From Thiohalophilus sp. (lineage in GTDB: Bacteria > Pseudomonadota > Gammaproteobacteria > UBA6429 > Thiohalophilaceae), in assembly GCF_034522235.1 (NCBI RefSeq), contig NZ_JAXHLN010000003.1:434001-498000 (forward strand): 64,000 nt of DNA, given 5' to 3'. The position numbers were made by a program, and so were the translations under genes. Positions 1-64,000 of the stretch are shown here, piece after piece (the first letter of the stretch is position 1; every line of letters begins with the position of its first letter). Below the pieces are notes generated by a model. It searched no databases. It saw only the letters and a program-made list of their open reading frames with translations, and was not told the origin of the DNA.

Positions 1-20
1 TAGGAGCGGCTACGCCGCGA
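1..20. repeat. REP-like fragment at the left edge
   Basis: The first 20 bases read taggagcggctacgccgcga. This looks like one side of the REP-type hairpins (gtaggagcggct...agccgc) common between genes in Pseudomonas-like gammaproteobacteria. It is cut by the window edge, so the partner arm cannot be seen. Confidence 0.35.
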
Positions 21-26
21 GGGTGT

Positions 27-117
27 TCAATCAGGCGCAGGTCACGCTGGCAGGTAGCCTGCGTGACATCTACCCGATAGAGAGAATGTCAGGTAGCGTT
101 TCACGTAACCTGATTGA
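27..117. repeat. Imperfect 91-bp palindrome downstream of rdgB
   Basis: TCAATCAGG (27-35) is the exact reverse complement of CCTGATTGA (109-117). Inside lie a second perfect pair, GTCACGC (41-47) with GCGTGAC (61-67), and a direct repeat caggtagc at 51-58 and 90-97. It sits between the rdgB stop and the edge and has no reading frame better than chance. Probably a non-coding repeat element. Confidence 0.4.
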
Positions 118-142
118 GGCACCAGTCACCAGCCGCCAGAAA

Positions 143-745
143 CTAGCCCCTGTTGCCGCGCGAGAGCGCGGTAACGAGTTTGCGCAGGGCCTGGCCGCGG
201 TGGCTGAGCTGGTTCTTGGTTTCGGCGGGCAGCTGGGCCGAGGTGCAGTGGTGGTCCGGGACATAAAACACCGGGTCGTAACCGAAGCCGTTGTCGCCCT
301 GCGGTTCACGGGTGATGACGCCTTCCCAGGAGCCCTGACAGATCAGGGGCGTGGGATCGTTGGCGTGGCGCATGTAGACCAGCAGGCACTGAAAACGGGC
401 GCTGCGGTCGGCGTCGGGGACATCGGCTAAATCCGTCAGCAGTTTTTGCAGGTTCTGCGCGTCACTGGCGCCGGGACCGGCATAGCGGGCGGAATAGATA
501 CCGGGTGCGCCGTTAAGGGCGTCCACCTCCAGGCCCGAGTCGTCGGCGATGGCCGGCAGCCCTGAGTGGTGCGCGGCGTTGCGGGCCTTGAGGATCGCAT
601 TTTCGACAAAGGTCAGACCGGTCTCGTCCACATCGCCGGCGTTGAACTCGGACTGGGGCAGCACCTGCATGTCGACCCCGGCCAGCATCTGGTCGATCTC
701 GCGCACCTTGCCGGGATTGTTACTGGCCAGCACGAGGCGCTGCAT
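143..745 (-). CDS. rdgB: XTP/dITP pyrophosphatase (RdgB/HAM1 family)
   Basis: Hydrolyses the non-canonical nucleotides XTP, dITP and ITP to monophosphates in the cytoplasm, keeping them out of DNA and RNA. The 200-residue length matches the family (E. coli about 197). The substrate motif SNNPGK is at residues 8-13, the [10 protein letters not shown] block with the catalytic Asp near 69, and a NGFGYDPVF block near 150. It starts 2 bases after the rph stop on the same strand, so the two are almost certainly co-transcribed; rph-rdgB is a conserved gammaproteobacterial pair. The next gene in this order is usually hemW, which would lie beyond the left edge. Confidence 0.96.
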
Positions 746-747
746 AC

Positions 748-1464
748 TCAGGCACCCAGTGCTTCGCGCTGTTTGTCGATCAGCTGATCGATGGCCTGTT
801 TGCCGAGATCCAGCATGGCCTGCAACTCCTGCGGCGAGAAAGGCACGCCTTCGGCGGTGCCCTGGATCTCGATGAACTTGCCTTCGTCGGTCATCACCAG
901 GTTCATGTCGGTTTCACAATTGGAGTCCTCGGGGTAATCGAGATCCATGACCGGCGTGCCCTGGTAGACGCCAACAGAAATGGAGGCGACATGATTGATT
1001 AACGGATCTTTTTGGATCCGTTTGGTGTCCAGCATATGGTTGATCGCATCGGCCAGGGCCACGTAGCCGCCGGTGATCGAGGCGGTCCGGGTGCCGCCGT
1101 CGGCCTGGATCACGTCGCAATCGACGGTGATGGAAAATTCGCCCAGCGCCTTGAGATCCACGGCGGCGCGCAGCGAGCGGCCGATCAGCCGTTGAATTTC
1201 CACCGTGCGCCCGCCCTGCTTGCCGCGCGCCGCTTCGCGGCCCATGCGGCTGCCGGTGGAACGGGGCAGCATGCCGTATTCGGCGGTAATCCAGCCCTGG
1301 CCCTGGCCGCGCAAAAAGCCCGGCACCCGATCCTCGACACTGGCGGTACAGATCACCTTGGTGTCACCAAACTCGATCAGCACCGAGCCCTCGGCATGTT
1401 TGGTGTAATGACGGGTAATCTTGATATCGCGTAACTGATCGGGAGCTCGGCCGCTGGGTCGCAT
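748..1464 (-). CDS. rph: Ribonuclease PH
   Basis: Phosphorolytic 3'-to-5' exoribonuclease that trims tRNA 3' ends, using phosphate and releasing nucleoside diphosphates. The 238 residues are collinear with E. coli Rph over their whole length: N-terminal MRPSGR, then [33 protein letters not shown] (phosphate-binding Arg) and [16 protein letters not shown]. Length is normal and no key block is missing. It is followed at once by rdgB. Its start lies 155 bases from the stop of the upstream phosphatase gene, a gap containing an inverted-pair repeat, so it may have its own promoter there. None was convincingly seen. Confidence 0.97.
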
Positions 1465-1540
1465 AATCTGGAATCTCTTTGCTTGAATGAGGCGGCAGTA
1501 TAGCGCGTCTGGCTCTGGCCGTTAACGCCTAAAAATATTA

Positions 1541-1612
1541 ACCACCAAGACACAAAGACACCAAGTTTTACAAAATAAATATCTTTTCTTCGTGCCTTGG
1601 TGTCTTGGTGGT
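1541..1612. repeat. Inverted-pair repeat, family 1 (CCACCAAGACAC type)
   Basis: Left arm 1541-1565 (accaccaagacacaaagaca plus ccaag) and right arm 1591-1612 are imperfect reverse complements separated by about 25 A/T-rich bases. The right arm begins 7 bases past the stop of the PP2C gene as read on the minus strand. The arms are built from near-repeats of about 9 bases (gacacaaag / gacaccaag). The same design recurs at 59007-59190 and, in a G-rich variant, at 21930-22224 and 43870-44131. Confidence 0.75.
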
Positions 1613-1619
1613 GAGCTGT

Positions 1620-2477
1620 TTATTTCATTTCGTCTTCGTAGGCCTTGATGGCGCGTTCGATCTCCTCGATGGCGCCGTCGAGGGTGTTCACGTCACTTCG
1701 GCGCTGGCTGGTCTGTCGGGGGTTTGGCTGCGGTTGTTGCAGCGAGATGATGCGGGCGGCCACCGCACTGGTGTTATCGCTTTGGGGGTAACTGGCCTGT
1801 TCGGCGCGCTCGGCCAGTTTGTCGATGTTGTCGCGCAGGCTGCCCGACGCCAGGCTGGAGCCGATCAGGGCGTCATCCAGCGGCTCCCAGAATCCGTCGG
1901 AGCACAACAGCAATACATCGCCTTCCTGCAGGGCGATGCTGTTGCTGATGGTGACCTGGGGCTCACCGGGGTTGAGGCCGATGCACTGGGTGACGAAGTT
2001 GCGCATGGGATGGCCCTGACGCTTGGACAGGGAGATGCGACCGGCCTGGTAGAGCTGTTCCACGTAGGAGTGGTCCTGGGTGCGGTAGATCGGCAGACCG
2101 TCGCGGAACAGGTAGACGCGGCTGTCGCCGACATGGGCCCACCAGGCCTGGCCGTTTTGCACCAGACCGAGCACGGCGGTGGTGCCGGGGGCCAGGGGCG
2201 GCTCCTGTTCCTGGCCGCTGAGCAGCACTGCGCGGTGGGCGCGGCGCAGCAGCTCGCGTAAAAAGCGGGGCGGATCTTCGGCCGGTAACGGATGCAGCCC
2301 CAGCTCGGTCTCGATGGTGTCGATTAAAGCCTGGGCGGCGACGTCTCCGCCGGGGCGGCCGCCCAGACCGTCGCCCAGAACCAGCAGCGCCCCCTGCTCA
2401 CTGACGAACGCGCCGAGGCGATCCTGGTTCACTTCGCGGTTGCCCAGGCGGCTGGTCCGTCCGATCTCCATCTGCAT
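1620..2477 (-). CDS. PP2C-family serine/threonine protein phosphatase
   Basis: Metal-dependent (Mg/Mn) protein phosphatase of the PPM/PP2C class, 285 residues, cytoplasmic. Visible motifs are NQDR (17-20), LGDGLGG (35-40), a VGDSRVYLFRDG block near 117-128, LLLCSDGFW near 190, and the late metal-binding DNTSA. These supply the acidic residues of the two-metal centre. After the catalytic domain a short tail of about 40 residues is rich in Gln, Arg and Glu. The gene starts 3 bases after the stop of a Ser/Thr kinase gene, so it almost certainly reverses that kinase's phosphorylations. Substrates cannot be told from sequence. Confidence 0.93.
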   Translation of the reverse strand: MQMEIGRTSRLGNREVNQDRLGAFVSEQGALLVLGDGLGGRPGGDVAAQALIDTIETELGLHPLPAEDPPRFLRELLRRAHRAVLLSGQEQEPPLAPGTTAVLGLVQNGQAWWAHVGDSRVYLFRDGLPIYRTQDHSYVEQLYQAGRISLSKRQGHPMRNFVTQCIGLNPGEPQVTISNSIALQEGDVLLLCSDGFWEPLDDALIGSSLASGSLRDNIDKLAERAEQASYPQSDNTSAVAARIISLQQPQPNPRQTSQRRSDVNTLDGAIEEIERAIKAYEDEMK

Positions 2478-2480
2478 GGT

Positions 2481-3380
2481 TCAGCCCTCTTCCAGCGTCA
2501 CGTCGGACGCCTCGCCCTTGTCCAGCAGTGTCTGCAGTTCATCCACCGACTGGGGACGCAGCATCGGATCCACTTCCATGGCCCGGTCCACGGCGCTCAA
2601 CAGTCGCGGCGAGTAACTCTTTTTAAAAGCGTATACCGCCGGTCGCAGGGTATCCCGCTCGCGACGCTTGGTGGAGGAGATGGGCGGCTGGCCGCTCATG
2701 CAGGTGCGCAGGGTGGCGCCGATGGCGTAAATGTCGGTCCAGGGACCCACATAGCCGCCGGGATCCAGCTGTTCGATGGGTGAATAGCCGGGAGTGACCA
2801 CCTGGTTGGGCTGAAACTGGCGGGAGTGCATCATCTCGTGCACCGCGCCGAAATCGAGCAGCAGGGGCCGGCCGCCGGGACGCAGGTGAATATTGCCCGG
2901 CTTGATGTCCAGGTGCAGCAGCCCCCGGCTGTGAATGTGTCGCAGGCCGTCCAGCAGGCCGTGAAACACGGTCAGAATAAAGGCCTCGCTCATCTTGCCC
3001 TTGTGTTTGAGGATATAGCCCTGCAGGTTGGCGCCGTCCTCGAACTCCATCACCATGTAGACCGTGCCGTGCTGACGGAAGAAGTTGATTACGTTGACGA
3101 TATTGGGGTGCTTGATCGATGAGAGGGTGCCGGCCTCCTGAAAGAACAGCCGTCGGCCGTGGGCGAAGCGTTCGACGAAGTGGTCCTGCGAGGCGACCAC
3201 GTCCAGCTCCTCGTTGCGTACCGCCAGCTTGCTGGGCATGTACTCCTTGATCACCACTTTCTGCCCGGTGCCGTCGGTGGCCAGGTAGACGATACTGAAG
3301 CCGCCACCGCCGATGACGCGCTGGATGGTATAGCCGTCCAGGCGGGTGCCCCCGGGTAGTTCGTGAGTGATTCTGGCCAT
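2481..3380 (-). CDS. Serine/threonine protein kinase (Hanks type)
   Basis: Cytoplasmic eukaryotic-like protein kinase of 299 residues comprising little more than the kinase fold. Visible are the glycine loop GGGGFSIVYLA (24-34), the ATP-binding Lys in VVIKEYMP (Lys45), the catalytic loop HLDIKPGN (156-163, Asp158 and Asn163), DFG (176-178) and GYSPIEQ in the activation segment. The usual HRD Arg is Leu (HLD), making this a non-RD kinase that may not need activation-loop phosphorylation. No transmembrane or PASTA segment is present. It is the first gene of a two-gene unit with the PP2C phosphatase and is divergent from yicC, with about 130 bases between. Confidence 0.94.
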   Translation of the reverse strand: MARITHELPGGTRLDGYTIQRVIGGGGFSIVYLATDGTGQKVVIKEYMPSKLAVRNEELDVVASQDHFVERFAHGRRLFFQEAGTLSSIKHPNIVNVINFFRQHGTVYMVMEFEDGANLQGYILKHKGKMSEAFILTVFHGLLDGLRHIHSRGLLHLDIKPGNIHLRPGGRPLLLDFGAVHEMMHSRQFQPNQVVTPGYSPIEQLDPGGYVGPWTDIYAIGATLRTCMSGQPPISSTKRRERDTLRPAVYAFKKSYSPRLLSAVDRAMEVDPMLRPQSVDELQTLLDKGEASDVTLEEG

Positions 3381-3512
3381 GTTGAATATCTGCCCCTGTC
3401 AGCTGCCAAGATTACCACACTCGCCGGCGGGATGGATGGTCAACCCCCGTCGCTTGCTGTACGCTATCCTTATCGGCATCGACATCCAAATATATAAGTA
3501 AAGACATCACTC

Positions 3513-4376
3513 ATGGTCTACAGTATGACCGCCTTCACCCGCCAGCAGCAGACGGGTGAGTCCGGCGAATTCAGTCTCGAAATTCGTTCCGTCAATCATC
3601 GCTATCTCGATCTGAATCTGCGCCTGCCCGACGAATTGCGCGGCTTCGAACCGTTGATCCGCGAGCAGGTGGCGCAGCGGGTGGCGCGGGGCAAGCTGGA
3701 TATCACTCTGCGCTTTCAGCCGCCGGTCTGCGGCGAGACACTGGATGTGGATTATGCGCTGGTGGAGAAGCTGGCCAGGACCAGCCATGCCATCGACAAA
3801 TACATCTATAATCCGGCCCCGGTCAATGCGCTGGAACTCATGCACTGGCCCGGGGTGATTCGGGCTCAGACGGTGGACAGTGAGCAGTTGCAACAGCGCC
3901 TGGGCGAGCTGCTCGACGCGGCGCTGAATGATCTGCAGGCCATGCGCGGGCGCGAGGGCGCCAAGCTGCGCAAGGCGCTGCTGCAACGTTGTGATGCTAT
4001 CGAGGCGATCCTGGCCCCGCTGGAACAGGCGCTGCCGGCGATCCGCCAGGCCATGCGCGACAAGCTGCAGGCGCGCCTGGCAGCACTGTCGCAGGAGCTG
4101 GATGAGGACCGGCTGGAGCAGGAACTGGTGCTGCTGGCGCAAAAGGCCGATGTGGACGAAGAGCTGGATCGTCTGCGCATGCACCTGGGGGAGATCCGCG
4201 AGGTGCTGGATGCAGCGCAACCCGTCGGCCGGCGGCTCGACTTTCTGATGCAGGAGCTGCACCGCGAGGCCAACACCCTGGGATCCAAGTCGGTGGACAG
4301 GCGCATGACCCGCGCCTCGGTGGATCTCAAGGTGCTGATCGAGCAGATGCGCGAGCAGGTGCAAAATATTGAATAA
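3513..4376 (+). CDS. yicC: YicC family endoribonuclease
   Basis: Member of the YicC/YloC family, 287 residues, the same length as E. coli YicC. That protein is an endoribonuclease that cleaves RNA including the small RNA RyhB. The N-terminal block MVYSMTAFTR...EIRSVNHRYLD...RLPDELRGFEP is the family signature. The C-terminal DUF1732 half carries EELDRLRMHLGEI and GRRLDFLMQELHREANTLGSK. It opens the yicC-gmk-rpoZ-spoT block; gmk starts 18 bases after its stop. The ribosome-binding sequence before the ATG is weak. Assignment to the family is secure; the biological RNA target is not known from sequence. Confidence 0.95.
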   Translation: MVYSMTAFTRQQQTGESGEFSLEIRSVNHRYLDLNLRLPDELRGFEPLIREQVAQRVARGKLDITLRFQPPVCGETLDVDYALVEKLARTSHAIDKYIYNPAPVNALELMHWPGVIRAQTVDSEQLQQRLGELLDAALNDLQAMRGREGAKLRKALLQRCDAIEAILAPLEQALPAIRQAMRDKLQARLAALSQELDEDRLEQELVLLAQKADVDEELDRLRMHLGEIREVLDAAQPVGRRLDFLMQELHREANTLGSKSVDRRMTRASVDLKVLIEQMREQVQNIE

Positions 4377-5034
<658 letters not shown>

Positions 5035-5036
<2 letters not shown>

Positions 5037-5184
5037 CGAGGGCCGAGGAACGAGGAGAAAAACCCCTTTCTCTCTCAGTGCGTAGGCCGGACATAGCGAA
5101 CGCGGTGTCCGGCAACCCGGTGGGGGGAAGGGGGGGGGTAGAAAACAGCCCCACAAACCCCTCGGCCCTCGTACCTCGGCCCTG
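5035..5184. repeat. Inverted-pair repeat, family 2 (CGAGGGCCGAGG), with nested hairpin
   Basis: The left arm at about 5035-5058 (cgagggccgaggaacgagg) starts inside the gmk stop codon. It is mirrored by a right arm at 5158-5184 (cctcggccctcgtacctcgg). Between them GCCGGACA (5086-5093) and TGTCCGGC (5106-5113) form a perfect 8-bp hairpin of the widespread gtaggccggac...gtccggc type. The arms consist of approximate 7-base repeats of cgaggga/cgaggaa. A related single arm lies at 48304-48334. Confidence 0.65.
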
Positions 5185-5193
5185 TTTTTATCT

Positions 5194-5223
5194 CTGGCAC
5201 CACCGTGCCCGGATGACTATAAT
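5194..5223 (+). promoter_or_regulatory. Probable sigma-70 promoter for rpoZ
   Basis: A perfect -10 hexamer TATAAT (5218-5223) lies 18 bases after CTGGCA (5194-5199, 4 of 6 matches to TTGACA). Transcription would start near 5230, giving a leader of about 60 bases before rpoZ. The omega subunit gene and spoT could therefore be transcribed independently of yicC-gmk. Confidence 0.55.
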
Positions 5224-5288
5224 GGTCGGTCCCTGAACCAATTCCCGGCCAGGTCGACTGACGTGGCCCGAATCCCCGGAGTGAAATA

Positions 5289-5756
5289 ATGGCACGTGTT
5301 ACTGTAGAAGATTGTCTGGACAACCTGGAAAACCGTTTCGAGCTGGTACTGGTTTCCGCGCGTCGCGCGCGTCAGATCGCCAATGGGCGGGATCCCATGG
5401 TCGACCCGGAAAACGATAAGCCCACCGTCATCGCCCTGCGCGAGATCTCCGAAGGACTGGTCGATAGCTCGATCCTGGATACGCCGGAGGTGATTGAGGA
5501 CAGTTTCGCCCCGCTGACCGACGAACAGGCGGCCGCCGAGCTGGAAATGGCGGCTGAACTGGAAGCCGGCAGCAGCGGGATCGAAACCGACGCCACCGAA
5601 ACCGGTGAAGCCGACAGCGACGAGGATATCGATGTCGCCGCCGCGATCAAGGCCGCGCTGGGTGCCGAGCTGGGTAGCGACAGTGGCGAGGAAGAGGCCG
5701 ACAAGCCGGCGTCCGGTGAAGCGACCTCAGAATCAGAAGAAGAGGATCGCGAGTAA
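5289..5756 (+). CDS. rpoZ: RNA polymerase omega subunit with long acidic C-terminal extension
   Basis: The omega subunit helps fold and hold beta-prime in RNA polymerase and shapes the ppGpp response. Residues 1 to about 75 are canonical: [30 protein letters not shown], then [15 protein letters not shown]. The protein is 155 residues against about 70-90 usual (E. coli 91). The extra 65-75 residues are very rich in Glu, Asp, Ala and Ser, including a final SEEEDRE, and look disordered. A strong Shine-Dalgarno (ggagtg) sits 8 bases before ATG 5289, so this start is secure. spoT follows, matching the classic rpoZ-spoT pairing. The function of the tail is unknown. Confidence 0.95.
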
Positions 5757-5824
5757 TCGCCCGCCCGCTTTCAGAGGTTACACCCCCGCCGAACGAGGCA
5801 TTTCGTATCAGGCATCTGTGCGAG

Positions 5825-7918
5825 ATGCTCGAAGAATACCTTGAGCCCGAACAGGTCGCCGAAGTCTACCAGGCCTACCTGTTCGGGGCCGAGGCCCACG
5901 ACGGCCAGCATCGTCTCAGTGGCGAACCCTATATCACCCACCCCATTGCCGTCGCCCGCATCCTGGCGGAGCTGCGGGTCGATCATCTCAGCATCATGGC
6001 GGCCATTCTGCATGATGTGATTGAGGACACCAAAGTCCCCAAGGAGATGGTGGAAAAACGTTTCGGCAAGCATATCGCCGAACTGGTCGACGGGGTCTCC
6101 AAGCTCACCCATATCCATTTTGAAAACAAGGCCGAGGCACAGGCGGAAAACTTCCGCAAGATGATGCTGGCCATGACCCGCGATATCCGGGTGATCCTGA
6201 TCAAGCTCGCCGATCGCCTGCACAACATGCGCACACTGGGCGTGATGCGTCCGGACAAGCGTCGGCGCATCGCCCGCGAAACACTCGACATTTACGCACC
6301 GATCGCCAACCGCCTGGGTATGAATAACGTGCGCCTGGAGCTCGAAGATCTTGGTTTCACTGCCATGTATCCCTGGCGCAGCAGGATCCTCGAAGAGGGG
6401 CTGAAAAAGGCGCGCGGCAATCGCAAGGAAATCGTGGGCAAGATGGAGGAGACCATCAAATCCCGCTTGCAGCAGGAAGGCTTGATCGGCCGGGTTATCG
6501 GTCGCGAGAAACATCTGTACAGTATTTACAAGAAAATGCGCGACAAGCATCTCTCCTTCAGTGAAGTGATGGATGTCTATGCGTTTCGGATCATCGTTGA
6601 CAATGTCGATGCCTGTTATCGGGTACTGGGGGCGATCCATAACCTGTATACGCCGGTGCCGGGCCGCTTCAAGGATTACATCGCCATTCCCAAGGCCAAC
6701 GGTTATCAGTCCCTGCATACCGTACTGATGAGTCCCTACGGCGTCGCCATCGAAGTGCAGATCCGTACCGAGGATATGCACAAGGTCTCGGAAGCCGGGA
6801 TTGCCGCGCACTGGATGTATAAAACCAACGAAGGTATTAGCAATAACGCCCAGATGCGCGCCCGGCAGTGGTTGCATGAATTGCTGGAGATGCAGCAGAA
6901 CGCCGGCAACTCCATCGAGTTTCTCGAACACGTCAAGATCGATCTGTTTCCCGATGAAGTTTATGTTCTCACCCCGCATGGCGAGATCAAGGTGCTGCCG
7001 CGCGGGGCCACCGCCGTCGACTTTGCCTATGCGGTGCACAGTGATGTGGGCAATCAATGCGTGGCGGCCAAGATCGATCGGCGTCTGATGCCGTTGCGCA
7101 CCGGCCTGCTCAACGGCCAGACCGTGGAAATTATCACTTCGAAGGGCGCGCAACCCAACCCGGCCTGGCTGGACTTTGTCACCACGGCCAAGGCCCGCTC
7201 CAACATCCGCGCCTTTTTGAAAAACCTGCACATGGAAGAGGCGGTTCTTCTGGGGATGCGCCTGTTGAACAAGAGTCTGGCGGCCCATGGCACCGCACTG
7301 GAGAATCTGGCCGATGAAGAGGTACAGCAGGTATTGGCTGAATTCGGTTTTGAAAGTATGGAGCAGATGTTCAGCGAGATCGGGTTCGGCAATCAGATGG
7401 CCATGGTGGTGGCGCGCGCGCTGCTGTCCTCCGAATACGAGGCGGTGCCCGGTGATAAAGAAAAAGCGCAGGGCACCCCTCTGGCCATCAAGGGGACCGA
7501 AGGTACGGTAGTGACCTACGCCAAATGTTGCCGGCCGATTCCCGGTGATCCGATTCTGGGTTTTGTTACCTCGGGACGCGGAATTGTGATCCACACCGAG
7601 GATTGCAAGAACGTGGCCGAATACCGCAATCGGCCGGAGAAATGGATCGATGTTAAATGGGAAAAGGAGATCGAAGGCGAGTTCCCCATCGATATTCGCA
7701 TGCTGGTACAAAACCGGCGTGGTGTGCTGGCCAAGGTCGCCGCGACCCTCTCCGAGATGGAAGCCAACATCGAAAACGTTACCATCGAGGAACGCGATGG
7801 CATGCACTCCACGCTGAGTTTCACTGTCTCGGTCAAAAACCGCCAGCATCTGGCGCGCATCATGCGCCATCTGCGTAAACTCGATATGGTTTCCCGTATT
7901 CATCGGTTGAAGCGATGA
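5825..7918 (+). CDS. spoT: Bifunctional (p)ppGpp synthetase/hydrolase
   Basis: Makes and degrades the stringent-response alarmone (p)ppGpp. Domains in order: HD hydrolase (THP at 38-40, LHDVIED 62-68) to about residue 200; synthetase around 225-345 (GREKHLYSIYKKM, RFKDYIAIPKANGYQSLHT, EVQIRTEDM); TGS near 380-440; a conserved CCRPIPGDPI block; C-terminal ACT from about 625. Both catalytic halves look intact, so the enzyme is probably bifunctional. The start is uncertain. The reading frame stays open upstream into rpoZ and encodes family-like residues (FRIRHLCE) just before ATG 5825, but no ATG, GTG or TTG is available there; CTG 5816 is possible. Only a weak ribosome-binding sequence precedes 5825. 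Confidence 0.95.
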   Translation: MLEEYLEPEQVAEVYQAYLFGAEAHDGQHRLSGEPYITHPIAVARILAELRVDHLSIMAAILHDVIEDTKVPKEMVEKRFGKHIAELVDGVSKLTHIHFENKAEAQAENFRKMMLAMTRDIRVILIKLADRLHNMRTLGVMRPDKRRRIARETLDIYAPIANRLGMNNVRLELEDLGFTAMYPWRSRILEEGLKKARGNRKEIVGKMEETIKSRLQQEGLIGRVIGREKHLYSIYKKMRDKHLSFSEVMDVYAFRIIVDNVDACYRVLGAIHNLYTPVPGRFKDYIAIPKANGYQSLHTVLMSPYGVAIEVQIRTEDMHKVSEAGIAAHWMYKTNEGISNNAQMRARQWLHELLEMQQNAGNSIEFLEHVKIDLFPDEVYVLTPHGEIKVLPRGATAVDFAYAVHSDVGNQCVAAKIDRRLMPLRTGLLNGQTVEIITSKGAQPNPAWLDFVTTAKARSNIRAFLKNLHMEEAVLLGMRLLNKSLAAHGTALENLADEEVQQVLAEFGFESMEQMFSEIGFGNQMAMVVARALLSSEYEAVPGDKEKAQGTPLAIKGTEGTVVTYAKCCRPIPGDPILGFVTSGRGIVIHTEDCKNVAEYRNRPEKWIDVKWEKEIEGEFPIDIRMLVQNRRGVLAKVAATLSEMEANIENVTIEERDGMHSTLSFTVSVKNRQHLARIMRHLRKLDMVSRIHRLKR

Positions 7919-7923
7919 ATGCG

Positions 7924-7996
7924 AAGTTGGCAGTTATCAGTATGCAGTTGGCAGCATTCAACTTACTGCCATCTGCCAGCTGACGACTGTCAACTT
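7924..7996. repeat. Inverted-pair repeat, family 3 (AGTTGGCAG)
   Basis: Left arm 7924-7954 and the reverse complement of right arm 7966-7996 match at 24 of 31 positions around an 11-base loop. The element begins 5 bases after the spoT stop. The arms contain repeated units of 7-8 bases (ttggcag, atgcag, ttggcag). No T-run follows, so it is not a typical intrinsic terminator. Confidence 0.7.
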
Positions 7997-8046
7997 TTCA
8001 AAGCCTTGCGGTGATCGAACAATAAACAATACTATTGGAGCTTGTT

Positions 8047-8433
8047 ATGTCTCGCGAAATAATCCAAACCGATCACGCCCCGCAGGCCATTGGCCCCTAT
8101 TCCCAGGCCGTGAAGGTTGATAACACCGTCTATCTCTCCGGCCAGATTCCGCTGATTCCCGAGAGCATGGAACTGGTCACTGGCGACATCAACGCCCAGA
8201 TCCGTCGGGTGTTCGATAACCTCGGTGCCGTGTGCCAGGCCGCCGGGGGCAGTCTTAATGACATCGCCAAGCTGAATATCTTTTTGACCGACTTGAGTCA
8301 CTTTCCGACGGTCAACGAGATCATGAGCGAGTACTTCAGTGAACCCTATCCCGCACGCGCCGCCATTGGTGTTGCGTCGCTGCCCAAAGGTGCGGAAGTG
8401 GAAATGGATGCCATTATGGTTCTGGCACAGTAA
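8047..8433 (+). CDS. ridA: Reactive intermediate deaminase (RidA/YjgF family)
   Basis: Trimeric cytoplasmic enzyme that hydrolyses reactive enamine/imine intermediates from PLP enzymes such as threonine dehydratase. From ATG 8047 it has 128 residues, the same as E. coli RidA; ggag at 8037-8040 sits at ideal distance, so the upstream in-frame codon at 8035 was rejected. Key blocks are AIGPYSQAV near the start, YLSGQIPL, the catalytic Arg in YPARAAIGV near 102-110, and the terminal VEMDAI glutamate. It lies between spoT and recG, a common gammaproteobacterial arrangement. Confidence 0.96.
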
Positions 8434-8563
8434 CCATTTTGTGGTCAACGATGTTTGACCGCCTTGCCGAAACAATAAAACAGGGACGTTTGTATTAACA
8501 CAATGCCTGATTCATGGATGAACCGTTCAGCGCGTGCCCAGGCCCATGGTATAGTTATTTTCC

Positions 8564-10654
8564 ATGACAACGCCGACTGCTTCTGCGACTGAATTGACCC
8601 GCCTCAAAGGCATCGGTCCGAAAATGGCCGAGCGGTTTGCCCGTCTGGGGATCGATTCAGTGGAGCAGCTGCTGTTTCATCTTCCCTTGCGCTATGAAGA
8701 TCGCACCCGGGTGACCCCGCTGGGCGCTTTGCGTGCGGGCATGCACACGGTCATCGAAGGTGAGGTGCAGCTGAGTGAAATCAAGTTCGCCCGCCGCCGG
8801 ATGTTGCTGGTGCGTCTCAGCGATCGCACCGGCTTTATCACGCTGCGCTTTTTTCATTTCAACGCCCGACAACAGGAGAACCTGGCGCGAGGCAAGCGGG
8901 TGCGAGCCTATGGCGAGGTGCGTCGGGGTGGCGGCGGGCTGGAGATGGTGCATCCCGAGTTCAGTGTGATCGAGACGGATGCCGCGCCGGCCGCCGAGAC
9001 GGGGCTGACGCCGGTGTATCCGACCACCGAAGGGCTGCATCAGTTGACCCTGCGCAATGTCATGCAACAGGCTCTGGCCCTGTTGCGGGCCGATCGGCTG
9101 CCGTTGCCGGAGTTGTTGCCGGCCGGCTTACTGGCGGCCGATGCCCTGCCGGATCTCAAGCAGGCGTTGCTGTTCGTGCATCAGCCGCCGATCGAGACCG
9201 ATCTGGATGAACTGCTCGAGGCGCGTCACCCGGTGATGCAGCGGTTGATCATCGAGGATCTGCTGGCGCATGTGTTGAGTCTGCGCCAGTTACGCCAGCG
9301 CAGTCGGACCCATCAGGCCCGGGTGTTGTCCACACACGGCGAACTGGTAGAGCAGTTTCGCGCGGCGCTGCCGTTTGAGTTGACTGCTGCGCAACAACGG
9401 GTGCTGGCCGAGATCGAAACCGATATTACGCAACCGGTGCCGATGCAACGTCTGGTACAGGGGGATGTCGGTTCTGGTAAAACGGTGGTTGCGGCGCTGG
9501 CGGCACTGGCTGCTGTTAACGCGGGTTACCAGGCCGCTATCATGGCACCGACCGAAATCCTGGCCGAACAGCATTATCACAACTTCGCCGCCTGGCTGGC
9601 GCCGCTGGGTATCGAGGTGGCCTGGCTGTCGGGCAGGGCGAAACAGAGCGAACGGCGGGTGGCGGGCGAGGCACTGGCCTCGGGGCAGGCGGCCGTCGCG
9701 GTGGGGACGCACGCCCTGTTTCAGGAGGAGGTGCAGTTTTCGGATCTGGCGCTGGTGATTATCGATGAGCAGCACCGTTTCGGGGTCCATCAACGGCTGG
9801 CCCTGCGCGAGAAGGGGCGCCGGGATGATGCGCTGCCCCATCAGTTGATCATGACCGCCACGCCGATCCCGCGCACCCTGAGCATGGCGGTCTATGCCGA
9901 TCTGGACTGCTCGGTGATCGACGAGCTGCCGCCGGGGCGCCAGCCGGTGGAGACGGTGGTGCTGCCCGACGGTCGCCGGGATGAAGTGGTGGCGCGGGTC
10001 CATCGCGCCTGTCAGCAGGGCAATCAGGTCTACTGGGTCTGCACCCTGATCGAGGAGTCGGAAGCGCTGCAGTGCCAGGCCGCGGAGGAGACCGCGCAGC
10101 TGTTGCAGGCGGCCCTGCCGGATGTACGGGTCGGACTGGTGCACGGCCGGCTCAAGCCGCAGGCGAAAGAGGCGATCATGGCCCGCTTCAAGGGCGGCGA
10201 GCTGGATCTGCTGGTGGCCACGACGGTGATCGAGGTGGGGGTGGATGTGCCCAACGCCGGGTTGATGATCATCGAAAACGCCGAGCGTCTTGGCCTGGCT
10301 CAGCTGCATCAGTTACGCGGTCGGGTGGGCCGCGGCGGTCAGGCAAGCGTCTGTGTCCTGATGTATTATGGCACGCTTTCCGCCAATGCCCGCGAGCGTC
10401 TGGCGGTGATGCGACGCAGTAACGACGGCTTTGAAATCGCACGCAAGGACATGGAATTGCGCGGCCCCGGCGAAGTATTGGGGACGCGGCAGACCGGGTT
10501 GTTGCAACTGAAGATCGCCGATCTGCAACGTGACGAAGCGCTGATGCCGAAGGTCGTGAGTTTGAGTGATCAATTACTAAAGCAACACCCCGAGGCCGTT
10601 CAGCCGCTGATTCAACGCTGGGTGGGACAGGCGGTCCGTTATGGCAATGTGTGA
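8564..10654 (+). CDS. recG: ATP-dependent DNA helicase RecG
   Basis: Branched-DNA helicase that remodels stalled forks, R-loops and Holliday junctions. The 696 residues match E. coli (693). An N-terminal wedge/OB region includes LKGIGPKMAERFARLGI and the FFHFNARQ block. The helicase core carries Walker A GDVGSGKT near 302-309, the DEQH Walker B (IIDEQHRFGVHQR), motif III MTATPIPRTL, VHGRLKPQAKE and the late QLRGRVGRG. A possible -10 (TATAGT) lies 10-15 bases before the ATG, so the mRNA leader may be very short. ubiC begins 15 bases downstream. Confidence 0.97.
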   Translation: MTTPTASATELTRLKGIGPKMAERFARLGIDSVEQLLFHLPLRYEDRTRVTPLGALRAGMHTVIEGEVQLSEIKFARRRMLLVRLSDRTGFITLRFFHFNARQQENLARGKRVRAYGEVRRGGGGLEMVHPEFSVIETDAAPAAETGLTPVYPTTEGLHQLTLRNVMQQALALLRADRLPLPELLPAGLLAADALPDLKQALLFVHQPPIETDLDELLEARHPVMQRLIIEDLLAHVLSLRQLRQRSRTHQARVLSTHGELVEQFRAALPFELTAAQQRVLAEIETDITQPVPMQRLVQGDVGSGKTVVAALAALAAVNAGYQAAIMAPTEILAEQHYHNFAAWLAPLGIEVAWLSGRAKQSERRVAGEALASGQAAVAVGTHALFQEEVQFSDLALVIIDEQHRFGVHQRLALREKGRRDDALPHQLIMTATPIPRTLSMAVYADLDCSVIDELPPGRQPVETVVLPDGRRDEVVARVHRACQQGNQVYWVCTLIEESEALQCQAAEETAQLLQAALPDVRVGLVHGRLKPQAKEAIMARFKGGELDLLVATTVIEVGVDVPNAGLMIIENAERLGLAQLHQLRGRVGRGGQASVCVLMYYGTLSANARERLAVMRRSNDGFEIARKDMELRGPGEVLGTRQTGLLQLKIADLQRDEALMPKVVSLSDQLLKQHPEAVQPLIQRWVGQAVRYGNV

Positions 10655-10669
10655 TTCGCGGGCGGTGGT

Positions 10670-11227
10670 ATGAGGCGTTGTCCGCACAGCTTTTGCGAGC
10701 CGGTCTGGCGCTATCGGCAGCAGCTGCTCTCGCCTCTGCCGGCGCTCCGGGAGTGGCTGTTCGATACCGGTTCGCTGACCCGGCGTCTGCAACAGGCCTG
10801 CGACCGGGAATTTCGGGTCGAGGTGGTGGCGCAGGGCTGGCAACGGCCGCTGCTCAACGAGCGTCGCAGGCTGGCGTTGCCGACCCGGCGTCTGGCGCTG
10901 GTGCGTCAGGTCTATCTCTATTGTGGCGATTTGCCCTGTGTGTTTGCCCGCACCATTATTCCCCGGCAGACCCTGAGCGGGGCCGAACGCCATCTGGCGG
11001 TACTGGGTAATCGGCCGCTGGGCGCGCTGTTGTTCGCCGATCCGCGCATGCACCGCGAGCCGATGGAGTTTGCCCGCCTGCAGAGCGGTGAACGGTTGTT
11101 TGCCGATGCCGTACAGCGCCTGGCGAGTCCGCCGGCGACGATCTGGGGACGTCGCTCGGTCTTCTATCTGGCCGCCAAGCCCCTGCTGGTCAATGAAATA
11201 TTTTTGCCCACGATCGAAAAACTGTGA
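10670..11227 (+). CDS. ubiC: Chorismate--pyruvate lyase
   Basis: Converts chorismate to 4-hydroxybenzoate plus pyruvate, the first committed step of ubiquinone synthesis in the cytoplasm. It has 185 residues (E. coli 165). Characteristic blocks are WLFDTGSLTRRLQQAC, VYLYCGDLPCVFARTIIPRQTL (containing the substrate-binding Arg) and GNRPLGALLF. The late Glu expected in the active site falls in the NEIFLPT segment near the C-terminus. ubiA, the next enzyme in the pathway, follows after about 90 bases, supporting the call. Confidence 0.93.
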   Translation: MRRCPHSFCEPVWRYRQQLLSPLPALREWLFDTGSLTRRLQQACDREFRVEVVAQGWQRPLLNERRRLALPTRRLALVRQVYLYCGDLPCVFARTIIPRQTLSGAERHLAVLGNRPLGALLFADPRMHREPMEFARLQSGERLFADAVQRLASPPATIWGRRSVFYLAAKPLLVNEIFLPTIEKL

Positions 11228-11320
11228 ACTTCATCTTTGACAAAATCTGATATCCCTATTTCAGCCAGTATTGTTACAATTCCCCATCAAGTCCGACACA
11301 GCACCAGCGACAGAGGTTGA

Positions 11321-12208
11321 ATGAAACCGCTACTGCCGGCGATCAAACGCGAGATGATTCGCGAGCGTTTATATCAATATTATCTGCTGACGCGCCTGCA
11401 TCGCCCGATTGGCCTGTTTCTGCTGTTGTGGCCGACCCTGTGGGCGTTGTGGATCGCCGCCGAGGGCTTTCCCCGCCCGGGAGTGTTTGTGGTGTTTGTG
11501 CTCGGGGTGATCCTGATGCGCTCCGCCGGTTGTGTGATCAACGATTATGCCGATCGCCACTTCGATCCGCACGTGGCGCGGACCCGGGAACGGCCCATCG
11601 CCAGCGGCCGGGTCACGCCGCGTGAGGCGCTGGGCCTGTTCGCGACCCTCTGCCTGCTGGCGTTTTTGCTGGTGCTGACCATGAACCGGCTGACGGTTTA
11701 TCTCGCGTTTGTCGGCGTAGGGCTGGCCGCCATCTATCCGTTCATGAAGCGTTACACCCATCTGCCGCAGGTGGTGCTGGGCATGGCCTTCGGCTGGGCG
11801 ATTCCCATGGCGTTTGCCGCCCAGGCGGGGGACGTGCCGAAGGTGGCCTGGCTGCTGTTTGTGATCAATGTGGTCTGGTCGGTGGCTTACGACAGCATGT
11901 ATGCCATGGCCGATCGTGACGAAGATCTCAAGATCGGGGTCAAGTCCGCCGCTATTCTCTTTGGCGACGCGGACCGGTTCATCATCGGCCTGTTGCAGGG
12001 ACTGATGTTTCTGGGACTGGTCTTGCTGGGGCGGGAGCTGGCGCTGGGCGCACCTTATTATATGGGGCTGCTGGTGGCGCTGGGGCTGGCGGGGTATCAG
12101 CAATATCTGATCCGGGATCGGCGCCCCGCCGAGTGTTTCCGGGCCTTTCTCAATAACCACTGGCTGGGCGCCGCGGTCTTCGTCGGCCTGTTTCTGGCAT
12201 ATATATAG
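11321..12208 (+). CDS. ubiA: 4-hydroxybenzoate octaprenyltransferase
   Basis: Inner-membrane prenyltransferase joining polyprenyl diphosphate to 4-hydroxybenzoate, the second step of ubiquinone synthesis. It has 295 residues with about eight or nine hydrophobic helices. The two Asp-rich motifs that bind Mg-diphosphate are present: [19 protein letters not shown] near 75-93 and [20 protein letters not shown] near 190-209. A gagg sequence lies 6-9 bases before the ATG. It ends the ubiCA pair; 180 bases later the MSHA-type locus begins. Confidence 0.96.
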
Positions 12209-12238
12209 TGGGTAAATCGGTCGCAGGGTGGGTATTCG

Positions 12239-12272
12239 CTGTAGTTTCGTCTACAATATCTATAAACTACAG
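12239..12272. promoter_or_regulatory. Operator-like inverted repeat upstream of the msh genes
   Basis: CTGTAGTTT (12239-12247) and AAACTACAG (12264-12272) are perfect 9-base inverted repeats with a 16-base centre. The centre contains TACAAT (12252-12257), resembling a -10 box, though no good -35 was found. It lies in the A/T-rich gap between ubiA and the first msh gene, a plausible site for control of the pilus operon. No binding protein can be named. Confidence 0.35.
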
Positions 12273-12384
12273 TAAGTTAGATTGAATAATTAGAGTTTAA
12301 TATTAAAAATTATCGCTAACAGGCCGATTCATTGAGGAGTCGGATTCGCCGGCAAGAGGCCAGGTTCTGAAAAGGGGGTGTTCT

Positions 12385-13365
12385 CTGTTCGGGTGGTTGA
12401 AAAAATCCAGCACAGCGCCGGGTCTGGCCGGGGTGCATCTTACTGATCGCGGCGTCGCCGTGGCGGCGGTCCGTTATCAGGCAGAGCAGCCGGTGCTGAG
12501 TTATTGCGAATTCGCGCCGGCCGGTAACGCCGAGCGCCCGCAGGTGCTGGCGCGGTTACTGGCGCAGGCGCCCCTGGCGGGGATGCGGGTCAGCACCCTG
12601 TTGAATGCCGGCGAGTTTGATCTGCAGCTGATCGAGGCGCCGGACGTGACGCCCGATGAGTTGCGCGCGGCGGTGCGCTGGCGCATCAAGGATCGGCTCG
12701 ATTTCCCGCTGGATGAGGCGGTGCTGGATGTGTTCACCGTCCCCGGCCAGCAGGAACGAGGCCGTTCGCCCATGGTGTATGTGGTGGCGGCGCGCCAGGC
12801 GCAGGTGAAGCGCTACATCGATGCGCTGGAGAGCGCCGGGGCGGATCTCTGCTGTGTGGACATTCCCGAACTGGCGCAACGCAATCTGGCGATCCGACTG
12901 GCCGAGGATGCCCGCGGGGTGGCGATGTTGTCGCTGGGCCCGGACGCCGCGCTGCTGACCCTGACCTGTGGCGGAGTGTTGTATCTGGCCCGGGAAATCG
13001 ATGTGGGGTATCGCGTGCTGGAGAGCGCCGCGCCGGCGCAGGAGGGCAAGGCAGGCGGCCTGCAGCTGGCGGAGAGCCTGTCACCGGATCAGCGGCGGGC
13101 GCTGGAAACCCTCGTTCTCGAGGTCCAGCGTTCGCTGGATTATTTTGAGAGCCATTTCGGCCTGGCACCGATCGGTCATCTGGTGATCGCACCGACCCCG
13201 ATACCGATCCCCGCCATGCTGAACTACATGGGTGAAAACCTCGGCGCGGCGGTCAGGCAGCTGGAGTTGGCCGATATTCTGGATATCGAGCAGACCACGG
13301 ATCGGACCCTGCAGGCCGAGAGTCTGCTCGCCATCGGTGTGGCATTGCGGGGGCTCGAGGCATGA
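12385..13365 (+). CDS. mshI: MSHA biogenesis protein MshI (PilM-like actin-fold ATPase)
   Basis: Cytoplasmic actin-like component of the type IV pilus inner-membrane platform, equivalent to PilM; it binds the N-terminal tail of the PilN-like protein. Visible are DEAVLDVFTVPG, VVAARQAQVKRYIDALESAGADLCCVDI and RSLDYFESHFG, all typical of MshI/PilM. The start is unusual. Homologues begin with an LFGWLKK-like stretch, and here that frame opens with CTG at 12385, 6 bases after aaaggggg. The nearest ordinary start, TTG 12397, would remove four residues of that block. I prefer CTG 12385 (326 residues). First of seven tightly packed msh genes. Confidence 0.85.
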   Translation: MFGWLKKSSTAPGLAGVHLTDRGVAVAAVRYQAEQPVLSYCEFAPAGNAERPQVLARLLAQAPLAGMRVSTLLNAGEFDLQLIEAPDVTPDELRAAVRWRIKDRLDFPLDEAVLDVFTVPGQQERGRSPMVYVVAARQAQVKRYIDALESAGADLCCVDIPELAQRNLAIRLAEDARGVAMLSLGPDAALLTLTCGGVLYLAREIDVGYRVLESAAPAQEGKAGGLQLAESLSPDQRRALETLVLEVQRSLDYFESHFGLAPIGHLVIAPTPIPIPAMLNYMGENLGAAVRQLELADILDIEQTTDRTLQAESLLAIGVALRGLEA

Positions 13366-13979
13366 GCGTGCATCAGCAGATCAACCTCTATCAGGAGGTA
13401 TTCCGTGAACAGACCATCCCGGTATCGGCCCGTCAGGTCAGTCTGCTCCTGCTGGTGTTGATCGGGGTGCTGGGTCTGGTCTCTGCAGGACTGTACTGGC
13501 AACAGCAGGGTCTGCAGGAGCAGCTTGTGGCGCGCGAGCAGCAAAAGGCCGGGCTGGACGCCAGGCTGGCGGCATTGCGGCAGCAGTTTGAAACCCGTCA
13601 GGGTGATCCGTCGTTGCAACGGGCGGTTAATGCCCTGAACGAGGAACTGGTAACCAGGCAGCGGATTTTGCAGGCCCTGTCCGGCCAGCGTTTTGGTAAT
13701 AGCGACGGCTTTGTCGAGCAGTTGACCGGCCTGGCCCGCCAGCGTATCGAGGGCTTGTGGCTGACGGAACTGGTGATACGCCGTGGGGGGACCCGGCTGG
13801 ATATGCAGGGTCGCAGCCTGAAGCCCGAATATGTACCGAATTATTTGCAGAATCTTGCCGCCGAATCGATCTTTGCCGGTACCGAATTTGAGAATCTGGC
13901 CATTCATCGAAATGCGGATCATCCCGGACAGCTGGATTTTCAGCTGCAGAGTAAAACCCGCCGGGGTGAGGGCGAATGA
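13362..13979 (+). CDS. PilN-like MSHA biogenesis protein (second MshI-type gene)
   Basis: Bitopic inner-membrane protein of 205 residues, equivalent to PilN. The short cytoplasmic tail has the PilM-binding signature (INLYQEVFR at 7-15), followed by one transmembrane helix near 27-47 (LLLLVLIGVLGLVSAGLYW), a coiled coil to about 100 and a small periplasmic domain. It overlaps mshI by 4 bases (ATGA) and the next gene also by 4 bases, indicating translational coupling. The INLY motif supports direct contact with the upstream MshI. Confidence 0.85.
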   Translation: MSVHQQINLYQEVFREQTIPVSARQVSLLLLVLIGVLGLVSAGLYWQQQGLQEQLVAREQQKAGLDARLAALRQQFETRQGDPSLQRAVNALNEELVTRQRILQALSGQRFGNSDGFVEQLTGLARQRIEGLWLTELVIRRGGTRLDMQGRSLKPEYVPNYLQNLAAESIFAGTEFENLAIHRNADHPGQLDFQLQSKTRRGEGE

Positions 13980-14638
13980 CACAGCAACTGCAACAGTGGG
14001 CCAAACGGTTCAATGCCCTGAGCCAGCGCGAGCGGATCATTCTGGCGATTGCCGCGGTGGTGGTCATTGGCCTCCTCTGGATGGAATTTATTTATCTGGC
14101 CCAGGTCGAGGCCACCAAGGCGTTCAGGAGCCGGATTCAGACCACCGATTCGCAGATTACGGCGCTGAATCAGCAGATGGTCACTTTCAGCAAAGAGGTT
14201 GAACGGGATCCCGATCGCACCAATCTGCAGCGCCGGGAAAAACTGCGCGAGCAACTGGCGCAGGTGGACGAACAGCTGCAGGAAAAAATGGGCGGACTGA
14301 TCAGCCCGGCCCAGATGGCGCGGGCCCTGGAGGCGGTATTGACCCAAAAAACCGATCTCAAGCTGATCGGCGTGCGGAATCTGCCCATCCAGCCGTTGCT
14401 GGAGCTACCGGCCAACGAGGACGGTCAACGTCCCGGGTCGGGTGTCTATCGTCATGCCATGCAGATCGAATTCAGGGGCAGTTACCTCAGTACCCTGGAC
14501 TATCTCAAGGCGTTGCAGGAGTTGGAATGGGATTTTTACTGGGACAGTCTGCAATTGCAGGTGGAGTCTTACCCGGTTTCGAAAGTTACCATTACCGTGC
14601 ATACGCTGAGTCTGAAAGAGGGCTGGATCGGTGTTTAA
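13976..14638 (+). CDS. mshJ: MSHA biogenesis protein MshJ (PilO-like)
   Basis: Inner-membrane protein of 220 residues. It has a short N-terminal tail, one transmembrane helix near 22-42 (ILAIAAVVVIGLLWMEFIYL), a coiled coil to about 110 and a periplasmic ferredoxin-like domain ending with the FYWDSLQLQV and YPVSKVTITVHTLS blocks typical of MshJ/PilO. It pairs with the PilN-like protein to form the alignment subcomplex linking the platform to the secretin. It overlaps the gene before by 4 bases and the gene after by 8. Confidence 0.87.
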   Translation: MTQQLQQWAKRFNALSQRERIILAIAAVVVIGLLWMEFIYLAQVEATKAFRSRIQTTDSQITALNQQMVTFSKEVERDPDRTNLQRREKLREQLAQVDEQLQEKMGGLISPAQMARALEAVLTQKTDLKLIGVRNLPIQPLLELPANEDGQRPGSGVYRHAMQIEFRGSYLSTLDYLKALQELEWDFYWDSLQLQVESYPVSKVTITVHTLSLKEGWIGV

Positions 14639-14960
14639 CAAGGCGGGTCGAATCGTGTTGTTGGGGATCCTTGTGGGGATGATGGTTCCCGCCGCCGCGC
14701 AGCTCGATGATCCGACCCGCCCGCCGGGTCATCGTCTGCCAGGGAGCAAGCAGTCCGGGCCGAGCTGGTATGTGAATACGATCAAGATCAGCGAGCATGA
14801 ACGGATCGCCATCGTCAACGGTCGACGTGTCCGGGTGGGCGACACTGTCGGTGGCGCGAGAGTAGTGGATATCCAGCCGAGCTATGTGCGTTTGCGTTAT
14901 CAACAGGAAGAGGTCGCCATCCGTCTGGTACCGGGGACGATCCGTAAACAGTTTCGCTAA
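14631..14960 (+). CDS. mshK: MSHA biogenesis protein MshK (PilP-like)
   Basis: A 109-residue exported protein with a hydrophobic N-terminal signal (IVLLGILVGMMVPAAAQ) followed by DDPTRPPG, typical of MshK, then a small beta domain (IVNGRRVRVGDTVGGARVVDIQPS). It is the periplasmic link between the PilN/PilO-like subcomplex and the secretin. The GTG start at 14631 overlaps the mshJ stop by 8 bases. Short length and signal fit the family; the assignment rests on these motifs and operon position. Confidence 0.83.
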   Translation: MFNKAGRIVLLGILVGMMVPAAAQLDDPTRPPGHRLPGSKQSGPSWYVNTIKISEHERIAIVNGRRVRVGDTVGGARVVDIQPSYVRLRYQQEEVAIRLVPGTIRKQFR

Positions 14961-14972
14961 AACAGGGCAACC

Positions 14973-16715
14973 GTGTTGAGTCGAGCCATGATAAAAGAAT
15001 TGAAAATCATTATTCTGACCGGGCTGGTCATAAGCCTGTCCGCCTGCGCGGGCAATCAACAGCGCCCGCCGGCCACACTCGAATCCATCGATGCGGCCCT
15101 CGACGAGGCAGGTGCCGCTTCGGATGACCAACGAGAGGAGACGCCGCCAAGTATCAGCGACGCCCTGATGCCGGAGTTTAATCTGGCGTTGCCGGACAGC
15201 ACCGGGATCGATACCGAGCCGCGTTTTGATATCAAGGTGAACCGGGCGAATGTACGCCGCTTCTTTATGGAGCTGGTGGAAGGAACACCGCACAATATGG
15301 TGATGCATCCCGAGGTGGAGGGTCGCATTACCCTGGATCTGAAAAACGTGACCGTCGCGGAAGTGATGGAAGTGGTGCGCGATGTTTACGGCTACGATTA
15401 TGAGCAGACTCGCAGCGGCTTCAAGGTCTTCCCCAATACCCTGACCTCTCGCATCTTTACACTCGACTATCTGGATATTAAACGCAAAGGGGTTTCCAAC
15501 CTGCGAGTCAGTTCCGGCCAGGTGACCGAGCAGGTCCCCGCCAGCGGGGTGGGCCGAAGCGGCGGGCTGTCCGGTTCCGGCGACATCAATCAGCCGGGTG
15601 GCCAGCGCAACAGCCTCTCCGGCAGTTCCATCAATACCGAATCCGAGTCCGACTTCTGGAAGGACATGGAGGCGGCGCTCAAGACGATCGTCGGTAATAA
15701 AGAGGGCCGCAGTGTGGTGGTCAATCCCCAGTCGGGTATCGTGGTGGTTAATGCCATGCCCACGGAACTGCGTGCGGTGGAACGTTTTATCAACTCCACC
15801 CAGAATGTGATTCAACGCCAGGTGATTCTGGAAGCCAAGATCATCGAAGTGGAGCTTAACGACAGTTTTCAGACCGGTATCAACTGGTCGGCCCTGCATG
15901 ATACCGCCAGTAACAGTTATCTGATTAACCAGACCGGTGGCGGCAGTATCTTTGGCGGCTCGAATGTCGCGGGCACCTCCGGTAATTCCGGTAATCTCAA
16001 TCCCGATGCGCTCAACCAGATCGATGGCTCCTCCGCCTCGGCCTTCGGCGGGGTCTTCTCCATGGCCCTGAATATTGGTAATGATTTTGCCGCATTTATC
16101 GAACTGCTCAAGACCCAGGGTGATGTGCAGGTGCTCTCCAGTCCCAAGGTGTCGACGATTAATAATCAAAAAGCGGTGATCAAGGTCGGTGAAGACGAGT
16201 TCTTTATTACCGATGTGGCTTCCAATACAGACATCACGACCGGCACGTCGACCACCAGCAGCAACGTGGAACTGACGCCGTTCTTTAGCGGTGTGGCACT
16301 GGATGTGATTCCTCAGATCAGTGATGACGGTAATATTATTTTGCATATTCATCCGTCGGTCAGCACGGTGAAGGAAAAAACCAAGAATATCAGTGTCTCC
16401 TCGGCCACCACCTTCAGTGTGCCGCTGGCGATCAGCACCATTCGTGAGTCGGATAGCATTATTCGTGCGCGCAGCGGCCAGGTGGTGGTGATCGGGGGCT
16501 TGATGCAGGACTCGGTAAGCGATGAGGATGCCTCGATTCCCGTGCTGGGTGATTTGCCCCTGATCGGGGGCCTGTTTCGCCATACCCGTGAGGTGACCCG
16601 CAAGAGCGAGCTGGTGATTCTGCTTAAACCTGTGCTGGTGGAAGGGGATCAAACCTGGTCGGATGCGGTCCGCTCCTCGCAGGATCGGATCAACAAAATG
16701 CGTAACCGACGTTAA
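14973..16715 (+). CDS. mshL: MSHA-type pilus secretin MshL
   Basis: Outer-membrane secretin through which the pilus is extruded. The N-terminus is a lipoprotein signal (hydrophobic stretch then LSACAG). N-domains follow (DIKVNRANVRRFFMELVEG; VVVNPQSGIVVVNAMPTE). The C-terminal secretin domain carries VQVLSSPKVSTINNQKAVIKVG and VVVIGGLMQDSVSDEDASIP followed by LPLIGGLFR, the family signature. A Ser/Gly-rich insert lies near 185-215. GTG 14973 has a good ribosome-binding site (aggg, 5 bases); ATG 14988 is the alternative and gives a shorter signal. Lies between mshK and the ATPase gene mshM. Confidence 0.93.
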   Translation: MLSRAMIKELKIIILTGLVISLSACAGNQQRPPATLESIDAALDEAGAASDDQREETPPSISDALMPEFNLALPDSTGIDTEPRFDIKVNRANVRRFFMELVEGTPHNMVMHPEVEGRITLDLKNVTVAEVMEVVRDVYGYDYEQTRSGFKVFPNTLTSRIFTLDYLDIKRKGVSNLRVSSGQVTEQVPASGVGRSGGLSGSGDINQPGGQRNSLSGSSINTESESDFWKDMEAALKTIVGNKEGRSVVVNPQSGIVVVNAMPTELRAVERFINSTQNVIQRQVILEAKIIEVELNDSFQTGINWSALHDTASNSYLINQTGGGSIFGGSNVAGTSGNSGNLNPDALNQIDGSSASAFGGVFSMALNIGNDFAAFIELLKTQGDVQVLSSPKVSTINNQKAVIKVGEDEFFITDVASNTDITTGTSTTSSNVELTPFFSGVALDVIPQISDDGNIILHIHPSVSTVKEKTKNISVSSATTFSVPLAISTIRESDSIIRARSGQVVVIGGLMQDSVSDEDASIPVLGDLPLIGGLFRHTREVTRKSELVILLKPVLVEGDQTWSDAVRSSQDRINKMRNRR

Positions 16716-16738
16716 GCCGATCCGATGAGCACGATAGC

Positions 16739-17662
16739 ATGATGTATCTGCAACACTTTGGCCTACGCGAAGCACCTTTTTCGCTCACACCGGATACGTC
16801 GTATTTTTTCGCCTATGGCCATTACGCCGACGCATTGAACACCCTGCTGGTGGCGCTGCGCAGCGGTGAGGGGTTTATCAAGGTGGTCGGTGAAGTTGGC
16901 ACCGGCAAAACCCTGTTGTGCCGCAAGTTGCTCAACACCATGGACAAGGATTTTGTCACTGCCTACATTCCCAATCCGATGGTAACACCCTCCGGTCTGC
17001 TGGCCGGCCTGGCATCGGAACTGGGTATTACCCTGTCCAACCGGCCTTATGGCCTGTACCAGTTGCAGAAGATGATCACCGATCGCCTGATCGAGCTGAC
17101 CGGCGAAGGCAGGAAAGTGGTGTTGTGTCTTGACGAGGCCCAGGCCATGCCGACCGATACCCTGGAGACCCTGCGCCTGTTGACCAACCTGGAGACGGAA
17201 AAATACAAGCTGCTGCAGGTGGTGTTGTTCGGTCAGCCGGAACTGGATGAACGATTGAATACCCGACAGGTGCGCCAGCTCAAGCAACGCATCACCTTTT
17301 CCTACCGGATCGAGCCGATTGATCGCGATGGTCTGGATTCGTATGTCTCGCACCGACTGGTTGTTGCCGGCTATCAGGGTGGGGCCCTGTTTGAACATCG
17401 GGCGATGCGAACATTGTATAAATGTAGTCGGGGGATTCCGCGCCTGATTAATATCCTCTCCCACAAGGCGATGATGGCCGCTTACGGGCGCGGTGACACG
17501 ACCGTGGGGCAGCGACACATGCGCATGGCGGTGAAGGATACCGAGGATACCCAGTTGTCAAGCCCGCCACGCCGCTGGCCCTGGTGGCTGGCGGCCGGCG
17601 CTATGGCGGCGGCCATGCTGTTTTACTGGCAGGGTGACAAGATGCCGGGGGTCAGTTTATGA
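16739..17662 (+). CDS. mshM: MSHA biogenesis ATPase MshM (ExeA-like)
   Basis: AAA-type ATPase of the ExeA/MshM family, 307 residues, thought to help place or assemble the secretin across the cell wall. The N-terminus YLQHFGLREAPFSLTPDTSYFF is diagnostic. Walker A is GEVGTGKTLLCRK near 50-62 and Walker B VVLCLDEAQAMP near 124-135. The arginine block RGIPRLINILSHKAM follows near 240. A single transmembrane helix lies near 282-300 (WWLAAGAMAAAMLFYW), with almost nothing after it; no peptidoglycan-binding domain is present. Its stop overlaps the mshN start (ATGA). Confidence 0.92.
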   Translation: MMYLQHFGLREAPFSLTPDTSYFFAYGHYADALNTLLVALRSGEGFIKVVGEVGTGKTLLCRKLLNTMDKDFVTAYIPNPMVTPSGLLAGLASELGITLSNRPYGLYQLQKMITDRLIELTGEGRKVVLCLDEAQAMPTDTLETLRLLTNLETEKYKLLQVVLFGQPELDERLNTRQVRQLKQRITFSYRIEPIDRDGLDSYVSHRLVVAGYQGGALFEHRAMRTLYKCSRGIPRLINILSHKAMMAAYGRGDTTVGQRHMRMAVKDTEDTQLSSPPRRWPWWLAAGAMAAAMLFYWQGDKMPGVSL

Positions 17663-18744
17663 GTTTGATCAACCAGATGCTCAAGGACCTGGAGAGTCGC
17701 CGTGCCGAATCGGTGGCGTCGCCGGACAGTCCGTTAAAAGGGGTGAACCGTTACAACGTCGCGCAACGCCGACCAGCCTATCTGTTTTATGGGCTGGGGG
17801 CATTATTGTTGATCCTCGCGGCACTGGTCGGCTTCCTGGGTTGGGCATACCTGAATCCGCCACAGCATGCCGACGCCGCGACACCCCCGGTGGCCGTTGA
17901 GATGTCCCCCACTACGGAAGAACAACCCGCGTCGGCCAACGAGACGCCGGCGGTCAAGGCGTCGCCCCAAAAGGCGGCACCTGAGCCCGGGCCGGAACCG
18001 GAATCTGTGGTCAGCGCCAAGCCCCCGTCGTCGCCGGAACCTGCCAGGCAACAACAAGCTGAGGCGACAGTGGCGGAACAGCCCGCGACGACCGGATCCC
18101 GGCAACGCGAGGAGGCGGGCGAGGATGATGCGTCGGTTAACAAACGTAGTCGGCCGTTAAGTGACGAGCAGCGCGCCGAGCTGGCCTATAAAAAAGGCTA
18201 TCAATTGCTGGGCCGGGAACAGCTGGAAGCCGGTGAACGCCAGCTGCGCGACGCGTTGACGCACTACCCGCGCCATCACGGGGCACGGGAACTGCTGGCC
18301 AGTGTGTACATCAAACGCGGGCGTTATGTGGAGGCCGGTAGCTTGTTAAAAGAGGGCCTCGCGCTGGCGCCAGGGCATACCTTGTTTGCCAAACTGTATG
18401 CGCGGGTATTACTGAAACAGCAGAAGCCGGCCCGGGCGATCGCCATCCTGGAACGGCAGCCGCCGATGCCGGGGGTGGACAGCGAATATCACGCACTGCT
18501 GGCGGCGCTCTATCAGCAGACCGGTCAACATCTCAAGGCGGCAGCCAGTTACCGGGACATACTGCGGGTCAATCCCCATCAGGGAAACGGGTGGATCGGA
18601 TTAGGGATTTCCCTGGAAAAACTGGAGAAATACGCTGAAGCGCGTTCGGCGTATCAACGCGCGAAAAACAGCACCAATCTGACAGAGAATCTCCGCCAAT
18701 ATGTTGATAAACGGTTGGCCGTTCTGGCCGATGCCGGGCACTGA
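17659..18744 (+). CDS. mshN: MSHA biogenesis protein MshN (TPR protein)
   Basis: Inner-membrane TPR protein of 361 residues. The N-terminal MSLINQMLKDLESRRA is the MshN signature. A transmembrane helix lies near 37-57, then a Pro/Glu/Ala-rich linker (about 70-160), then several TPR-like repeats from about 175 (ELAYKKGYQLL, ARELLASVYIKRG, PHQGNGWIGLGISLEKLEKYAEAR). Its exact role in MSHA assembly is unsettled. It ends the operon. In Vibrio-type loci mshE, mshG and the pilin genes follow; here they do not. Confidence 0.88.
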   Translation: MSLINQMLKDLESRRAESVASPDSPLKGVNRYNVAQRRPAYLFYGLGALLLILAALVGFLGWAYLNPPQHADAATPPVAVEMSPTTEEQPASANETPAVKASPQKAAPEPGPEPESVVSAKPPSSPEPARQQQAEATVAEQPATTGSRQREEAGEDDASVNKRSRPLSDEQRAELAYKKGYQLLGREQLEAGERQLRDALTHYPRHHGARELLASVYIKRGRYVEAGSLLKEGLALAPGHTLFAKLYARVLLKQQKPARAIAILERQPPMPGVDSEYHALLAALYQQTGQHLKAAASYRDILRVNPHQGNGWIGLGISLEKLEKYAEARSAYQRAKNSTNLTENLRQYVDKRLAVLADAGH

Positions 18745-18832
18745 ATTTCTTTACTCCTTACGATTGTTGTCTGGTTCCGGCAGCAGGGCTGTTCTATAAT
18801 AAATCACATACGTCTCCTTGCCCTTGCTTGCC

Positions 18833-19483
18833 ATGCTGAAAATCGCCACTCACATTACCGGATTGCTGAGCCTTATCGTGCTCCCGTTGCTTGCGACGGG
18901 TCCTGCGCTGGCCAAAGAGCAGGACAACGGCTACCTGCCGCAGTTTCGCGTGAACATGGATCGCAGTACCCGGGGTTCATTGTTAGGCGGTGATCACGCT
19001 GCACGACACAACATCCTGCTGCCGCGCCTGAACAGTTTCGACCCGACGATGGATTCGACCGGATCGGGTCAGCCCTTGCAGCAATATGATGCACGACTGT
19101 TTTATCCGGTCAGCACCATTCACGGGATGTCGCTGGATCTCGGGGTCAACGTCAAATATCTCAATGCCGTGGGCCGTTATTCCCAGGCTGACGGGACCGA
19201 TGTGATTCATAATTTCAATCAGGCTATTCCCATGTTCCATGCCACGGCGCTGTTTGATCTGCCCTTCGATGGTTTATCCGCCTCGTTAGAGGGCAGCCAC
19301 CGGGATACCGAACAGGCCCGCGCCTTCGACTACAAGGCCAAACTCCGGTACAAATGGGAACGGGGTCTGGGTCTCGAAGGCGGCTGGCAGCATCAGCAAT
19401 ACTCCCTGGACTACGGTCAGACCTATCCCGGGCTGGATTATGAGTCCAAAGGGATCTTCCTCGATCTGTTCATGGACTTCTGA
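18833..19483 (+). CDS. Outer-membrane beta-barrel protein (TIGR04219-like)
   Basis: About 216 residues from ATG 18833; TTG 18818 is in frame and adds five residues, and neither has a clear ribosome-binding site. A signal peptide (ITGLLSLIVLPLLATGPALA) precedes alternating hydrophobic/polar strands (YDARLFYPVSTIHGMSLDLGVNVKYL; ALFDLPFDGLSASLEGSH; FLDLFMDF) ending with Phe, as expected of an eight-strand outer-membrane barrel. It resembles the TIGR04219 family often found near msh-like loci. Function unknown. It follows mshN by about 90 bases and may share the transcript or have its own promoter. Confidence 0.7.
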   Translation: MLKIATHITGLLSLIVLPLLATGPALAKEQDNGYLPQFRVNMDRSTRGSLLGGDHAARHNILLPRLNSFDPTMDSTGSGQPLQQYDARLFYPVSTIHGMSLDLGVNVKYLNAVGRYSQADGTDVIHNFNQAIPMFHATALFDLPFDGLSASLEGSHRDTEQARAFDYKAKLRYKWERGLGLEGGWQHQQYSLDYGQTYPGLDYESKGIFLDLFMDF

Positions 19484-19518
19484 TCCAACTCTTCTTTGTT
19501 TGAATATTCTAAGTCTTT

Positions 19519-19538
19519 CACCGCAGAGACGCAGAGGA
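19519..19538. repeat. Single family 1 repeat arm
   Basis: caccgcagagacgcagagga lies 35 bases after the stop of the outer-membrane barrel gene. It matches the G-rich form of the family 1 arms. No partner arm was found in the 170 bases before the comF end. Confidence 0.55.
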
Positions 19539-19705
19539 TACAAGCTTTATTTTCTGGCTGTCGTTATCATCGAATAGGCTTGTTTTATTACTTCGTGAGC
19601 TGCACGGGCAGATATAATTTTTCTGCGGCCTTCGCCCTAACCAACAGGTATAAACGCCTTTGCGTTAATTCAAACACCCTGAACGATATGGTGAGACTTT
19701 CGCTC

Positions 19706-20410
19706 TCAGCGGGGAAAGTCGGCGCGCGCGACAGCGATCACGGTGATCGATTCGGCCCCGGCCCGGCGCAGGCAACGGGCCAGTTCGTTGACGGTGTGGC
19801 CGCTGGTGACAACATCGTCGAGGATGCCGATCGAGCGACCGCGCAAGTCGGCATCGATATAGAACGCCTGACGCAGATTTTGCCGGCGCTGAGCCAGCGG
19901 TAACCGGCTCTGGGCGGCGGTGTGCCGTACACGATGGCATTGCCCGGTGAGCAGCGGCAGGTCAGCGTATTGGGCGACAAAGCGGCCGATTTCCACTGCC
20001 TGGTTGTAGCCCCGCTCGCGCAACCGCCGGCGATGGAGGGGAACCGGCAGCAGCGCATCGAGCGACTGCAGGTGGGTTGTCGGCAGGGTCAGGCCCAGCA
20101 GTTCACCAAGCAGACGGGCATGGGACAGCTTTTGTTGGAATTTGAGCCCGGTAATAAGCTGATCGATGGGTGGGGCATAAATAAAGGGAATCAGGCTGTG
20201 GCGATAAAACGGTGGGTGTGCCAGGCAGCGCCCGCACAGGGTCTGCTCCGGGGCGATCGGCAGGGCACAGCGCCGGCAGGCGTGTCGATTGCCGGGCAAG
20301 ACGGCGAGACAGTCCGGACACAGTGGCTGGTCCCGGGGCTGGGGGCTGTGACAAAGCCAGCAGCCCGGCCGGAACAGGTCGAAATTTAACCAATTGTTCA
20401 CTTTGCGCAT
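19706..20410 (-). CDS. comF: ComF family protein (phosphoribosyltransferase-like)
   Basis: A 234-residue ComF/GntX-type protein. The N-terminal zinc-ribbon cysteines are CWLC (18-21), CPDC, CRRC and CGRC. The C-terminal phosphoribosyltransferase fold carries the PRPP loop GILDDVVTSGHTVNELAR near 203-220. In Gram-positive and some proteobacterial systems ComF is needed for natural transformation, but in many gammaproteobacteria the role is unproven. The gene lies alone on the minus strand, diverging from the bio operon with about 75 bases between. The aagg before the ATG lacks normal spacing. Confidence 0.9.
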   Translation of the reverse strand: MRKVNNWLNFDLFRPGCWLCHSPQPRDQPLCPDCLAVLPGNRHACRRCALPIAPEQTLCGRCLAHPPFYRHSLIPFIYAPPIDQLITGLKFQQKLSHARLLGELLGLTLPTTHLQSLDALLPVPLHRRRLRERGYNQAVEIGRFVAQYADLPLLTGQCHRVRHTAAQSRLPLAQRRQNLRQAFYIDADLRGRSIGILDDVVTSGHTVNELARCLRRAGAESITVIAVARADFPR

Positions 20411-20419
20411 CCTTGCGAG

Positions 20420-20447
20420 TTGACACCGACAGCAGGGTGTCTATCAT
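20420..20447 (+). promoter_or_regulatory. Strong sigma-70 promoter with internal dyad, upstream of bioB
   Basis: TTGACA (20420-20425), a 16-base spacer and TATCAT (20442-20447) form a near-consensus promoter. The spacer holds GACACC (20422-20427) and GGTGTC (20436-20441), a perfect inverted repeat where a repressor would block RNA polymerase. The sequence does not resemble the E. coli BirA operator or the alphaproteobacterial BioR box. The predicted transcript starts near 20455 and covers the small membrane protein and bioB. Confidence 0.65.
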
Positions 20448-20485
20448 GCGGTTCCTTGTCCCAGTCTAGCCGAGCGTGCGCCATC

Positions 20486-20950
20486 GTGGAATCCGAGCAC
20501 TCCCGTTCCAGCCATTTTTTCAGCGCCGACAGCTGCCGACGGATGGCGCGGCTGTTTAATCTGGGCAATATTATTGCCGTGGCGCCCGGTCTGATCATGG
20601 CGCCCTGGATCCTGCTTGGGGAAGCGCCCCACATGACCCTGATTTTCATGTTTATCCTGATGGTGGTCCCGCCGATCCTGTGGTTCGGTGTCTCCATCGC
20701 CATCTATACCATCGCCCGCCATCATCCCAATGCGCGAGTCGGCCATTACACCCAGCAGGCCGCGTACCGGTTTTACGGGGCTTTCGGCATCGTGATACCC
20801 GTGGGCACCTTTTATGGCACCCAGTGGCAGCTGTGGATCATGACCGGCGGCATTGTCGCGCTGATTCTGATCCCCTGGTCACTCTGGGATTTGCACCGCA
20901 TTCAACAAGAACCCTGGCAAGACACGTACGGGGAAGGGGAACCGCAATGA
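20486..20950 (+). CDS. Small multi-pass membrane protein upstream of bioB, function unknown
   Basis: From GTG 20486 this is 154 residues; ATG 20543 is a possible later start (135 residues). About four hydrophobic helices are visible: [63 protein letters not shown] and [19 protein letters not shown], ending in a charged tail. I do not recognise the family. Its stop overlaps the bioB start (ATGA), and the strong promoter at 20420 would drive both. A role near biotin or its precursor (for example transport) is only guesswork from position. Confidence 0.65.
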
Positions 20951-21915
20951 CACAAACTGCTACCGCCATCGACAATAACCTGCGTCACGACTGGCAGGTC
21001 GAGGAGATCGACGGCCTGTTCAACCTGCCATTCAATGATCTGCTGTTTCATGCCCAACAGCTGCATCGCCACTATTTCGATCCCAACCAGGTGCAGGTCA
21101 GCACCCTGTTGAGCATCAAGACCGGTAAGTGTCCGGAAGATTGCGGCTATTGTCCGCAGAGCATTCGCTACGATACCGGACTGGAAGTCGAGCCGCTGAT
21201 GCCCCTGGATGAGGTGATTGAATCTGCCAGGGCCGCCAGGGCCAATGGCTCGAGTCGCTTCTGCATGGGCGCCGCCTGGCGCAGCCCGAAGGACCGGGAT
21301 CTGGATCCGGTGATCGAGATGGTCAAGGCGGTCAAGGATCTGGGCCTGGAAACCTGCCTGACGCTGGGCATGCTGACCGAGAGCCAGACCCGGCGGCTCA
21401 AGGAGGCGGGGCTCGATTATTACAATCATAATCTGGATACCTCCCCGGAATATTACGGCGAAGTCATTACCACCCGCACCTACCAGGATCGCCTCGATAC
21501 GCTGGAGCACGTGCGTAATGCCGGCATGCATGTCTGTTGCGGCGGTATCCTGGGGATGGGCGAGAGCCGTTACGATCGGGTGCGGTTGATGCAGCAATTG
21601 GCCAACCAGCCGCAGCATCCCGAAAGCGTACCTATCAACATGCTGGTACGGGTGGAGGGGACGCCGCTGCAGGAAGCCGAGGATTTCGATCATATCGAGT
21701 TTATCCGCAGCATCGCCGTGGCGCGGATCCTGATGCCACAATCTTACGTGCGTCTGTCAGCCGGACGTGAAGAGATGTCCGACGAAATGCAGGCGTTGTG
21801 TTTTCTGGCCGGGGCCAACTCGGTCTTCTACGGCGAAAAACTGCTGACCACCCCCAACCCCGGCGCCGATCACGACAGCCAACTGTTCGACAAACTCGGC
21901 ATCCGGGCCATTTAG
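20947..21915 (+). CDS. bioB: Biotin synthase
   Basis: Radical SAM enzyme inserting sulfur into dethiobiotin, the last step to biotin. From ATG 20947 it has 322 residues. The radical SAM cluster is C62-x3-C66-x2-C69 ([12 protein letters not shown]), followed by [34 protein letters not shown] and [10 protein letters not shown], containing the Arg that ligates the [2Fe-2S] cluster. It overlaps the preceding membrane-protein gene by 4 bases. A 330-base repeat-filled gap separates it from bioF, so the two may be in separate transcripts. Confidence 0.97.
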
Positions 21916-22070
21916 ATAGAGGGGTTAATTAACGCGGAGGACGCAGAGGCGCAGAGACGCGGAGTAATAAACTTATTAAGGCTTATTGAGTTTTCGAGCG
22001 AGGCTTTCAAGCCAAATAAGTGTTCCAAATACCAGGCCAGAGAGGTCGCTTCGTCATGTGGTTTCTCGCA

Positions 22071-22115
22071 ATGTCACCACTATTTTCAGTCATTGCGAGC
22101 GAAGCGAAGCAATCT
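22071..22115. repeat. Nested short hairpin (ATTGCGAGCGAAGCGAAGCAATC type)
   Basis: Inside the bioB-bioF repeat pair, a tcgcaatg...cattgcga hairpin is followed by the unit attgcgagcgaagcgaagca (about 22092-22111). That unit is itself partly palindromic and of a type I recognise as dispersed in many bacterial genomes. It lies wholly between the two family 1 arms. Confidence 0.5.
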
Positions 22116-22127
22116 TTTGAACAAAAA

Positions 22128-22146
22128 GATCGGGCATTCAGAACGC
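22128..22146. repeat. Dispersed 19-bp repeat, copy 1
   Basis: gatcgggcattcagaacgc matches 30879-30897 (gatcgggcattctgaacgc) at 18 of 19 bases, and similarity continues loosely into TTTAG a few bases on. Both copies lie in repeat-rich gaps and share nothing with the flanking genes. Confidence 0.5.
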
Positions 22147-22244
22147 TTGATATTTAGTGCCGCCGGAGTCAGACAGTAATATATATTTTCTCTGCGCCTC
22201 CGCGACTCTGCGTCCTCCGCGTTATTTTCCAGTGAAGTTGAAAA

Positions 22245-23402
22245 ATGATTGATACATCGAAATTACAGCAGTCTCTGGAAGAACGCCGGGCGCGGCAGTT
22301 GTATCGATCGCGGCAGGTGCTGGAGGGGCCGCAGGGGCCGCGGGTGGTGATCGACGGGCGCGAGTATCTGAACTTCTGCAGCAACGATTATCTTGGTCTG
22401 GCCAATCATCCCGAGGTCAAACAGGCATTCAAGCGGGGTGTCGATGAGTTCGGCGCCGGCAGTGGGGCGGCACATCTGGTAACCGGCCATGCCCGGCCCC
22501 ATCATCGACTGGAAGAGGAGCTGGCCGAGTTTGTTGGCCGGCCGCGGACGTTGTTGTTCTCCACCGGTTACATGGCCAATCTCGGCGTAGCCAGCGCCCT
22601 GCTCGGGCGCAAGGATGGAATATTCGAGGATCGGATTAATCACGCCTCGCTGATCGATGCGGCGCAACTGTCCGGTGCCCGGTTGCAACGTTACCGGCAT
22701 GCCGAGACCGAACATCTGCAGCAGTTGATCAAAAACAACACTTCGACAAGCAAGCTGATCGCGACCGACGGCGTTTTCAGTATGGACGGCGATCTGGCGC
22801 CGTTGCCGGGGCTGGCCCAGGTCGCACAGCAGTACGCTGCCTGGCTGATGGTGGATGATGCCCACGGGCTGGGGGTGATCGGTGCAACCGGCCGGGGTTC
22901 CCTGGAACAGTTCGGCCTGGGAATGGCGGAGGTACCGGTTCTGGTCGGCACACTGGGCAAGGGCTTCGGGACGTTCGGTGCCTTTGTCGCCGGCGAGGAG
23001 GCGCTGATCGAAACCTTGATTCAGCAGGCACGCAGTTATATCTATACCACGGCGCTGCCCCCCGCCGTGGCCGAGGCCACCCGGGCAAGTTTGCAACTGG
23101 TGCAACGGGAGAGCTGGCGACGGGAGAAGCTGCAGACCTTGATCGCCCGGTTTCGCTCGGGTGCCGCGCAACTGGGGTTGCAACTCGGCGAGTCATCCAC
23201 CCCGATCCAGCCGTGGATCATCGGCGACACCGAACAGGCCGTGCTGCTCAGCGAAAAGCTGAAACAACAGGGGATTCTGATCAGTGCCATTCGCCCGCCC
23301 ACGGTCCCGCAAGGCACAGCGCGCCTGCGGATTACCTTCTCGGCCGCCCACGAGGCGGCGGACGTGGATCACCTGCTGGGTGTAATCGCCGGAGTGCTAT
23401 AG
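22245..23402 (+). CDS. bioF: 8-amino-7-oxononanoate synthase
   Basis: PLP-dependent enzyme condensing pimeloyl-ACP with L-alanine to 8-amino-7-oxononanoate. The 385 residues are normal (E. coli 384). Signatures are [35 protein letters not shown] (Asp contacting PLP), the PLP-lysine block [12 protein letters not shown], and the C-terminal [19 protein letters not shown]. The ribosome-binding site is weak (gtgaag). bioH starts 4 bases after the stop. Confidence 0.97.
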
Positions 23403-23405
23403 AGC

Positions 23406-24206
23406 ATGATCGGTGCCGCGCCTTTGCATGTGAGCCGAATCGGCGAAGGGCCGGATCTGGTGTTGCTGCACGGCTGGGGGATGCACAGCGGCATCTGGCA
23501 TGATCTGATAGAACCGTTACAGCAAGAGTACTGCCTGCATCTGGTGGATCTGCCGGGCCATGGGCAGAGTCAGCATGCCTGTGGTGATTTTAATCTCGAG
23601 CAGCTGGCCGACATGATCTGGCAAAGCGTATCGCCGGAATTACAGGGACAGGCCATCTGGCTGGGCTGGTCGCTGGGCGGCATGGCGGCACTGCAGATCG
23701 CCTTACAGCACCCTGAACAGACCCGTGCTCTGGTGCTGGTGGCCAGTACGGCACGTTTCAGTCAAGCCGATGACTGGCCGCATGCGATGTCGGTGTCGTT
23801 ACTTGATACCTTTGCGGAACAGCTGGCCGAGGATTATCAACCCACACTGCAGCGTTTTCTGGCCTTGCAGGTCAAAGGAAGTGATGATGCCAGAGCGGCG
23901 CTGCGCACGCTGCGTCAGCGGGTTCTGGACAATGCCGAGGTGAATGTTTTGGCCCTGCAAAGCGGGTTGGCCATATTGAAACAGGCCGATTTGCGCCATC
24001 GGCTACATGAAATCCGACACCTGCCGGTGCTGATGGTGTTCGGGGCGTATGACATGCTGGTGCCGTTGTCGACAGCAAAGGCATTGGCGGGCTACTTTGA
24101 CAACAGTCTGCAGGTGGTAATCGACGGCGCGGGACATGCGCCGTTTGTCTCACAGCCACAGTTATTCATTCAACACGTGATAACCTATCTACATGCAACA
24201 AAATGA
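23406..24206 (+). CDS. bioH: Pimeloyl-ACP methyl ester carboxylesterase
   Basis: Alpha/beta hydrolase that removes the methyl group from pimeloyl-ACP methyl ester, ending chain elongation in the BioC-BioH pathway. It has 266 residues. The HGWGMHSGIW oxyanion region is near 22-31, the nucleophile elbow GWSLGG (Ser near 83), the catalytic Asp in the VFGAYDMLVP block, and the His in GAGHAPF near the end. It sits between bioF and bioC and overlaps bioC by 14 bases, which strongly supports BioH rather than a generic hydrolase. Confidence 0.95.
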   Translation: MIGAAPLHVSRIGEGPDLVLLHGWGMHSGIWHDLIEPLQQEYCLHLVDLPGHGQSQHACGDFNLEQLADMIWQSVSPELQGQAIWLGWSLGGMAALQIALQHPEQTRALVLVASTARFSQADDWPHAMSVSLLDTFAEQLAEDYQPTLQRFLALQVKGSDDARAALRTLRQRVLDNAEVNVLALQSGLAILKQADLRHRLHEIRHLPVLMVFGAYDMLVPLSTAKALAGYFDNSLQVVIDGAGHAPFVSQPQLFIQHVITYLHATK

Positions 24207-25077
24207 TGCACAGATAATCGATAAACGTCAGGCCCGGGGCGCGTTTGATCGCGCCGCGGGCAGCTATGATCAGGCGGCCGTATTACAACGCGAGGTGGCC
24301 GATCGTATTCTGGAGCGGCTGGATTATATCAAGCATGTACCGCAACGGCTGCTGGATGTCGGTTGCGGGACCGGCTATACCCTGCAACCCCTCGCTCGAC
24401 GCTATCCCGGCAGCGAAATCTGGGCGCTGGACGTCTCGCTCAATATGCTGGGACAGGCACGGCGCAAACCGTCGTTGTGGCAAAAGTTTCGCGGTCGGTT
24501 TCGCTATGTGGCCGGTGATGCCGAGCAATTACCCATGGCTGATGCCAGTGTGGATATGATCTTCTCCAGTCTGGCGATGCAGTGGTGCGTGGATCTGGAT
24601 CGGACTTTTGCCGAAATGCGTCGGGTTCTCAAGCCGGACGGTTTGCTGATGTTCAGTACTTTCGGTCCTGATACGCTCAGGGAGCTGCGCCACTGTTTTG
24701 AATCCGTCGATGATTATTCACATACCAATCAGTTTATCGATATGCATGATATAGGCGATGCCTTGTTACGTAGCGGGTTCGGCGACCCGGTCATGGATAT
24801 GGAGATGCTGACGGTGACCTATGATGATGTCATGGCTATTATGCGCGATCTTAAACAGATCGGTGCACATAATGTCACCCAGGGACGCGCCCGTGGCCTG
24901 ACAGGCAAGCGGCGTATGCAGGCGGTGAGCAAGGCGTATGAACAATTTCGTCAGGATCAACGCCTGCCTGTGTCTTATGAAGTGCTGTACGGCCATGCCT
25001 GGGCAATGGATAATATCGAACAAGGTTGTGCGGTGCCTCAATCGGTTAATGTGTCCTTTGACGCCGGCCGATCATGA
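24193..25077 (+). CDS. bioC: Malonyl-ACP O-methyltransferase
   Basis: SAM-dependent methyltransferase that caps malonyl-ACP with a methyl ester, starting pimelate synthesis on the fatty-acid machinery. It has 294 residues, somewhat longer than E. coli BioC (251). The N-terminal QARGAFDRAAGSYDQAAVLQ and the SAM motif LLDVGCGTGYTL near 54-65 are typical, followed by IFSSLAMQWC and RVLKPDGLLMFSTFGPDTLREL. It overlaps bioH and bioD, so all three are translationally coupled. Confidence 0.95.
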   Translation: MQQNDAQIIDKRQARGAFDRAAGSYDQAAVLQREVADRILERLDYIKHVPQRLLDVGCGTGYTLQPLARRYPGSEIWALDVSLNMLGQARRKPSLWQKFRGRFRYVAGDAEQLPMADASVDMIFSSLAMQWCVDLDRTFAEMRRVLKPDGLLMFSTFGPDTLRELRHCFESVDDYSHTNQFIDMHDIGDALLRSGFGDPVMDMEMLTVTYDDVMAIMRDLKQIGAHNVTQGRARGLTGKRRMQAVSKAYEQFRQDQRLPVSYEVLYGHAWAMDNIEQGCAVPQSVNVSFDAGRS

Positions 25078-25772
25078 CTGAGGCAGCATACCCGGGTGTA
25101 TTTGTGACCGGCACCGATACGGAGATCGGTAAAACCGTTTGCAGTTGTCTGTTGATCGACGCCTTGCGGCAGCGTGGCTTGCGCGTGGCCGGTATGAAGC
25201 CGGTCGCCAGCGGCGGCCAGTATCAGCAAGGGCGACTGGTCAATGACGATGCCCTGAAATTGCAGCAACAGTCCGGCCTGAACCCGGCTTATGAGTGGGT
25301 CAATCCGTATGTCTTCGAGCCCCCTGTTGCCCCTCATCTGGCCGCCCGACAGGCCGGGGAGATCATCCGCCCCGAACCGATTCAACAGGCATTTTCCCGA
25401 TTAAAAACCGATGCCGATCAGGTCGTGGTCGAGGGCGTGGGCGGCTGGCGAGTGCCGTTGGCGGAAGGGTTCTCCGTGTCCGATCTGCCGCAGTTGCTAA
25501 ACCTGCCAGTGGTACTGGTGATCGGGATGCGTCTGGGTTGTCTTAATCATGCACTGTTAACGATAGAAAGTATCGAACACAGCGGTAGCAAACTGCTGGG
25601 CTGGATGGCCAATTACCTCGATCCCGGTTTCGATGCGCAACAGGCGAATTTCAAAACGCTTGAATCCCGTCTTAAAGCGCCTTGTCTGGCGCAGATCCCC
25701 TACCATTGTGAACCCTTCACCCCGACACAACAGCGAGAACTGGCTGCAAGCATAAATATAAGCTGGTTGTAA
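25074..25772 (+). CDS. bioD: Dethiobiotin synthetase
   Basis: ATP-dependent carboxylation and ring closure of 7,8-diaminononanoate to dethiobiotin. It has 232 residues. The P-loop GTDTEIGKTV is near 13-22, and the MKPVASGG block carrying the carbamate-binding Lys near 42-49. EPPVAPHLAA and VEGVGGWRVPL follow. The ATG overlaps the bioC stop by 4 bases. bioA is absent from this cluster and must lie elsewhere or be replaced. No clear terminator follows; a 7-bp hairpin lies at 25849-25869. Confidence 0.96.
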   Translation: MTEAAYPGVFVTGTDTEIGKTVCSCLLIDALRQRGLRVAGMKPVASGGQYQQGRLVNDDALKLQQQSGLNPAYEWVNPYVFEPPVAPHLAARQAGEIIRPEPIQQAFSRLKTDADQVVVEGVGGWRVPLAEGFSVSDLPQLLNLPVVLVIGMRLGCLNHALLTIESIEHSGSKLLGWMANYLDPGFDAQQANFKTLESRLKAPCLAQIPYHCEPFTPTQQRELAASINISWL

Positions 25773-26220
25773 TATTCTGAAAGAATGAAAGTACTTGGCA
25801 AATTAACTGGCGATTAATAAGGTTATTAACTGAGTGAACCAGGCTGGCGCTATCGCTAAAATCGATAGCTGGCATAAATATCACAAAATACTAATTAAGA
25901 TATAAGCATATAAGCAATTACTTTTATATCTGTTTATTATAAGCCTATTCTATCTTTTTTATTGCGCGGCCCACTCCGCCTGATTACCATGCACAACAGC
26001 CTGAACGCGGGACGCGCTGTGGCGGATGAAAATAATAATGTCCGAGAACGAATTGAATCACACCCTGGTGACGGAACAGCGGGCAGACAAAAACGACAAG
26101 TACAATATAAAAAAGAATTACCTGCGCACGTCAGCTTTTATTTCGAGCAGGGTTGTAGAGCGGCGGGCGTTTAAAACTCTAATCAAAAATTAGTAAATCC
26201 CAACCGGAAGAGGTAGAGGT
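25773..26220. other. 448-base A/T-rich gap between bioD and coxB
   Basis: The first half is strongly A/T-rich and holds a perfect hairpin, GCTATCG (25849-25855) with CGATAGC (25863-25869) and a 7-base loop, without a T-run. The second half contains a candidate small gene (26026-26193). The control region of the cox operon must lie here, but I found no convincing -35/-10 pair. Confidence 0.5.
26026..26193 (+). CDS. Candidate small basic protein upstream of coxB
   Basis: An open frame of 55 codons from ATG 26026, or 51 from ATG 26038, ends at TAG 26191-26193, 27 bases before coxB. The product is polar and basic with no signal or membrane helix; it begins MKIIMSENELNHTLVTEQRA and ends in FKTLIKN. 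A weak purine stretch (ggcgg) sits directly before 26026. Codon use looks less GC-biased than the neighbours. It could be a small regulator, a leader peptide or chance. Confidence 0.25.
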   Translation: MKIIMSENELNHTLVTEQRADKNDKYNIKKNYLRTSAFISSRVVERRAFKTLIKN

Positions 26221-27360
26221 ATGTCGGCAAATACGATAACGAGAAAGCTCCGAAGCTTCCTATATGCTGTTTTGCTGTTGGGGCCGGGCAGCGCGTTCGC
26301 GGAATATAAACTGAATATGCCCGAGACTGTCACGGTCGTCGGCAAGGAGATATTCGGTCTGCATATGCTGGTGCTCTGGATTGTTACTATCGTCGGTATC
26401 GGCGTTTTCGGGGTGATCATCTATTCACTGTTTAAACATCGCAAATCAAAAGGCGCGGTGGCATCCCAGTTTCACGAAAGCACGACCGTGGAGGTCATCT
26501 GGACGATTATACCGCTGGTGATTCTGGTACTGATTGCGATTCCGGCTACCAAAACCCTGCTCAAATATGAAGATACGGGCAATGCCGATGTGACCGTCAA
26601 GGCAACCGGTTGGCAGTGGAAGTGGCAATATGAATACCTGGACGAAGGTGTGAGCTTTTTCAGTAATCTCGATCAGGCCAGCAACGAGGCCCGGCAGAAA
26701 GATTCCGGTGTCGATGTGCGAACTGTTGAAAATTACCTGTTGGATGTCGACAATCCGATCGTGGTTCCAGTGAACAAGAAAGTCCGCATCCTGACCACTT
26801 CCAATGACGTTATCCACGCCTGGTGGGTGCCCGATCTCGGCGTCAAGCGTGATGCGATTCCCGGGTATATTAATGAAAGCTGGTTCAAGGCCACCGAAAC
26901 CGGCACCTATCGCGGCCAGTGCGCCGAGCTGTGCGGTATAAATCATGGCTTTATGCCCATCGTGGTCAAAGTTGTCGCCGAAAATGAATACAACGACTGG
27001 GTTGCCGAACAAAAAGCAGCGGCCGCAGCAGCCAACGCGGGCAGTGATCGTGAATGGACCAAGGATGAACTGATGGCTCGTGGTGAAGAAGTCTATAAGG
27101 GAACCTGCGCCGCCTGCCATCAGGCGAATGGACAAGGTATTCCGGGAGCCTTCCCGTCATTGGCAGGTGGTGCATTGACCACCGGTCCGGCGGAAGGCCA
27201 TATTGACATCGTCTTGAACGGTAAGAGCGGTACCGCCATGCAGGCCTTTGGCCCACAGCTGAATGATGCCGATCTGGCCGCAGTTATCACCTATGAACGC
27301 AACAGCTGGGGTAACAGCGCCAGTGTTGTACAACCGTCAGACGTTAAGGCAGCGCGCTAA
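26221..27360 (+). CDS. coxB: Cytochrome c oxidase subunit II with fused cytochrome c (caa3 type)
   Basis: Subunit II carries the CuA centre that receives electrons; here a C-terminal cytochrome c is fused, the hallmark of caa3 oxidases. It has 379 residues: signal peptide 1-27, transmembrane helices near 40-65 and 85-108, and a cupredoxin domain with CuA ligands in DVIHAWWVPDLG and GQCAELCGINHGFM. After an Ala-rich linker comes a class I cytochrome c with C296-x2-C299-H300 (CAACH) and an axial Met in AMQAFGPQL. A good agaggtagaggt ribosome-binding stretch precedes the ATG. First gene of the cox operon. Confidence 0.96.
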   Translation: MSANTITRKLRSFLYAVLLLGPGSAFAEYKLNMPETVTVVGKEIFGLHMLVLWIVTIVGIGVFGVIIYSLFKHRKSKGAVASQFHESTTVEVIWTIIPLVILVLIAIPATKTLLKYEDTGNADVTVKATGWQWKWQYEYLDEGVSFFSNLDQASNEARQKDSGVDVRTVENYLLDVDNPIVVPVNKKVRILTTSNDVIHAWWVPDLGVKRDAIPGYINESWFKATETGTYRGQCAELCGINHGFMPIVVKVVAENEYNDWVAEQKAAAAAANAGSDREWTKDELMARGEEVYKGTCAACHQANGQGIPGAFPSLAGGALTTGPAEGHIDIVLNGKSGTAMQAFGPQLNDADLAAVITYERNSWGNSASVVQPSDVKAAR

Positions 27361-27381
27361 GGCGTAGTGGAGGATATAAGA

Positions 27382-28953
27382 ATGAGTACAGTAGCTGCGA
27401 CACACGAGCATCAACACCCGACGGGTATTACGCGTTGGCTGTTTACGACCAACCATAAAGATATCGGTACCCTGTATCTGTGGTTCGCGTTCATCATGTT
27501 CCTGCTGGGCGGGACCATGGCTATGGTCATTCGTGCCGAGCTGTTCCAGCCGGGCATGCAGGTCGTCGACCCGCACTTCTTTAACCAGATGACCACCATG
27601 CACGGCCTGATTATGGTCTTCGGGGCGGTCATGCCGGCCTTCGTCGGTCTGGCCAACTGGCAGATTCCATTGATGATCGGCGCGCCGGACATGGCACTGC
27701 CGCGCATGAACAACTGGTCCTTCTGGATTCTGCCGTTTGCCGGCACCATGCTGATCAGCACCCTGTTCATGGAAGGCGGCGGCCCGGCGTTCGGTTGGAC
27801 TTTCTACGCGCCGTTGTCCACCACCTTCGCACCGGCGAGTACTGACTTCTTTATCTTTGCGATTCACTTGCTCGGCTTTTCGTCCATCATGGGCGCGATC
27901 AACATCATTGCGACCATTTTGAACATGCGTGCGCCGGGCATGACCCTGATGAAGATGCCGCTGTTCGTCTGGACCTGGCTGATTACCGCCTTCCTGCTGA
28001 TTGCGGTGATGCCGGTTCTGGCCGGGGCGGTAACTATGATGCTGACCGACCGCAACTTCGGCACCAGCTTCTTTGATGCGGCCGGTGGTGGTGACCCGGT
28101 TCTGTTCCAGCATGTGTTCTGGTTCTTCGGTCATCCCGAGGTGTATATCATGATCCTGCCGGCCTTCGGCGTGGTCTCGCAGATCATCCCGACGTTCGCG
28201 CGCAAGCCGCTGTTCGGTTATGCCTCGATGGTCTATGCCACCGCGGCGATTGCGTTCCTCTCGTTCATCGTCTGGGCGCATCATATGTTTACTGTCGGAA
28301 TGCCGGTCGCGGGTGAGCTGTACTTTATGTACGCGACGGTCATGATTGCCGTGCCCACCGCGGTCAAGGTCTTCAACTGGACCGCAACCATGTGGAAGGG
28401 ATCGATGACCTTCGAGGCCCCGATGCTGTGGGCGATTGCCTTTGTTTTCCTGTTCACCATCGGCGGCTTTACCGGCCTGATGCTGGGTGTCGCGCCGGCT
28501 GACTTCCAGTACCACGATACCTATTTCGTGGTCGCGCATTTCCACTATGTACTGGTCACCGGGGCAGTCTTCGCTATCATTGCGGGTGTTTATTACTGGT
28601 TGCCGAAGTGGACCGGTAACATGTACAGCGAAACCCTGGCCAAGTGGCACTTCTGGCTGTCAGCCATCTCAGTCAATGTGCTGTTCTTCCCGATGCATTT
28701 TGTCGGTCTGGCCGGTATGCCGCGACGGATTCCGGACTATTCGCCGATGTTCGCCGAGTTCAACATGATGGCCTCTCTTGGCGGCTTCGTCTTCGGTGCC
28801 AGTCAGTTGTTGTTCCTGTACATCATCATCAAGACCATCCGTGGTGGTGAAAAGGCTACCAGCAAGGTCTGGGAAGGTGCGGAAGGCCTGGAATGGTCGA
28901 TTCCATCACCGGCGCCGTACCACACCTTTGAAACCCCGCCGCAAGTTAAATAA
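27382..28953 (+). CDS. coxA: Cytochrome c oxidase subunit I (aa3 type)
   Basis: Catalytic heme a / heme a3-CuB subunit reducing O2 and pumping protons. From ATG 27382 (ggagg 9 bases before) it has 523 residues and about 12 transmembrane helices. HPEVY begins at residue 251 (His-Tyr crosslink). The preceding [17 protein letters not shown] is the type A1 form carrying the D-channel glutamate. Also visible are [10 protein letters not shown] (CuB ligands) and [13 protein letters not shown] (heme ligands near 390). It lies 21 bases after coxB. Confidence 0.97.
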
Positions 28954-28959
28954 GTCATA

Positions 28960-28983
28960 CGGGAAGGCCCTCGGGCCTTCCCG
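28960..28983 (+). promoter_or_regulatory. Intra-operon stem-loop after coxA
   Basis: CGGGAAGGCCC (28960-28970) pairs perfectly with GGGCCTTCCCG (28973-28983), a very stable 10-11 bp stem starting 7 bases after the coxA stop. No T-run follows and the operon continues, so it is more likely an mRNA 3'-end barrier or processing site that raises coxBA over ctaG than a full terminator. Confidence 0.6.
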
Positions 28984-29003
28984 ATTGACCGGAATAGACA
29001 AAG

Positions 29004-29105
29004 ATGAGTGAAGTGGCAAAACAAAATCGTTTAAAACTGACCCTAACTATCCTGGTGCTGATTGCAGTCGGATTTTATATCGCTGTTTTTGCCAAATACT
29101 GGTAA
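29004..29105 (+). CDS. Cytochrome oxidase small assembly protein (33 residues)
   Basis: A 33-residue membrane peptide: a polar N-terminus (MSEVAKQNRLK) followed by a single transmembrane helix (LTLTILVLIAVGFYIAVFA) and KYW. Position between coxA and ctaG, length and the terminal aromatic residues match the small CtaG-associated peptides annotated in beta- and gammaproteobacterial cox operons. ctaG starts 6 bases after its stop. It is probably inserted with, or chaperones, CtaG during CuB loading, an inference from context. Confidence 0.75.
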   Translation: MSEVAKQNRLKLTLTILVLIAVGFYIAVFAKYW

Positions 29106-29111
29106 CGGGTC

Positions 29112-29756
29112 ATGGCAGATAAGGAAAAAACCGGCGTTTCACACGGCAAAGTGGTCAGGAAACTGACCGTGGTCGTTTTTGCGATGTTCGGTTTTGGATT
29201 TGCCCTGGTACCGCTGTACAACATGGTCTGTGATGCGTTTGGCCTCAACGGGCGTTTCCTGGCAATCCAGGATGGAAGCTATGATGCGGCTGAAGGCGCT
29301 GAGAGGGGAGCAAAACTGGCGGCAAGAACAGATATGGATCGGACTGTAACCGTGCAGTTCACCACGACACTCAATCAGAATCTGGCCTGGGAATTCAGAA
29401 CAATGACCCGGAGCATGGAACTTCATCCCGGTGAGATAAAACAGGTGAAGTTTTACGCCAAAAATAAAACGGACAAGACAGTCGTTGCCCAGGCCGTACC
29501 CAGCCTGGCACCGTCACAAGCAGTAAAATATTTCACCAAGATGGAGTGTTTCTGTTTTAACCAGCAGACATTCAAGCCGGGAGAAGCGAAGGAAATGCCA
29601 TTGGTGTTTGTGGTGGATCCGGATCTGCCAAAAAACGTCAATACGATTACTCTCGGCTATACATTTTTTGATACTGAAAAAAACACCAGGCTGGATGATA
29701 GCAATGCGCCCGTTGTGGCAGTTGCCGAAAACAGCCGGGTCTATTTGAACAAATAA
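29112..29756 (+). CDS. ctaG: Cytochrome c oxidase assembly protein CtaG/Cox11
   Basis: Copper chaperone that inserts CuB into subunit I. It has 214 residues with a single N-terminal transmembrane helix (VVVFAMFGFGFALVPLYNMVCDAFG near 17-41) and a periplasmic immunoglobulin-like domain. The copper-binding CFCFNQQTFKPGE is near 138-150, followed by MPLVFVVDPDLPKNVNTITLGYTFF. The conserved Cys after the helix (MVCDAFG) is also present. It lies between the 33-residue peptide and coxC. Confidence 0.95.
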   Translation: MADKEKTGVSHGKVVRKLTVVVFAMFGFGFALVPLYNMVCDAFGLNGRFLAIQDGSYDAAEGAERGAKLAARTDMDRTVTVQFTTTLNQNLAWEFRTMTRSMELHPGEIKQVKFYAKNKTDKTVVAQAVPSLAPSQAVKYFTKMECFCFNQQTFKPGEAKEMPLVFVVDPDLPKNVNTITLGYTFFDTEKNTRLDDSNAPVVAVAENSRVYLNK

Positions 29757-29791
29757 CAATTACCACTATAAGCATATAAAGAGGGGTAGCC

Positions 29792-30661
29792 ATGTCACAC
29801 GCACAAGGTAGCTATTATTTGCCCGAACCGAGCCATTGGCCGATTGTGGGTTCAGTCGGCCTGTTCACCCTGCTGGCGGGTTTTGCCAACTGGTTACATG
29901 GCGGAAGCAGTCTGTGGATAATCGTCGGTGCGATTATTGTCATCGTGATGATGTTCGGCTGGTTCGGCAAGGTCATTTCTGAGAGTGAAGGTGGACAATA
30001 TAACGCGCAGGTGGATACCTCTTTCCGCATGGGGATGGCCTGGTTCATCTTCTCGGAAGTCATGTTCTTCGCTGCCTTCTTCGGTGCCCTGTTCTACGTT
30101 CGTCAGTGGGCGGTGCCGTGGCTTGACGGCGCCGGCAACAATGCGATGACCGGCGAGTTGTTGTGGCCCAACTTCCAGGCGGCTTGGCCGTTGATGGATG
30201 TGCCGAACCCGGAAGGTTTTGACAGGCCGAAGGAAATTGTCGGTGCGTGGGGGATCCCGTTCTATAACACGATTATCCTGCTGACCTCCGGACTGACCAT
30301 CACCTGGGCACACTGGGGTCTGAAGAAAAATAACCGTACACAACTGATTACAGGTCTGTTCCTGACAGTCGCGCTCGGTGCTTTGTTCGTGTTCCTTCAG
30401 GGCTACGAATATGGTCACGCCTATACCGATCTGAACCTGAAGCTGTCATCCGGCATCTACGGCTCGACATTCTTCATGCTGACCGGATTTCACGGGTTGC
30501 ACGTCACCATCGGGGCTATCATGTTGCTGGTGATGTTGTTGCGGGCTATCAAGGGCCACTTTACCGCCAAGCATCACTTTGCCTTTGAGGCGGCGGCCTG
30601 GTACTGGCACTTCGTGGATGTTGTCTGGCTTGGCCTGTTTATCTTCGTATACTGGCTATAA
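29792..30661 (+). CDS. coxC: Cytochrome c oxidase subunit III
   Basis: Seven-helix membrane subunit that stabilises the oxidase and its proton uptake. It has 289 residues. Typical features are SHWPIVGSVGLF at the N-terminus, GMAWFIFSEVMFFAAFFGALFYVR, the QGYEY block and HGLHVTIGAIMLLVMLLRA, ending in AAAWYWHFVDVVWLGLFIFVYW. A gaggggtagcc ribosome-binding stretch precedes the ATG. It is the last gene of the cox operon, followed by a strong terminator. Confidence 0.96.
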   Translation: MSHAQGSYYLPEPSHWPIVGSVGLFTLLAGFANWLHGGSSLWIIVGAIIVIVMMFGWFGKVISESEGGQYNAQVDTSFRMGMAWFIFSEVMFFAAFFGALFYVRQWAVPWLDGAGNNAMTGELLWPNFQAAWPLMDVPNPEGFDRPKEIVGAWGIPFYNTIILLTSGLTITWAHWGLKKNNRTQLITGLFLTVALGALFVFLQGYEYGHAYTDLNLKLSSGIYGSTFFMLTGFHGLHVTIGAIMLLVMLLRAIKGHFTAKHHFAFEAAAWYWHFVDVVWLGLFIFVYWL

Positions 30662-30682
30662 GCGGATATAGCGTGGCTATGG

Positions 30683-30712
30683 AAGGCGCCGCGATCGCGG
30701 CGCCTTTTTTTT
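30683..30712 (+). terminator. Intrinsic terminator after coxC
   Basis: AAGGCGCCGCGA (30683-30694) is followed directly by its reverse complement TCGCGGCGCCTT (30695-30706), a 24-base perfect palindrome that forms a GC-rich stem closing on GATC. It runs into eight T residues. It lies 22 bases after the coxC stop and ends the coxBA-ctaG-coxC transcript. Confidence 0.92.
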
Positions 30713-30765
30713 GCTCAGAAGTTTAGTCTGCTAGATAAGCGTTCCGGATACCGGTGCAGGCATGA

Positions 30766-30863
30766 GGTGCTGCCGTGCCTTCCCGGACCGTCGGCCACAA
30801 GGACGTGGCCGTCGAGCCTACAGGGATGTGTTCACGGCGTGTCCGGGAAGGCGCGGCAGTACC
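30766..30863. repeat. 98-base double hairpin element
   Basis: Left arm 30766-30788 (ggtgctgccgtgccttcccg plus gac) and the reverse complement of 30841-30863 match at 21 of 23 bases. The differences allow G-U pairing. Inside, GGCCAC (30793-30798) pairs with GTGGCC (30805-30810). The interior segment around agcctacagggatgtgttca resembles repeats I recall from other gammaproteobacteria. It fills the gap between coxC and the convergent DUF2909 gene. Confidence 0.7.
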
Positions 30864-30878
30864 GATTAAAGCCAATGT

Positions 30879-30897
30879 GATCGGGCATTCTGAACGC
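30879..30897. repeat. Dispersed 19-bp repeat, copy 2
   Basis: gatcgggcattctgaacgc, an 18 of 19 match to 22128-22146. It follows the 98-base hairpin element by 15 bases. Confidence 0.5.
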
Positions 30898-30955
30898 CTG
30901 TTTAGCGACGTCATAGAATGCAGCAGTTAGAGACGGTGAAAAAATCACAATAGCG

Positions 30956-31162
30956 TTATATGAGCGCGTGTGGTGAAATAAGACCAAGTGAATAGCCGAT
31001 CATAATGAAGATCAACAGGCCGATGGACAGGGCGATCCGCACGGTCAATGCCTTGACAGTACGGGTAGAGTCCTGATTGCCTCTGAGCATGGAAAACAGG
31101 GCGCTGGCCAGGCTGAGCAAAATCAGTACCAGAATTATGACGATGACTGCTTTGAAAAGCAT
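30956..31162 (-). CDS. Twin-transmembrane protein (DUF2909 family)
   Basis: A 68-residue protein with two membrane helices, MLFKAVIVIILVLILLSLA and ALSIGLLIFIMIGYSLGLI, joined by a short polar loop (RGNQDSTRTVKALTVR). This matches the DUF2909 proteins found beside SURF1 in oxidase clusters. ATG 31162 was chosen because cggaggt sits 6 bases upstream; the frame stays open further but lacks a better start. It is divergent from SURF1, with 72 bases between. Function unknown; an assembly or accessory role in the oxidase is inferred from position. Confidence 0.85.
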   Translation of the reverse strand: MLFKAVIVIILVLILLSLASALFSMLRGNQDSTRTVKALTVRIALSIGLLIFIMIGYSLGLISPHALI

Positions 31163-31234
31163 GGTTACCTCCGAAAGCTGGTGAATAAAGTATACCCAAA
31201 TTGCCGCGACAGGCATATGGACAGAGGCTGAGAA

Positions 31235-31975
31235 ATGCAATTCGGCAACCGCGAATTCCGGCCCCGCCTGTGGCCGACTGTCGCAACACTCATTCTGTTG
31301 CCAATTTTGCTACGGCTGGGGTTCTGGCAACTGGATCGTGCGGAGGAAAAACGCGAGATTCAGCAGCGTTATGCCGAGCAGCAGGCACGGCCTGTAGTAG
31401 AGCTGTCTCGGCTTGATCCGAGTGATGAGATAGAATATCGGCGCGCCACGGTTAGTGGGCATTTTGCTACTGAGCGCCAGATTTTGCGGGATAATCAGAT
31501 CCATCAAAAACGGGCTGGGTACCATGTTATTACGCCGCTGCGGATTGAAGACAGTCAGCAATACATCCTGGTAAATCGTGGCTGGGTGGATGGTCGGCTT
31601 CGACGTGACACGTTGCCGGAATTCGAGACACCGGGGAAAACCGTTACCTTGACCGGCCAGCTGAAGCTACCGGGAGGCATTGGCCTGAAACTCGGTGAAC
31701 GGAGTTATACCGATAAAAGCTGGCCGCGGGTGGTGCAATGGCTGGACATCCAGGAACTGGAAAAACAGACAGGCTACACGCTGTATCCTTATATATTGCG
31801 ACTGGATGAGAATGAGCCGTACGGATTTGTCAGGGATTGGAAGATTGTCAGTAGTGAGCCTGAGCAGAGTACAAGTTATGCGGTGCAGTGGTTCACCCTG
31901 GCACTGGCCCTGGTTTTAATATTTATATTTGTCAACACTAGAAAGATTAACCATGCAAAACATGAACGTAAGTAA
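31235..31975 (+). CDS. SURF1 family cytochrome oxidase assembly protein
   Basis: Membrane protein of 246 residues that helps heme A delivery to subunit I. An N-terminal helix (LWPTVATLILLPILLRLGFWQLDRAEEK) carries the SURF1 start signature GFWQLDRA. The central periplasmic domain has VSGHF, LVNRGWV and YPYILRLDENEPYGFVRDW, and the C-terminal helix is QWFTLALALVLIFIFVNTR. It overlaps the next gene by 23 bases if that starts at 31953. Confidence 0.94.
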   Translation: MQFGNREFRPRLWPTVATLILLPILLRLGFWQLDRAEEKREIQQRYAEQQARPVVELSRLDPSDEIEYRRATVSGHFATERQILRDNQIHQKRAGYHVITPLRIEDSQQYILVNRGWVDGRLRRDTLPEFETPGKTVTLTGQLKLPGGIGLKLGERSYTDKSWPRVVQWLDIQELEKQTGYTLYPYILRLDENEPYGFVRDWKIVSSEPEQSTSYAVQWFTLALALVLIFIFVNTRKINHAKHERK

Positions 31976-32579
31976 CGAACAGCGTAATAAGGGCCGACGG
32001 GATTTTTTATTACTGGTCGCTGTTTTCTTTCTGCCGATTATTATTGTCCTGGTGCTGTATTTTAATCTGGATAAGTGGGATATAGGCGGAGAACGTAACC
32101 ACGGTGATCTGATTCAGCCGCCGCGTCAGTTAGAGGATGTCGTGCTCACTGATATACAGGACAAAGCGTTTCGCTTTTCGGATGTACGTGATAAATGGCT
32201 CATGATCCATTTCGGTGGGGCCGGCTGTGATCAGGCGTGCAGGGATGAATTATATCTGATGCGTCAGATACGTCTGGCCCAGGGTGGTGATCGACAGCGA
32301 ATTGTACGGATCCATATTTCGACAGGTGGCAAACCCAAAGAAAGCCTGCACGCTGTGTTGGCGGATCATCCCGAGTTGAAGGTGGTATATGGTGATGCAT
32401 CCGACTTGCAGAAAGTCGTCAGCCAGTTCCAACACGATGTTGGTGCCGGACCGACTGTTCAGGAAATGTATCTGGCAGATCCCCGTGGTTTTCTGATGAT
32501 GAGTTATCCCGAGGATTACGATCCTAAAGGCATGATCAAGGATCTGGAAAGGTTATTGAAGTTTGCGCGATCAGGATAA
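31953..32579 (+). CDS. SCO-like thioredoxin-fold oxidase assembly protein
   Basis: From ATG 31953 (ATG 31962 also possible) this has about 208 residues. An N-terminal membrane helix (DFLLLVAVFFLPIIIVLVLYF) anchors a periplasmic thioredoxin fold. GAGCDQACRDEL provides a C-x3-C pair in the position of the SCO copper-binding motif, and RIHISTG may provide a His. The usual SCO motif ends CP; here the second Cys is followed by Arg, so this is a divergent member. Location between SURF1 and ctaA supports a role in CuA maturation or thiol control. Confidence 0.8.
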   Translation: MQNMNVSNEQRNKGRRDFLLLVAVFFLPIIIVLVLYFNLDKWDIGGERNHGDLIQPPRQLEDVVLTDIQDKAFRFSDVRDKWLMIHFGGAGCDQACRDELYLMRQIRLAQGGDRQRIVRIHISTGGKPKESLHAVLADHPELKVVYGDASDLQKVVSQFQHDVGAGPTVQEMYLADPRGFLMMSYPEDYDPKGMIKDLERLLKFARSG

Positions 32580-32584
32580 GTAAA

Positions 32585-33601
32585 ATGACAAAAGAAACCC
32601 TGTTTGCCAGATTGGCGCTGATTGCAACAGTTCTGGCGTTTTGTGTTGTGGTTCTCGGCGCTTTTGTGCGGCTCTCTGATGCCGGTCTCGGGTGTCCCGA
32701 CTGGCCGGGCTGCTACGGACACCTGGGCGTGCCGAAAAGCGAACAGGCTGTCCAATTGGCTAACGAACTATATCCGGACCGCCCGGTTGAAGCGCACAAG
32801 GCCTGGAAGGAGATGGTTCACCGCTATTTTGCAGGCATACTCGGCCTGTTGGTATTTACCCTGGCCTTTGTTGCCTGGCGCAATCGCAGGAACCCGAAGC
32901 AGGCCGTCAAGCTGCCGTTGTTTTTGAGCATTCTGATCATCTTCCAGGCTTTGCTGGGAATGTGGACCGTCACCATCAAGCTCAAGCCCGTGATCGTGAT
33001 GCTGCATCTGATGGGGGGTATGGCAACCCTCTCCTTGTTGTGGTGGCTGACCCTGCGGCACCTGAATCTGTTTTCCCGGCGCCGCGTGGGTATAATACAG
33101 CAAAGCCGGTTGAAGAAACTGGCCCTGATCGGTTTGCTGGTGGTGGTGGGCCAGATCATGCTGGGGGGCTGGACCAGTGCCAACTACGCCGCCTTGCATT
33201 GCACCGATTTCCCGACCTGTCAGGGCAAGTGGTGGCCGCAAACCGATTTTGGCGAAGCCTTTACGTTGTGGCACGGAATCGGGCCCGACTATGAGGGCGG
33301 CATCATGAGCAATACCGCGCGCGTCACGGTGCACTTTACCCATCGCCTCGGTGCGCTGGTCACTTTCCTGTATCTCGGGGTGCTGGGCGTGATGCTGTTG
33401 CTGGGGCGACTTGGCGAAAACCTGCCGCCGGTGGGTTTGACCTTGTTGGGCGTATTGTTACTGCAGGTCAGCCTGGGGATTGCCAACGTCCTGTTGTCCC
33501 TGCCACTGGGTGTGGCGGTGGCGCATAATGGTGTGGGTGCGTTATTGTTGCTGACCCTGGTGACATTGAACCACCTGGCATTCAAGCCGCGGAGAACGTA
33601 A
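32585..33601 (+). CDS. ctaA: Heme A synthase (CtaA/COX15)
   Basis: Inner-membrane monooxygenase converting heme O to heme A. It has 338 residues with about eight helices in two four-helix repeats. Signatures are [24 protein letters not shown] near 20-43 (conserved Cys pair), [46 protein letters not shown] and [11 protein letters not shown] (heme-ligand His). The stop TAA overlaps the ctaB ATG by one base, so the two are coupled. Confidence 0.96.
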
Positions 33602-34524
33602 TGGGGGAGACCGTCAAACAGTCTGAAGTCCGCCCGGAAATTTTCCGGCTGTGGTGTGACTACTATACCCTGTGCAAGCCCAAGGTTGTGGCATTGATCG
33701 TGTTTACGGCCATTGTCGGCATGTTTTTGTCCGTGCCGGGAATGGTGCCATGGCAGCCGCTGATCTTCGGCACCCTGGGAATCGGTCTGGCCGCGGCCTC
33801 GGCGGCGGCGATTAACCAGATTGTGGATCAGAAGATCGACGCCGAGATGCAACGGACCTCGAAACGTCCCTTGCCGTCCGGCACCATTACCAATAAACAG
33901 GCGTTATTGTTTTCCGCTCTGCTGGGGATTGCTTCGATGGTAATCCTGGTTTATCTGGTCAACCCGCTGACCGCCGTGCTGACCCTGTTGTCCCTGATCG
34001 GTTACGCCTTCATTTATACTATGTATCTGAAACGGGCCACGCCGCAGAACATCGTCATCGGCGGCGCCGCCGGTGCCGCGCCGCCGGTACTGGGCTGGAC
34101 CGCAGTGACCGGGCAGATCCATCCCGACAGCCTGTTGTTATTCCTGATTATCTACACCTGGACGCCACCCCATTTCTGGGCACTGGCTATCCACAAACGG
34201 GAGGAATACGCCAAGGTGGATGTGCCGATGTTGCCGGTGACCCACGGGGTGCAGTTCACCCGCCTGCATGTCCTGCTATACACCATTATTATGTTCGGCA
34301 TCACCCTGTTGCCGTTTGCGACCCGGATGAGCGGCTGGCTCTATTTTATCGGCGCGATTATCCTGGGCGGGGTTTTCCTCTACTATGCAATCCGCATGCA
34401 GTCGGACAAGGATACGAAGATCGCGATCAAGACATTTGGTTATTCCATCGTGTATTTGATGGGGCTGTTTGCGCTGTTGCTGATCGATCACTATGTCCCG
34501 CTGTTACTCCTGCTACTGACATAA
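33601..34524 (+). CDS. ctaB: Protoheme IX farnesyltransferase (heme O synthase)
   Basis: UbiA-superfamily membrane enzyme adding a farnesyl group to protoheme to give heme O, the substrate of CtaA. It has 307 residues and about nine helices. [21 protein letters not shown], the Asp-rich [23 protein letters not shown] near 77-99, and [16 protein letters not shown] are diagnostic. The later [29 protein letters not shown] block is specific to the CyoE/CtaB group. Last gene of this block. Confidence 0.97.
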
Positions 34525-34617
34525 ACCCTTTTAATCATAAGTGTAAAGACCGACGTAAATCTTCCCCTATCCGGCCCGCGGTGACGCAGCTGTCTATACT
34601 TGCCGGGTTATCCGGAG

Positions 34618-34647
34618 TTGCCTGTTCGTTTATAGATACTTTACAAT
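34618..34647 (+). promoter_or_regulatory. Probable promoter of the cco operon
   Basis: TTGCCT (34618-34623) and TACAAT (34642-34647) are separated by 18 bases; transcription would start near 34654, about 115 bases before ccoN. cbb3 operons are usually controlled by FNR/ANR, but no TTGAT-N4-ATCAA-like site was found in the 243-base gap. Confidence 0.45.
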
Positions 34648-34767
34648 ATTAGGATATCTTTATATTCCAGAGGGGTTTTCTCAGGTTTCCTGTGCTGGCG
34701 CAGGATGCGGGATCGCCCCCTTTAAACCTGTATTCACCTGATTCAACCAAGAACCAAGAGGCGTTAT

Positions 34768-36222
34768 ATGGCCCATTCAACTGCGCAGGCTGCGGAGCAA
34801 TATAACTACGATATTGTCCGCAAGTTCACCATCATGACGATCGTCTGGGGTGTGCTGGGGATGTTCGCAGGCTTGTATATTGCATCCGAACTTGCCTGGC
34901 CCTTTTTGAACTTTGATATTCCGGAAATCACCTTTGGTCGTTTGCGCCCGGTGCATACTACGCTGGTGATTTTCGGTTTTGGGGGCAGCGCATTGTTCGC
35001 AACTTCCTATTATGTGGTGCAGCGGACCTGCCAGGTACGCCTGTATAACGATGGCCTGGCGAATCTCACATTCTGGGGTTGGCAGGCATCGATCGTTCTG
35101 GCGGCTATCTCCTATGTCATGGGTTATACCCAGGCCCGCGAATATGCGGAAATGGTCTGGCCGATCGACATCCTGATCGCCGTGACCTGGGTGGCCTATT
35201 TCTGGATTTATGTTCAGACGCTGCGTCGTCGCAGTCAGCCGCACATTTATGTCGCCAACTGGTTCTTTATCGCCTTTATTCTGGCCACGGCACTGTTACA
35301 TATTTTCAATAATATGGCCGTGCCGGTCAGCATGTTCAGCCTGGAGTCTTACAGCCTGCATGCCGGCGTTCAGGACGCCATGACCCAGTGGTGGTACGGA
35401 CATAATGCGGTTGGCTTCTTCCTGACCGCCGCATTTCTCGGGATGATGTATTACTTTGTACCCAAGCAGGCTGGACGTCCGGTTTACTCCTATCGTCTGT
35501 CTATTATCCACTTCTGGGCACTGATCTTCCTGTATATGTGGGTCGGTACCCACCATCTGCACTGGACCGCCATTCCGGACTGGACCTCGACGCTGGCTGC
35601 AACATTCTCTATTTTGCTGCTGATGCCGTCCTGGGGCGGCATGATCAACGGGATCATGACCCTGTCAGGCGCCTGGGACAAACTGCGCACCGACCCGATT
35701 ATTCGTTTTTTTATTGTGGCGCTGTCGTTTTACGGCATGTCCACATTTGAAGGTCCGCTGATGTCGCTCAAGAGTGTGAATGCCCTGTCGCACTACACGG
35801 ACTGGACTATTGGTCACGTACACTCCGGTGCCCTGGGCTGGGTGGCTATGATCACCTTCGGTTCGCTGTACCATCTGATTCCGCGCCTGTGGGAAACCAA
35901 AATGTACAGCGATCGGTTGATCTATCTGCACTTCTGGCTGGCAACCATCGGCATCGTCCTGTATATCACCGCGATGTGGGTGGCGGGTATCGGTCAGGGT
36001 CTGTTGCTGCGTGCCTTTGATGAGTACGGGAATCTGGCTTACACCTTTATAGAATCCGTTGCCTTCCTGCATCAGCCGTATGTATTCCGTGCGCTGGGCG
36101 GCGCGTTCTTTGTTGTCGGAATGGTCTTGATGGCATTCAATACCTACATGACAATCCGTAAGGCGAATCTTGAGGGGGCTGAACTGGAAGCCAAACTGGC
36201 TGCAAAAATGGCCAAGGCCTAA
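34768..36222 (+). CDS. ccoN: cbb3-type cytochrome c oxidase subunit I
   Basis: Catalytic subunit of the high-affinity cbb3 oxidase, with heme b and heme b3-CuB. It has 484 residues and about 12 helices. Typical C-family blocks are [64 protein letters not shown] (CuB ligands) and [17 protein letters not shown] (heme ligands). An agagg sequence lies 7-11 bases before the ATG. It opens ccoNOQP. Confidence 0.97.
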
Positions 36223-36247
36223 AGAAAAACAGGATTAGAGAAGCGCA

Positions 36248-36997
36248 ATGAAACATGAAACTATAGAAACCAATGCCGGCTGGCTTATCGTTCTGACGCT
36301 GATCGTTATTAGCATTGGCGGGTTGGTCGAAATCGTCCCGCTATATCTGATCGATGATACGGTGGAAGAGGTCAAGGTGGCCGGTAAGGATACTGTTCGC
36401 CCTTATACACCGCTTGAACTGCGTGGTCGCGATTTGTATCTGCGCGAAGGCTGCTATACATGCCATTCGCAGATGGTTCGCCCCTTCCGTGATGAGGCTT
36501 TGCGTTACGGACATTATTCGCTGGCAGCCGAATCCAAGTTTGATCACCCGTTCCAGTGGGGCTCCAAGCGTACCGGTCCGGACCTGGCTCGTGTAGGTGA
36601 TAAATACTCCAATGAATGGCATGTTCAGCATCTGGTTGCACCGCGATCGGTCGTTCCTGAATCTATCATGCCGAACTATCCCTGGTTGCTGGAGAATAAG
36701 CTCAATTACAAGGATGTCGCGGACCGGATGCGCGCATTGAAGATGGTCGGTGTGCCGTATTCGGAAACCGAAGCGGCATATCAGGCCAATGTCGAGCGAT
36801 TTGGGGAAGAAGTCGCCCGGAAACTGGATATCAACGCGGCAACAGAGAACCTGGTTGCCCAGGCCAATCAGGGCAATTACGACGGTAATCCGATGGTGAT
36901 CAGCGAAATGGACGCTCTGGTTGCCTATTTACAGGTGCTGGGGACCATGGTTGATTTCAACCAGTTCGAAGACGGCTACTTTGTACAGTTCCGCTGA
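36248..36997 (+). CDS. ccoO: cbb3-type oxidase subunit II (monoheme cytochrome c)
   Basis: Membrane-anchored monoheme cytochrome c that passes electrons to CcoN. It has 249 residues: N-terminal helix near 13-33 ([22 protein letters not shown]), a heme c site C69-x2-C72-H73 ([20 protein letters not shown]), then [22 protein letters not shown], and the axial Met in [12 protein letters not shown]. It lies 25 bases after ccoN. Confidence 0.97.
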
Positions 36998-37009
36998 GTG
37001 TGACCCGAA

Positions 37010-37207
37010 ATGTTTGACTGGATAAGATCGATGGTACATTCAGGAGACGCGAAAACGTTTCTGTTGTTCCTGTTCTTTTTTACATTTATCGGCATCGTTT
37101 TATATGTATATGCAAGCCGTAAGCGCGGCCGTCGACTTGAGTCATACAAGAATATTCCGTTTGAAGATGATGATGTAGCCCATCGCAAGGATACAGACAA
37201 TGAGTAA
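37010..37207 (+). CDS. ccoQ: cbb3-type oxidase subunit CcoQ
   Basis: A 65-residue single-helix protein that stabilises the CcoNO-CcoP complex. An N-terminal amphipathic segment precedes the helix TFLLFLFFFTFIGIVLYVYA, then a basic stretch (SRKRGRRLESYKNIPF) and an acidic tail. The FIGIVLYVY...R..R..E..K..PF pattern is typical of CcoQ/FixQ. Its stop overlaps the ccoP start by 8 bases. Confidence 0.93.
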   Translation: MFDWIRSMVHSGDAKTFLLFLFFFTFIGIVLYVYASRKRGRRLESYKNIPFEDDDVAHRKDTDNE

Positions 37208-38108
37208 AGACAAAACCCAGAAAACAGTTCAGACAACCGGTCATGCCTGGGACGGTGATCTGCAGGAATTTAATAATCCCCTGCCGACATGGTGGCTGTG
37301 GGCATTCTATGCCACGGTCGTGTTTGCCATTATTTACTGGATACTTTATCCAACGCTGCCAATTGGTGATACATACACCAAGGGTGCATTTAACGACATC
37401 ACCTATACGACCGAAGACGGCAAGACAGAGACGACGCACTGGAATACCCGCGCCCTGTTTGAAAAAGAGATGCAGGAAGCCCGGGAGGCGCAGGCCAAAT
37501 ACGTGGAGCAGTTGAGCCAGGCCTCCTATCAGGAGATCCAGTCGGATCCGGAACAGAGCGGTTTCGCTTTTTCCATGGCCAAGGTGCTGTTTGCGGATAA
37601 TTGTGCGGCCTGTCACCAGACTGGCGGTAATGGCGTTATTGGCATGTATCCCAACCTGATTGATGATGCCTGGCTGTGGGGCGGCTCCTTTGAACAAATT
37701 GAGCAAACTATCCGTGAAGGTCGTCAGGGGAATATGCCCGGGTTCAAGGGCCAATTATCATCGCAGCAGACAGGCGACGTCTCTGCCTATGTTTTGAGCC
37801 TGTCCGGTCACGATATGGCGGAAGATGAAATTTCCCGCGGGGAGCAGATTTTTGCTGCCAATTGCGCCGTTTGTCATGGTGAAGATGCCAAAGGCAAGAC
37901 GATGATGGGGTCGGCGAATCTGATCGACAGCATCTGGACCATCGTGAATATCCCCGCTGCTGGAAGCTTGGAGCAGAAAAAATCCGCAGTCATGCAACTG
38001 GTGAGAAATGGCAAGTCCCGGCATATGCCGGCCTGGAAAGCCCGTTTGTCGGATACCGAAATCAAGATTCTGACTTACTATGTGCATGAGATGGGTGGCG
38101 GCAAATAA
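37200..38108 (+). CDS. ccoP: cbb3-type oxidase subunit III (diheme cytochrome c)
   Basis: Diheme cytochrome c, the entry point for electrons into the cbb3 oxidase. It has 302 residues. The N-terminus HAWDGDLQEFNNPLPTWWLWAFY is diagnostic and leads into one helix. Heme sites are C135-x2-C138-H (CAACHQTGG) and C222-x2-C225-H (CAVCHGEDAKG). Axial Met residues follow in GNMPGFKGQL and SRHMPAWKARL. It closes ccoNOQP; a strong hairpin with T-run follows at 38143. Confidence 0.97.
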   Translation: MSKDKTQKTVQTTGHAWDGDLQEFNNPLPTWWLWAFYATVVFAIIYWILYPTLPIGDTYTKGAFNDITYTTEDGKTETTHWNTRALFEKEMQEAREAQAKYVEQLSQASYQEIQSDPEQSGFAFSMAKVLFADNCAACHQTGGNGVIGMYPNLIDDAWLWGGSFEQIEQTIREGRQGNMPGFKGQLSSQQTGDVSAYVLSLSGHDMAEDEISRGEQIFAANCAVCHGEDAKGKTMMGSANLIDSIWTIVNIPAAGSLEQKKSAVMQLVRNGKSRHMPAWKARLSDTEIKILTYYVHEMGGGK

Positions 38109-38142
38109 GCCGACGACCCGCTCAGATAACAACACAACAGGG

Positions 38143-38184
38143 GGGAGGGTGCGTTTGCGGTATGCGGACGTCCCTCCCTTTGTT
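38143..38184 (+). terminator. Intrinsic terminator between ccoP and ccoG
   Basis: GGGAGGG (38143-38149) pairs with CCCTCCC (38172-38178). Inside, CGTTTGC and GCGGACG pair with two G-U pairs around a GGTAT loop. tttgttt follows immediately. This would end or attenuate the ccoNOQP transcript before the maturation genes, keeping subunits in excess. Confidence 0.75.
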
Positions 38185-38259
38185 TATCTGTGGGTTCCTG
38201 CTCGCCACAACAGGCTCGTGCTACCGTAGTGGATGTTCGATTATTAAAATGAAGCTTGA

Positions 38260-39666
38260 ATGACACAAACCGCCTATCAGTCCCGTATCCCGATTTACCC
38301 GCGATCCGTCAAAGGTCGTTTTCGCACGATCAAGTATGCGGTACTGACGCTCGCGTACGGGGTCTATTTCCTGCTGCCCTGGCTGCGTTGGGCTCGGGAA
38401 AATGCGCCGGATCAGGCCGTGTTGTTCGATCTGGCCGGACGTCACTTTTACCTGTTCGATCTGGTGGTCTATGCCCAGGATATTTTCTGGCTCGCCGGGG
38501 TGCTGATTATATTTGCCCTGTTAATGTTCTTTGTGACCGGCGTGGCGGGCCGTGTCTTTTGTGGCTACTTCTGCTTTCAAACCCTGTGGACCGATGTGTA
38601 CATCCTGATCGAGCGCCTGGTCCAGGGTGAGCGTAATGCCCGTATCAAGCTGGCCGATGCGCCCTGGAGCAAGACCAAGTTTTTCAAGCTGGGGATGACG
38701 CACGTTCTATGGCTGGCCATGGCCTTTGTGACCGGCCTGACCTTTGTGCTTTACTGGGGTAATGCGCCACAACTGGTGCTGGACTTTTTCCGCGGCGAGG
38801 CACCCTTTGCCGCCTATGCCACCACCTTGTTTTTGACCGCAACCACGTATGTAATGGCCGGGCTGGCTCGTGAGCAGGTCTGTACCTATATGTGTCCCTA
38901 TGCCCGCTTCCAGGGCGTGATGTTCGATCGTGACACCCTGATCGTCGCTTATGATGAGCAGCGCGGTGAACGCGAGCAGGGGCGGCACAAGCCGTCCAAA
39001 GACTACATGGCGCGCGAGGCCCGTATTGCCGACAAGGTGGGCGACTGTATCGATTGCGGTTATTGCGTACAGGTCTGTCCGGTGGGGATTGATATTCGTA
39101 ATGGCTTGCAATACCAGTGTATCTCCTGTGCCTTATGTATTGATGCCTGCGATACTATTATGGACAGCATCGGTTACCCCCGCGGACTGATCCGCTATAC
39201 CTCGCAAAAGGCCCTGGAAGGCGAGAAGAGCAATCCCTTCAATCTTAAAAACCTCGGTTATGCCCTGGCTCTGATCGCGGCGGTTGGTCTGTTGACCTGG
39301 GCCATATCGCATCGGGACAAGGTTGAGCTGAGCGTGGCCCAGTTTCGCCAGCCGATGTCCGTGACACTGTCCGACGGTCGGATTCAGAACCGTTATGAGA
39401 TAAAAATCAACAACAAGACCAGTGAGTCGATTCGTTACCGGATCAGTATCGGTGGCCTGCCGCAGGCGGAGCTGGATCTGGGGGGCAATGAAGAGGTCAC
39501 CGTCAGCCCGGAACACAGTCTTAAACTGATGGCCAAGGTGAATCGCCGGCCGGAAATTGCCGAACAGGAGCGCCAGTCTTTCGAGTTTGTGATTCGTCAG
39601 ATCAATAGCGAACAGCCGCTGACGACTCGCCGCACTACCGTTTTTTATACACCACTAACGCGCTAA
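38260..39666 (+). CDS. ccoG: Cytochrome oxidase accessory protein CcoG (polyferredoxin)
   Basis: Membrane iron-sulfur protein that reduces copper for cbb3 assembly. It has 468 residues and several helices in the first 230 residues. GRVFCGYFCFQTLWTDVY and REQVCTYMCPYARFQG carry conserved Cys pairs, followed by two [4Fe-4S] motifs, CIDCGYCVQVCPVGID and CISCALCIDACDTIM. A later helix and an immunoglobulin-like periplasmic C-terminus (VTLSDGRIQNRYEIKINNKT) complete the CcoG/FixG/RdxA architecture. Confidence 0.96.
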   Translation: MTQTAYQSRIPIYPRSVKGRFRTIKYAVLTLAYGVYFLLPWLRWARENAPDQAVLFDLAGRHFYLFDLVVYAQDIFWLAGVLIIFALLMFFVTGVAGRVFCGYFCFQTLWTDVYILIERLVQGERNARIKLADAPWSKTKFFKLGMTHVLWLAMAFVTGLTFVLYWGNAPQLVLDFFRGEAPFAAYATTLFLTATTYVMAGLAREQVCTYMCPYARFQGVMFDRDTLIVAYDEQRGEREQGRHKPSKDYMAREARIADKVGDCIDCGYCVQVCPVGIDIRNGLQYQCISCALCIDACDTIMDSIGYPRGLIRYTSQKALEGEKSNPFNLKNLGYALALIAAVGLLTWAISHRDKVELSVAQFRQPMSVTLSDGRIQNRYEIKINNKTSESIRYRISIGGLPQAELDLGGNEEVTVSPEHSLKLMAKVNRRPEIAEQERQSFEFVIRQINSEQPLTTRRTTVFYTPLTR

Positions 39667-39676
39667 GGTCATTGCT

Positions 39677-40501
39677 ATGACAGATATTCTGTATTCCCTG
39701 CTCGGTGGTGTCATTGCCATTGCCGTCGGCTTCGCCTTGCTGTATCGCTTCAGCCGGCTGGACGGCAAGATGGTGGCTGTCGTCGTTGCCTTGCTGGTGG
39801 TGGGTATTTATATGCCCCTGGTGATTATCAAGTGGCCGGGCGCCGATGTGTTTGCCATCCACCTGGCAATCTATCTGGTCACGGTCTATGTGCTGGGGAT
39901 CATCAGCAGCCAGCGCGACGCGCGACGCAAAGCGGGTGAGTCAGAACGCTGGTTTCACTGGGGACCGGCGGCGATCGTGATCTTTTTCATGGTGGTCATC
40001 GCCGTCAATTCCGTCTACATCCTGATGGCGCAAAAAGGCCTGGACAACAAGGCAACGCACTGGCTGCTGCCCGAGCCGCGCGCCGGCGGCGAGGTCAGTT
40101 CCCGCTTCCCCGGCACGGTGGCGCGTGATTTTCGCAAGCAGCAGGATGAGTTCAACCAGTTTCAGCAACGCATCCAGGAACAGGAGGCCCGTGCCTGGCA
40201 GATTCAGAAAGGCTGGCTGGGCGAGGCCCTGGCCAGGCAACCGTCCCGCTTCAAACTGCGGGTGCTCGACAGAGACGGCACGCCGATCGGCGATGCCGAG
40301 GTCAGTGGCGTGTTCCTTCGCCCGGGCGACAGCCGGCTGGATCAGCCGTTTGCGATGCAGCCGCAGGCCGGGGAACCCGGCAGTTACCTGGCCGACCTGG
40401 TGCTGCCCGAAGCCGGCCGCTGGGAGCTGTTGCTGCAAGTGCGTCGGGGTAAGGAAACCCACGAGATCAAGGCCACGACCCGGGTCGAGGCCGCGCGCTG
40501 A
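39677..40501 (+). CDS. FixH/CcoH-like cbb3 assembly protein with extra membrane domain
   Basis: A 274-residue protein in the ccoH position between ccoG and ccoI. About three helices fill residues 1-80 (LLGGVIAIAVGFALLYRF; MVAVVVALLVVGIYMPLVII; IHLAIYLVTVYVLGII). The rest resembles FixH: WFHWGPAAIVIFFMVVIAVNSVYILMA, then a periplasmic beta domain (RFKLRVLDRDGTPIGDAEV; DRDG...GVFLRPGD...AGRWELLLQV). Ordinary FixH is about 150-170 residues with one helix, so this looks like a fusion or a longer subfamily. A heptad-like segment lies near 155-180. Role in CcoNOP assembly is inferred. Confidence 0.75.
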   Translation: MTDILYSLLGGVIAIAVGFALLYRFSRLDGKMVAVVVALLVVGIYMPLVIIKWPGADVFAIHLAIYLVTVYVLGIISSQRDARRKAGESERWFHWGPAAIVIFFMVVIAVNSVYILMAQKGLDNKATHWLLPEPRAGGEVSSRFPGTVARDFRKQQDEFNQFQQRIQEQEARAWQIQKGWLGEALARQPSRFKLRVLDRDGTPIGDAEVSGVFLRPGDSRLDQPFAMQPQAGEPGSYLADLVLPEAGRWELLLQVRRGKETHEIKATTRVEAAR

Positions 40502-40512
40502 GTCGCCCGCTT

Positions 40513-43014
40513 ATGGTTGAGCAGCAACACAGCTGTTTTCACTGCGGGCAGCCGGTTCCTCCAGGCAGTCACTATCAGGCTGTCATCGACGGGCAGGCAC
40601 GGCCCATGTGTTGCCCCGGTTGCGAGGCGGTGGCCAACGCCATTGTCGAGGCGGGTCTGGCCGACTTTTACCGCTATCGCACCGACAACGCCCCCAATCC
40701 CTCCCAACTGGTCCCGGATGTGCTGGAGACGCTGGATCTGTATGACCGGCCCGAGGTGCAACAGCGTTTTGTCAGTGGCGAACCCGAGGAGCGCGAAGCG
40801 GCGCTGATCCTCGAGGGGATCACCTGCGCCGCCTGTGTCTGGTTGAGCGAGCGCCATGTCGGCCGCTTGCCGGGGGTGCTGGAGTTTTCCGTCAACTACA
40901 GTACCCAGCGCGCCCGGGTGCGCTGGGATGAGCGCCAGATCCATCTCAGTGACATCCTCAAGGCGATCAGCGCCATCGGCTATCTGGCCCACCCCTATGA
41001 TCCCCAGCATCAGGCCAGGGTGCACCAGCGCGAGCGGGGGCGCGCCCTGCGCCGGCTCGCCGTGGCCGGGCTGGGCATGATGCAGGTGATGATGCTGGCC
41101 GTGGCGCTTTACGCCGGTGAGGACCAGGGCATGAGCCCCGAGATGATGCACTTTTTGCGCTGGGTCAGCCTGGTGATTGCCACGCCGGTGGTCTGGTACT
41201 CGGGGTGGCCGTTTTTCAGCGGCGCCTGGCGCGATCTGCGCCAGCGTCGGCTGGGCATGGATGTGCCGGTGGCACTGGCCGTGAGCGGGACCTATCTGGC
41301 GAGTCTGATCGCCACCGTCAGCCGCAGCGGGGAGGTCTATTTTGAATCGGCCACCATGTTCGTCTTCTTTTTGCTTCTGGGGCGGTTTCTGGAAATGGGG
41401 GCGCGCCAGCGCGCCAGCGCGGCGGTGGAATCCCTCGCCACCCTGTTGCCGGCGCTGGCAACCCGCCTGGAGGCGGATGGCAGTGAATGCCGGGTCGGGG
41501 TGGCCGAGCTGGTCCCCGGGGATCGGGTGCGGATTCGCCCGGGCGAGACGGTGCCGGCCGATGGCGAGATCCTTCGCGGCATCTCGAGCGTGGATGAGTC
41601 GCTGCTGACCGGCGAAAGTCTGCCCCGCGCCCGGCGTACCGGCGAGGCCCTGATCGGCGGCGCGGTCAACGTCGAGAGCCCGCTGGAGATGCGGGTGACG
41701 CAGGTCGGTCAGGACACGGTCCTCTCGGGGATCCAGCGCCTGCTGGACCGGGCCCAGAGCGAGAAACCGCGGATTGCCCGGCTGGCCGAGAGGGGCACCG
41801 GCTGGTTCGTGCTGGGCGTGTTGCTGCTGGCGGCGGGCGCGGCGCTGGTCTGGTGGCAGATCGAGCCTATGCGCGCCTTCTGGGTGGCGGTGGCGGTGCT
41901 GGTGGTCAGCTGCCCCTGCGCCCTGGCGCTGGCCACCCCGGTGGCGATGACTGCCAGTACCGGCCAGCTGACCCGGCGGGGGGTGATCACTACCCGCGGG
42001 CATGCCCTGGAGACCCTGGCGCGGATCGATACCCTGGTTTTCGACAAGACCGGGACCCTCACCCAGGGCGAACTGCGACTGGAGCAGGTGATGCCGCTGG
42101 GCACGCTGCCGGCGGCGCGCTGCCATGTGCTGGCCGCGGCGCTGGAGCAGGGATCGGAACATCCGTTGGCAAAGGCGATTGTCGCCGAGGCGCCCCAAAC
42201 CGTGCCGGTCGAGCAGTTGCAGGCGACGCCCGGGCGCGGCGTCGCCGGCGAGATCGATGGCATCGCCTATCGGCTCGGCAATCTGGACTTTGTGCGCGAG
42301 CTCAGCGGTGCGGGTCCTGTGCCACAAGCGGTGCCGGGCCAGAGTGCCGTTTATCTGGGCTCGGCCAAGGGGCTGTTGGCGGCGCTGACGCTGAGCGATC
42401 AATTGCGTCCCGAGGCGGCGCAGACCGTGGCGGGGCTGATCGAGCAGGGGATCGAGGTGCAGCTGTTTTCCGGCGACGAGCCGGCCACGGTACAGCGGGT
42501 GGCCGAACAGCTCGGGATTGCACAGGTCCGGGGCGGGCTGCTGCCGGCGGACAAGCTGGCCGGTTTGCGCGAGCTGCAGGCGCAGGGGCGCACCGTGGCC
42601 ATGGTCGGCGACGGCGTGAATGACGCCCCGGTGCTCTCCCAGGCCCATGTCTCCATCGCCATGGCCAGCGGGGTCGAGCTGGCGCGCAACAGTGCCGATA
42701 TGATCCTCCAGGCCAACCGGCTGAGTCCCTTGCTGGATGCCGTGGTTCAGGCGCGAGCGACCCGGCGTATTATTCACCAGAACATCGGCTGGGCGCTGGG
42801 CTACAATCTGGTGGCGCTGCCGGTCGCGGCCGCCGGCCTGCTTACCCCCTGGCTCGCCGCGCTGGGCATGTCCCTGAGTTCGCTGCTGGTGGTGCTCAAC
42901 GCCTTGCGGCTGCTTCGCCATAATGGCGAGGCGTCGCCGGCACCGGCGGCCCGGCGCCGCCTCGGGGTTCAGCCGCCGGGCGAGGTGGCGGATAATGATG
43001 TCAAACCCGGCTGA
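40513..43014 (+). CDS. ccoI: Copper-translocating P-type ATPase CcoI
   Basis: P1B-type ATPase exporting Cu(I) for the cbb3 active site. It has 833 residues. An N-terminal Cys-rich segment (CFHCGQPVPPGSHY...CCPGCEAV) is followed by a heavy-metal domain with C105-x2-C108 (GITCAAC). Helices include the metal motif CPC at 467-469 (SCPCALALATPV). Phosphorylation DKTGTLTQ is at 511, the GDGVNDAP hinge near 697, and actuator TGES near 362. The N-terminal zinc-finger-like segment marks the CcoI/FixI subgroup. The last 25 residues are polar. Confidence 0.96.
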   Translation: MVEQQHSCFHCGQPVPPGSHYQAVIDGQARPMCCPGCEAVANAIVEAGLADFYRYRTDNAPNPSQLVPDVLETLDLYDRPEVQQRFVSGEPEEREAALILEGITCAACVWLSERHVGRLPGVLEFSVNYSTQRARVRWDERQIHLSDILKAISAIGYLAHPYDPQHQARVHQRERGRALRRLAVAGLGMMQVMMLAVALYAGEDQGMSPEMMHFLRWVSLVIATPVVWYSGWPFFSGAWRDLRQRRLGMDVPVALAVSGTYLASLIATVSRSGEVYFESATMFVFFLLLGRFLEMGARQRASAAVESLATLLPALATRLEADGSECRVGVAELVPGDRVRIRPGETVPADGEILRGISSVDESLLTGESLPRARRTGEALIGGAVNVESPLEMRVTQVGQDTVLSGIQRLLDRAQSEKPRIARLAERGTGWFVLGVLLLAAGAALVWWQIEPMRAFWVAVAVLVVSCPCALALATPVAMTASTGQLTRRGVITTRGHALETLARIDTLVFDKTGTLTQGELRLEQVMPLGTLPAARCHVLAAALEQGSEHPLAKAIVAEAPQTVPVEQLQATPGRGVAGEIDGIAYRLGNLDFVRELSGAGPVPQAVPGQSAVYLGSAKGLLAALTLSDQLRPEAAQTVAGLIEQGIEVQLFSGDEPATVQRVAEQLGIAQVRGGLLPADKLAGLRELQAQGRTVAMVGDGVNDAPVLSQAHVSIAMASGVELARNSADMILQANRLSPLLDAVVQARATRRIIHQNIGWALGYNLVALPVAAAGLLTPWLAALGMSLSSLLVVLNALRLLRHNGEASPAPAARRRLGVQPPGEVADNDVKPG

Positions 43015-43047
43015 ACCGGCCAGCGCCGGAAGACAGGAGTTCTCAGC

Positions 43048-43251
43048 ATGGAAATTCTCTATCTGCTCATCCCCATCGCCGTGATCGTTATGGCCGTGGC
43101 CATCGGCGCGCTGGTGTGGGCGGTGCGCAGTGGCCAGTTTGACGATCTGGAGGGACCCGCCCACCGGATATTGATGGATGATGACGATCCGCGTATTCCC
43201 AGCCGGCGGGAGGAGCCCGAATCCCGCGGGGATCAGGATAAAGACGAATAG
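43048..43251 (+). CDS. ccoS: cbb3-type oxidase assembly protein CcoS
   Basis: A 67-residue single-helix protein needed for cofactor insertion into the cbb3 oxidase. The N-terminal helix MEILYLLIPIAVIVMAVAIGALVWAV is followed by the signature SGQFDDLEGPAHRILMDDD and a charged tail. aggag lies 7 bases before the ATG. Position directly after ccoI is universal for ccoS. Confidence 0.95.
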   Translation: MEILYLLIPIAVIVMAVAIGALVWAVRSGQFDDLEGPAHRILMDDDDPRIPSRREEPESRGDQDKDE

Positions 43252-43324
43252 AAACCGACTTGATGCGCGGCCCCGGCTTTATTAGAATTTACTTATTAAC
43301 GATGACGCCTTTTTGGAGAACCCG

Positions 43325-43426
43325 ATGAAAGAGATGTTCACCTTCCAGAATTTACCCATGGTGATCGTGGTCGCGCTGATCGCTATTGCCTGGTTCAGTT
43401 TGCTGACGGTCCTGATTGGCGGCTGA
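43325..43426 (+). CDS. 33-residue membrane peptide after ccoS, unknown
   Basis: ATG 43325 has a good ribosome-binding site (ttggag, 6-7 bases upstream) and runs 33 codons to TGA 43424-43426. A short amphipathic start (MKEMFTFQNLPM) leads into one membrane helix (VIVVALIAIAWFSLLTVLIG). It is too short for most gene finders. Position directly after the cbb3 assembly genes suggests a small oxidase subunit or assembly peptide analogous to CcoM or CydX, but I see no sequence match to those. Confidence 0.6.
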   Translation: MKEMFTFQNLPMVIVVALIAIAWFSLLTVLIGG

Positions 43427-43671
43427 ATGCCTTTCCGATCCTTTGCCGCAGAGGCGGGTCGATCGCCCTGTCCGGCAAGGAGACTCAAATCCTTTCTGTT
43501 ATACGTCGGTGGCGTGATTCCTTCCGTGGTGCGTCTTTGGCGCGCTGTCATGCAGTGCTCCGGCTGCCATGGGTTCGCGCAATAATCAAGCTTCTCGAAA
43601 ATCCGCCCGGGGAGGTCTACGCTTGTTAGCAGGGGACGCTGAACACGTGTTGGCAATCGCGGAGGTGTTTT
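43427..43671. other. Gap between two small genes, nothing secure
   Basis: 245 bases. A 51-codon frame starts at ATG 43427, directly after the previous stop (43427-43582), but it has no ribosome-binding site and a composition like random high-GC sequence apart from a CSGCHG stretch. No hairpin or clear promoter was seen. Confidence 0.4.
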
Positions 43672-43872
43672 ATGGCCGACAAGCAAGCGCAATCCCGTTC
43701 GTCCATCAGCATGCACGAGGGTATCGCGGTGTGGTGTGATTGCTGCTCCTGCGAGATCGAACCCTACTGGCAGGCGGTGGCACAAGAGCTGGGTATCGAT
43801 CTGGGCAGTGACTACGAATCTGACAACGTGCCTGATAAGCCGGAGTCAATTCCCGGAGGCTCTGGAAGTTAA
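43672..43872 (+). CDS. Small cysteine-cluster protein, function unknown
   Basis: A 66-residue acidic protein with a strong ribosome-binding site (cggaggt, 5-6 bases before ATG 43672). The central VWCDCCSCEIEPYW puts four cysteines in six positions (23, 25, 26, 28), flanked by aromatic residues, and could bind a metal. The C-terminal third is Asp/Pro/Gly/Ser-rich and probably disordered. No family is recognised. Its TAA stop is formed by the first three bases of a family 1 repeat arm, so the original C-terminus may have been altered by arrival of the repeat. Confidence 0.6.
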   Translation: MADKQAQSRSSISMHEGIAVWCDCCSCEIEPYWQAVAQELGIDLGSDYESDNVPDKPESIPGGSGS

Positions 43873-44131
43873 CGCAGAGGACGCGGAGGCGCAGAGGCGC
43901 GGAGAAATGAATTGTATGTCAGTGCAGTCGTTCTATTCGTGCTAGTTGACGGTGCGTAGTATGCACCCCGCAGGGCTGATAATTTACGCGGAGGACGCAA
44001 AGAAAGATGCAGCGAAGATCTTTTGTGGCCTCAGGCATAAGGAAGAGGGTTATTATTTTGTGACATAACTCTTTTTCACATTGGTATTATTTTATTCTCC
44101 GCGCCTCTGCGACTTTGCGTCCTCCGCGTTA
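43870..44131. repeat. Family 1 repeat cluster: two left arms and one right arm
   Basis: Left arm 43870-43904 and the reverse complement of right arm 44097-44131 match at 31 of 35 bases. A shorter second left arm lies at 43984-43998 (ttacgcggaggacgc). The cluster fills most of the 347-base gap before the rpoH end, leaving only a terminator. The 5' TAA of the left arm is the stop codon of the 66-residue gene. Confidence 0.78.
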
Positions 44132-44170
44132 TTCCCGGAGCATATGAGAGAAACCACCGGGTACGGAAAC

Positions 44171-44200
44171 AAAAAAGGCCTCACAGTGGAGGCCTTTTTA
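44171..44200 (-). terminator. Intrinsic terminator after rpoH (possibly bidirectional)
   Basis: AAAAAAGGCCTC (44171-44182), a 6-base loop and GAGGCCTTTTTA (44189-44200). The 6-bp GC stem with an A-run on one side and a T-run on the other works in both directions. It lies 20 bases past the rpoH stop on the minus strand and would also stop plus-strand transcripts. Confidence 0.88.
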
Positions 44201-44219
44201 TTGATGCAGGTCGTCCAGT

Positions 44220-45071
44220 TTAAGCGGCCAACGCACCACGCAATTTCTTCATGGCGTTGGATTCGAGCTGACGGATCCGTTCGGCCGAGATGTTGTAGGT
44301 ATCGGCCAGATCATGCAGCGTGGATTTGTGGTCGCTCAACCAGCGGCGGGTGATGATGTCGCGGCTGCGATCGTCGAGATCCTGCAGGGCGCCCAGCAAC
44401 TGCTGTTTGTTATGCGCCTCCCACTGCTGATCTTCCACTACCTGCGAAGGCTCGTGGCTCATATCTTCCAGAAAGCCGACCGGTGACAGGTTGGGGCGAT
44501 CGTCATCGTCATCATCGGGCTGATCAAAACCGACGTCCTGACCGCTCATGCGCGATTCCATCTCGCGCACGTCCCTGGTGGTCACGCCCAGATCCTCGGC
44601 GACCGATTCGACTTCGTCCTGGTTGAACCAGCCCAGACGCTGCTTGGCGCTGCGCAGGTTGAAGAACAGCTTACGCTGGGCCTTGGTGGTGGCGACCTTG
44701 ACGATGCGCCAGTTGCGCAGGATGTATTCGTGGATCTCGGCGCGGATCCAGTAGACCGCAAAGGAGACCAGCCGCACGCCGACATTCGGATCGAAGCGTT
44801 TGACCGCCTTCATCAGGCCGATATTGCCCTCCTGGATCAGGTCCGCCTGGGGCAGGCCGTAGCCGCTGTAGCTGCGGGCGATATGGACCACGAAGCGCAG
44901 ATGCGAGAGCACCAGCTGTTGCGCGGCGTCCAGCTCCTGCTGTTCCTGCCAGCGGCGGGCCAGTGAGGTCTCTTCCTCCGCGGAAAGCATCGGAATACTG
45001 CGCGTTGCCTGGATGTAGGATTCCAGGTTGCCGGTCGGCACGGCCAGTTGCAGTTGTAGACCCTTACTCAT
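44220..45071 (-). CDS. rpoH: RNA polymerase heat-shock sigma factor (sigma-32)
   Basis: Directs transcription of chaperone and protease genes during heat shock. Start 45071 gives 283 residues (E. coli 284) and an N-terminus collinear with E. coli ([19 protein letters not shown]). In-frame starts at 45095, 45092 and GTG 45113 would add up to 14 residues. Region 2 is [29 protein letters not shown]. The RpoH box is [15 protein letters not shown]-like ([15 protein letters not shown]), followed by [11 protein letters not shown]. Region 4 ends with [21 protein letters not shown]. An insertion of five Asp residues sits near 187. Confidence 0.96.
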
Positions 45072-45198
45072 AATATGTGTATCCTCGCTCATCATGTCGT
45101 TCAATCCTAGCACTCACAAACTTAGAGTGCCAGATCATCCATTAGTTCCCGCTAATATATAGCCGGAAAACATTGAGATTTCAACCGATTAAGACCGC

Positions 45199-46542
45199 TC
45201 ATTCGTTGGAATAGTTCCACGGCGACTCCTGCGGTCCCTCGCTGGTGAAGATGCTGGCGCGGTTGCGGCCCCGTTCCTTGGAGTGGTAGAGGGCCTCGTC
45301 GGCCTTGCTCAGGAAGTCGTTCAGATGGGCATCGGGGTGATCCTCGGTGCTGGCCAGGCCGAGGCTGACGGTGGTGTCGACCCCGGCCGGTCGCAGCTGC
45401 TGGATGTGCTGACGCAGCAGCTCGGCGCGTTCCAGCATGGCGTCCGCCGAGTGTTGTTTGACCAGTACGCAGAACTCCTCGCCGCCAAAGCGCACCACCA
45501 TGTCGTTCGGGAACCACTGATTGAGGGTTTCACCCAGCTCGGCCAGGACATGATCGCCGGTAATGTGCCCCAGCGTGTCATTGGTCGTTTTAAAGTGGTC
45601 GATATCGATCAGCATGGCCCAGACCGGTTGATGCGCGGGATCGCGGATGTAGCTTTCGCCGTTATCCACCAGATAGCGCTTGCTGCGCACGCCGGTCAGG
45701 CTGTCGGTGGCGGCGATCCAGCGCATGGCTTCGGCCTGCTGTTTGAGTGCGTCGTACTGATGCTTGATCAACAGCAGGGAACGGACCCGGGCGATCAGGA
45801 CCTCCTCGATCAACGGCTTGCCGACAAAGTCGTTGCCGCCGGCGTGGAAGACCTCGACCTGTTTCTGCTTGTCGTCGGAGCCGGTCAGCACCAGGACCGG
45901 CAACTCCTGTTGGGAGAGGTGCAGGCGGGCGCGGATGGCGTGCAGCAGATCCCCGCCCGTCAGCGCCCCCTCGAGAAAAAAGTCGGTGATGACCATGTCG
46001 AAATCGTCTCCCCTGCCCTGATTGTCGAGTAGCACGATGGCCTGTTCGGCATTATCGGTCAGGGTCACCTTGAGGCCGTGTTTTTCGAGGATCTTGCGGG
46101 TCACCGCCGCGGCAGTGCGACTGTCTTCCACATAGAGGATGTGGCCCACCAGCCCGGTATTGCGCTGGATGAAGGATTTGATGAAATCACCAAATGCCTT
46201 GTAGCCGTTGGATTTGTCGAAATAGTCGGTTACCCCGGACTCGAACCCTTCCTTGAGCAGGCGGATATCGGCGTCACCGGAGACCACGATCACCGGGGTA
46301 TAGTGGTGGCGTTTGGTGTCGCGGATGGCGCGGCTCAGCGCCAGCCCGTCCATGTCCGAAAGCAGCAGGGCCGTGGTTACCAGATCGAAATGCTGGTTCT
46401 TCAGCTGCGCGACGGCATCATGACCTGATTCACAGGTGATGACTTCGACGTTCTCGATTTCGCTGCGCAAAATCCGGGCGAGAATTGCCCGTGATACGGA
46501 CGAGCCGTCGACCACCATAATGCGGGTAAGCGTGTCTGACAT
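45199..46542 (-). CDS. Two-receiver diguanylate cyclase (REC-REC-GGDEF)
   Basis: Soluble 447-residue protein with PleD-like architecture, making c-di-GMP. REC1 (about 5-125) is degenerate: the acidic pair is VDG rather than VDD, and the phospho-acceptor Asp is Ala (FDLVTTALLLSDMDG). REC2 (about 133-260) looks functional, with YVEDSR, VITDFFLEG, LTGSDD and VGKPL. The GGDEF domain (about 285-445) has the active-site RFGGEEF; the I-site position reads FPND, so product inhibition is probably lost. ATG 46542 was chosen over an upstream in-frame codon. The gene separates ftsX from rpoH. Confidence 0.92.
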   Translation of the reverse strand: MSDTLTRIMVVDGSSVSRAILARILRSEIENVEVITCESGHDAVAQLKNQHFDLVTTALLLSDMDGLALSRAIRDTKRHHYTPVIVVSGDADIRLLKEGFESGVTDYFDKSNGYKAFGDFIKSFIQRNTGLVGHILYVEDSRTAAAVTRKILEKHGLKVTLTDNAEQAIVLLDNQGRGDDFDMVITDFFLEGALTGGDLLHAIRARLHLSQQELPVLVLTGSDDKQKQVEVFHAGGNDFVGKPLIEEVLIARVRSLLLIKHQYDALKQQAEAMRWIAATDSLTGVRSKRYLVDNGESYIRDPAHQPVWAMLIDIDHFKTTNDTLGHITGDHVLAELGETLNQWFPNDMVVRFGGEEFCVLVKQHSADAMLERAELLRQHIQQLRPAGVDTTVSLGLASTEDHPDAHLNDFLSKADEALYHSKERGRNRASIFTSEGPQESPWNYSNE

Positions 46543-46643
46543 GGGTTTGTTATTCGGTATCACATTTTGCCGTGCTACTGTTTGTATCGACAGCCACGGT
46601 GCAATCTGTAACGAATTCAGGGTTTATTTATTATAAATGGCGC

Positions 46644-47618
46644 TCAGCCGGGTTCGATATCGCGCAAATGCCGCCCTACGGCAATCCAGGAACCCGCCAG
46701 ACCGAGCAGAACGCCCGATACTAGCAGGGTGACAGTGGTTTGGGTATTCAGACCGCTCAGCGCGAAACTGTTCTGGTAAAGGCCGGCCAGCTTTTCCACC
46801 GGCCCGTTGAGCACCCACAGGGAGATCGTCACCAGCAGCCAGGCGATGATCCCGCCGAACAGGCCATACCAGAAGCCGGTATAGAGAAACGGTCGGCGAA
46901 TGAAGGCGTCGGTGCCGCCGATCAGCTTGATGATCACGATCTCGTCGCGGCGGTTCTGAATCGCCAGACGAATGGTGTTGCCCACCACCAGCAGCACCGC
47001 CAGCGCCAGCAAACTGGCCAGCACATAGACGCCCTGACGCAGGATATCCATGATGGCGTAGAGGCGTTTGACCCACTGCACATCGAGCCGGGCCAGGTCG
47101 ATCCGGGGATCCTCGCGCAACTCGGCCAGCAGTGCCTCGGTACTCGCCGGGTCGCTCTGTTGCAGGTGCGGCTGGACGACCACCACCGCCGGCAGGGGGT
47201 TCTCCTCAAGGGCGTTGAGGGCGTCACCAAAGCCGGAGAGGCGCTGGAATTCGGCCAGGGCCTGCTCGGACGAAATATAGCTGACCTGGCGGATCTTCGG
47301 GCGCTGCTCGAGCTGATTGACCAGCCGCCGGGCCTCGCCCTCGGAGGTGCCGCGCTGCAGGAACAGGGATATCTGGCTGGCCTCGTCCCAGCCGCCGCTC
47401 AGTTGCTGGGCGCTTTTGAGCACCACATGCAGTCCTGTAGGCAGGGCCAGAGCGATGCCGATGACCGCTGCGGTCATCAGCAACGACGTCGGTTGTCGGC
47501 TGAGCTGGCCGAGGGTATAGAAAAACACCTGCAAATGGCGCAACAGATGGATGCCGGGGCGCGCCAACAGTGCGGGGCGGCGGTTCGCGGTGGGTTTGGC
47601 GGGACGTTCGCGGCGCAT
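46644..47618 (-). CDS. ftsX: Cell division protein FtsX
   Basis: Inner-membrane partner of FtsE that transmits ATP-driven signals to cell-wall hydrolases at the septum. It has 324 residues with a polar N-terminal stretch of about 28 residues. The first helix is SLLMTAAVIGIALALPTGLHVVL, then a periplasmic domain, then three helices (ILRQGVYVLASLLALAVLLVV; FWYGLFGGIIAWLLVTISLWVL; TTVTLLVSGVLLGLAGSWIAV). The RRDEIVIIKLIGGTDAFIRRPFLYTG block near 225-250 is the family signature. It starts 3 bases after the ftsE stop. Confidence 0.95.
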   Translation of the reverse strand: MRRERPAKPTANRRPALLARPGIHLLRHLQVFFYTLGQLSRQPTSLLMTAAVIGIALALPTGLHVVLKSAQQLSGGWDEASQISLFLQRGTSEGEARRLVNQLEQRPKIRQVSYISSEQALAEFQRLSGFGDALNALEENPLPAVVVVQPHLQQSDPASTEALLAELREDPRIDLARLDVQWVKRLYAIMDILRQGVYVLASLLALAVLLVVGNTIRLAIQNRRDEIVIIKLIGGTDAFIRRPFLYTGFWYGLFGGIIAWLLVTISLWVLNGPVEKLAGLYQNSFALSGLNTQTTVTLLVSGVLLGLAGSWIAVGRHLRDIEPG

Positions 47619-47621
47619 GGC

Positions 47622-48293
47622 TTACTCGCTCGGATCGCTGTCGGCGTTCAACCGGCCCTGTTCCAGGGTCAGGCGGCGGTAGGGCAAACCCGAGATCAGG
47701 GCCAGATCGTGGCTGGCCACCAGCACGGTGACCCCCACCTGGCTGAAATCCTCGAAAATACCCATGATTTCGGCGGAGAGCTTCGGGTCCAGGTTACCGG
47801 TCGGCTCGTCGGCCAGCAGCAGCGGCGGTTTGTTGACCACCGCCCGGGCGATGCCGACCCGCTGCTGCTCGCCGCCTGAGAGGGTGATCGGATAGGCCTT
47901 CTCCTTGCCCAGCAGGCCCACCTTGTCCAGCGCGGCGCGCACCCGGCGGCCAATTTCGCGCTGCGGCTGGCCGGCGATGATCAGCGGCAGGGCCACATTG
48001 TCGAACACGGTGCGATCGAACAGCAGCTGGTGGTCCTGGAAGATAATGCCGATATTGCGCCGGAAATAGGGAATGCGGCGGCGGCCGATGCGCGCCAGGT
48101 TCTGGTTGTTGATCAACACCTGGCCGCGACTGGGGCGCTCCAGCAGGGCGATGAGTTTGAGCAGAGTACTCTTGCCGGCGCCCGAATGACCGGTCAAAAA
48201 GGCCATCTGTCCGGGGGGCATGTGAAAGCTCACATTGGTCAGGGCTTCATAGCCGCCCGGGTAGCGTTTGCTGGCCGAGGTAAAGCGAATCAT
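47622..48293 (-). CDS. ftsE: Cell division ATP-binding protein FtsE
   Basis: ATPase of the FtsEX complex, recruited to the division ring. From ATG 48293 it has 223 residues; TTG 48299 would add two. Walker [10 protein letters not shown] is near 36-44, Q-loop [12 protein letters not shown], signature LSGGEQQR near 138-145, Walker [14 protein letters not shown], and the switch His in ASHDL. Length and motifs match E. coli FtsE (222). It lies directly before ftsX; upstream is a 200-base gap to ftsY containing a family 2 repeat arm. Confidence 0.96.
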
Positions 48294-48303
48294 CAGCAAT
48301 AAC

Positions 48304-48334
48304 AGGAACGAGGGACGAGGGGCGAGGGACGAGG
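48304..48334. repeat. Single family 2 repeat arm upstream of ftsE
   Basis: Five tandem-like copies of cgaggga/cgagggg (aggaacgagggacgaggggc then gagggacgagg) lie 11 bases before the ftsE start. They resemble the arms at 5035-5184. No opposing arm was found in the 160 bases up to the ftsY stop. Confidence 0.55.
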
Positions 48335-48495
48335 AAAGCCCGCAAGTTTTCCGGTCAAAGCCGGTTTCAGTGTCTTCGGTGGTTGATTCAGATTCACCCC
48401 GGTTTCCCCTTTACATCAAGTACTTAAAGCGTAACGTTTCGTCTCGCCTTGTTTGTCTGACACGGTCACGTATTCACTGATTGCCGCTTAATTTA

Positions 48496-49491
48496 TTATT
48501 GCTCTTGTATCTCGTCGGCGTCGCTGCCCAGCAGGGCCTGGACGAATTCGCCGGCGTGGAACGGGCGCAGGTCCTCGATGCTCTCGCCGACGCCGATAAA
48601 GCGGATCGGTATGCCCAGTTTCTGGGCGATGGCGAAGATTACCCCGCCCTTGGCGGTGCCGTCGAGTTTGGTCAGGGTAATGCCGCTCAGACCTACGGCG
48701 TTATGGAATTGCTCGGCCTGGACCAGGGCGTTCTGCCCGGTGCCGGCATCCACCACCAGCATCACTTCGTGGGGCGCGGCCGGGTCCAGCTTGGTCATCA
48801 CCCGTTTGACCTTTTTCAGCTCGTCCATCAGGTTGGCCTGGGTGTGCAGGCGTCCGGCGGTGTCGGCAATCAGCACGTCAATGCCCCGCGAGCGGGCGGC
48901 GGCCATGGCATCATAAATGACCGAGGCACTGTCGGCACCGTGTTGCTGAGCGATGACCGGAATGTCGTTGCGCTCGCCCCAGGTTTGCAATTGCTCGATG
49001 GCGGCGGCGCGGAAGGTGTCGCCGGCGGCCAGCATGACCGAGTGACCCTGTTGCTGCAGTTGCCGGGCCAGTTTGCCGATGGTGGTGGTTTTGCCGGCCC
49101 CATTGATGCCGACCATCAGGATCACAAACGGCCGGCAGGTGGTGTCGATGGTCAGCGGGGCCTCGCAGGGGGCGAGGATCTGCTGCATGTTCTGTTGCAG
49201 GGCGTCCAGCAGGGCGTCGCTGTCCTGCAGCGCCTTGCGCGAGACCTGGGCGGTCAGATCATCGATGATCCGCCGGGTCGCCTCGACGCCCACATCGGCG
49301 CTGAGCAACAGGGTCTCGATCTCTTCGAGCAGTTCGTCGTCAATCTGCTTTTTGCCCAGGGCCAGCTGCGCCAGCCCGTCACTCAGCCCGTAACGGGTGC
49401 GCGAAAGGCCCTGTTTCAGGCGGACAAACAGGCCCGGCGAGGCGGGCGCCTCATCTTGCGAGTCAGTTCTGGATTTGCGGAAACCAAACAT
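48496..49491 (-). CDS. ftsY: Signal recognition particle receptor FtsY
   Basis: GTPase receptor that delivers SRP-ribosome complexes to the Sec translocon. From ATG 49491 (MFGFRKSR) it has 331 residues. The acidic A domain of E. coli FtsY is almost absent here, giving a short FtsY made mainly of the NG domain. The GTPase carries G1 GINGAGKTT near 137-145, DTFRAAA, DTAGRLHTQ, TKLDGTAKGG and the closing GVGESIEDLRPF. The frame continues upstream, but the added residues are not family-like. Confidence 0.95.
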   Translation of the reverse strand: MFGFRKSRTDSQDEAPASPGLFVRLKQGLSRTRYGLSDGLAQLALGKKQIDDELLEEIETLLLSADVGVEATRRIIDDLTAQVSRKALQDSDALLDALQQNMQQILAPCEAPLTIDTTCRPFVILMVGINGAGKTTTIGKLARQLQQQGHSVMLAAGDTFRAAAIEQLQTWGERNDIPVIAQQHGADSASVIYDAMAAARSRGIDVLIADTAGRLHTQANLMDELKKVKRVMTKLDPAAPHEVMLVVDAGTGQNALVQAEQFHNAVGLSGITLTKLDGTAKGGVIFAIAQKLGIPIRFIGVGESIEDLRPFHAGEFVQALLGSDADEIQEQ

Positions 49492-49626
49492 CGAATATAG
49501 GGTCGTAGTAATTGTAAAAAACGAAATGCGGCGGAATCGGTTGTTCCTGGGTTTCAGGCGCACTATCCTACCACCGCTCGCTGTTTTGAGTAAGTTAATA
49601 ACACGTCATACAGGCCAAATAAATCA

Positions 49627-50985
49627 ATGCGACGTTTACTGATGCTGTTCATGCTGGGCGCCTTTGTTGCGCCGGCATTGGCCCAGGTTCATGAGTATAA
49701 TCTGGACAACGGGATGAAATTGCTGGTCCGCGAGGACCACCGGGCACCGGTGGTGGTCTCGCAAATCTGGTACAAGGTCGGCGCCAGTTACGAACACAAC
49801 GGGATTACCGGTGTCTCCCATCTGCTGGAACACATGATGTTCAAGGGCACTGAAAAGCACGGGCCCGGCGAGTTTTCCCGTATCATCGCGGAAAACGGCG
49901 GTCGCGAGAACGCCTTTACCAGCAAGGATTTTACCGCCTATTTCCAGCAACTGGAAAAAAGCCGTTTGGCCGTCAGCTTCGAGCTGGAAGCCGATCGGAT
50001 GCGCAACCTGACCCTGCCAAAAGAGGAGTTCGACAAGGAACGCCAGGTCGTCATCGAGGAGCGCAAGCTGCGTACCGAAGATAATCCCCGCGCCCTGACC
50101 TATGAGCAGTACAATGCCGCTGCATTTATGACCAGTCCCTATCGCCATCCGACCATCGGCTGGATGAACGATCTGGAAAATCTCGCCGTAGCGGATCTGC
50201 GTCAGTGGTATCGTCACTGGTACGCACCGAATAACGCCACGCTGGTGGTGGTGGGCGATGTCGAGCCGGACCGGGTGCATGCGCTGGCGAAACAACACTT
50301 CGGCCAGATTCCGACTGTCGAGCCGCCGGCCATCAAGCCGCGTGTTGAACCGACACAAAACGGCGAGCGTCGGATCACGGTGCGGGTACCTGCGGAACTG
50401 CCGTATCTGATGCTGGGTTACCATGTCCCGGTGCTCAATAAAGTGGAGGCGGAGTGGGAGGCCTACGCGCTGGAAGTGATGGCCGGAGTACTGAGCGGTT
50501 CACGCAGTGCCCGATTGCCGTCGAAGCTGGTGCGTGGCCAGCAGATCGCCGCCGGCGCCGATGCCGGTTACGACCTCTACGCCCGGCAGGGCCAGCTGTT
50601 CCAGCTCAGTGGGACGCCCGCGCGCGATCATGACATCGAATCGCTGGAGCAGGCGCTGCTGGCCGAGATCGAAACCCTTAAAAACGAACTGGTCAGCGAA
50701 GGGGAACTGGACCGGATCAAGGCCCAGGTTGTCGCCAGTGATGTTTACGAGAAGGATTCCATGTTTTATCAGGCCATGCAGATGGGGATTCTGGAGACCG
50801 TTGGACTCGGCTGGCAAACCATGGAGCAGTATCGGGAGAAGATCAACGCGGTGACGCCGGAGCAGATTCGCAAGGTCGCGCGCAAATACCTGCGTGCTGA
50901 CAACCGTACTGTCGCGGTGCTTGAACCGTTACCTCTCAATAGTTCGTTGTCCGCTGCAACACCGCCGCCGACTCGTTCGCACTGA
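49627..50985 (+). CDS. M16 family zinc metallopeptidase (catalytic member)
   Basis: Periplasmic M16 (pitrilysin-like) peptidase of 452 residues with a signal peptide (MRRLLMLFMLGAFVAPALAQ). The inverted zinc motif H65-L-L-E68-H69 is intact, and the third ligand is expected in FELEADRM about 75 residues later. The second half has the usual non-catalytic M16 fold. It is followed 16 bases later by an M16 paralogue lacking the zinc motif, the standard active/inactive pair. Divergent from ftsY. The substrate is unknown; nothing nearby suggests pyrroloquinoline quinone synthesis. Confidence 0.93.
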   Translation: MRRLLMLFMLGAFVAPALAQVHEYNLDNGMKLLVREDHRAPVVVSQIWYKVGASYEHNGITGVSHLLEHMMFKGTEKHGPGEFSRIIAENGGRENAFTSKDFTAYFQQLEKSRLAVSFELEADRMRNLTLPKEEFDKERQVVIEERKLRTEDNPRALTYEQYNAAAFMTSPYRHPTIGWMNDLENLAVADLRQWYRHWYAPNNATLVVVGDVEPDRVHALAKQHFGQIPTVEPPAIKPRVEPTQNGERRITVRVPAELPYLMLGYHVPVLNKVEAEWEAYALEVMAGVLSGSRSARLPSKLVRGQQIAAGADAGYDLYARQGQLFQLSGTPARDHDIESLEQALLAEIETLKNELVSEGELDRIKAQVVASDVYEKDSMFYQAMQMGILETVGLGWQTMEQYREKINAVTPEQIRKVARKYLRADNRTVAVLEPLPLNSSLSAATPPPTRSH

Positions 50986-51001
50986 AGAATAAGCCAAAAG
51001 A

Positions 51002-52372
51002 ATGATGAATCCCATGAAACGACTGAACTGGAAAATTACCACCGCCGTCATTGTGATCGTGGTTTTGACGTTTGCGCTTGCCAGGCTGGAGAACCCGACA
51101 GAGTTCGAGGCCACTGACAGTTCGTCGGGCCTGGCGATCCAGAGCTGGAAAACCGACAACGGCACACGTGTCGTTTTTGTGCCGGCGCCGGAGTTGCCGA
51201 TGGTTGATGTGCGGGTGGTGTTCGATGCCGGCAGTGCCCGCGATGGGAACTTACCCGGTCTGGCGAAGATTACCGCCGGCATGCTCGATGAAGGGGCCGG
51301 TGATCGGGATGCCGATGAGCTGGCACGACGCTTTGATGATATCGGTGCCAGTTACAGTGCATCGGTCAAGCGGGATATGGCGGCGTTCAGTTTGCGCACG
51401 CTGGTGGATAAACCGTTGCGTGAGCAGGCGCTCAGCACCTTCGCCAGTATCCTGGGGGAGCCGACCTTCCCGAACGATTCGTTTAATCGGGTGCGGCGTA
51501 ACACCCTGGTCAGTCTGCAAAACAAGAAGCAGTCTCCCGGCGATCTCGCCAAGGATCTGTTTTATAAGAATCTGTTCGGCAAGCATCCCTATGCGACACC
51601 GGTAAGCGGCGAGGAGGAAAGTGTCAAGGCGATGCAGCGTGGCGATCTGCAGACGTTTTATCAACAATATATGGTGGCCAACAATGCGGTAGTGGCGATC
51701 GTCGGGCAACTGGATCGTCAGCAGGCCAAAGAGCTGGCCGAGCAGGTCACGGCAAAACTGAATCCCGGTGAGCCGGCGCCGTCTCTGCCGGAAGTGGAAG
51801 CCTTGTCGGAGGCGAACCGGGTTGATCACGCCCATCCGTCAGCGCAAACCCATATCCTGGTCGGCCAACCGGGGATGCGACGTGGCGATCGCGATTATTT
51901 CAGCCTCTATGTCGGTAATCACATTCTGGGCGGCAGCGGATTTGGCTCACGGATCGTGGAGACCATTCGTGAAGATCGGGGCCTGGCCTACAGTAGCTAC
52001 AGCTATTTTGTCCCTCAGCGTGTTAACGGTGCGTTTATCATGGGACTGCAAACCAGTAACGAACAGGCACAACAGGCGCTGGCGTTGCTGCAGGAGGTAC
52101 TGGTGAAATTTATTGATCAGGGGCCCACCAAGGATGAACTGGCGCACGCAAAGAAGAATATCACCGGTGGTTTTCCGCTGCGTATCGACAGTAACAAGGA
52201 TATCGTTGAGTACCTGGCCATGATCGAGTTCTACGGGTTACCGCACGACTACCTGGATACGTTTAATGAGAATGTCGAAGCCGTGAGCGCGGCCGATATT
52301 CGCGATGCCTTCCAGCGCCGCATCGACCCTGAAAAACTGCTCACCGTCACCGTCGGCAAGCAGGCTGAATAA
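51002..52372 (+). CDS. M16 family peptidase-like protein (non-catalytic partner)
   Basis: A 456-residue M16 protein with an N-terminal helix (ITTAVIVIVVLTFALARL), probably a signal anchor. The place of the zinc motif reads AKITAGMLDEGAG, so HxxEH is missing and the protein cannot be catalytic. The C-terminal M16 half keeps DRGLAYSSYSYFVPQRVNGAF, containing the Arg/Tyr pair that the partner subunit contributes to substrate binding. It is translated just after the catalytic member and probably forms a heterodimer. A family 1 repeat arm lies 14 bases after the stop. Confidence 0.92.
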   Translation: MMNPMKRLNWKITTAVIVIVVLTFALARLENPTEFEATDSSSGLAIQSWKTDNGTRVVFVPAPELPMVDVRVVFDAGSARDGNLPGLAKITAGMLDEGAGDRDADELARRFDDIGASYSASVKRDMAAFSLRTLVDKPLREQALSTFASILGEPTFPNDSFNRVRRNTLVSLQNKKQSPGDLAKDLFYKNLFGKHPYATPVSGEEESVKAMQRGDLQTFYQQYMVANNAVVAIVGQLDRQQAKELAEQVTAKLNPGEPAPSLPEVEALSEANRVDHAHPSAQTHILVGQPGMRRGDRDYFSLYVGNHILGGSGFGSRIVETIREDRGLAYSSYSYFVPQRVNGAFIMGLQTSNEQAQQALALLQEVLVKFIDQGPTKDELAHAKKNITGGFPLRIDSNKDIVEYLAMIEFYGLPHDYLDTFNENVEAVSAADIRDAFQRRIDPEKLLTVTVGKQAE

Positions 52373-52385
52373 TATAAAAGCTTTG

Positions 52386-52413
52386 AACCACAGAGAACAC
52401 AGAGGTCGCAGAG
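52386..52413. repeat. Single family 1 repeat arm plus hairpin
   Basis: accacagagaacacagaggt (52387-52406) and the bases after it match the family 1 arms, 14 bases beyond the M16 stop. A separate perfect hairpin, TCAGGTAG (52459-52466) with CTACCTGA (52474-52481), stands where the second arm would be expected. Confidence 0.5.
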
Positions 52414-52560
52414 GATAATTAATGTTGTCTTGCGCCTTTTACCCATCTCTTGTGCAGGTCAGGTAGTGCACCTCTACCTGACTGAATTAACAAAGTCCGC
52501 TAAACACACCAACGAACGCAAATGAAATAAATAACTTCGAATGACGAACCGGGTTTGATC

Positions 52561-53130
52561 ATGGCGGGACAGCGTAACCAGTTTCGGATCATCGGTGGGC
52601 AGTGGCGTGGCCGCAAGCTGGGGTTTTTCCCCGCGCCCGCTCTGCGACCGACACCGGAGCGGGTCAGGGAAACGTTGTTCAACTGGCTGGCCCAGGTAAT
52701 TCAGGGCGCCCGGGTGCTGGATCTTTTCGCTGGCAGTGGCGCGCTCGGTTTTGAAGCGGCTTCGCGGGGTGCAGCGCGGGTCACGCTGGTGGACAGTCAT
52801 CCACGCGTGGTGTCACAGTTGCAGCAGAATGTACGCCTGCTACAAGCGACACAGATGGCGGTATACCAGTCGGAGGTACTGCGTTATCTGCAACGACCCG
52901 GCGAAGCGTGCGAGGTGGTTTTTCTTGATCCGCCATATCAGTCCGCGGTGCTGGAGGCCTGTTTCAATCAACTGGAGGCGGGTGGCTGGCTGACAACCGA
53001 TGCCTGGATCTACTTTGAACATGACAGCCATGGGCCGGCGCCGTCGTTACCGGCCAACTGGCAATTGCAGCGTGACAAACAGGCTGGGCAGGTGGCTTAT
53101 CTGCTTGCCCGACGTCTGCAACCTGCCTGA
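52561..53130 (+). CDS. rsmD: 16S rRNA (guanine966-N2)-methyltransferase
   Basis: Methylates G966 of 16S rRNA using SAM. It has 189 residues from ATG 52561 (MAGQRNQFRIIGGQWRGRKL), typical of RsmD. SAM motif LDLFAGSGALGFEAASRGA lies near 61-79, and the catalytic DPPY of the N2-guanine family near 122-125 (FLDPPYQSA). In E. coli rsmD is directly divergent from ftsY; here two M16 genes have been placed between. Confidence 0.95.
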   Translation: MAGQRNQFRIIGGQWRGRKLGFFPAPALRPTPERVRETLFNWLAQVIQGARVLDLFAGSGALGFEAASRGAARVTLVDSHPRVVSQLQQNVRLLQATQMAVYQSEVLRYLQRPGEACEVVFLDPPYQSAVLEACFNQLEAGGWLTTDAWIYFEHDSHGPAPSLPANWQLQRDKQAGQVAYLLARRLQPA

Positions 53131-53184
53131 TTCGCCTGCTTGATTGCAGGGTATGGTCGCGACGTGGACGAACCGCTACACTAA

Positions 53185-53975
<791 letters not shown>

Positions 53976-53997
53976 AGGCACCGGATCATTGATGTAT

Positions 53998-54024
53998 AAA
54001 AAGCCCCTGTTGAGGGGTTTTTTT
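53998..54024 (+). terminator. Intrinsic terminator after the ferredoxin gene
   Basis: CCCCT (54004-54008), loop gttg, AGGGG (54013-54017), then seven T. A5 before the stem pairs with the T-run. It ends the rsmD/coaD/ferredoxin unit. Confidence 0.88.
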
Positions 54025-54219
54025 GTGCACGACAGAAAGGGAAAATAACCTCAGTTCGGGAATAACTGTGCTGATAACCAGTCCGCCAATGCACGCAAGT
54101 CGACCCGGATAGACTTACAATTGTTTCAGACTGTTTTGCATCTGCAATTCTGGCGAATAAGCGTTTGGCTTGTTTGCCTTCGTAACGTGATGGGGTTGTC
54201 GCAACCAATGGGAGAGGTC

Positions 54220-55884
54220 ATGAGAATCGTTCGACTTTGCATTTTGTTAGTAATTGGCACGTTATTAACCGCCTGTGACAGGCCGACCCCGGATACGGCG
54301 GTGGCCTCAGCCCACCCTGTGGCGACTGAAGCGGGGCTGGGAATTCTGGATGCCGGCGGTAATGTGTTTGATGCGGCGGTTGCGGTCAGTGCGACGTTGG
54401 CGGTGGTCGAGCCCTACAGCTCCGGGCTCGGCGGCGGCGGTTTCTGGTTATTGCATGAGGCTGATACGGGCCGAAACGTGATGATCGATGGTCGCGAGAA
54501 AGCGCCGCTTCTGGCCCACCGTGATATGTACCTGGATAAGCAGGGAGAGGTGATCGACGGTTTGTCGGTGAACGGCCCCCTGGCCGCGGGCATTCCCGGT
54601 GAGCCGGCGGCCCTGGCGCATCTGGCAAAGGAATACGGTCGATTGTCGTTATCCGAATCGCTGGCGCCGGCAATTCGCGTCGCGCGTGACGGGTTTGCCG
54701 TGACACCCCATTATCAACGCATGGCCCGTTTTCGTCTGGAGGTGTTGCGCCGCTCACCGGCGGCGGCGAAAGTTTTTTTGCTGGACAATGACGTGCCGCC
54801 ATTAGAGCATCTGATCCGGCAACCGGATCTGGCTGCGACGCTTGAACAACTGGCTCGCGAGGGTGCCGACGGTTTTTATCGTGGCAGACTGGCGGCGCGA
54901 CTGGTCGGAGAAACCCGTGCCGCAGGCGGTATCTGGACCCGCGAGGATTTGAGCAGTTATCAAGTCGTGGAGCGCGAGCCGATCACCGGCACCTACGGCA
55001 ATTACCGGATCATTTCCGCCGCACCCCCCTCGTCCGGTGGGGTGGCGCTGGTCACCATGTTGAATATTCTTGAAGATTACGAGCTGGCACAACGTCCCGC
55101 GGTCGATCGCAAGCATCTGATCATCGAAGCCATGCGCCGCGCCTATCGTGATCGAGCCGAGTATCTGGGCGACCCCGATTTTATCGAGATGAATATTGAA
55201 CGCCTGACCAGCAAGGCGCACGCCGCCCGCCTGCGGCAAAGCATTGAACTCGAACAGGCCAGTGACAGCAGCATGTTGCCGCCGGTCACGGACAGTGATG
55301 AAGGCCGTGATACGACGCATTTTTCCATCCTGGATAGCGAAGGGAACCGCGTGGCTGCGACGCTGAGTATTAATTACCCGTTCGGCTCGGGCTTTATGCC
55401 GCCGGGAACCGGCGTGTTGCTGAATGACGAGATGGATGACTTTTCCGCCAAGCCAGGTGTACCGAATGTCTATGGACTGGTCGGGGCCGAAGCGAATGCC
55501 ATCGAGCCGGGTAAGCGCATGCTCTCGAGCATGAGTCCGACTTTTGTGGAGCATGACGATCGGCTGGCAGTTCTCGGCACGCCAGGCGGTAGTCGGATCA
55601 TTACCATGGTGCTGCACGGGATTCTGGGCTTTGTCGAGGGCCATGATGCGCAAACCATTGTCAGTCTGCCACGCTATCACCATCAATATCTGCCGGATCA
55701 GGTGCAGTATGAACCGCGGGCTTTGACGTCGGAGCAGCAGCGGGAACTGGCCGGTCGGGGCCATGTACTGACGGAACTGCACAACCGCTACGGCAATATG
55801 CAGCTGGTGATCCGGGATCGGTTGAACAACCAAATCGAGGCCGCCAGCGATCCGCGTGGCGAGGGGTTGGCAATTACCCGGTAA
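54220..55884 (+). CDS. ggt: Gamma-glutamyltransferase, lipoprotein form
   Basis: Ntn-hydrolase that cleaves the gamma-glutamyl bond of glutathione, normally periplasmic. From ATG 54220 (ggag 5 bases upstream) it has 554 residues. The N-terminus is a lipoprotein signal (LCILLVIGTLLTAC), unlike the simple signal peptide of E. coli Ggt. SSGLGGGGFWLLHE is near 67-80. The autoprocessing nucleophile is Thr365 in GRDTTHFSI, followed by SINYPFGSGF and LNDEMDDF. SSMSPTFVEHDDRLAVLGTPGG-like residues close the active site. Frame continues upstream of 54220 but lacks a signal. Confidence 0.94.
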   Translation: MRIVRLCILLVIGTLLTACDRPTPDTAVASAHPVATEAGLGILDAGGNVFDAAVAVSATLAVVEPYSSGLGGGGFWLLHEADTGRNVMIDGREKAPLLAHRDMYLDKQGEVIDGLSVNGPLAAGIPGEPAALAHLAKEYGRLSLSESLAPAIRVARDGFAVTPHYQRMARFRLEVLRRSPAAAKVFLLDNDVPPLEHLIRQPDLAATLEQLAREGADGFYRGRLAARLVGETRAAGGIWTREDLSSYQVVEREPITGTYGNYRIISAAPPSSGGVALVTMLNILEDYELAQRPAVDRKHLIIEAMRRAYRDRAEYLGDPDFIEMNIERLTSKAHAARLRQSIELEQASDSSMLPPVTDSDEGRDTTHFSILDSEGNRVAATLSINYPFGSGFMPPGTGVLLNDEMDDFSAKPGVPNVYGLVGAEANAIEPGKRMLSSMSPTFVEHDDRLAVLGTPGGSRIITMVLHGILGFVEGHDAQTIVSLPRYHHQYLPDQVQYEPRALTSEQQRELAGRGHVLTELHNRYGNMQLVIRDRLNNQIEAASDPRGEGLAITR

Positions 55885-55898
55885 TTTTAGCCGTCAGG

Positions 55899-57515
55899 TT
55901 AGCGGCGGGATGTCCGGGACTCGGTCATTTGATGATGATAAAAAAAGTAATCAAGTTTATGGTTCTTGGCATGGTACATGGCGACATCGGCCCGGTGCAG
56001 CAGGCTGGTACGACCGTTACCGTCGTCGGGATAGATAGCAATACCGATGCTTAGATGGGTTGTTACCGTGGTATTGTGAATATCCATCGATGGCCAAATG
56101 GCAGCTGTCAGTTTTTTTGCGATCTCATCGACCTGTTCAATGCTCTCTATCTCAGGCAGAACCACGGCGAATTCATCTCCCCCAAGGCGCACGAGAAGAT
56201 CATGACTGGTAATATCGGCCAGTGAAATGCCCTGGTTGTCCGTCAATGTCGGGGTGCGCAAAACGTTATCCATACGTGAAGCGATTTCGCACAGCAGCAT
56301 ATCACCGGCCTCGTGACCGAACTTGTCATTTACCAGCTTGAACTCATCCAGATCAATTAAAAACAGGGCAAAGCGTTGTCCGCGATCGCGGTATTCGTTG
56401 AGCAGATAATCGATATAATCATTAAAAAGCCCGCGATTGGGCAGATGGGTCAGGGGGTCGGTGTAGGCCATGCGCTCCAGGCGGCCATAAAGATCGTGCA
56501 GTTTACCGGCCATCAGGTTAAAGTCATCGATCAGCTGGTTGATTTCGATAATATTGCTGCGCGATGCAATCGGTTCGCCCAGCAGTTTGTTATTGCCATG
56601 CAACCGTTGCAAGTGGCTATTAAGCATTTGCAAGGGGCGAATCAGCGTACGACGCAGCAGGAACAGGGCCACCGCTGTCACCAGCACGATAACAATCGCT
56701 GACAGTAGCAGAATCATGTTACGCGTATACTGGAGTTCCTGATACATCTGATGGGTATCGTCATAGACCTCGATCAATAATGCAGGCTCGTGCCGGTTGG
56801 TAGTATTCAGGCGGTAGCGGGCGATCAGACCGTTGTTGCGTGATGCGGGCCATTGTTGCGAGCGATACAGGAGGTTACCATCAGGTAGCCGGATCTGTAC
56901 CGGCATACCCAGCTCGTCTTCGATCGGACTCAGACTGGGCGTTGGTGCGCTGACGACCTCAAGATAGCCGTTGGGATTCAGGCCGCCCAGTGGCAACAGG
57001 ATAGTGTAGTAGGGATGCCCATCATTGTTACACAGGGTGGCGAGAATCTGCAGTCGCGCCGCGCCCCGGCGTTGTTCGGCCTGCTCAATCAGTTCCGGGC
57101 ATACCGAGCCGGGGTGTTCCAGCGTGGTGTTTTCGGCACTGGATTGTGCCAGGGTTTCGAAATCGATGGAAAAGACGACCAATCGTTCAAGGCGCAGGAT
57201 GTTGGCGGTAACGAAGTACTGGTGGAACTGTTGTTCCAGCACGCCATGCAATGCTTCGAAGTTGTCATTATCCAGCGCCTGGCGAAAGGTGGTCGATGTT
57301 TTCAGACTGTTGCCCAGATCCCGGGCGTACTCTTCCAGCTGATTCATCTTGTCCCGGGTTTTAATTTCCACCATATCGACAAGCGACTGGCGCTTGTAGT
57401 CCAGAATGACATCTCGATAAACACTGGTGCTGGCCAGGGCCAGCCCCAGACCCAGGAGACCAACCAGCAAAATGGTCAGTATCAGGTTGGTTTTGATCGA
57501 TACATAGAATGGCAT
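55899..57515 (-). CDS. Membrane-bound diguanylate cyclase with sensor domain and HAMP
   Basis: A 538-residue inner-membrane protein. Helix 1 is near 9-30 (LILTILLVGLLGLGLALAST). A periplasmic sensor domain of about 230 residues follows, then helix 2 (NMILLLSAIVIVLVTAVALFLL) and a HAMP linker. The GGDEF domain (about 355-530) has RLGGDEF at the active site; the I-site position reads TSHD instead of RxxD, so product inhibition is doubtful. No EAL domain. It starts 18 bases after a periplasmic rhodanese gene, which may be functionally linked to the sensed signal. Confidence 0.93.
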   Translation of the reverse strand: MPFYVSIKTNLILTILLVGLLGLGLALASTSVYRDVILDYKRQSLVDMVEIKTRDKMNQLEEYARDLGNSLKTSTTFRQALDNDNFEALHGVLEQQFHQYFVTANILRLERLVVFSIDFETLAQSSAENTTLEHPGSVCPELIEQAEQRRGAARLQILATLCNNDGHPYYTILLPLGGLNPNGYLEVVSAPTPSLSPIEDELGMPVQIRLPDGNLLYRSQQWPASRNNGLIARYRLNTTNRHEPALLIEVYDDTHQMYQELQYTRNMILLLSAIVIVLVTAVALFLLRRTLIRPLQMLNSHLQRLHGNNKLLGEPIASRSNIIEINQLIDDFNLMAGKLHDLYGRLERMAYTDPLTHLPNRGLFNDYIDYLLNEYRDRGQRFALFLIDLDEFKLVNDKFGHEAGDMLLCEIASRMDNVLRTPTLTDNQGISLADITSHDLLVRLGGDEFAVVLPEIESIEQVDEIAKKLTAAIWPSMDIHNTTVTTHLSIGIAIYPDDGNGRTSLLHRADVAMYHAKNHKLDYFFYHHQMTESRTSRR

Positions 57516-57533
57516 AACGCGATGAAGCTCGGC

Positions 57534-57974
57534 TTATTTTTTAATGTAGGGATATTTTTTTTCGCGCCACTCTTCGAAACCACCAAAAAACCAGTGCAGG
57601 TTGGTATAGCCGCAGTTCCGGGCAATTTGCACGGCATTGGCACTACGCCCGCACTTGGGACCGTTGCAGTAAAACAGCGTCGGGTGACTCTTGTCGGGAA
57701 TGGTTTCTGCCAGGCTGTCGCAGTCGGTCTCGATATCCGGCAGGCTGGTAGAACCCTCGATATACCCGTGTGCCCGATCGCTGACAATACGGGAGTCAAT
57801 AATCAGCATTTTCGGTGTCTGACCAACCAGATTGATCAATTCTTCCGCGTTAACTTTATTAACACCGGGGATAGATTCCACGATTTCCTCTTCGGCTGCG
57901 GCAAAGGCGTTGCCCAGTAGCAAAAACAGCATGATGAGTTTCGCTCCTGAAACTGCTCGGAAACGATTTTTCAT
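57534..57974 (-). CDS. Exported rhodanese-domain protein
   Basis: A 146-residue single rhodanese domain with a signal peptide (LIMLFLLLGNAFAAAEE). The active-site loop is YCNGPKCGRSANA near 105-117, giving the catalytic Cys and a second Cys five residues on. LIIDSR and the closing HWFFGGFEEWREKKYP match the fold. It could move sulfane sulfur or act in periplasmic thiol chemistry. It is the first gene of a two-gene unit with the membrane diguanylate cyclase. Confidence 0.88.
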   Translation of the reverse strand: MKNRFRAVSGAKLIMLFLLLGNAFAAAEEEIVESIPGVNKVNAEELINLVGQTPKMLIIDSRIVSDRAHGYIEGSTSLPDIETDCDSLAETIPDKSHPTLFYCNGPKCGRSANAVQIARNCGYTNLHWFFGGFEEWREKKYPYIKK

Positions 57975-58150
57975 ATTGTTAATTACCCCTGTCTTTCAGA
58001 TTAATTAGTCGTGCGCGGCAGAATAACAACGGTATTTCTCTTAACCATGTCAAGTATGTCGGCAGGGATAGGCGTTACTTGAAATTTTCAGGAAAGGCGG
58101 CATTCCCTTGCCGTGTACTGAATCCAGTATTAGTTAATACTGATACAGCG

Positions 58151-58966
58151 TCAGCGCTGACAGTATCGGCAATAGTAGCTGGCACGCTGGCTGATTACCA
58201 CCTGCCGAAGCGGCTTACCGCATTGGTGACAGGGTTTATCTTCACGTTCATAGACGTGCAACTGCTGGCGAAAATAACCGGGCTTGCCGTCACTGGCGGT
58301 AAAATCACGCAGTGTGGTTCCCCCCTGACGAATCGCTGCCTCGAGAACCTGTTTGATTGCATTGACCAGACCCGCATAGCGCGCCCGGGCGATTCGTCCG
58401 GCCGCGCGCCGGGGGTGAATACCGGCCAGGTAGAGGGCTTCATTGGCGTAGATATTACCGACGCCGGTGACGACTTTACTATCCATGATGAAAGCCTTGA
58501 TCGACAACTTGCGGCCGTGTGACTTTTGCCACAGGTAGTCAGCATCGAATTGGTCCGACAACGGCTCAGGCCCCAGCGCTGCCAACAGCTTGTGTTGCAG
58601 GGGGGCTCCGCGAGTCCACAATACCGCGCCAAAGCGGCGCGGATCGCGCAAGCGCAGACATTGGCCGTCATCAAGCACAATATCCAGGTGATCATGTTTT
58701 TGGACGGCGCTTTGACTCGGCAGAACCCGTAGACTACCGGACATGCCAAGATGCATGATCAGTGTTCCTTTAGTCATTCGTAATAACAGGTATTTGCCGC
58801 GGCGATCGATCTGTTCAATGATCTGGTTCTGTAACAAGGCGTTGAGGTTGCGCGGGATTGGCCAGCGCAATTGTCGCTGGCGCACAATGACTTCCCGTAT
58901 GCGCCTCCCTTTCAGGTGCGGAGCAATGCCCTGGCGGGTGGTTTCAACTTCGGGCAGTTCAGGCAT
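58151..58966 (-). CDS. mutM: Formamidopyrimidine-DNA glycosylase
   Basis: Base-excision repair enzyme removing 8-oxoguanine and cutting the abasic site. It has 271 residues. The N-terminal catalytic Pro and Glu are in MPELPEVETTRQG; RRGKYLL and LGMSGSLR carry lesion-binding loops; DPRRFG follows. The helix-two-turn-helix is in GVGNIYANEALYLAGIHP. A C-terminal zinc finger CHQC...CRYC closes the protein. coaD-mutM proximity is typical of the gammaproteobacteria. Confidence 0.97.
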   Translation of the reverse strand: MPELPEVETTRQGIAPHLKGRRIREVIVRQRQLRWPIPRNLNALLQNQIIEQIDRRGKYLLLRMTKGTLIMHLGMSGSLRVLPSQSAVQKHDHLDIVLDDGQCLRLRDPRRFGAVLWTRGAPLQHKLLAALGPEPLSDQFDADYLWQKSHGRKLSIKAFIMDSKVVTGVGNIYANEALYLAGIHPRRAAGRIARARYAGLVNAIKQVLEAAIRQGGTTLRDFTASDGKPGYFRQQLHVYEREDKPCHQCGKPLRQVVISQRASYYCRYCQR

Positions 58967-59006
58967 GGGACTTCAGTAGAGTTCGTCTGTAAAATTTATA
59001 TTATTT

Positions 59007-59190
59007 CACCACCAAGACACAAAGGCACCAAGTTTTTGTTTAACTGACAATATAGCTCTATACGTGAGTTATAATAGAGCGGTCAACTTTCATGCCGGTC
59101 GTGTGGCATCAAAGACAGAACGCTGGCAGACTACCGGGACCAGTTACTGGTTGCCATCTTTTTGCTTGGTGTCTTTGTGGCTTGGTGGTT
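59007..59190. repeat. Inverted-pair repeat, family 1, long spacer
   Basis: Left arm 59007-59032 (caccaccaagacacaaaggc then accaag) and right arm 59165-59190, whose reverse complement is aaccaccaagccacaaagac then accaag. The right arm ends in the stop codon of the DUF4340 gene: its ttaa supplies TAA (minus strand, 59189-59191). The 130-base interior holds GCTCTAT (59055-59061) with ATAGAGC (59074-59080), a perfect hairpin. Fills the mutM/DUF4340 gap of 222 bases. Confidence 0.8.
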
Positions 59191-60064
59191 AATGATTCGA
59201 GTTGAATTCGGGTTCGGGGATAGCTGCGGGCAGTTGCAGCAGCTGTTGACGGATATCCTCGTTGATAACATAACGCAGGCGCACATCGTGGCGCAGCAGG
59301 GTGGGCTGTCCATCCTTTTCCTGCAGCGTGAAACGGACGGGCATTTTTCGATCCGCCAGTTCGATCCGGATATCCGCAGCAGGGAGTTCGTCCATTTCGA
59401 CCGGTTCCAGGCGTATGGCCTGGGCACTGCGCCAGTTAGCGACCAGTTCCGTCAGGGCATCGGCGGAGCGGTCTTCGCGTGGCGGTTGCAGTTGCCACTG
59501 GCCCTCCTGCAGGGCAAGTTGCATTTGCGGCAACTGCAGACCGGTAATCTTGCCCGGCGGCAACAGGGCATGGCTGAGATAACCGGTGGCCGGGCTGGCA
59601 GTATGGTAGTAATGGGTGTCGGGCACCAGATACAGGCGATCCGCCATACGGATATAACGCTGCTGTGACAAAGGCTCGGTGTCGCCAAAGGCGATGCGCA
59701 GAGTGTCGTTGTAGGTCACCGTGGCACGCGGTTGATCGAGCCCGTAGTCTGCGGGATCAAGCTTCGTGAGGTCGTGGGTGCTGGCATATTCACCCTGGAG
59801 CAGACGCAACAGGGCCTGAACCCGGTAATCATTGGCCGTCGCGGCGTAGGGTGTTTGCATATACCAGACGCCCTGTTTTTTATACAGGGTGACCGGCTGA
59901 CCCGCCTCGCGCTGCAAGTCGATGCGCGTGACTTCCTCGGGGGCCAGGTCGGTCAGGCGCTGTGGCCCGGCCTGTCCGGACTCCCTGGGGGTGTAGAACA
60001 CCACCAGCGTCAGGATCAGAACGACCAGTAACAGGGCCAGATTGAGCAGCAGACGTGAGCGCAT
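59189..60064 (-). CDS. DUF4340 domain protein of the Gld-type ABC operon
   Basis: A 291-residue protein with one N-terminal helix (LLLNLALLLVVLILTLVVFYT) and a periplasmic part containing repeated short beta segments (TRIDLQREAGQPVTLYKKQGVWYM; QMQLALQEGQWQL), typical of DUF4340. The family always accompanies GldG-like proteins and is of unknown biochemical function. Its ATG overlaps the stop of the GldG-like gene (TGATG), so it is the last of four coupled genes. Its stop codon lies within a repeat arm. Confidence 0.88.
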   Translation of the reverse strand: MRSRLLLNLALLLVVLILTLVVFYTPRESGQAGPQRLTDLAPEEVTRIDLQREAGQPVTLYKKQGVWYMQTPYAATANDYRVQALLRLLQGEYASTHDLTKLDPADYGLDQPRATVTYNDTLRIAFGDTEPLSQQRYIRMADRLYLVPDTHYYHTASPATGYLSHALLPPGKITGLQLPQMQLALQEGQWQLQPPREDRSADALTELVANWRSAQAIRLEPVEMDELPAADIRIELADRKMPVRFTLQEKDGQPTLLRHDVRLRYVINEDIRQQLLQLPAAIPEPEFNSNH

Positions 60065-61443
60065 CAGGGTTTACGTCGTTGCCACCAGATGTACAGACCA
60101 TAGCCAAGCAACAGCAGCGGTAGTCCGAACAGGAACAGCAAGCCGAGGATCGACCAGGTCAGCGAGTCCAATGTCAGCTCGGTATCCGGTGCGGTGCGCG
60201 AGGGGATATCGATAAAGGCGTCATCATGACTCAACCAGTTGATAATGTTGTAACCGAGGTCCTGGTTGCCCTGGTTGCCCAGATAGGCATTGGCGAGAAA
60301 GTCACCGTCACCCAGCACTGCGATGCGTTGTCCGGCAGCATCATGATCGGTCTGTTCCTCATCCGCCGTATCAGGAGTCACCGCGACGCCGATGTGCAAT
60401 GGTCCGGCTGTGTCTTCGCCTTCGTCATAGTTGATTACGCCGTCGAGTTTGCCGGTTTCCACCCAGCTGCGCGGGACGGTTTGTAAAAACGGTTCGGCTT
60501 TAAAACGACTGTCAGGCAACGTCTTGATGGCGGCGGCACGGGGAAACAGGGTCATGAACCGAAAATCACGGGTGATCGGGTGGGAACTGGCACTGTAGTC
60601 GGCGATGACCGTAAAGGTCGGATCATTGATGCCGAGCATTTGGGTCGAGGGATCAACGATAGTGCCCGGGACAAAATCCAGGCCGAGTTCCTGCAACAGG
60701 GGTTGCAGACCATACAGCTTGCCGGGATCATGCAGCCAGAGCATGTTGCCGCCGTTGCGCACATAGTCGCGAATGATCTCGACTTCACCGGGCAGGTAAT
60801 CCAGTTGCGGTCCGGCGATCACCAGGGCGGCGGTGTCGGCGGGGATGGCGGGGTTGTCACTGAGCCTGAGGGTGCTGCTCTTGATCCCCTTGTCGCGCAA
60901 ATGTTGGGCAAAGCGGCCGTAGTCGTGGTTGGCCCGCCCTTCGGGGTTGCGCTCGCCATGTCCGGCGACAAAAACGATATGTTTCTCGCCGCTGCGCAGC
61001 AGTTGCTGCAGGGTATTGGTCAGCGCCGCTTCGCTGAGATCCTGAACGTGTTCGGTGCGATCGTTATAGGTGACGACCAGTTCGCCATCGACACTGATAT
61101 CGTATTCACGGGTCATGTCCGGTTCGGTTTCCGGGTTGATATAGCGAATATGAATATCGTCCTTGTGTTGCCGGTAGCGTTCGATCATCTCGGCAATATT
61201 GCGCCGGGTCGAGACCAGATTACCGCTGCGCGCGAAAGCGAGGATCTTCACCGGCCCCTCCATGCGCTCCAGCAGGGTTACCGTCGCCTCGGAGAGGGTA
61301 TGTCGCCCGGAAGCGGTCCAGTCGCTTTCGTATTTGTAATGCAGACTGAGCCAGGCCAGCAGGGTCATGATTGCCAGAAACAGCACCACAAAAAAGATGT
61401 TCTGCAGGCGAATCTGTAAGCGGCTTTTGGGCGTGACTTGCAT
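60064..61443 (-). CDS. GldG-like ABC-2 auxiliary membrane protein
   Basis: A 459-residue protein with a helix near 14-34 (NIFFVVLFLAIMTLLAWLSL) and another near the C-terminus (WSILGLLFLFGLPLLLLGYGLYIWW). The large domain between them has the GldG/'ABC-type uncharacterized transport' pattern: KILAFARSGNLVSTRRNIAEMIERYR, YNDRTEHVQDLSEAALTNTLQQLLR, VFVAGHGERNP and GGNMLWLHDPGKL. Partner of the ABC permease and ATPase next to it. These operons occur widely in non-gliding proteobacteria, so gliding is not implied; the cargo is unknown. Confidence 0.88.
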   Translation of the reverse strand: MQVTPKSRLQIRLQNIFFVVLFLAIMTLLAWLSLHYKYESDWTASGRHTLSEATVTLLERMEGPVKILAFARSGNLVSTRRNIAEMIERYRQHKDDIHIRYINPETEPDMTREYDISVDGELVVTYNDRTEHVQDLSEAALTNTLQQLLRSGEKHIVFVAGHGERNPEGRANHDYGRFAQHLRDKGIKSSTLRLSDNPAIPADTAALVIAGPQLDYLPGEVEIIRDYVRNGGNMLWLHDPGKLYGLQPLLQELGLDFVPGTIVDPSTQMLGINDPTFTVIADYSASSHPITRDFRFMTLFPRAAAIKTLPDSRFKAEPFLQTVPRSWVETGKLDGVINYDEGEDTAGPLHIGVAVTPDTADEEQTDHDAAGQRIAVLGDGDFLANAYLGNQGNQDLGYNIINWLSHDDAFIDIPSRTAPDTELTLDSLTWSILGLLFLFGLPLLLLGYGLYIWWQRRKP

Positions 61444-61466
61444 GGTTGTCAGAATTCCATAAAGGC

Positions 61467-62228
61467 CTAGTGTTGCAGACGATCCGCATCCAGGCGGCGG
61501 ATGCTGAGCACGAGGAACACCGTAATAAACAACAGAAAATAGAGTATGTCAGTAGTGCTGAACAACCCGCGGCTCAGGGCCTCGAAATGACGCAGTATGG
61601 AAATGTATTCCAGTAGCCCGCTGGCAGCGGTATCCCCCCCCTGATCGCCGGCCCAGTCAATAATCCACAGCAGCAACAGGGCGCCAAAGGTGCTGACGGC
61701 GGCAATAGTCGGTTGCAAGGTCAAAGTCGAGAGAAACAGACCGATGGCGGCAAAGCAGGCTGCCAGCAGGAACAGGGCGAGGAACATGGCCAGTAACAGG
61801 CCGAGATCAAGCGGACCGCCCAGTAGCAGTGACAGCGGCATCAGGCTGATCAGCAGACAGGCCAGCAGCAAAAAGCCGAGTAGCCCCAGGTACTTGCCGA
61901 GAATAATTTCAGTCATGGACAGCGGCGCGCTGAACAGCAGGGCGATGCTGCGGTTGCGGCGCTCTTCGCTGATGATACGCATGGTCAACAGTGGCACCAC
62001 CATCATGAAAATAAACGCGGCACTGCCATAGACCTGGGCGACCACCAGTTCGGTGGCGCCGGGAGGCGATTCCAGGTTCTGCAACCGGGGCTGCAGGGTG
62101 ATGAAATCGTTAAGCGAGGTCAAAAACAGATACGCCAGAATGAACTGCATCACCGCCAGAATCGACCAGGCCAGCGGGGACAGAAACAGCGTACGCAGTT
62201 CGCGTTGCGCCAGAGTGAGCACCATCAT
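61467..62228 (-). CDS. ABC-2 type permease (GldF-like)
   Basis: A 253-residue membrane protein with six helices, including WSILAVMQFILAYLFL near the start, AAFIFMMVVPLLTMRIISEERRNRSIALLFSAPLS and LLLACLLISLMPLSLLLG. The ERRNRSIALLFSAPLS segment is typical of ABC-2 permeases. It overlaps the ATPase gene by 4 bases and precedes the GldG-like gene by 23 bases. Together the proteins form an export or envelope-remodelling ABC complex of unknown substrate. Confidence 0.9.
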   Translation of the reverse strand: MMVLTLAQRELRTLFLSPLAWSILAVMQFILAYLFLTSLNDFITLQPRLQNLESPPGATELVVAQVYGSAAFIFMMVVPLLTMRIISEERRNRSIALLFSAPLSMTEIILGKYLGLLGFLLLACLLISLMPLSLLLGGPLDLGLLLAMFLALFLLAACFAAIGLFLSTLTLQPTIAAVSTFGALLLLWIIDWAGDQGGDTAASGLLEYISILRHFEALSRGLFSTTDILYFLLFITVFLVLSIRRLDADRLQH

Positions 62229-63178
62229 GCCGCCGCAATCTCCCCGTCGCTTTGTTCCGAGCTGGTGATTTCGACAAAAATCTGTTCCAGCGTCTTGTGC
62301 TCCGGGGTCAGTTCGAACAGGCCCCAGCCCTGTTCGACGGCCTGCCGGGCGATCGCCTCGGCCGGGTTTGCCTCCGCCGCATACAGCAGGCGGAAGCGGT
62401 GGTTATCCAGTGCCTGTACGTCGTTAATGTCGGGCAGGGTGCTCAGGATGTGTTGTGCCGGTGGCTGATGCAACCCGAGGATCAGGCTGGTCGACTGCAT
62501 ACGACGATTCAGGTTGTCGACATGATCACTGAATACCAGCTGGCCGCGATTGATGATCTGCACCCGATCGCAGGTCATTTGCACTTCGGGCAGAATATGG
62601 GTGGAGAGAATCACGCCGTGTTCTTTGCCCAGCTCCCGGATCAGTTCACGGATTTCGCGGATCTGGATCGGATCCAGCCCCACGGTCGGTTCATCCAGGA
62701 CCACGATCGCCGGGGAATGGATAATTGCCTGGGCGATGCCCACCCGCTGCTGATACCCCCTGGAGAGATTATTGATCAGTCGCCGACCGACCTGTTCCAG
62801 GCCACAGCGCTGCTTGGCGCGATCGACGGCCCGGCCGATGGTATCTCGCCGCAGACGATTAAGCCGGGCGCAAAAGCGCAGATACTCATCCACGGTCAGT
62901 TCGCGGTACAGCGGCGGTTGTTCCGGCAGATAACCGATTTCGCCCTTGGCCTGCCTGGGGCGGTCGAGCAGATCGAGGCCGTTGATCAGAATGCGACCGC
63001 TGGTGGGCGCCAGATTGCCGGTAATAATCTGCATGGTGGTAGTCTTGCCGGCACCATTGGGGCCAAGAAAGCCGAGGACTTCGCCCCGTTGCAGCTCGAA
63101 GCTGACATCCCTGACGGCAACCAGACCGGCATAACGCCGGGAAAGATGTTCCACGCTGATCAGGTTGTCATTATGCAT
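62225..63178 (-). CDS. ABC transporter ATP-binding protein (GldA-like)
   Basis: A 317-residue ATPase. Walker A GPNGAGKTT is near 39-47, signature LSRGYQQRVGIAQAI near 138-152 (Ser-Arg in place of the usual Ser-Gly), Walker B VVLDEPTVGLDP near 158-169, and switch STHILPEV. About 90 extra C-terminal residues resemble the accessory domain of GldA/NatA-type ATPases. First gene of the four-gene operon; divergent from the oxoprolinase-like gene with about 140 bases between. Confidence 0.93.
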   Translation of the reverse strand: MHNDNLISVEHLSRRYAGLVAVRDVSFELQRGEVLGFLGPNGAGKTTTMQIITGNLAPTSGRILINGLDLLDRPRQAKGEIGYLPEQPPLYRELTVDEYLRFCARLNRLRRDTIGRAVDRAKQRCGLEQVGRRLINNLSRGYQQRVGIAQAIIHSPAIVVLDEPTVGLDPIQIREIRELIRELGKEHGVILSTHILPEVQMTCDRVQIINRGQLVFSDHVDNLNRRMQSTSLILGLHQPPAQHILSTLPDINDVQALDNHRFRLLYAAEANPAEAIARQAVEQGWGLFELTPEHKTLEQIFVEITSSEQSDGEIAAA

Positions 63179-63319
63179 GTCGGTTAACAGCGGCCGTGGT
63201 TATTATCAATGTCATGCCGGGGCGAAATTATAAGCTTCTGCGTCCGGGTGACAAGCCCGTAATGCCGTTTTGGCCAAGATGATACAATCGATCGCGAATC
63301 CGGAAGGAATGGCTTACCC

Positions 63320-64000
63320 ATGAGTGTACTACTCGGCGTCGATACCGGCGGGACCTTTACCGATTTTGTCCTGTATCGGGAGGACGCGATCACCATGCAC
63401 AAAGTGCTGTCCACCCCGGCGGCGCCGGAGGCGGCGATCCTGCAAGGGGTGCGGGATCTGCAACTGGATCAGCTGGCGGAGGGGACGGCCTTTTATATTG
63501 TGCATGGCTCGACCGTGGCGACCAACGCGGTACTGGAAGGCAAGGGCGCGCGCACCGTCTTTATCACCAACCGCGGGCTGGGTGACATGCTGAGCATTGG
63601 CCGACAGACCCGGCGCGAGCTGTATAACCTGCAGCCGCGCACCCTGGCGCCACCGGTGCCACGGGATCATTGCCTGGAGACCGGCGGACGTCTGGCCGCG
63701 GACGGCAGTGTCATCGAGCCGCTCACCGGGGCCGATCTGCAGCAGCTACGCGAGGCGATTGCGCGCCTGCAGCCGGAAGCAGTGGCGATCAATTTGTTGT
63801 TCTCCTATCTGGATGACAGCTTCGAAAAGCAGATCGAGGCGGCCCTGCCGCCCGGGCTGTTTATCTCCCGTTCCTCCCGCGTCTTGCCCGAATATAAAGA
63901 GTATGAACGGGGCATGACCACCTGGCTCAACGCCTGCGTCGGACCGCGGGTCGAAGGCTATCTGCAGCGGCTGCAACAGGGGGTGCCGCAGGCGCATATC
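63320..64000 (+). CDS. Hydantoinase/oxoprolinase family protein, N-terminal part (cut by window edge)
   Basis: The first 227 codons, still open at the edge, encode the N-terminal domain of the HyuA / 5-oxoprolinase family, which hydrolyses cyclic amides with ATP. Signatures are LLGVDTGGTFTDFVLY near 4-19 (ATPase fold), VHGSTVATNAVLEGKGART and TNRGLGDMLSIGRQTRRELY. ATG 63320 is preceded by ggaagg at 63302; a four-codon frame (63309-63323) overlaps it and might couple translation. Whether the substrate is oxoproline or a hydantoin needs the missing part. The ggt gene 8 kb away makes a link to glutathione breakdown possible. Confidence 0.88.
   Translation, partial: MSVLLGVDTGGTFTDFVLYREDAITMHKVLSTPAAPEAAILQGVRDLQLDQLAEGTAFYIVHGSTVATNAVLEGKGARTVFITNRGLGDMLSIGRQTRRELYNLQPRTLAPPVPRDHCLETGGRLAADGSVIEPLTGADLQQLREAIARLQPEAVAINLLFSYLDDSFEKQIEAALPPGLFISRSSRVLPEYKEYERGMTTWLNACVGPRVEGYLQRLQQGVPQAHI

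Follow-up and report, generated by a model that had tools for sequence, protein, structure and literature searches.

A conserved 33-residue membrane-helix gene accompanies one branch of gammaproteobacterial cbb3 oxidases

The short open reading frame (ORF) downstream of ccoS in the 64,000-nt stretch of Thiohalophilus sp. DNA analysed here (the window) is a real, conserved gene for a 33-residue membrane helix. In the genomes tested, the peptide is present with CcoN of the window's type and absent with other CcoN proteins, whether the genes are linked or not, with one exception. Many bacteria reduce oxygen at high affinity with cbb3 oxidases, and an extra helix kept throughout a branch would alter how the enzyme of that branch is purified, modelled and annotated. 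Since it accompanies its oxidase branch even when unlinked, the peptide is probably a small subunit of the enzyme, or a helper in its assembly, that has been overlooked. By analogy with known small oxidase proteins, we favour, at a probability of roughly 0.6, a dedicated partner of one gammaproteobacterial cbb3 branch, most likely an accessory subunit at its periphery, which would stabilise the enzyme. Below, numbers with G, L and f are our own handles for genomes, loci and families.

Results

The peptide gene and its surroundings

The translated product, MKEMFTFQNLPMVIVVALIAIAWFSLLTVLIGG (33 aa), runs from an ATG at 43325 to a TGA at 43424-43426. The mechanical ORF list gave a longer version from TTG 43313 (37 aa); we favour the ATG because of its spacing from the GGAGA motif, which fits the ribosome-binding site named in the sequence-only reading of this DNA. 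That reading had also seen a transmembrane helix, as the predictions now do: the maximum 19-residue hydropathy is 2.94, and AlphaFold2, run on the single sequence, gave one helix (residues 2-32, mean pLDDT 88), so that by both measures the product is a short protein with one hydrophobic helix. Its place after the cbb3 maturation genes likewise holds, with 73 nt between the ccoS stop and the peptide start and with ccoG, ccoH and ccoS recognised by profile (Table 1).

Table 1 Features of the window around the peptide gene
Feature	Position	Strand	Evidence or remark
33-aa single-transmembrane-helix protein gene	43325..43426, stop included	+	in-frame conservation; predicted helix
Likely Shine-Dalgarno GGAGA	43315..43319	+	5 nt before ATG 43325
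Candidate sigma-70-like promoter, TTGATG-17-TAGAAT	43260..43288	+	weak match in the gap between ccoS and peptide
ccoS, 67 aa, usual upstream neighbour	43048..43251	+	PF03597 E 1.1e-23; TIGR00847
ccoI, P-type copper ATPase	40513..43014	+	ORF; named from sequence and position; ccoS neighbour
ccoH, 274 aa	39677..40501	+	PF05751 FixH, residues 142-264
ccoG	38260..39666	+	PF11614 FixG_C, PF13746
ccoQ	37010..37207	+	PF05545 FixQ
ccoN, catalytic subunit, branch tracked by the peptide	34768..36222	+	PF00115; TIGR00780, 699 bits
rpoH-type sigma factor gene, convergent	44220..45113	-	ORF; adjoins the peptide where ccoS is elsewhere

To the left of the peptide the window carries, in order, ccoN, ccoO, ccoQ, ccoP, ccoG, ccoH, ccoI and ccoS; ccoN, ccoQ, ccoG, ccoH and ccoS were identified by profile, and ccoO, ccoP and ccoI were named from their order and sequence. 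The FixH domain of CcoH is confined to its C-terminal part, and the N-terminal part is long and hydrophobic-looking. The convergent gene to the right is presumably rpoH, a name we give by sequence resemblance. The genome of the window (G000) has no other match to the peptide. It holds a second CcoN (G000:C3:290819-292198, L250), 63.8% identical to that of the window, which it outscores against TIGR00780.

A promoter scan of 42950-44300 returned two sigma-70-like sites against a mean of 0.7 in shuffled sequences. By eye, a stem-loop (GGCCTC-ACAGTG-GAGGCC, 44177-44194) with A and T runs on either side could terminate both the peptide and the rpoH transcripts; it is not among the sites listed by a terminator scan. 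We also observed an inverted repeat (43870-43906 and 44095-44131) with 37-nt arms, 89% complementary and separated by 188 nt, overlapped by a second repeat pair of 17 nt (43986-44002 and 44113-44129). A 66-aa ORF at 43672-43872, with WCDCCSCEIEPYW, has similar sequences among the loci searched only in three of the window's own genus (L001, L002 and L021).

The reading frame is conserved

The peptide matched 35 of 58 genomes at E<=10, its own included, and 29 of the 58 at 4.8e-5 or better. We then examined 80 ccoS loci, the best 80 of 442 by similarity to the ccoS of the window and, being so chosen, close relatives. Conservation of the frame after ccoS, which the sequence-only reading had set as its test, was found at 64 of these best-matching loci (E<1e-5; median gap from ccoS 46 nt); 12 lacked the peptide and 4 were too short. 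The family consensus is MxxMFTFQNFPxxIIxxLIxxAWLSFLSVxxxG.

The codons show that the frame is under purifying selection. Over 1213 pairs from 76 family members, the pooled pN was 0.201 and the pooled pS 0.637 (ratio 0.316), with pN below pS in 1203 of the pairs; the other two frames of the 76 members gave ratios of 1.08 and 2.43. A Shine-Dalgarno-like motif precedes 55 of 63 homologue starts, where shuffled sequences predict 17.6. Within 900 nt after ccoS, a search for a replacement small-helix ORF at the 16 loci without a profile match there (the 4 too-short loci included) yielded one poor candidate, at L090.

The peptide occurs with cbb3 oxidase genes

The family profile matched 58 of 370 class genomes at E<=0.01, and the 50 with a match at E<=1e-5 were counted as peptide genomes. 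Of the eight left out, G246, G142, G090 and G210, with weak matches, were later taken as members, the match adjoining ccoS in G246, G090 and G210; G069, G198, G217 and G331 were not. All 50 peptide genomes carry ccoS, against 195/370 of the whole class sample (chance figure ~4e-16, which ignores shared ancestry and linkage; restricted to the five unlinked genomes it is 0.04). All 50 also have a CcoN match (TIGR00780, E<=1e-202), a model that scores above its curated cut-off in 200/370 class genomes. In 42 of the 50 the peptide is encoded on the ccoS strand, no more than 600 nt downstream of ccoS; in 3 it is 1.5-7.5 kb away on the same contig, and in 5 it is on a separate contig. By linkage and by co-occurrence, therefore, the peptide goes with the oxidase, with a single exception (G242, below).

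Across the phylum, the profile matched 6 of 299 genomes at E<=0.01 and was strong in G000 and G570 only; the other four matches (9.4e-4 to 7.3e-3) look like chance or other families. A weak match from another class of the phylum (L145:1501-1584) falls within a protein of about 90 aa, TWWLVFFAVLPWGVRS, which we take to resemble the DUF1467 family.

The peptide tracks one branch of CcoN

The CcoN of the window was searched in 65 genomes, 21 with the peptide (including G090 and G210, with weak matches next to ccoS) and 44 cbb3-bearing genomes without it, chosen from the class sample of 370 mostly by TIGR00780 score out of roughly 150, and then in a further set of 18. The best CcoN was 73-83% identical to that of the window in 21/21 peptide genomes and at most 67% identical in 44/44 genomes without the peptide. 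The fetched sequences separate in the same manner: 55 CcoN rows from peptide genomes share 72.6-100% identity with the CcoN of the window, against 58.6-67.1% for 41 rows from genomes without the peptide (34 from 33 of the 44 genomes, plus 7 other genomes). Nine second CcoN copies in peptide genomes are 61.5-65.7% identical. G142 was counted here as peptide-bearing on a weak match away from ccoS.

On a quick tree of these 105 rows, the peptide label requires 2 changes, against 35.3 in shuffles. The rows of G246, G142 and G570 lie across the midpoint root, with weak support. The exception is G242, one CcoN row of which (on a long branch, 63% identical) is placed within the peptide branch; the class search of 370 genomes found no match to the peptide profile in that genome.

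The same association was observed within families. Peptide and window-type CcoN are both present in G161, G260 and G402 of f126 and both absent in G339; the corresponding genomes are G115 versus G225, G311 and G379 in f80, G077 and G203 versus G292 in f42, and G045 and G183 versus G278 and G353 in f10. In f136, G269 has cbb3 and the peptide, and G171 and G345 have neither. These within-family contrasts weaken the objection of shared ancestry; presence and absence of the peptide are still partly inherited by descent.

With the G242 row dropped, 16 CcoN positions carry one residue in >=90% of the branch rows and in <=10% of the others; they are scattered and single out no one helix. At position 266, in the motif HHLHW, all 55 peptide rows have Trp and 49 of the 50 others have Tyr, the single non-peptide row with Trp being that of G242. 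W266 adjoins histidines that we presume to be the CuB copper ligands of CcoN.

Apparent losses beside ccoS

Eleven of the 12 loci without the peptide after ccoS (L052 was excluded) were followed into whole genomes together with seven positive controls. To read such loci as losses proved wrong for four of the eleven: in Thiothrix (L064), Thiofilum (L065), Thiolinea (L100) and the metagenome-assembled genome of L033, CcoN is 75-77% identical to the window's and the peptide is encoded elsewhere, so that a gene missing from the operon may still be present in the genome. In the other seven, CcoN is 62-67% identical and the peptide is absent from the genome. Window-type CcoN and the peptide were both present in 7/7 positive controls, which include Thioalkalivibrio (CcoN 81 and 76%), Ectothiorhodospira, Plasticicumulans, Competibacter and Guyparkeria. 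CcoN type and peptide agree in 18/18 followed genomes, 11 with both and 7 with neither. These 18 overlap the earlier samples: by coordinates, G305, G375 and G001 are the genomes of Thiofilum, Thiolinea and L021, and G096, G214 and G238, already in the class sample, are apparently three of the seven negatives.

Unlinked and extra copies

The unlinked peptide lies beside a convergent rpoH in G077, G203, G089, G097, G115, G102, G305, G375, G570 and the genomes of L064 and L033, and the peptide of the window likewise has a convergent rpoH as neighbour. An ancestral cco-peptide-rpoH block, from which the oxidase genes later moved off while the peptide was kept, is the likely origin of this arrangement; since rpoH is so constant a neighbour, the gene may also owe its place to some other cause. 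The genomes of L064 and L033, like G115 and G102, carry the peptide gene in tandem copies. By eye, the peptide of G375 is immediately preceded by a second, divergent short ORF. Divergent extra copies away from both ccoS and rpoH were seen in G246 (L162:2894-2971) and G191 (L163:2898-2972), one of them with a long hydrophilic tail; both genomes also have a ccoS-adjacent copy.

Some unlinked copies are preceded by an FNR-like box, counted at 9 or 10 of 10 matches. The box stands 75 nt before the second copy in G115, 79 and 139 nt upstream of the peptide in G102, and 82 nt ahead of the first copy in the genomes of L033 and L064; in G375 a 10/10 box stands 302 nt before the profile match and about 75 nt before the upstream short ORF. 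No box of at least 9/10 precedes the unlinked peptide in G077, G097, G203, G089, G570 or G305. Because the background is 15 sites per 88799 positions (nine loci), about half a site would be expected in eleven 300-nt stretches, in which 3 were seen; the pattern was noticed post hoc. The boxes represent few independent cases, since G102 and G375 are both members of f67 and Thiothrix is probably a third. A box of the same strength lies upstream of ccoN in G115, G305 and G089 and was not found there in the ccoN-holding regions of G077, G191, G402 or either G570 copy; in the window, none of at least 9/10 was found before ccoN or the peptide.

Discussion

The sequence-only reading had raised the possibility of a new oxidase subunit. 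What stands of this suggestion is a conserved single helix tied to cbb3 even when unlinked; that the peptide is physically a subunit is suggested by analogy with CcoM, CydX and CioY. According to the reading we favour, a stabilising accessory subunit, the gene would make a protein of about 30-35 residues that would insert in the membrane as a single helix, pack on the outside of CcoN and, as is reported for CcoM in Pseudomonas, stabilise the assembled cbb3 enzyme.

The chief alternative is that the peptide acts as a dedicated assembly factor, working with CcoS, CcoI or CcoH on window-type CcoN and not kept in the finished enzyme. The peptide usually follows ccoG-ccoH-ccoI-ccoS directly, and an assembly factor would be expected to track the CcoN type equally. 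However, the family consensus contains no Cys or His, which argues against the handing over of metal and leaves other assembly roles untouched, and the nearest analogues, CcoM and CioY, are reported as subunits (PMC8267372 and PMC11955535, respectively). We therefore regard an assembly factor as rather unlikely, at something like one chance in a handful. Lower still, we place a part in some other microaerobic membrane process, or one linked to rpoH, with the oxidase tracked through shared ancestry alone. The unlinked copies examined do adjoin rpoH, save the extras of G246 and G191, but the peptide follows the CcoN type inside f126, f80, f42 and f10, and rpoH was found in the fetched flank, whose length varies, of only 28/64 peptide-bearing ccoS loci; such a role seems improbable. 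As for a chance ORF, or a leader peptide that yields no protein, the ORF is short and its single sequence could not by itself exclude either, but purifying selection across the 76 members, of which the other two frames show none, together with the tandem copies and the upstream FNR-like boxes of some genomes, leaves these readings next to no credence, and the codon test (pN/pS) rejects them.

A bolder version of the accessory-subunit reading is that the peptide defines the cbb3 branch with HHLHW rather than HHLHY, stands where other cbb3 enzymes have the CcoM or CcoH helix and adapts the branch to its setting, perhaps including sodium pumping. Sulfur oxidisers, Thioalkalivibrio and Ectothiorhodospira among them, belong to the branch, and sodium pumping has reportedly been described for a Thioalkalivibrio cbb3. 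We put this version forward tentatively, as a possibility more doubtful than not; if it is true, cbb3 branches independently recruited unrelated single-helix subunits.

Compared with known families, the peptide would be new by sequence, in none of the libraries searched, and by kind a small oxidase partner. Neither the single sequence nor the family found a credible match in Pfam, NCBIfam or PDB; the best of any family for 59 members was DUF6737 in Pfam (E 0.012) and E 0.28 in NCBIfam, and no curated CydX or YbgT-type model is among the Pfam and NCBIfam matches of these members. PF05545 matches the ccoQ product at 37010-37207, and no Pfam family matches the peptide; PF03597 and TIGR00847, the CcoS models, do not match it either. 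A search of the open-licence literature found no report of the gene. CcoQ/FixQ and CcoS/FixS are likewise small, single-helix proteins of the same cluster, and the window encodes each of them separately.

To our knowledge, CcoM of Pseudomonas is the one extra small cbb3 subunit known. The peptide is like CcoM of the Pseudomonas stutzeri enzyme (PDB 5djq chain N, 36 aa) in its length, its one helix and its tie to cbb3. Homology between the two was looked for and not found (hhalign probability 0.3%, a weak test with CcoM as a single sequence), so that the analogy is functional only. CcoM itself gave one strong match in the 370 class genomes, in G182, with 22 others only at E 0.01-0.1, and no match in G000; G182 is without the peptide, and its CcoN differs, at 66% identity to that of the window. 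These published small partners agree with the favoured reading: CcoM is reported as needed for the stability and not for the activity of the enzyme in Pseudomonas (PMC8267372). CydX of the E. coli bd oxidase and CioY of Campylobacter CioAB (34 aa) are also short, single-helix proteins whose genes adjoin those of the oxidase, and CioY co-immunoprecipitates with CioA (PMC11955535); unlike the peptide, both partner bd-type oxidases and not a heme-copper oxidase. In the Rhodobacter capsulatus bc1-cbb3 supercomplex, too, a single extra helix lies by CcoN, next to TMH9, and is tentatively assigned to CcoH (PMC7876108); in the window, a separate and much longer gene encodes CcoH.
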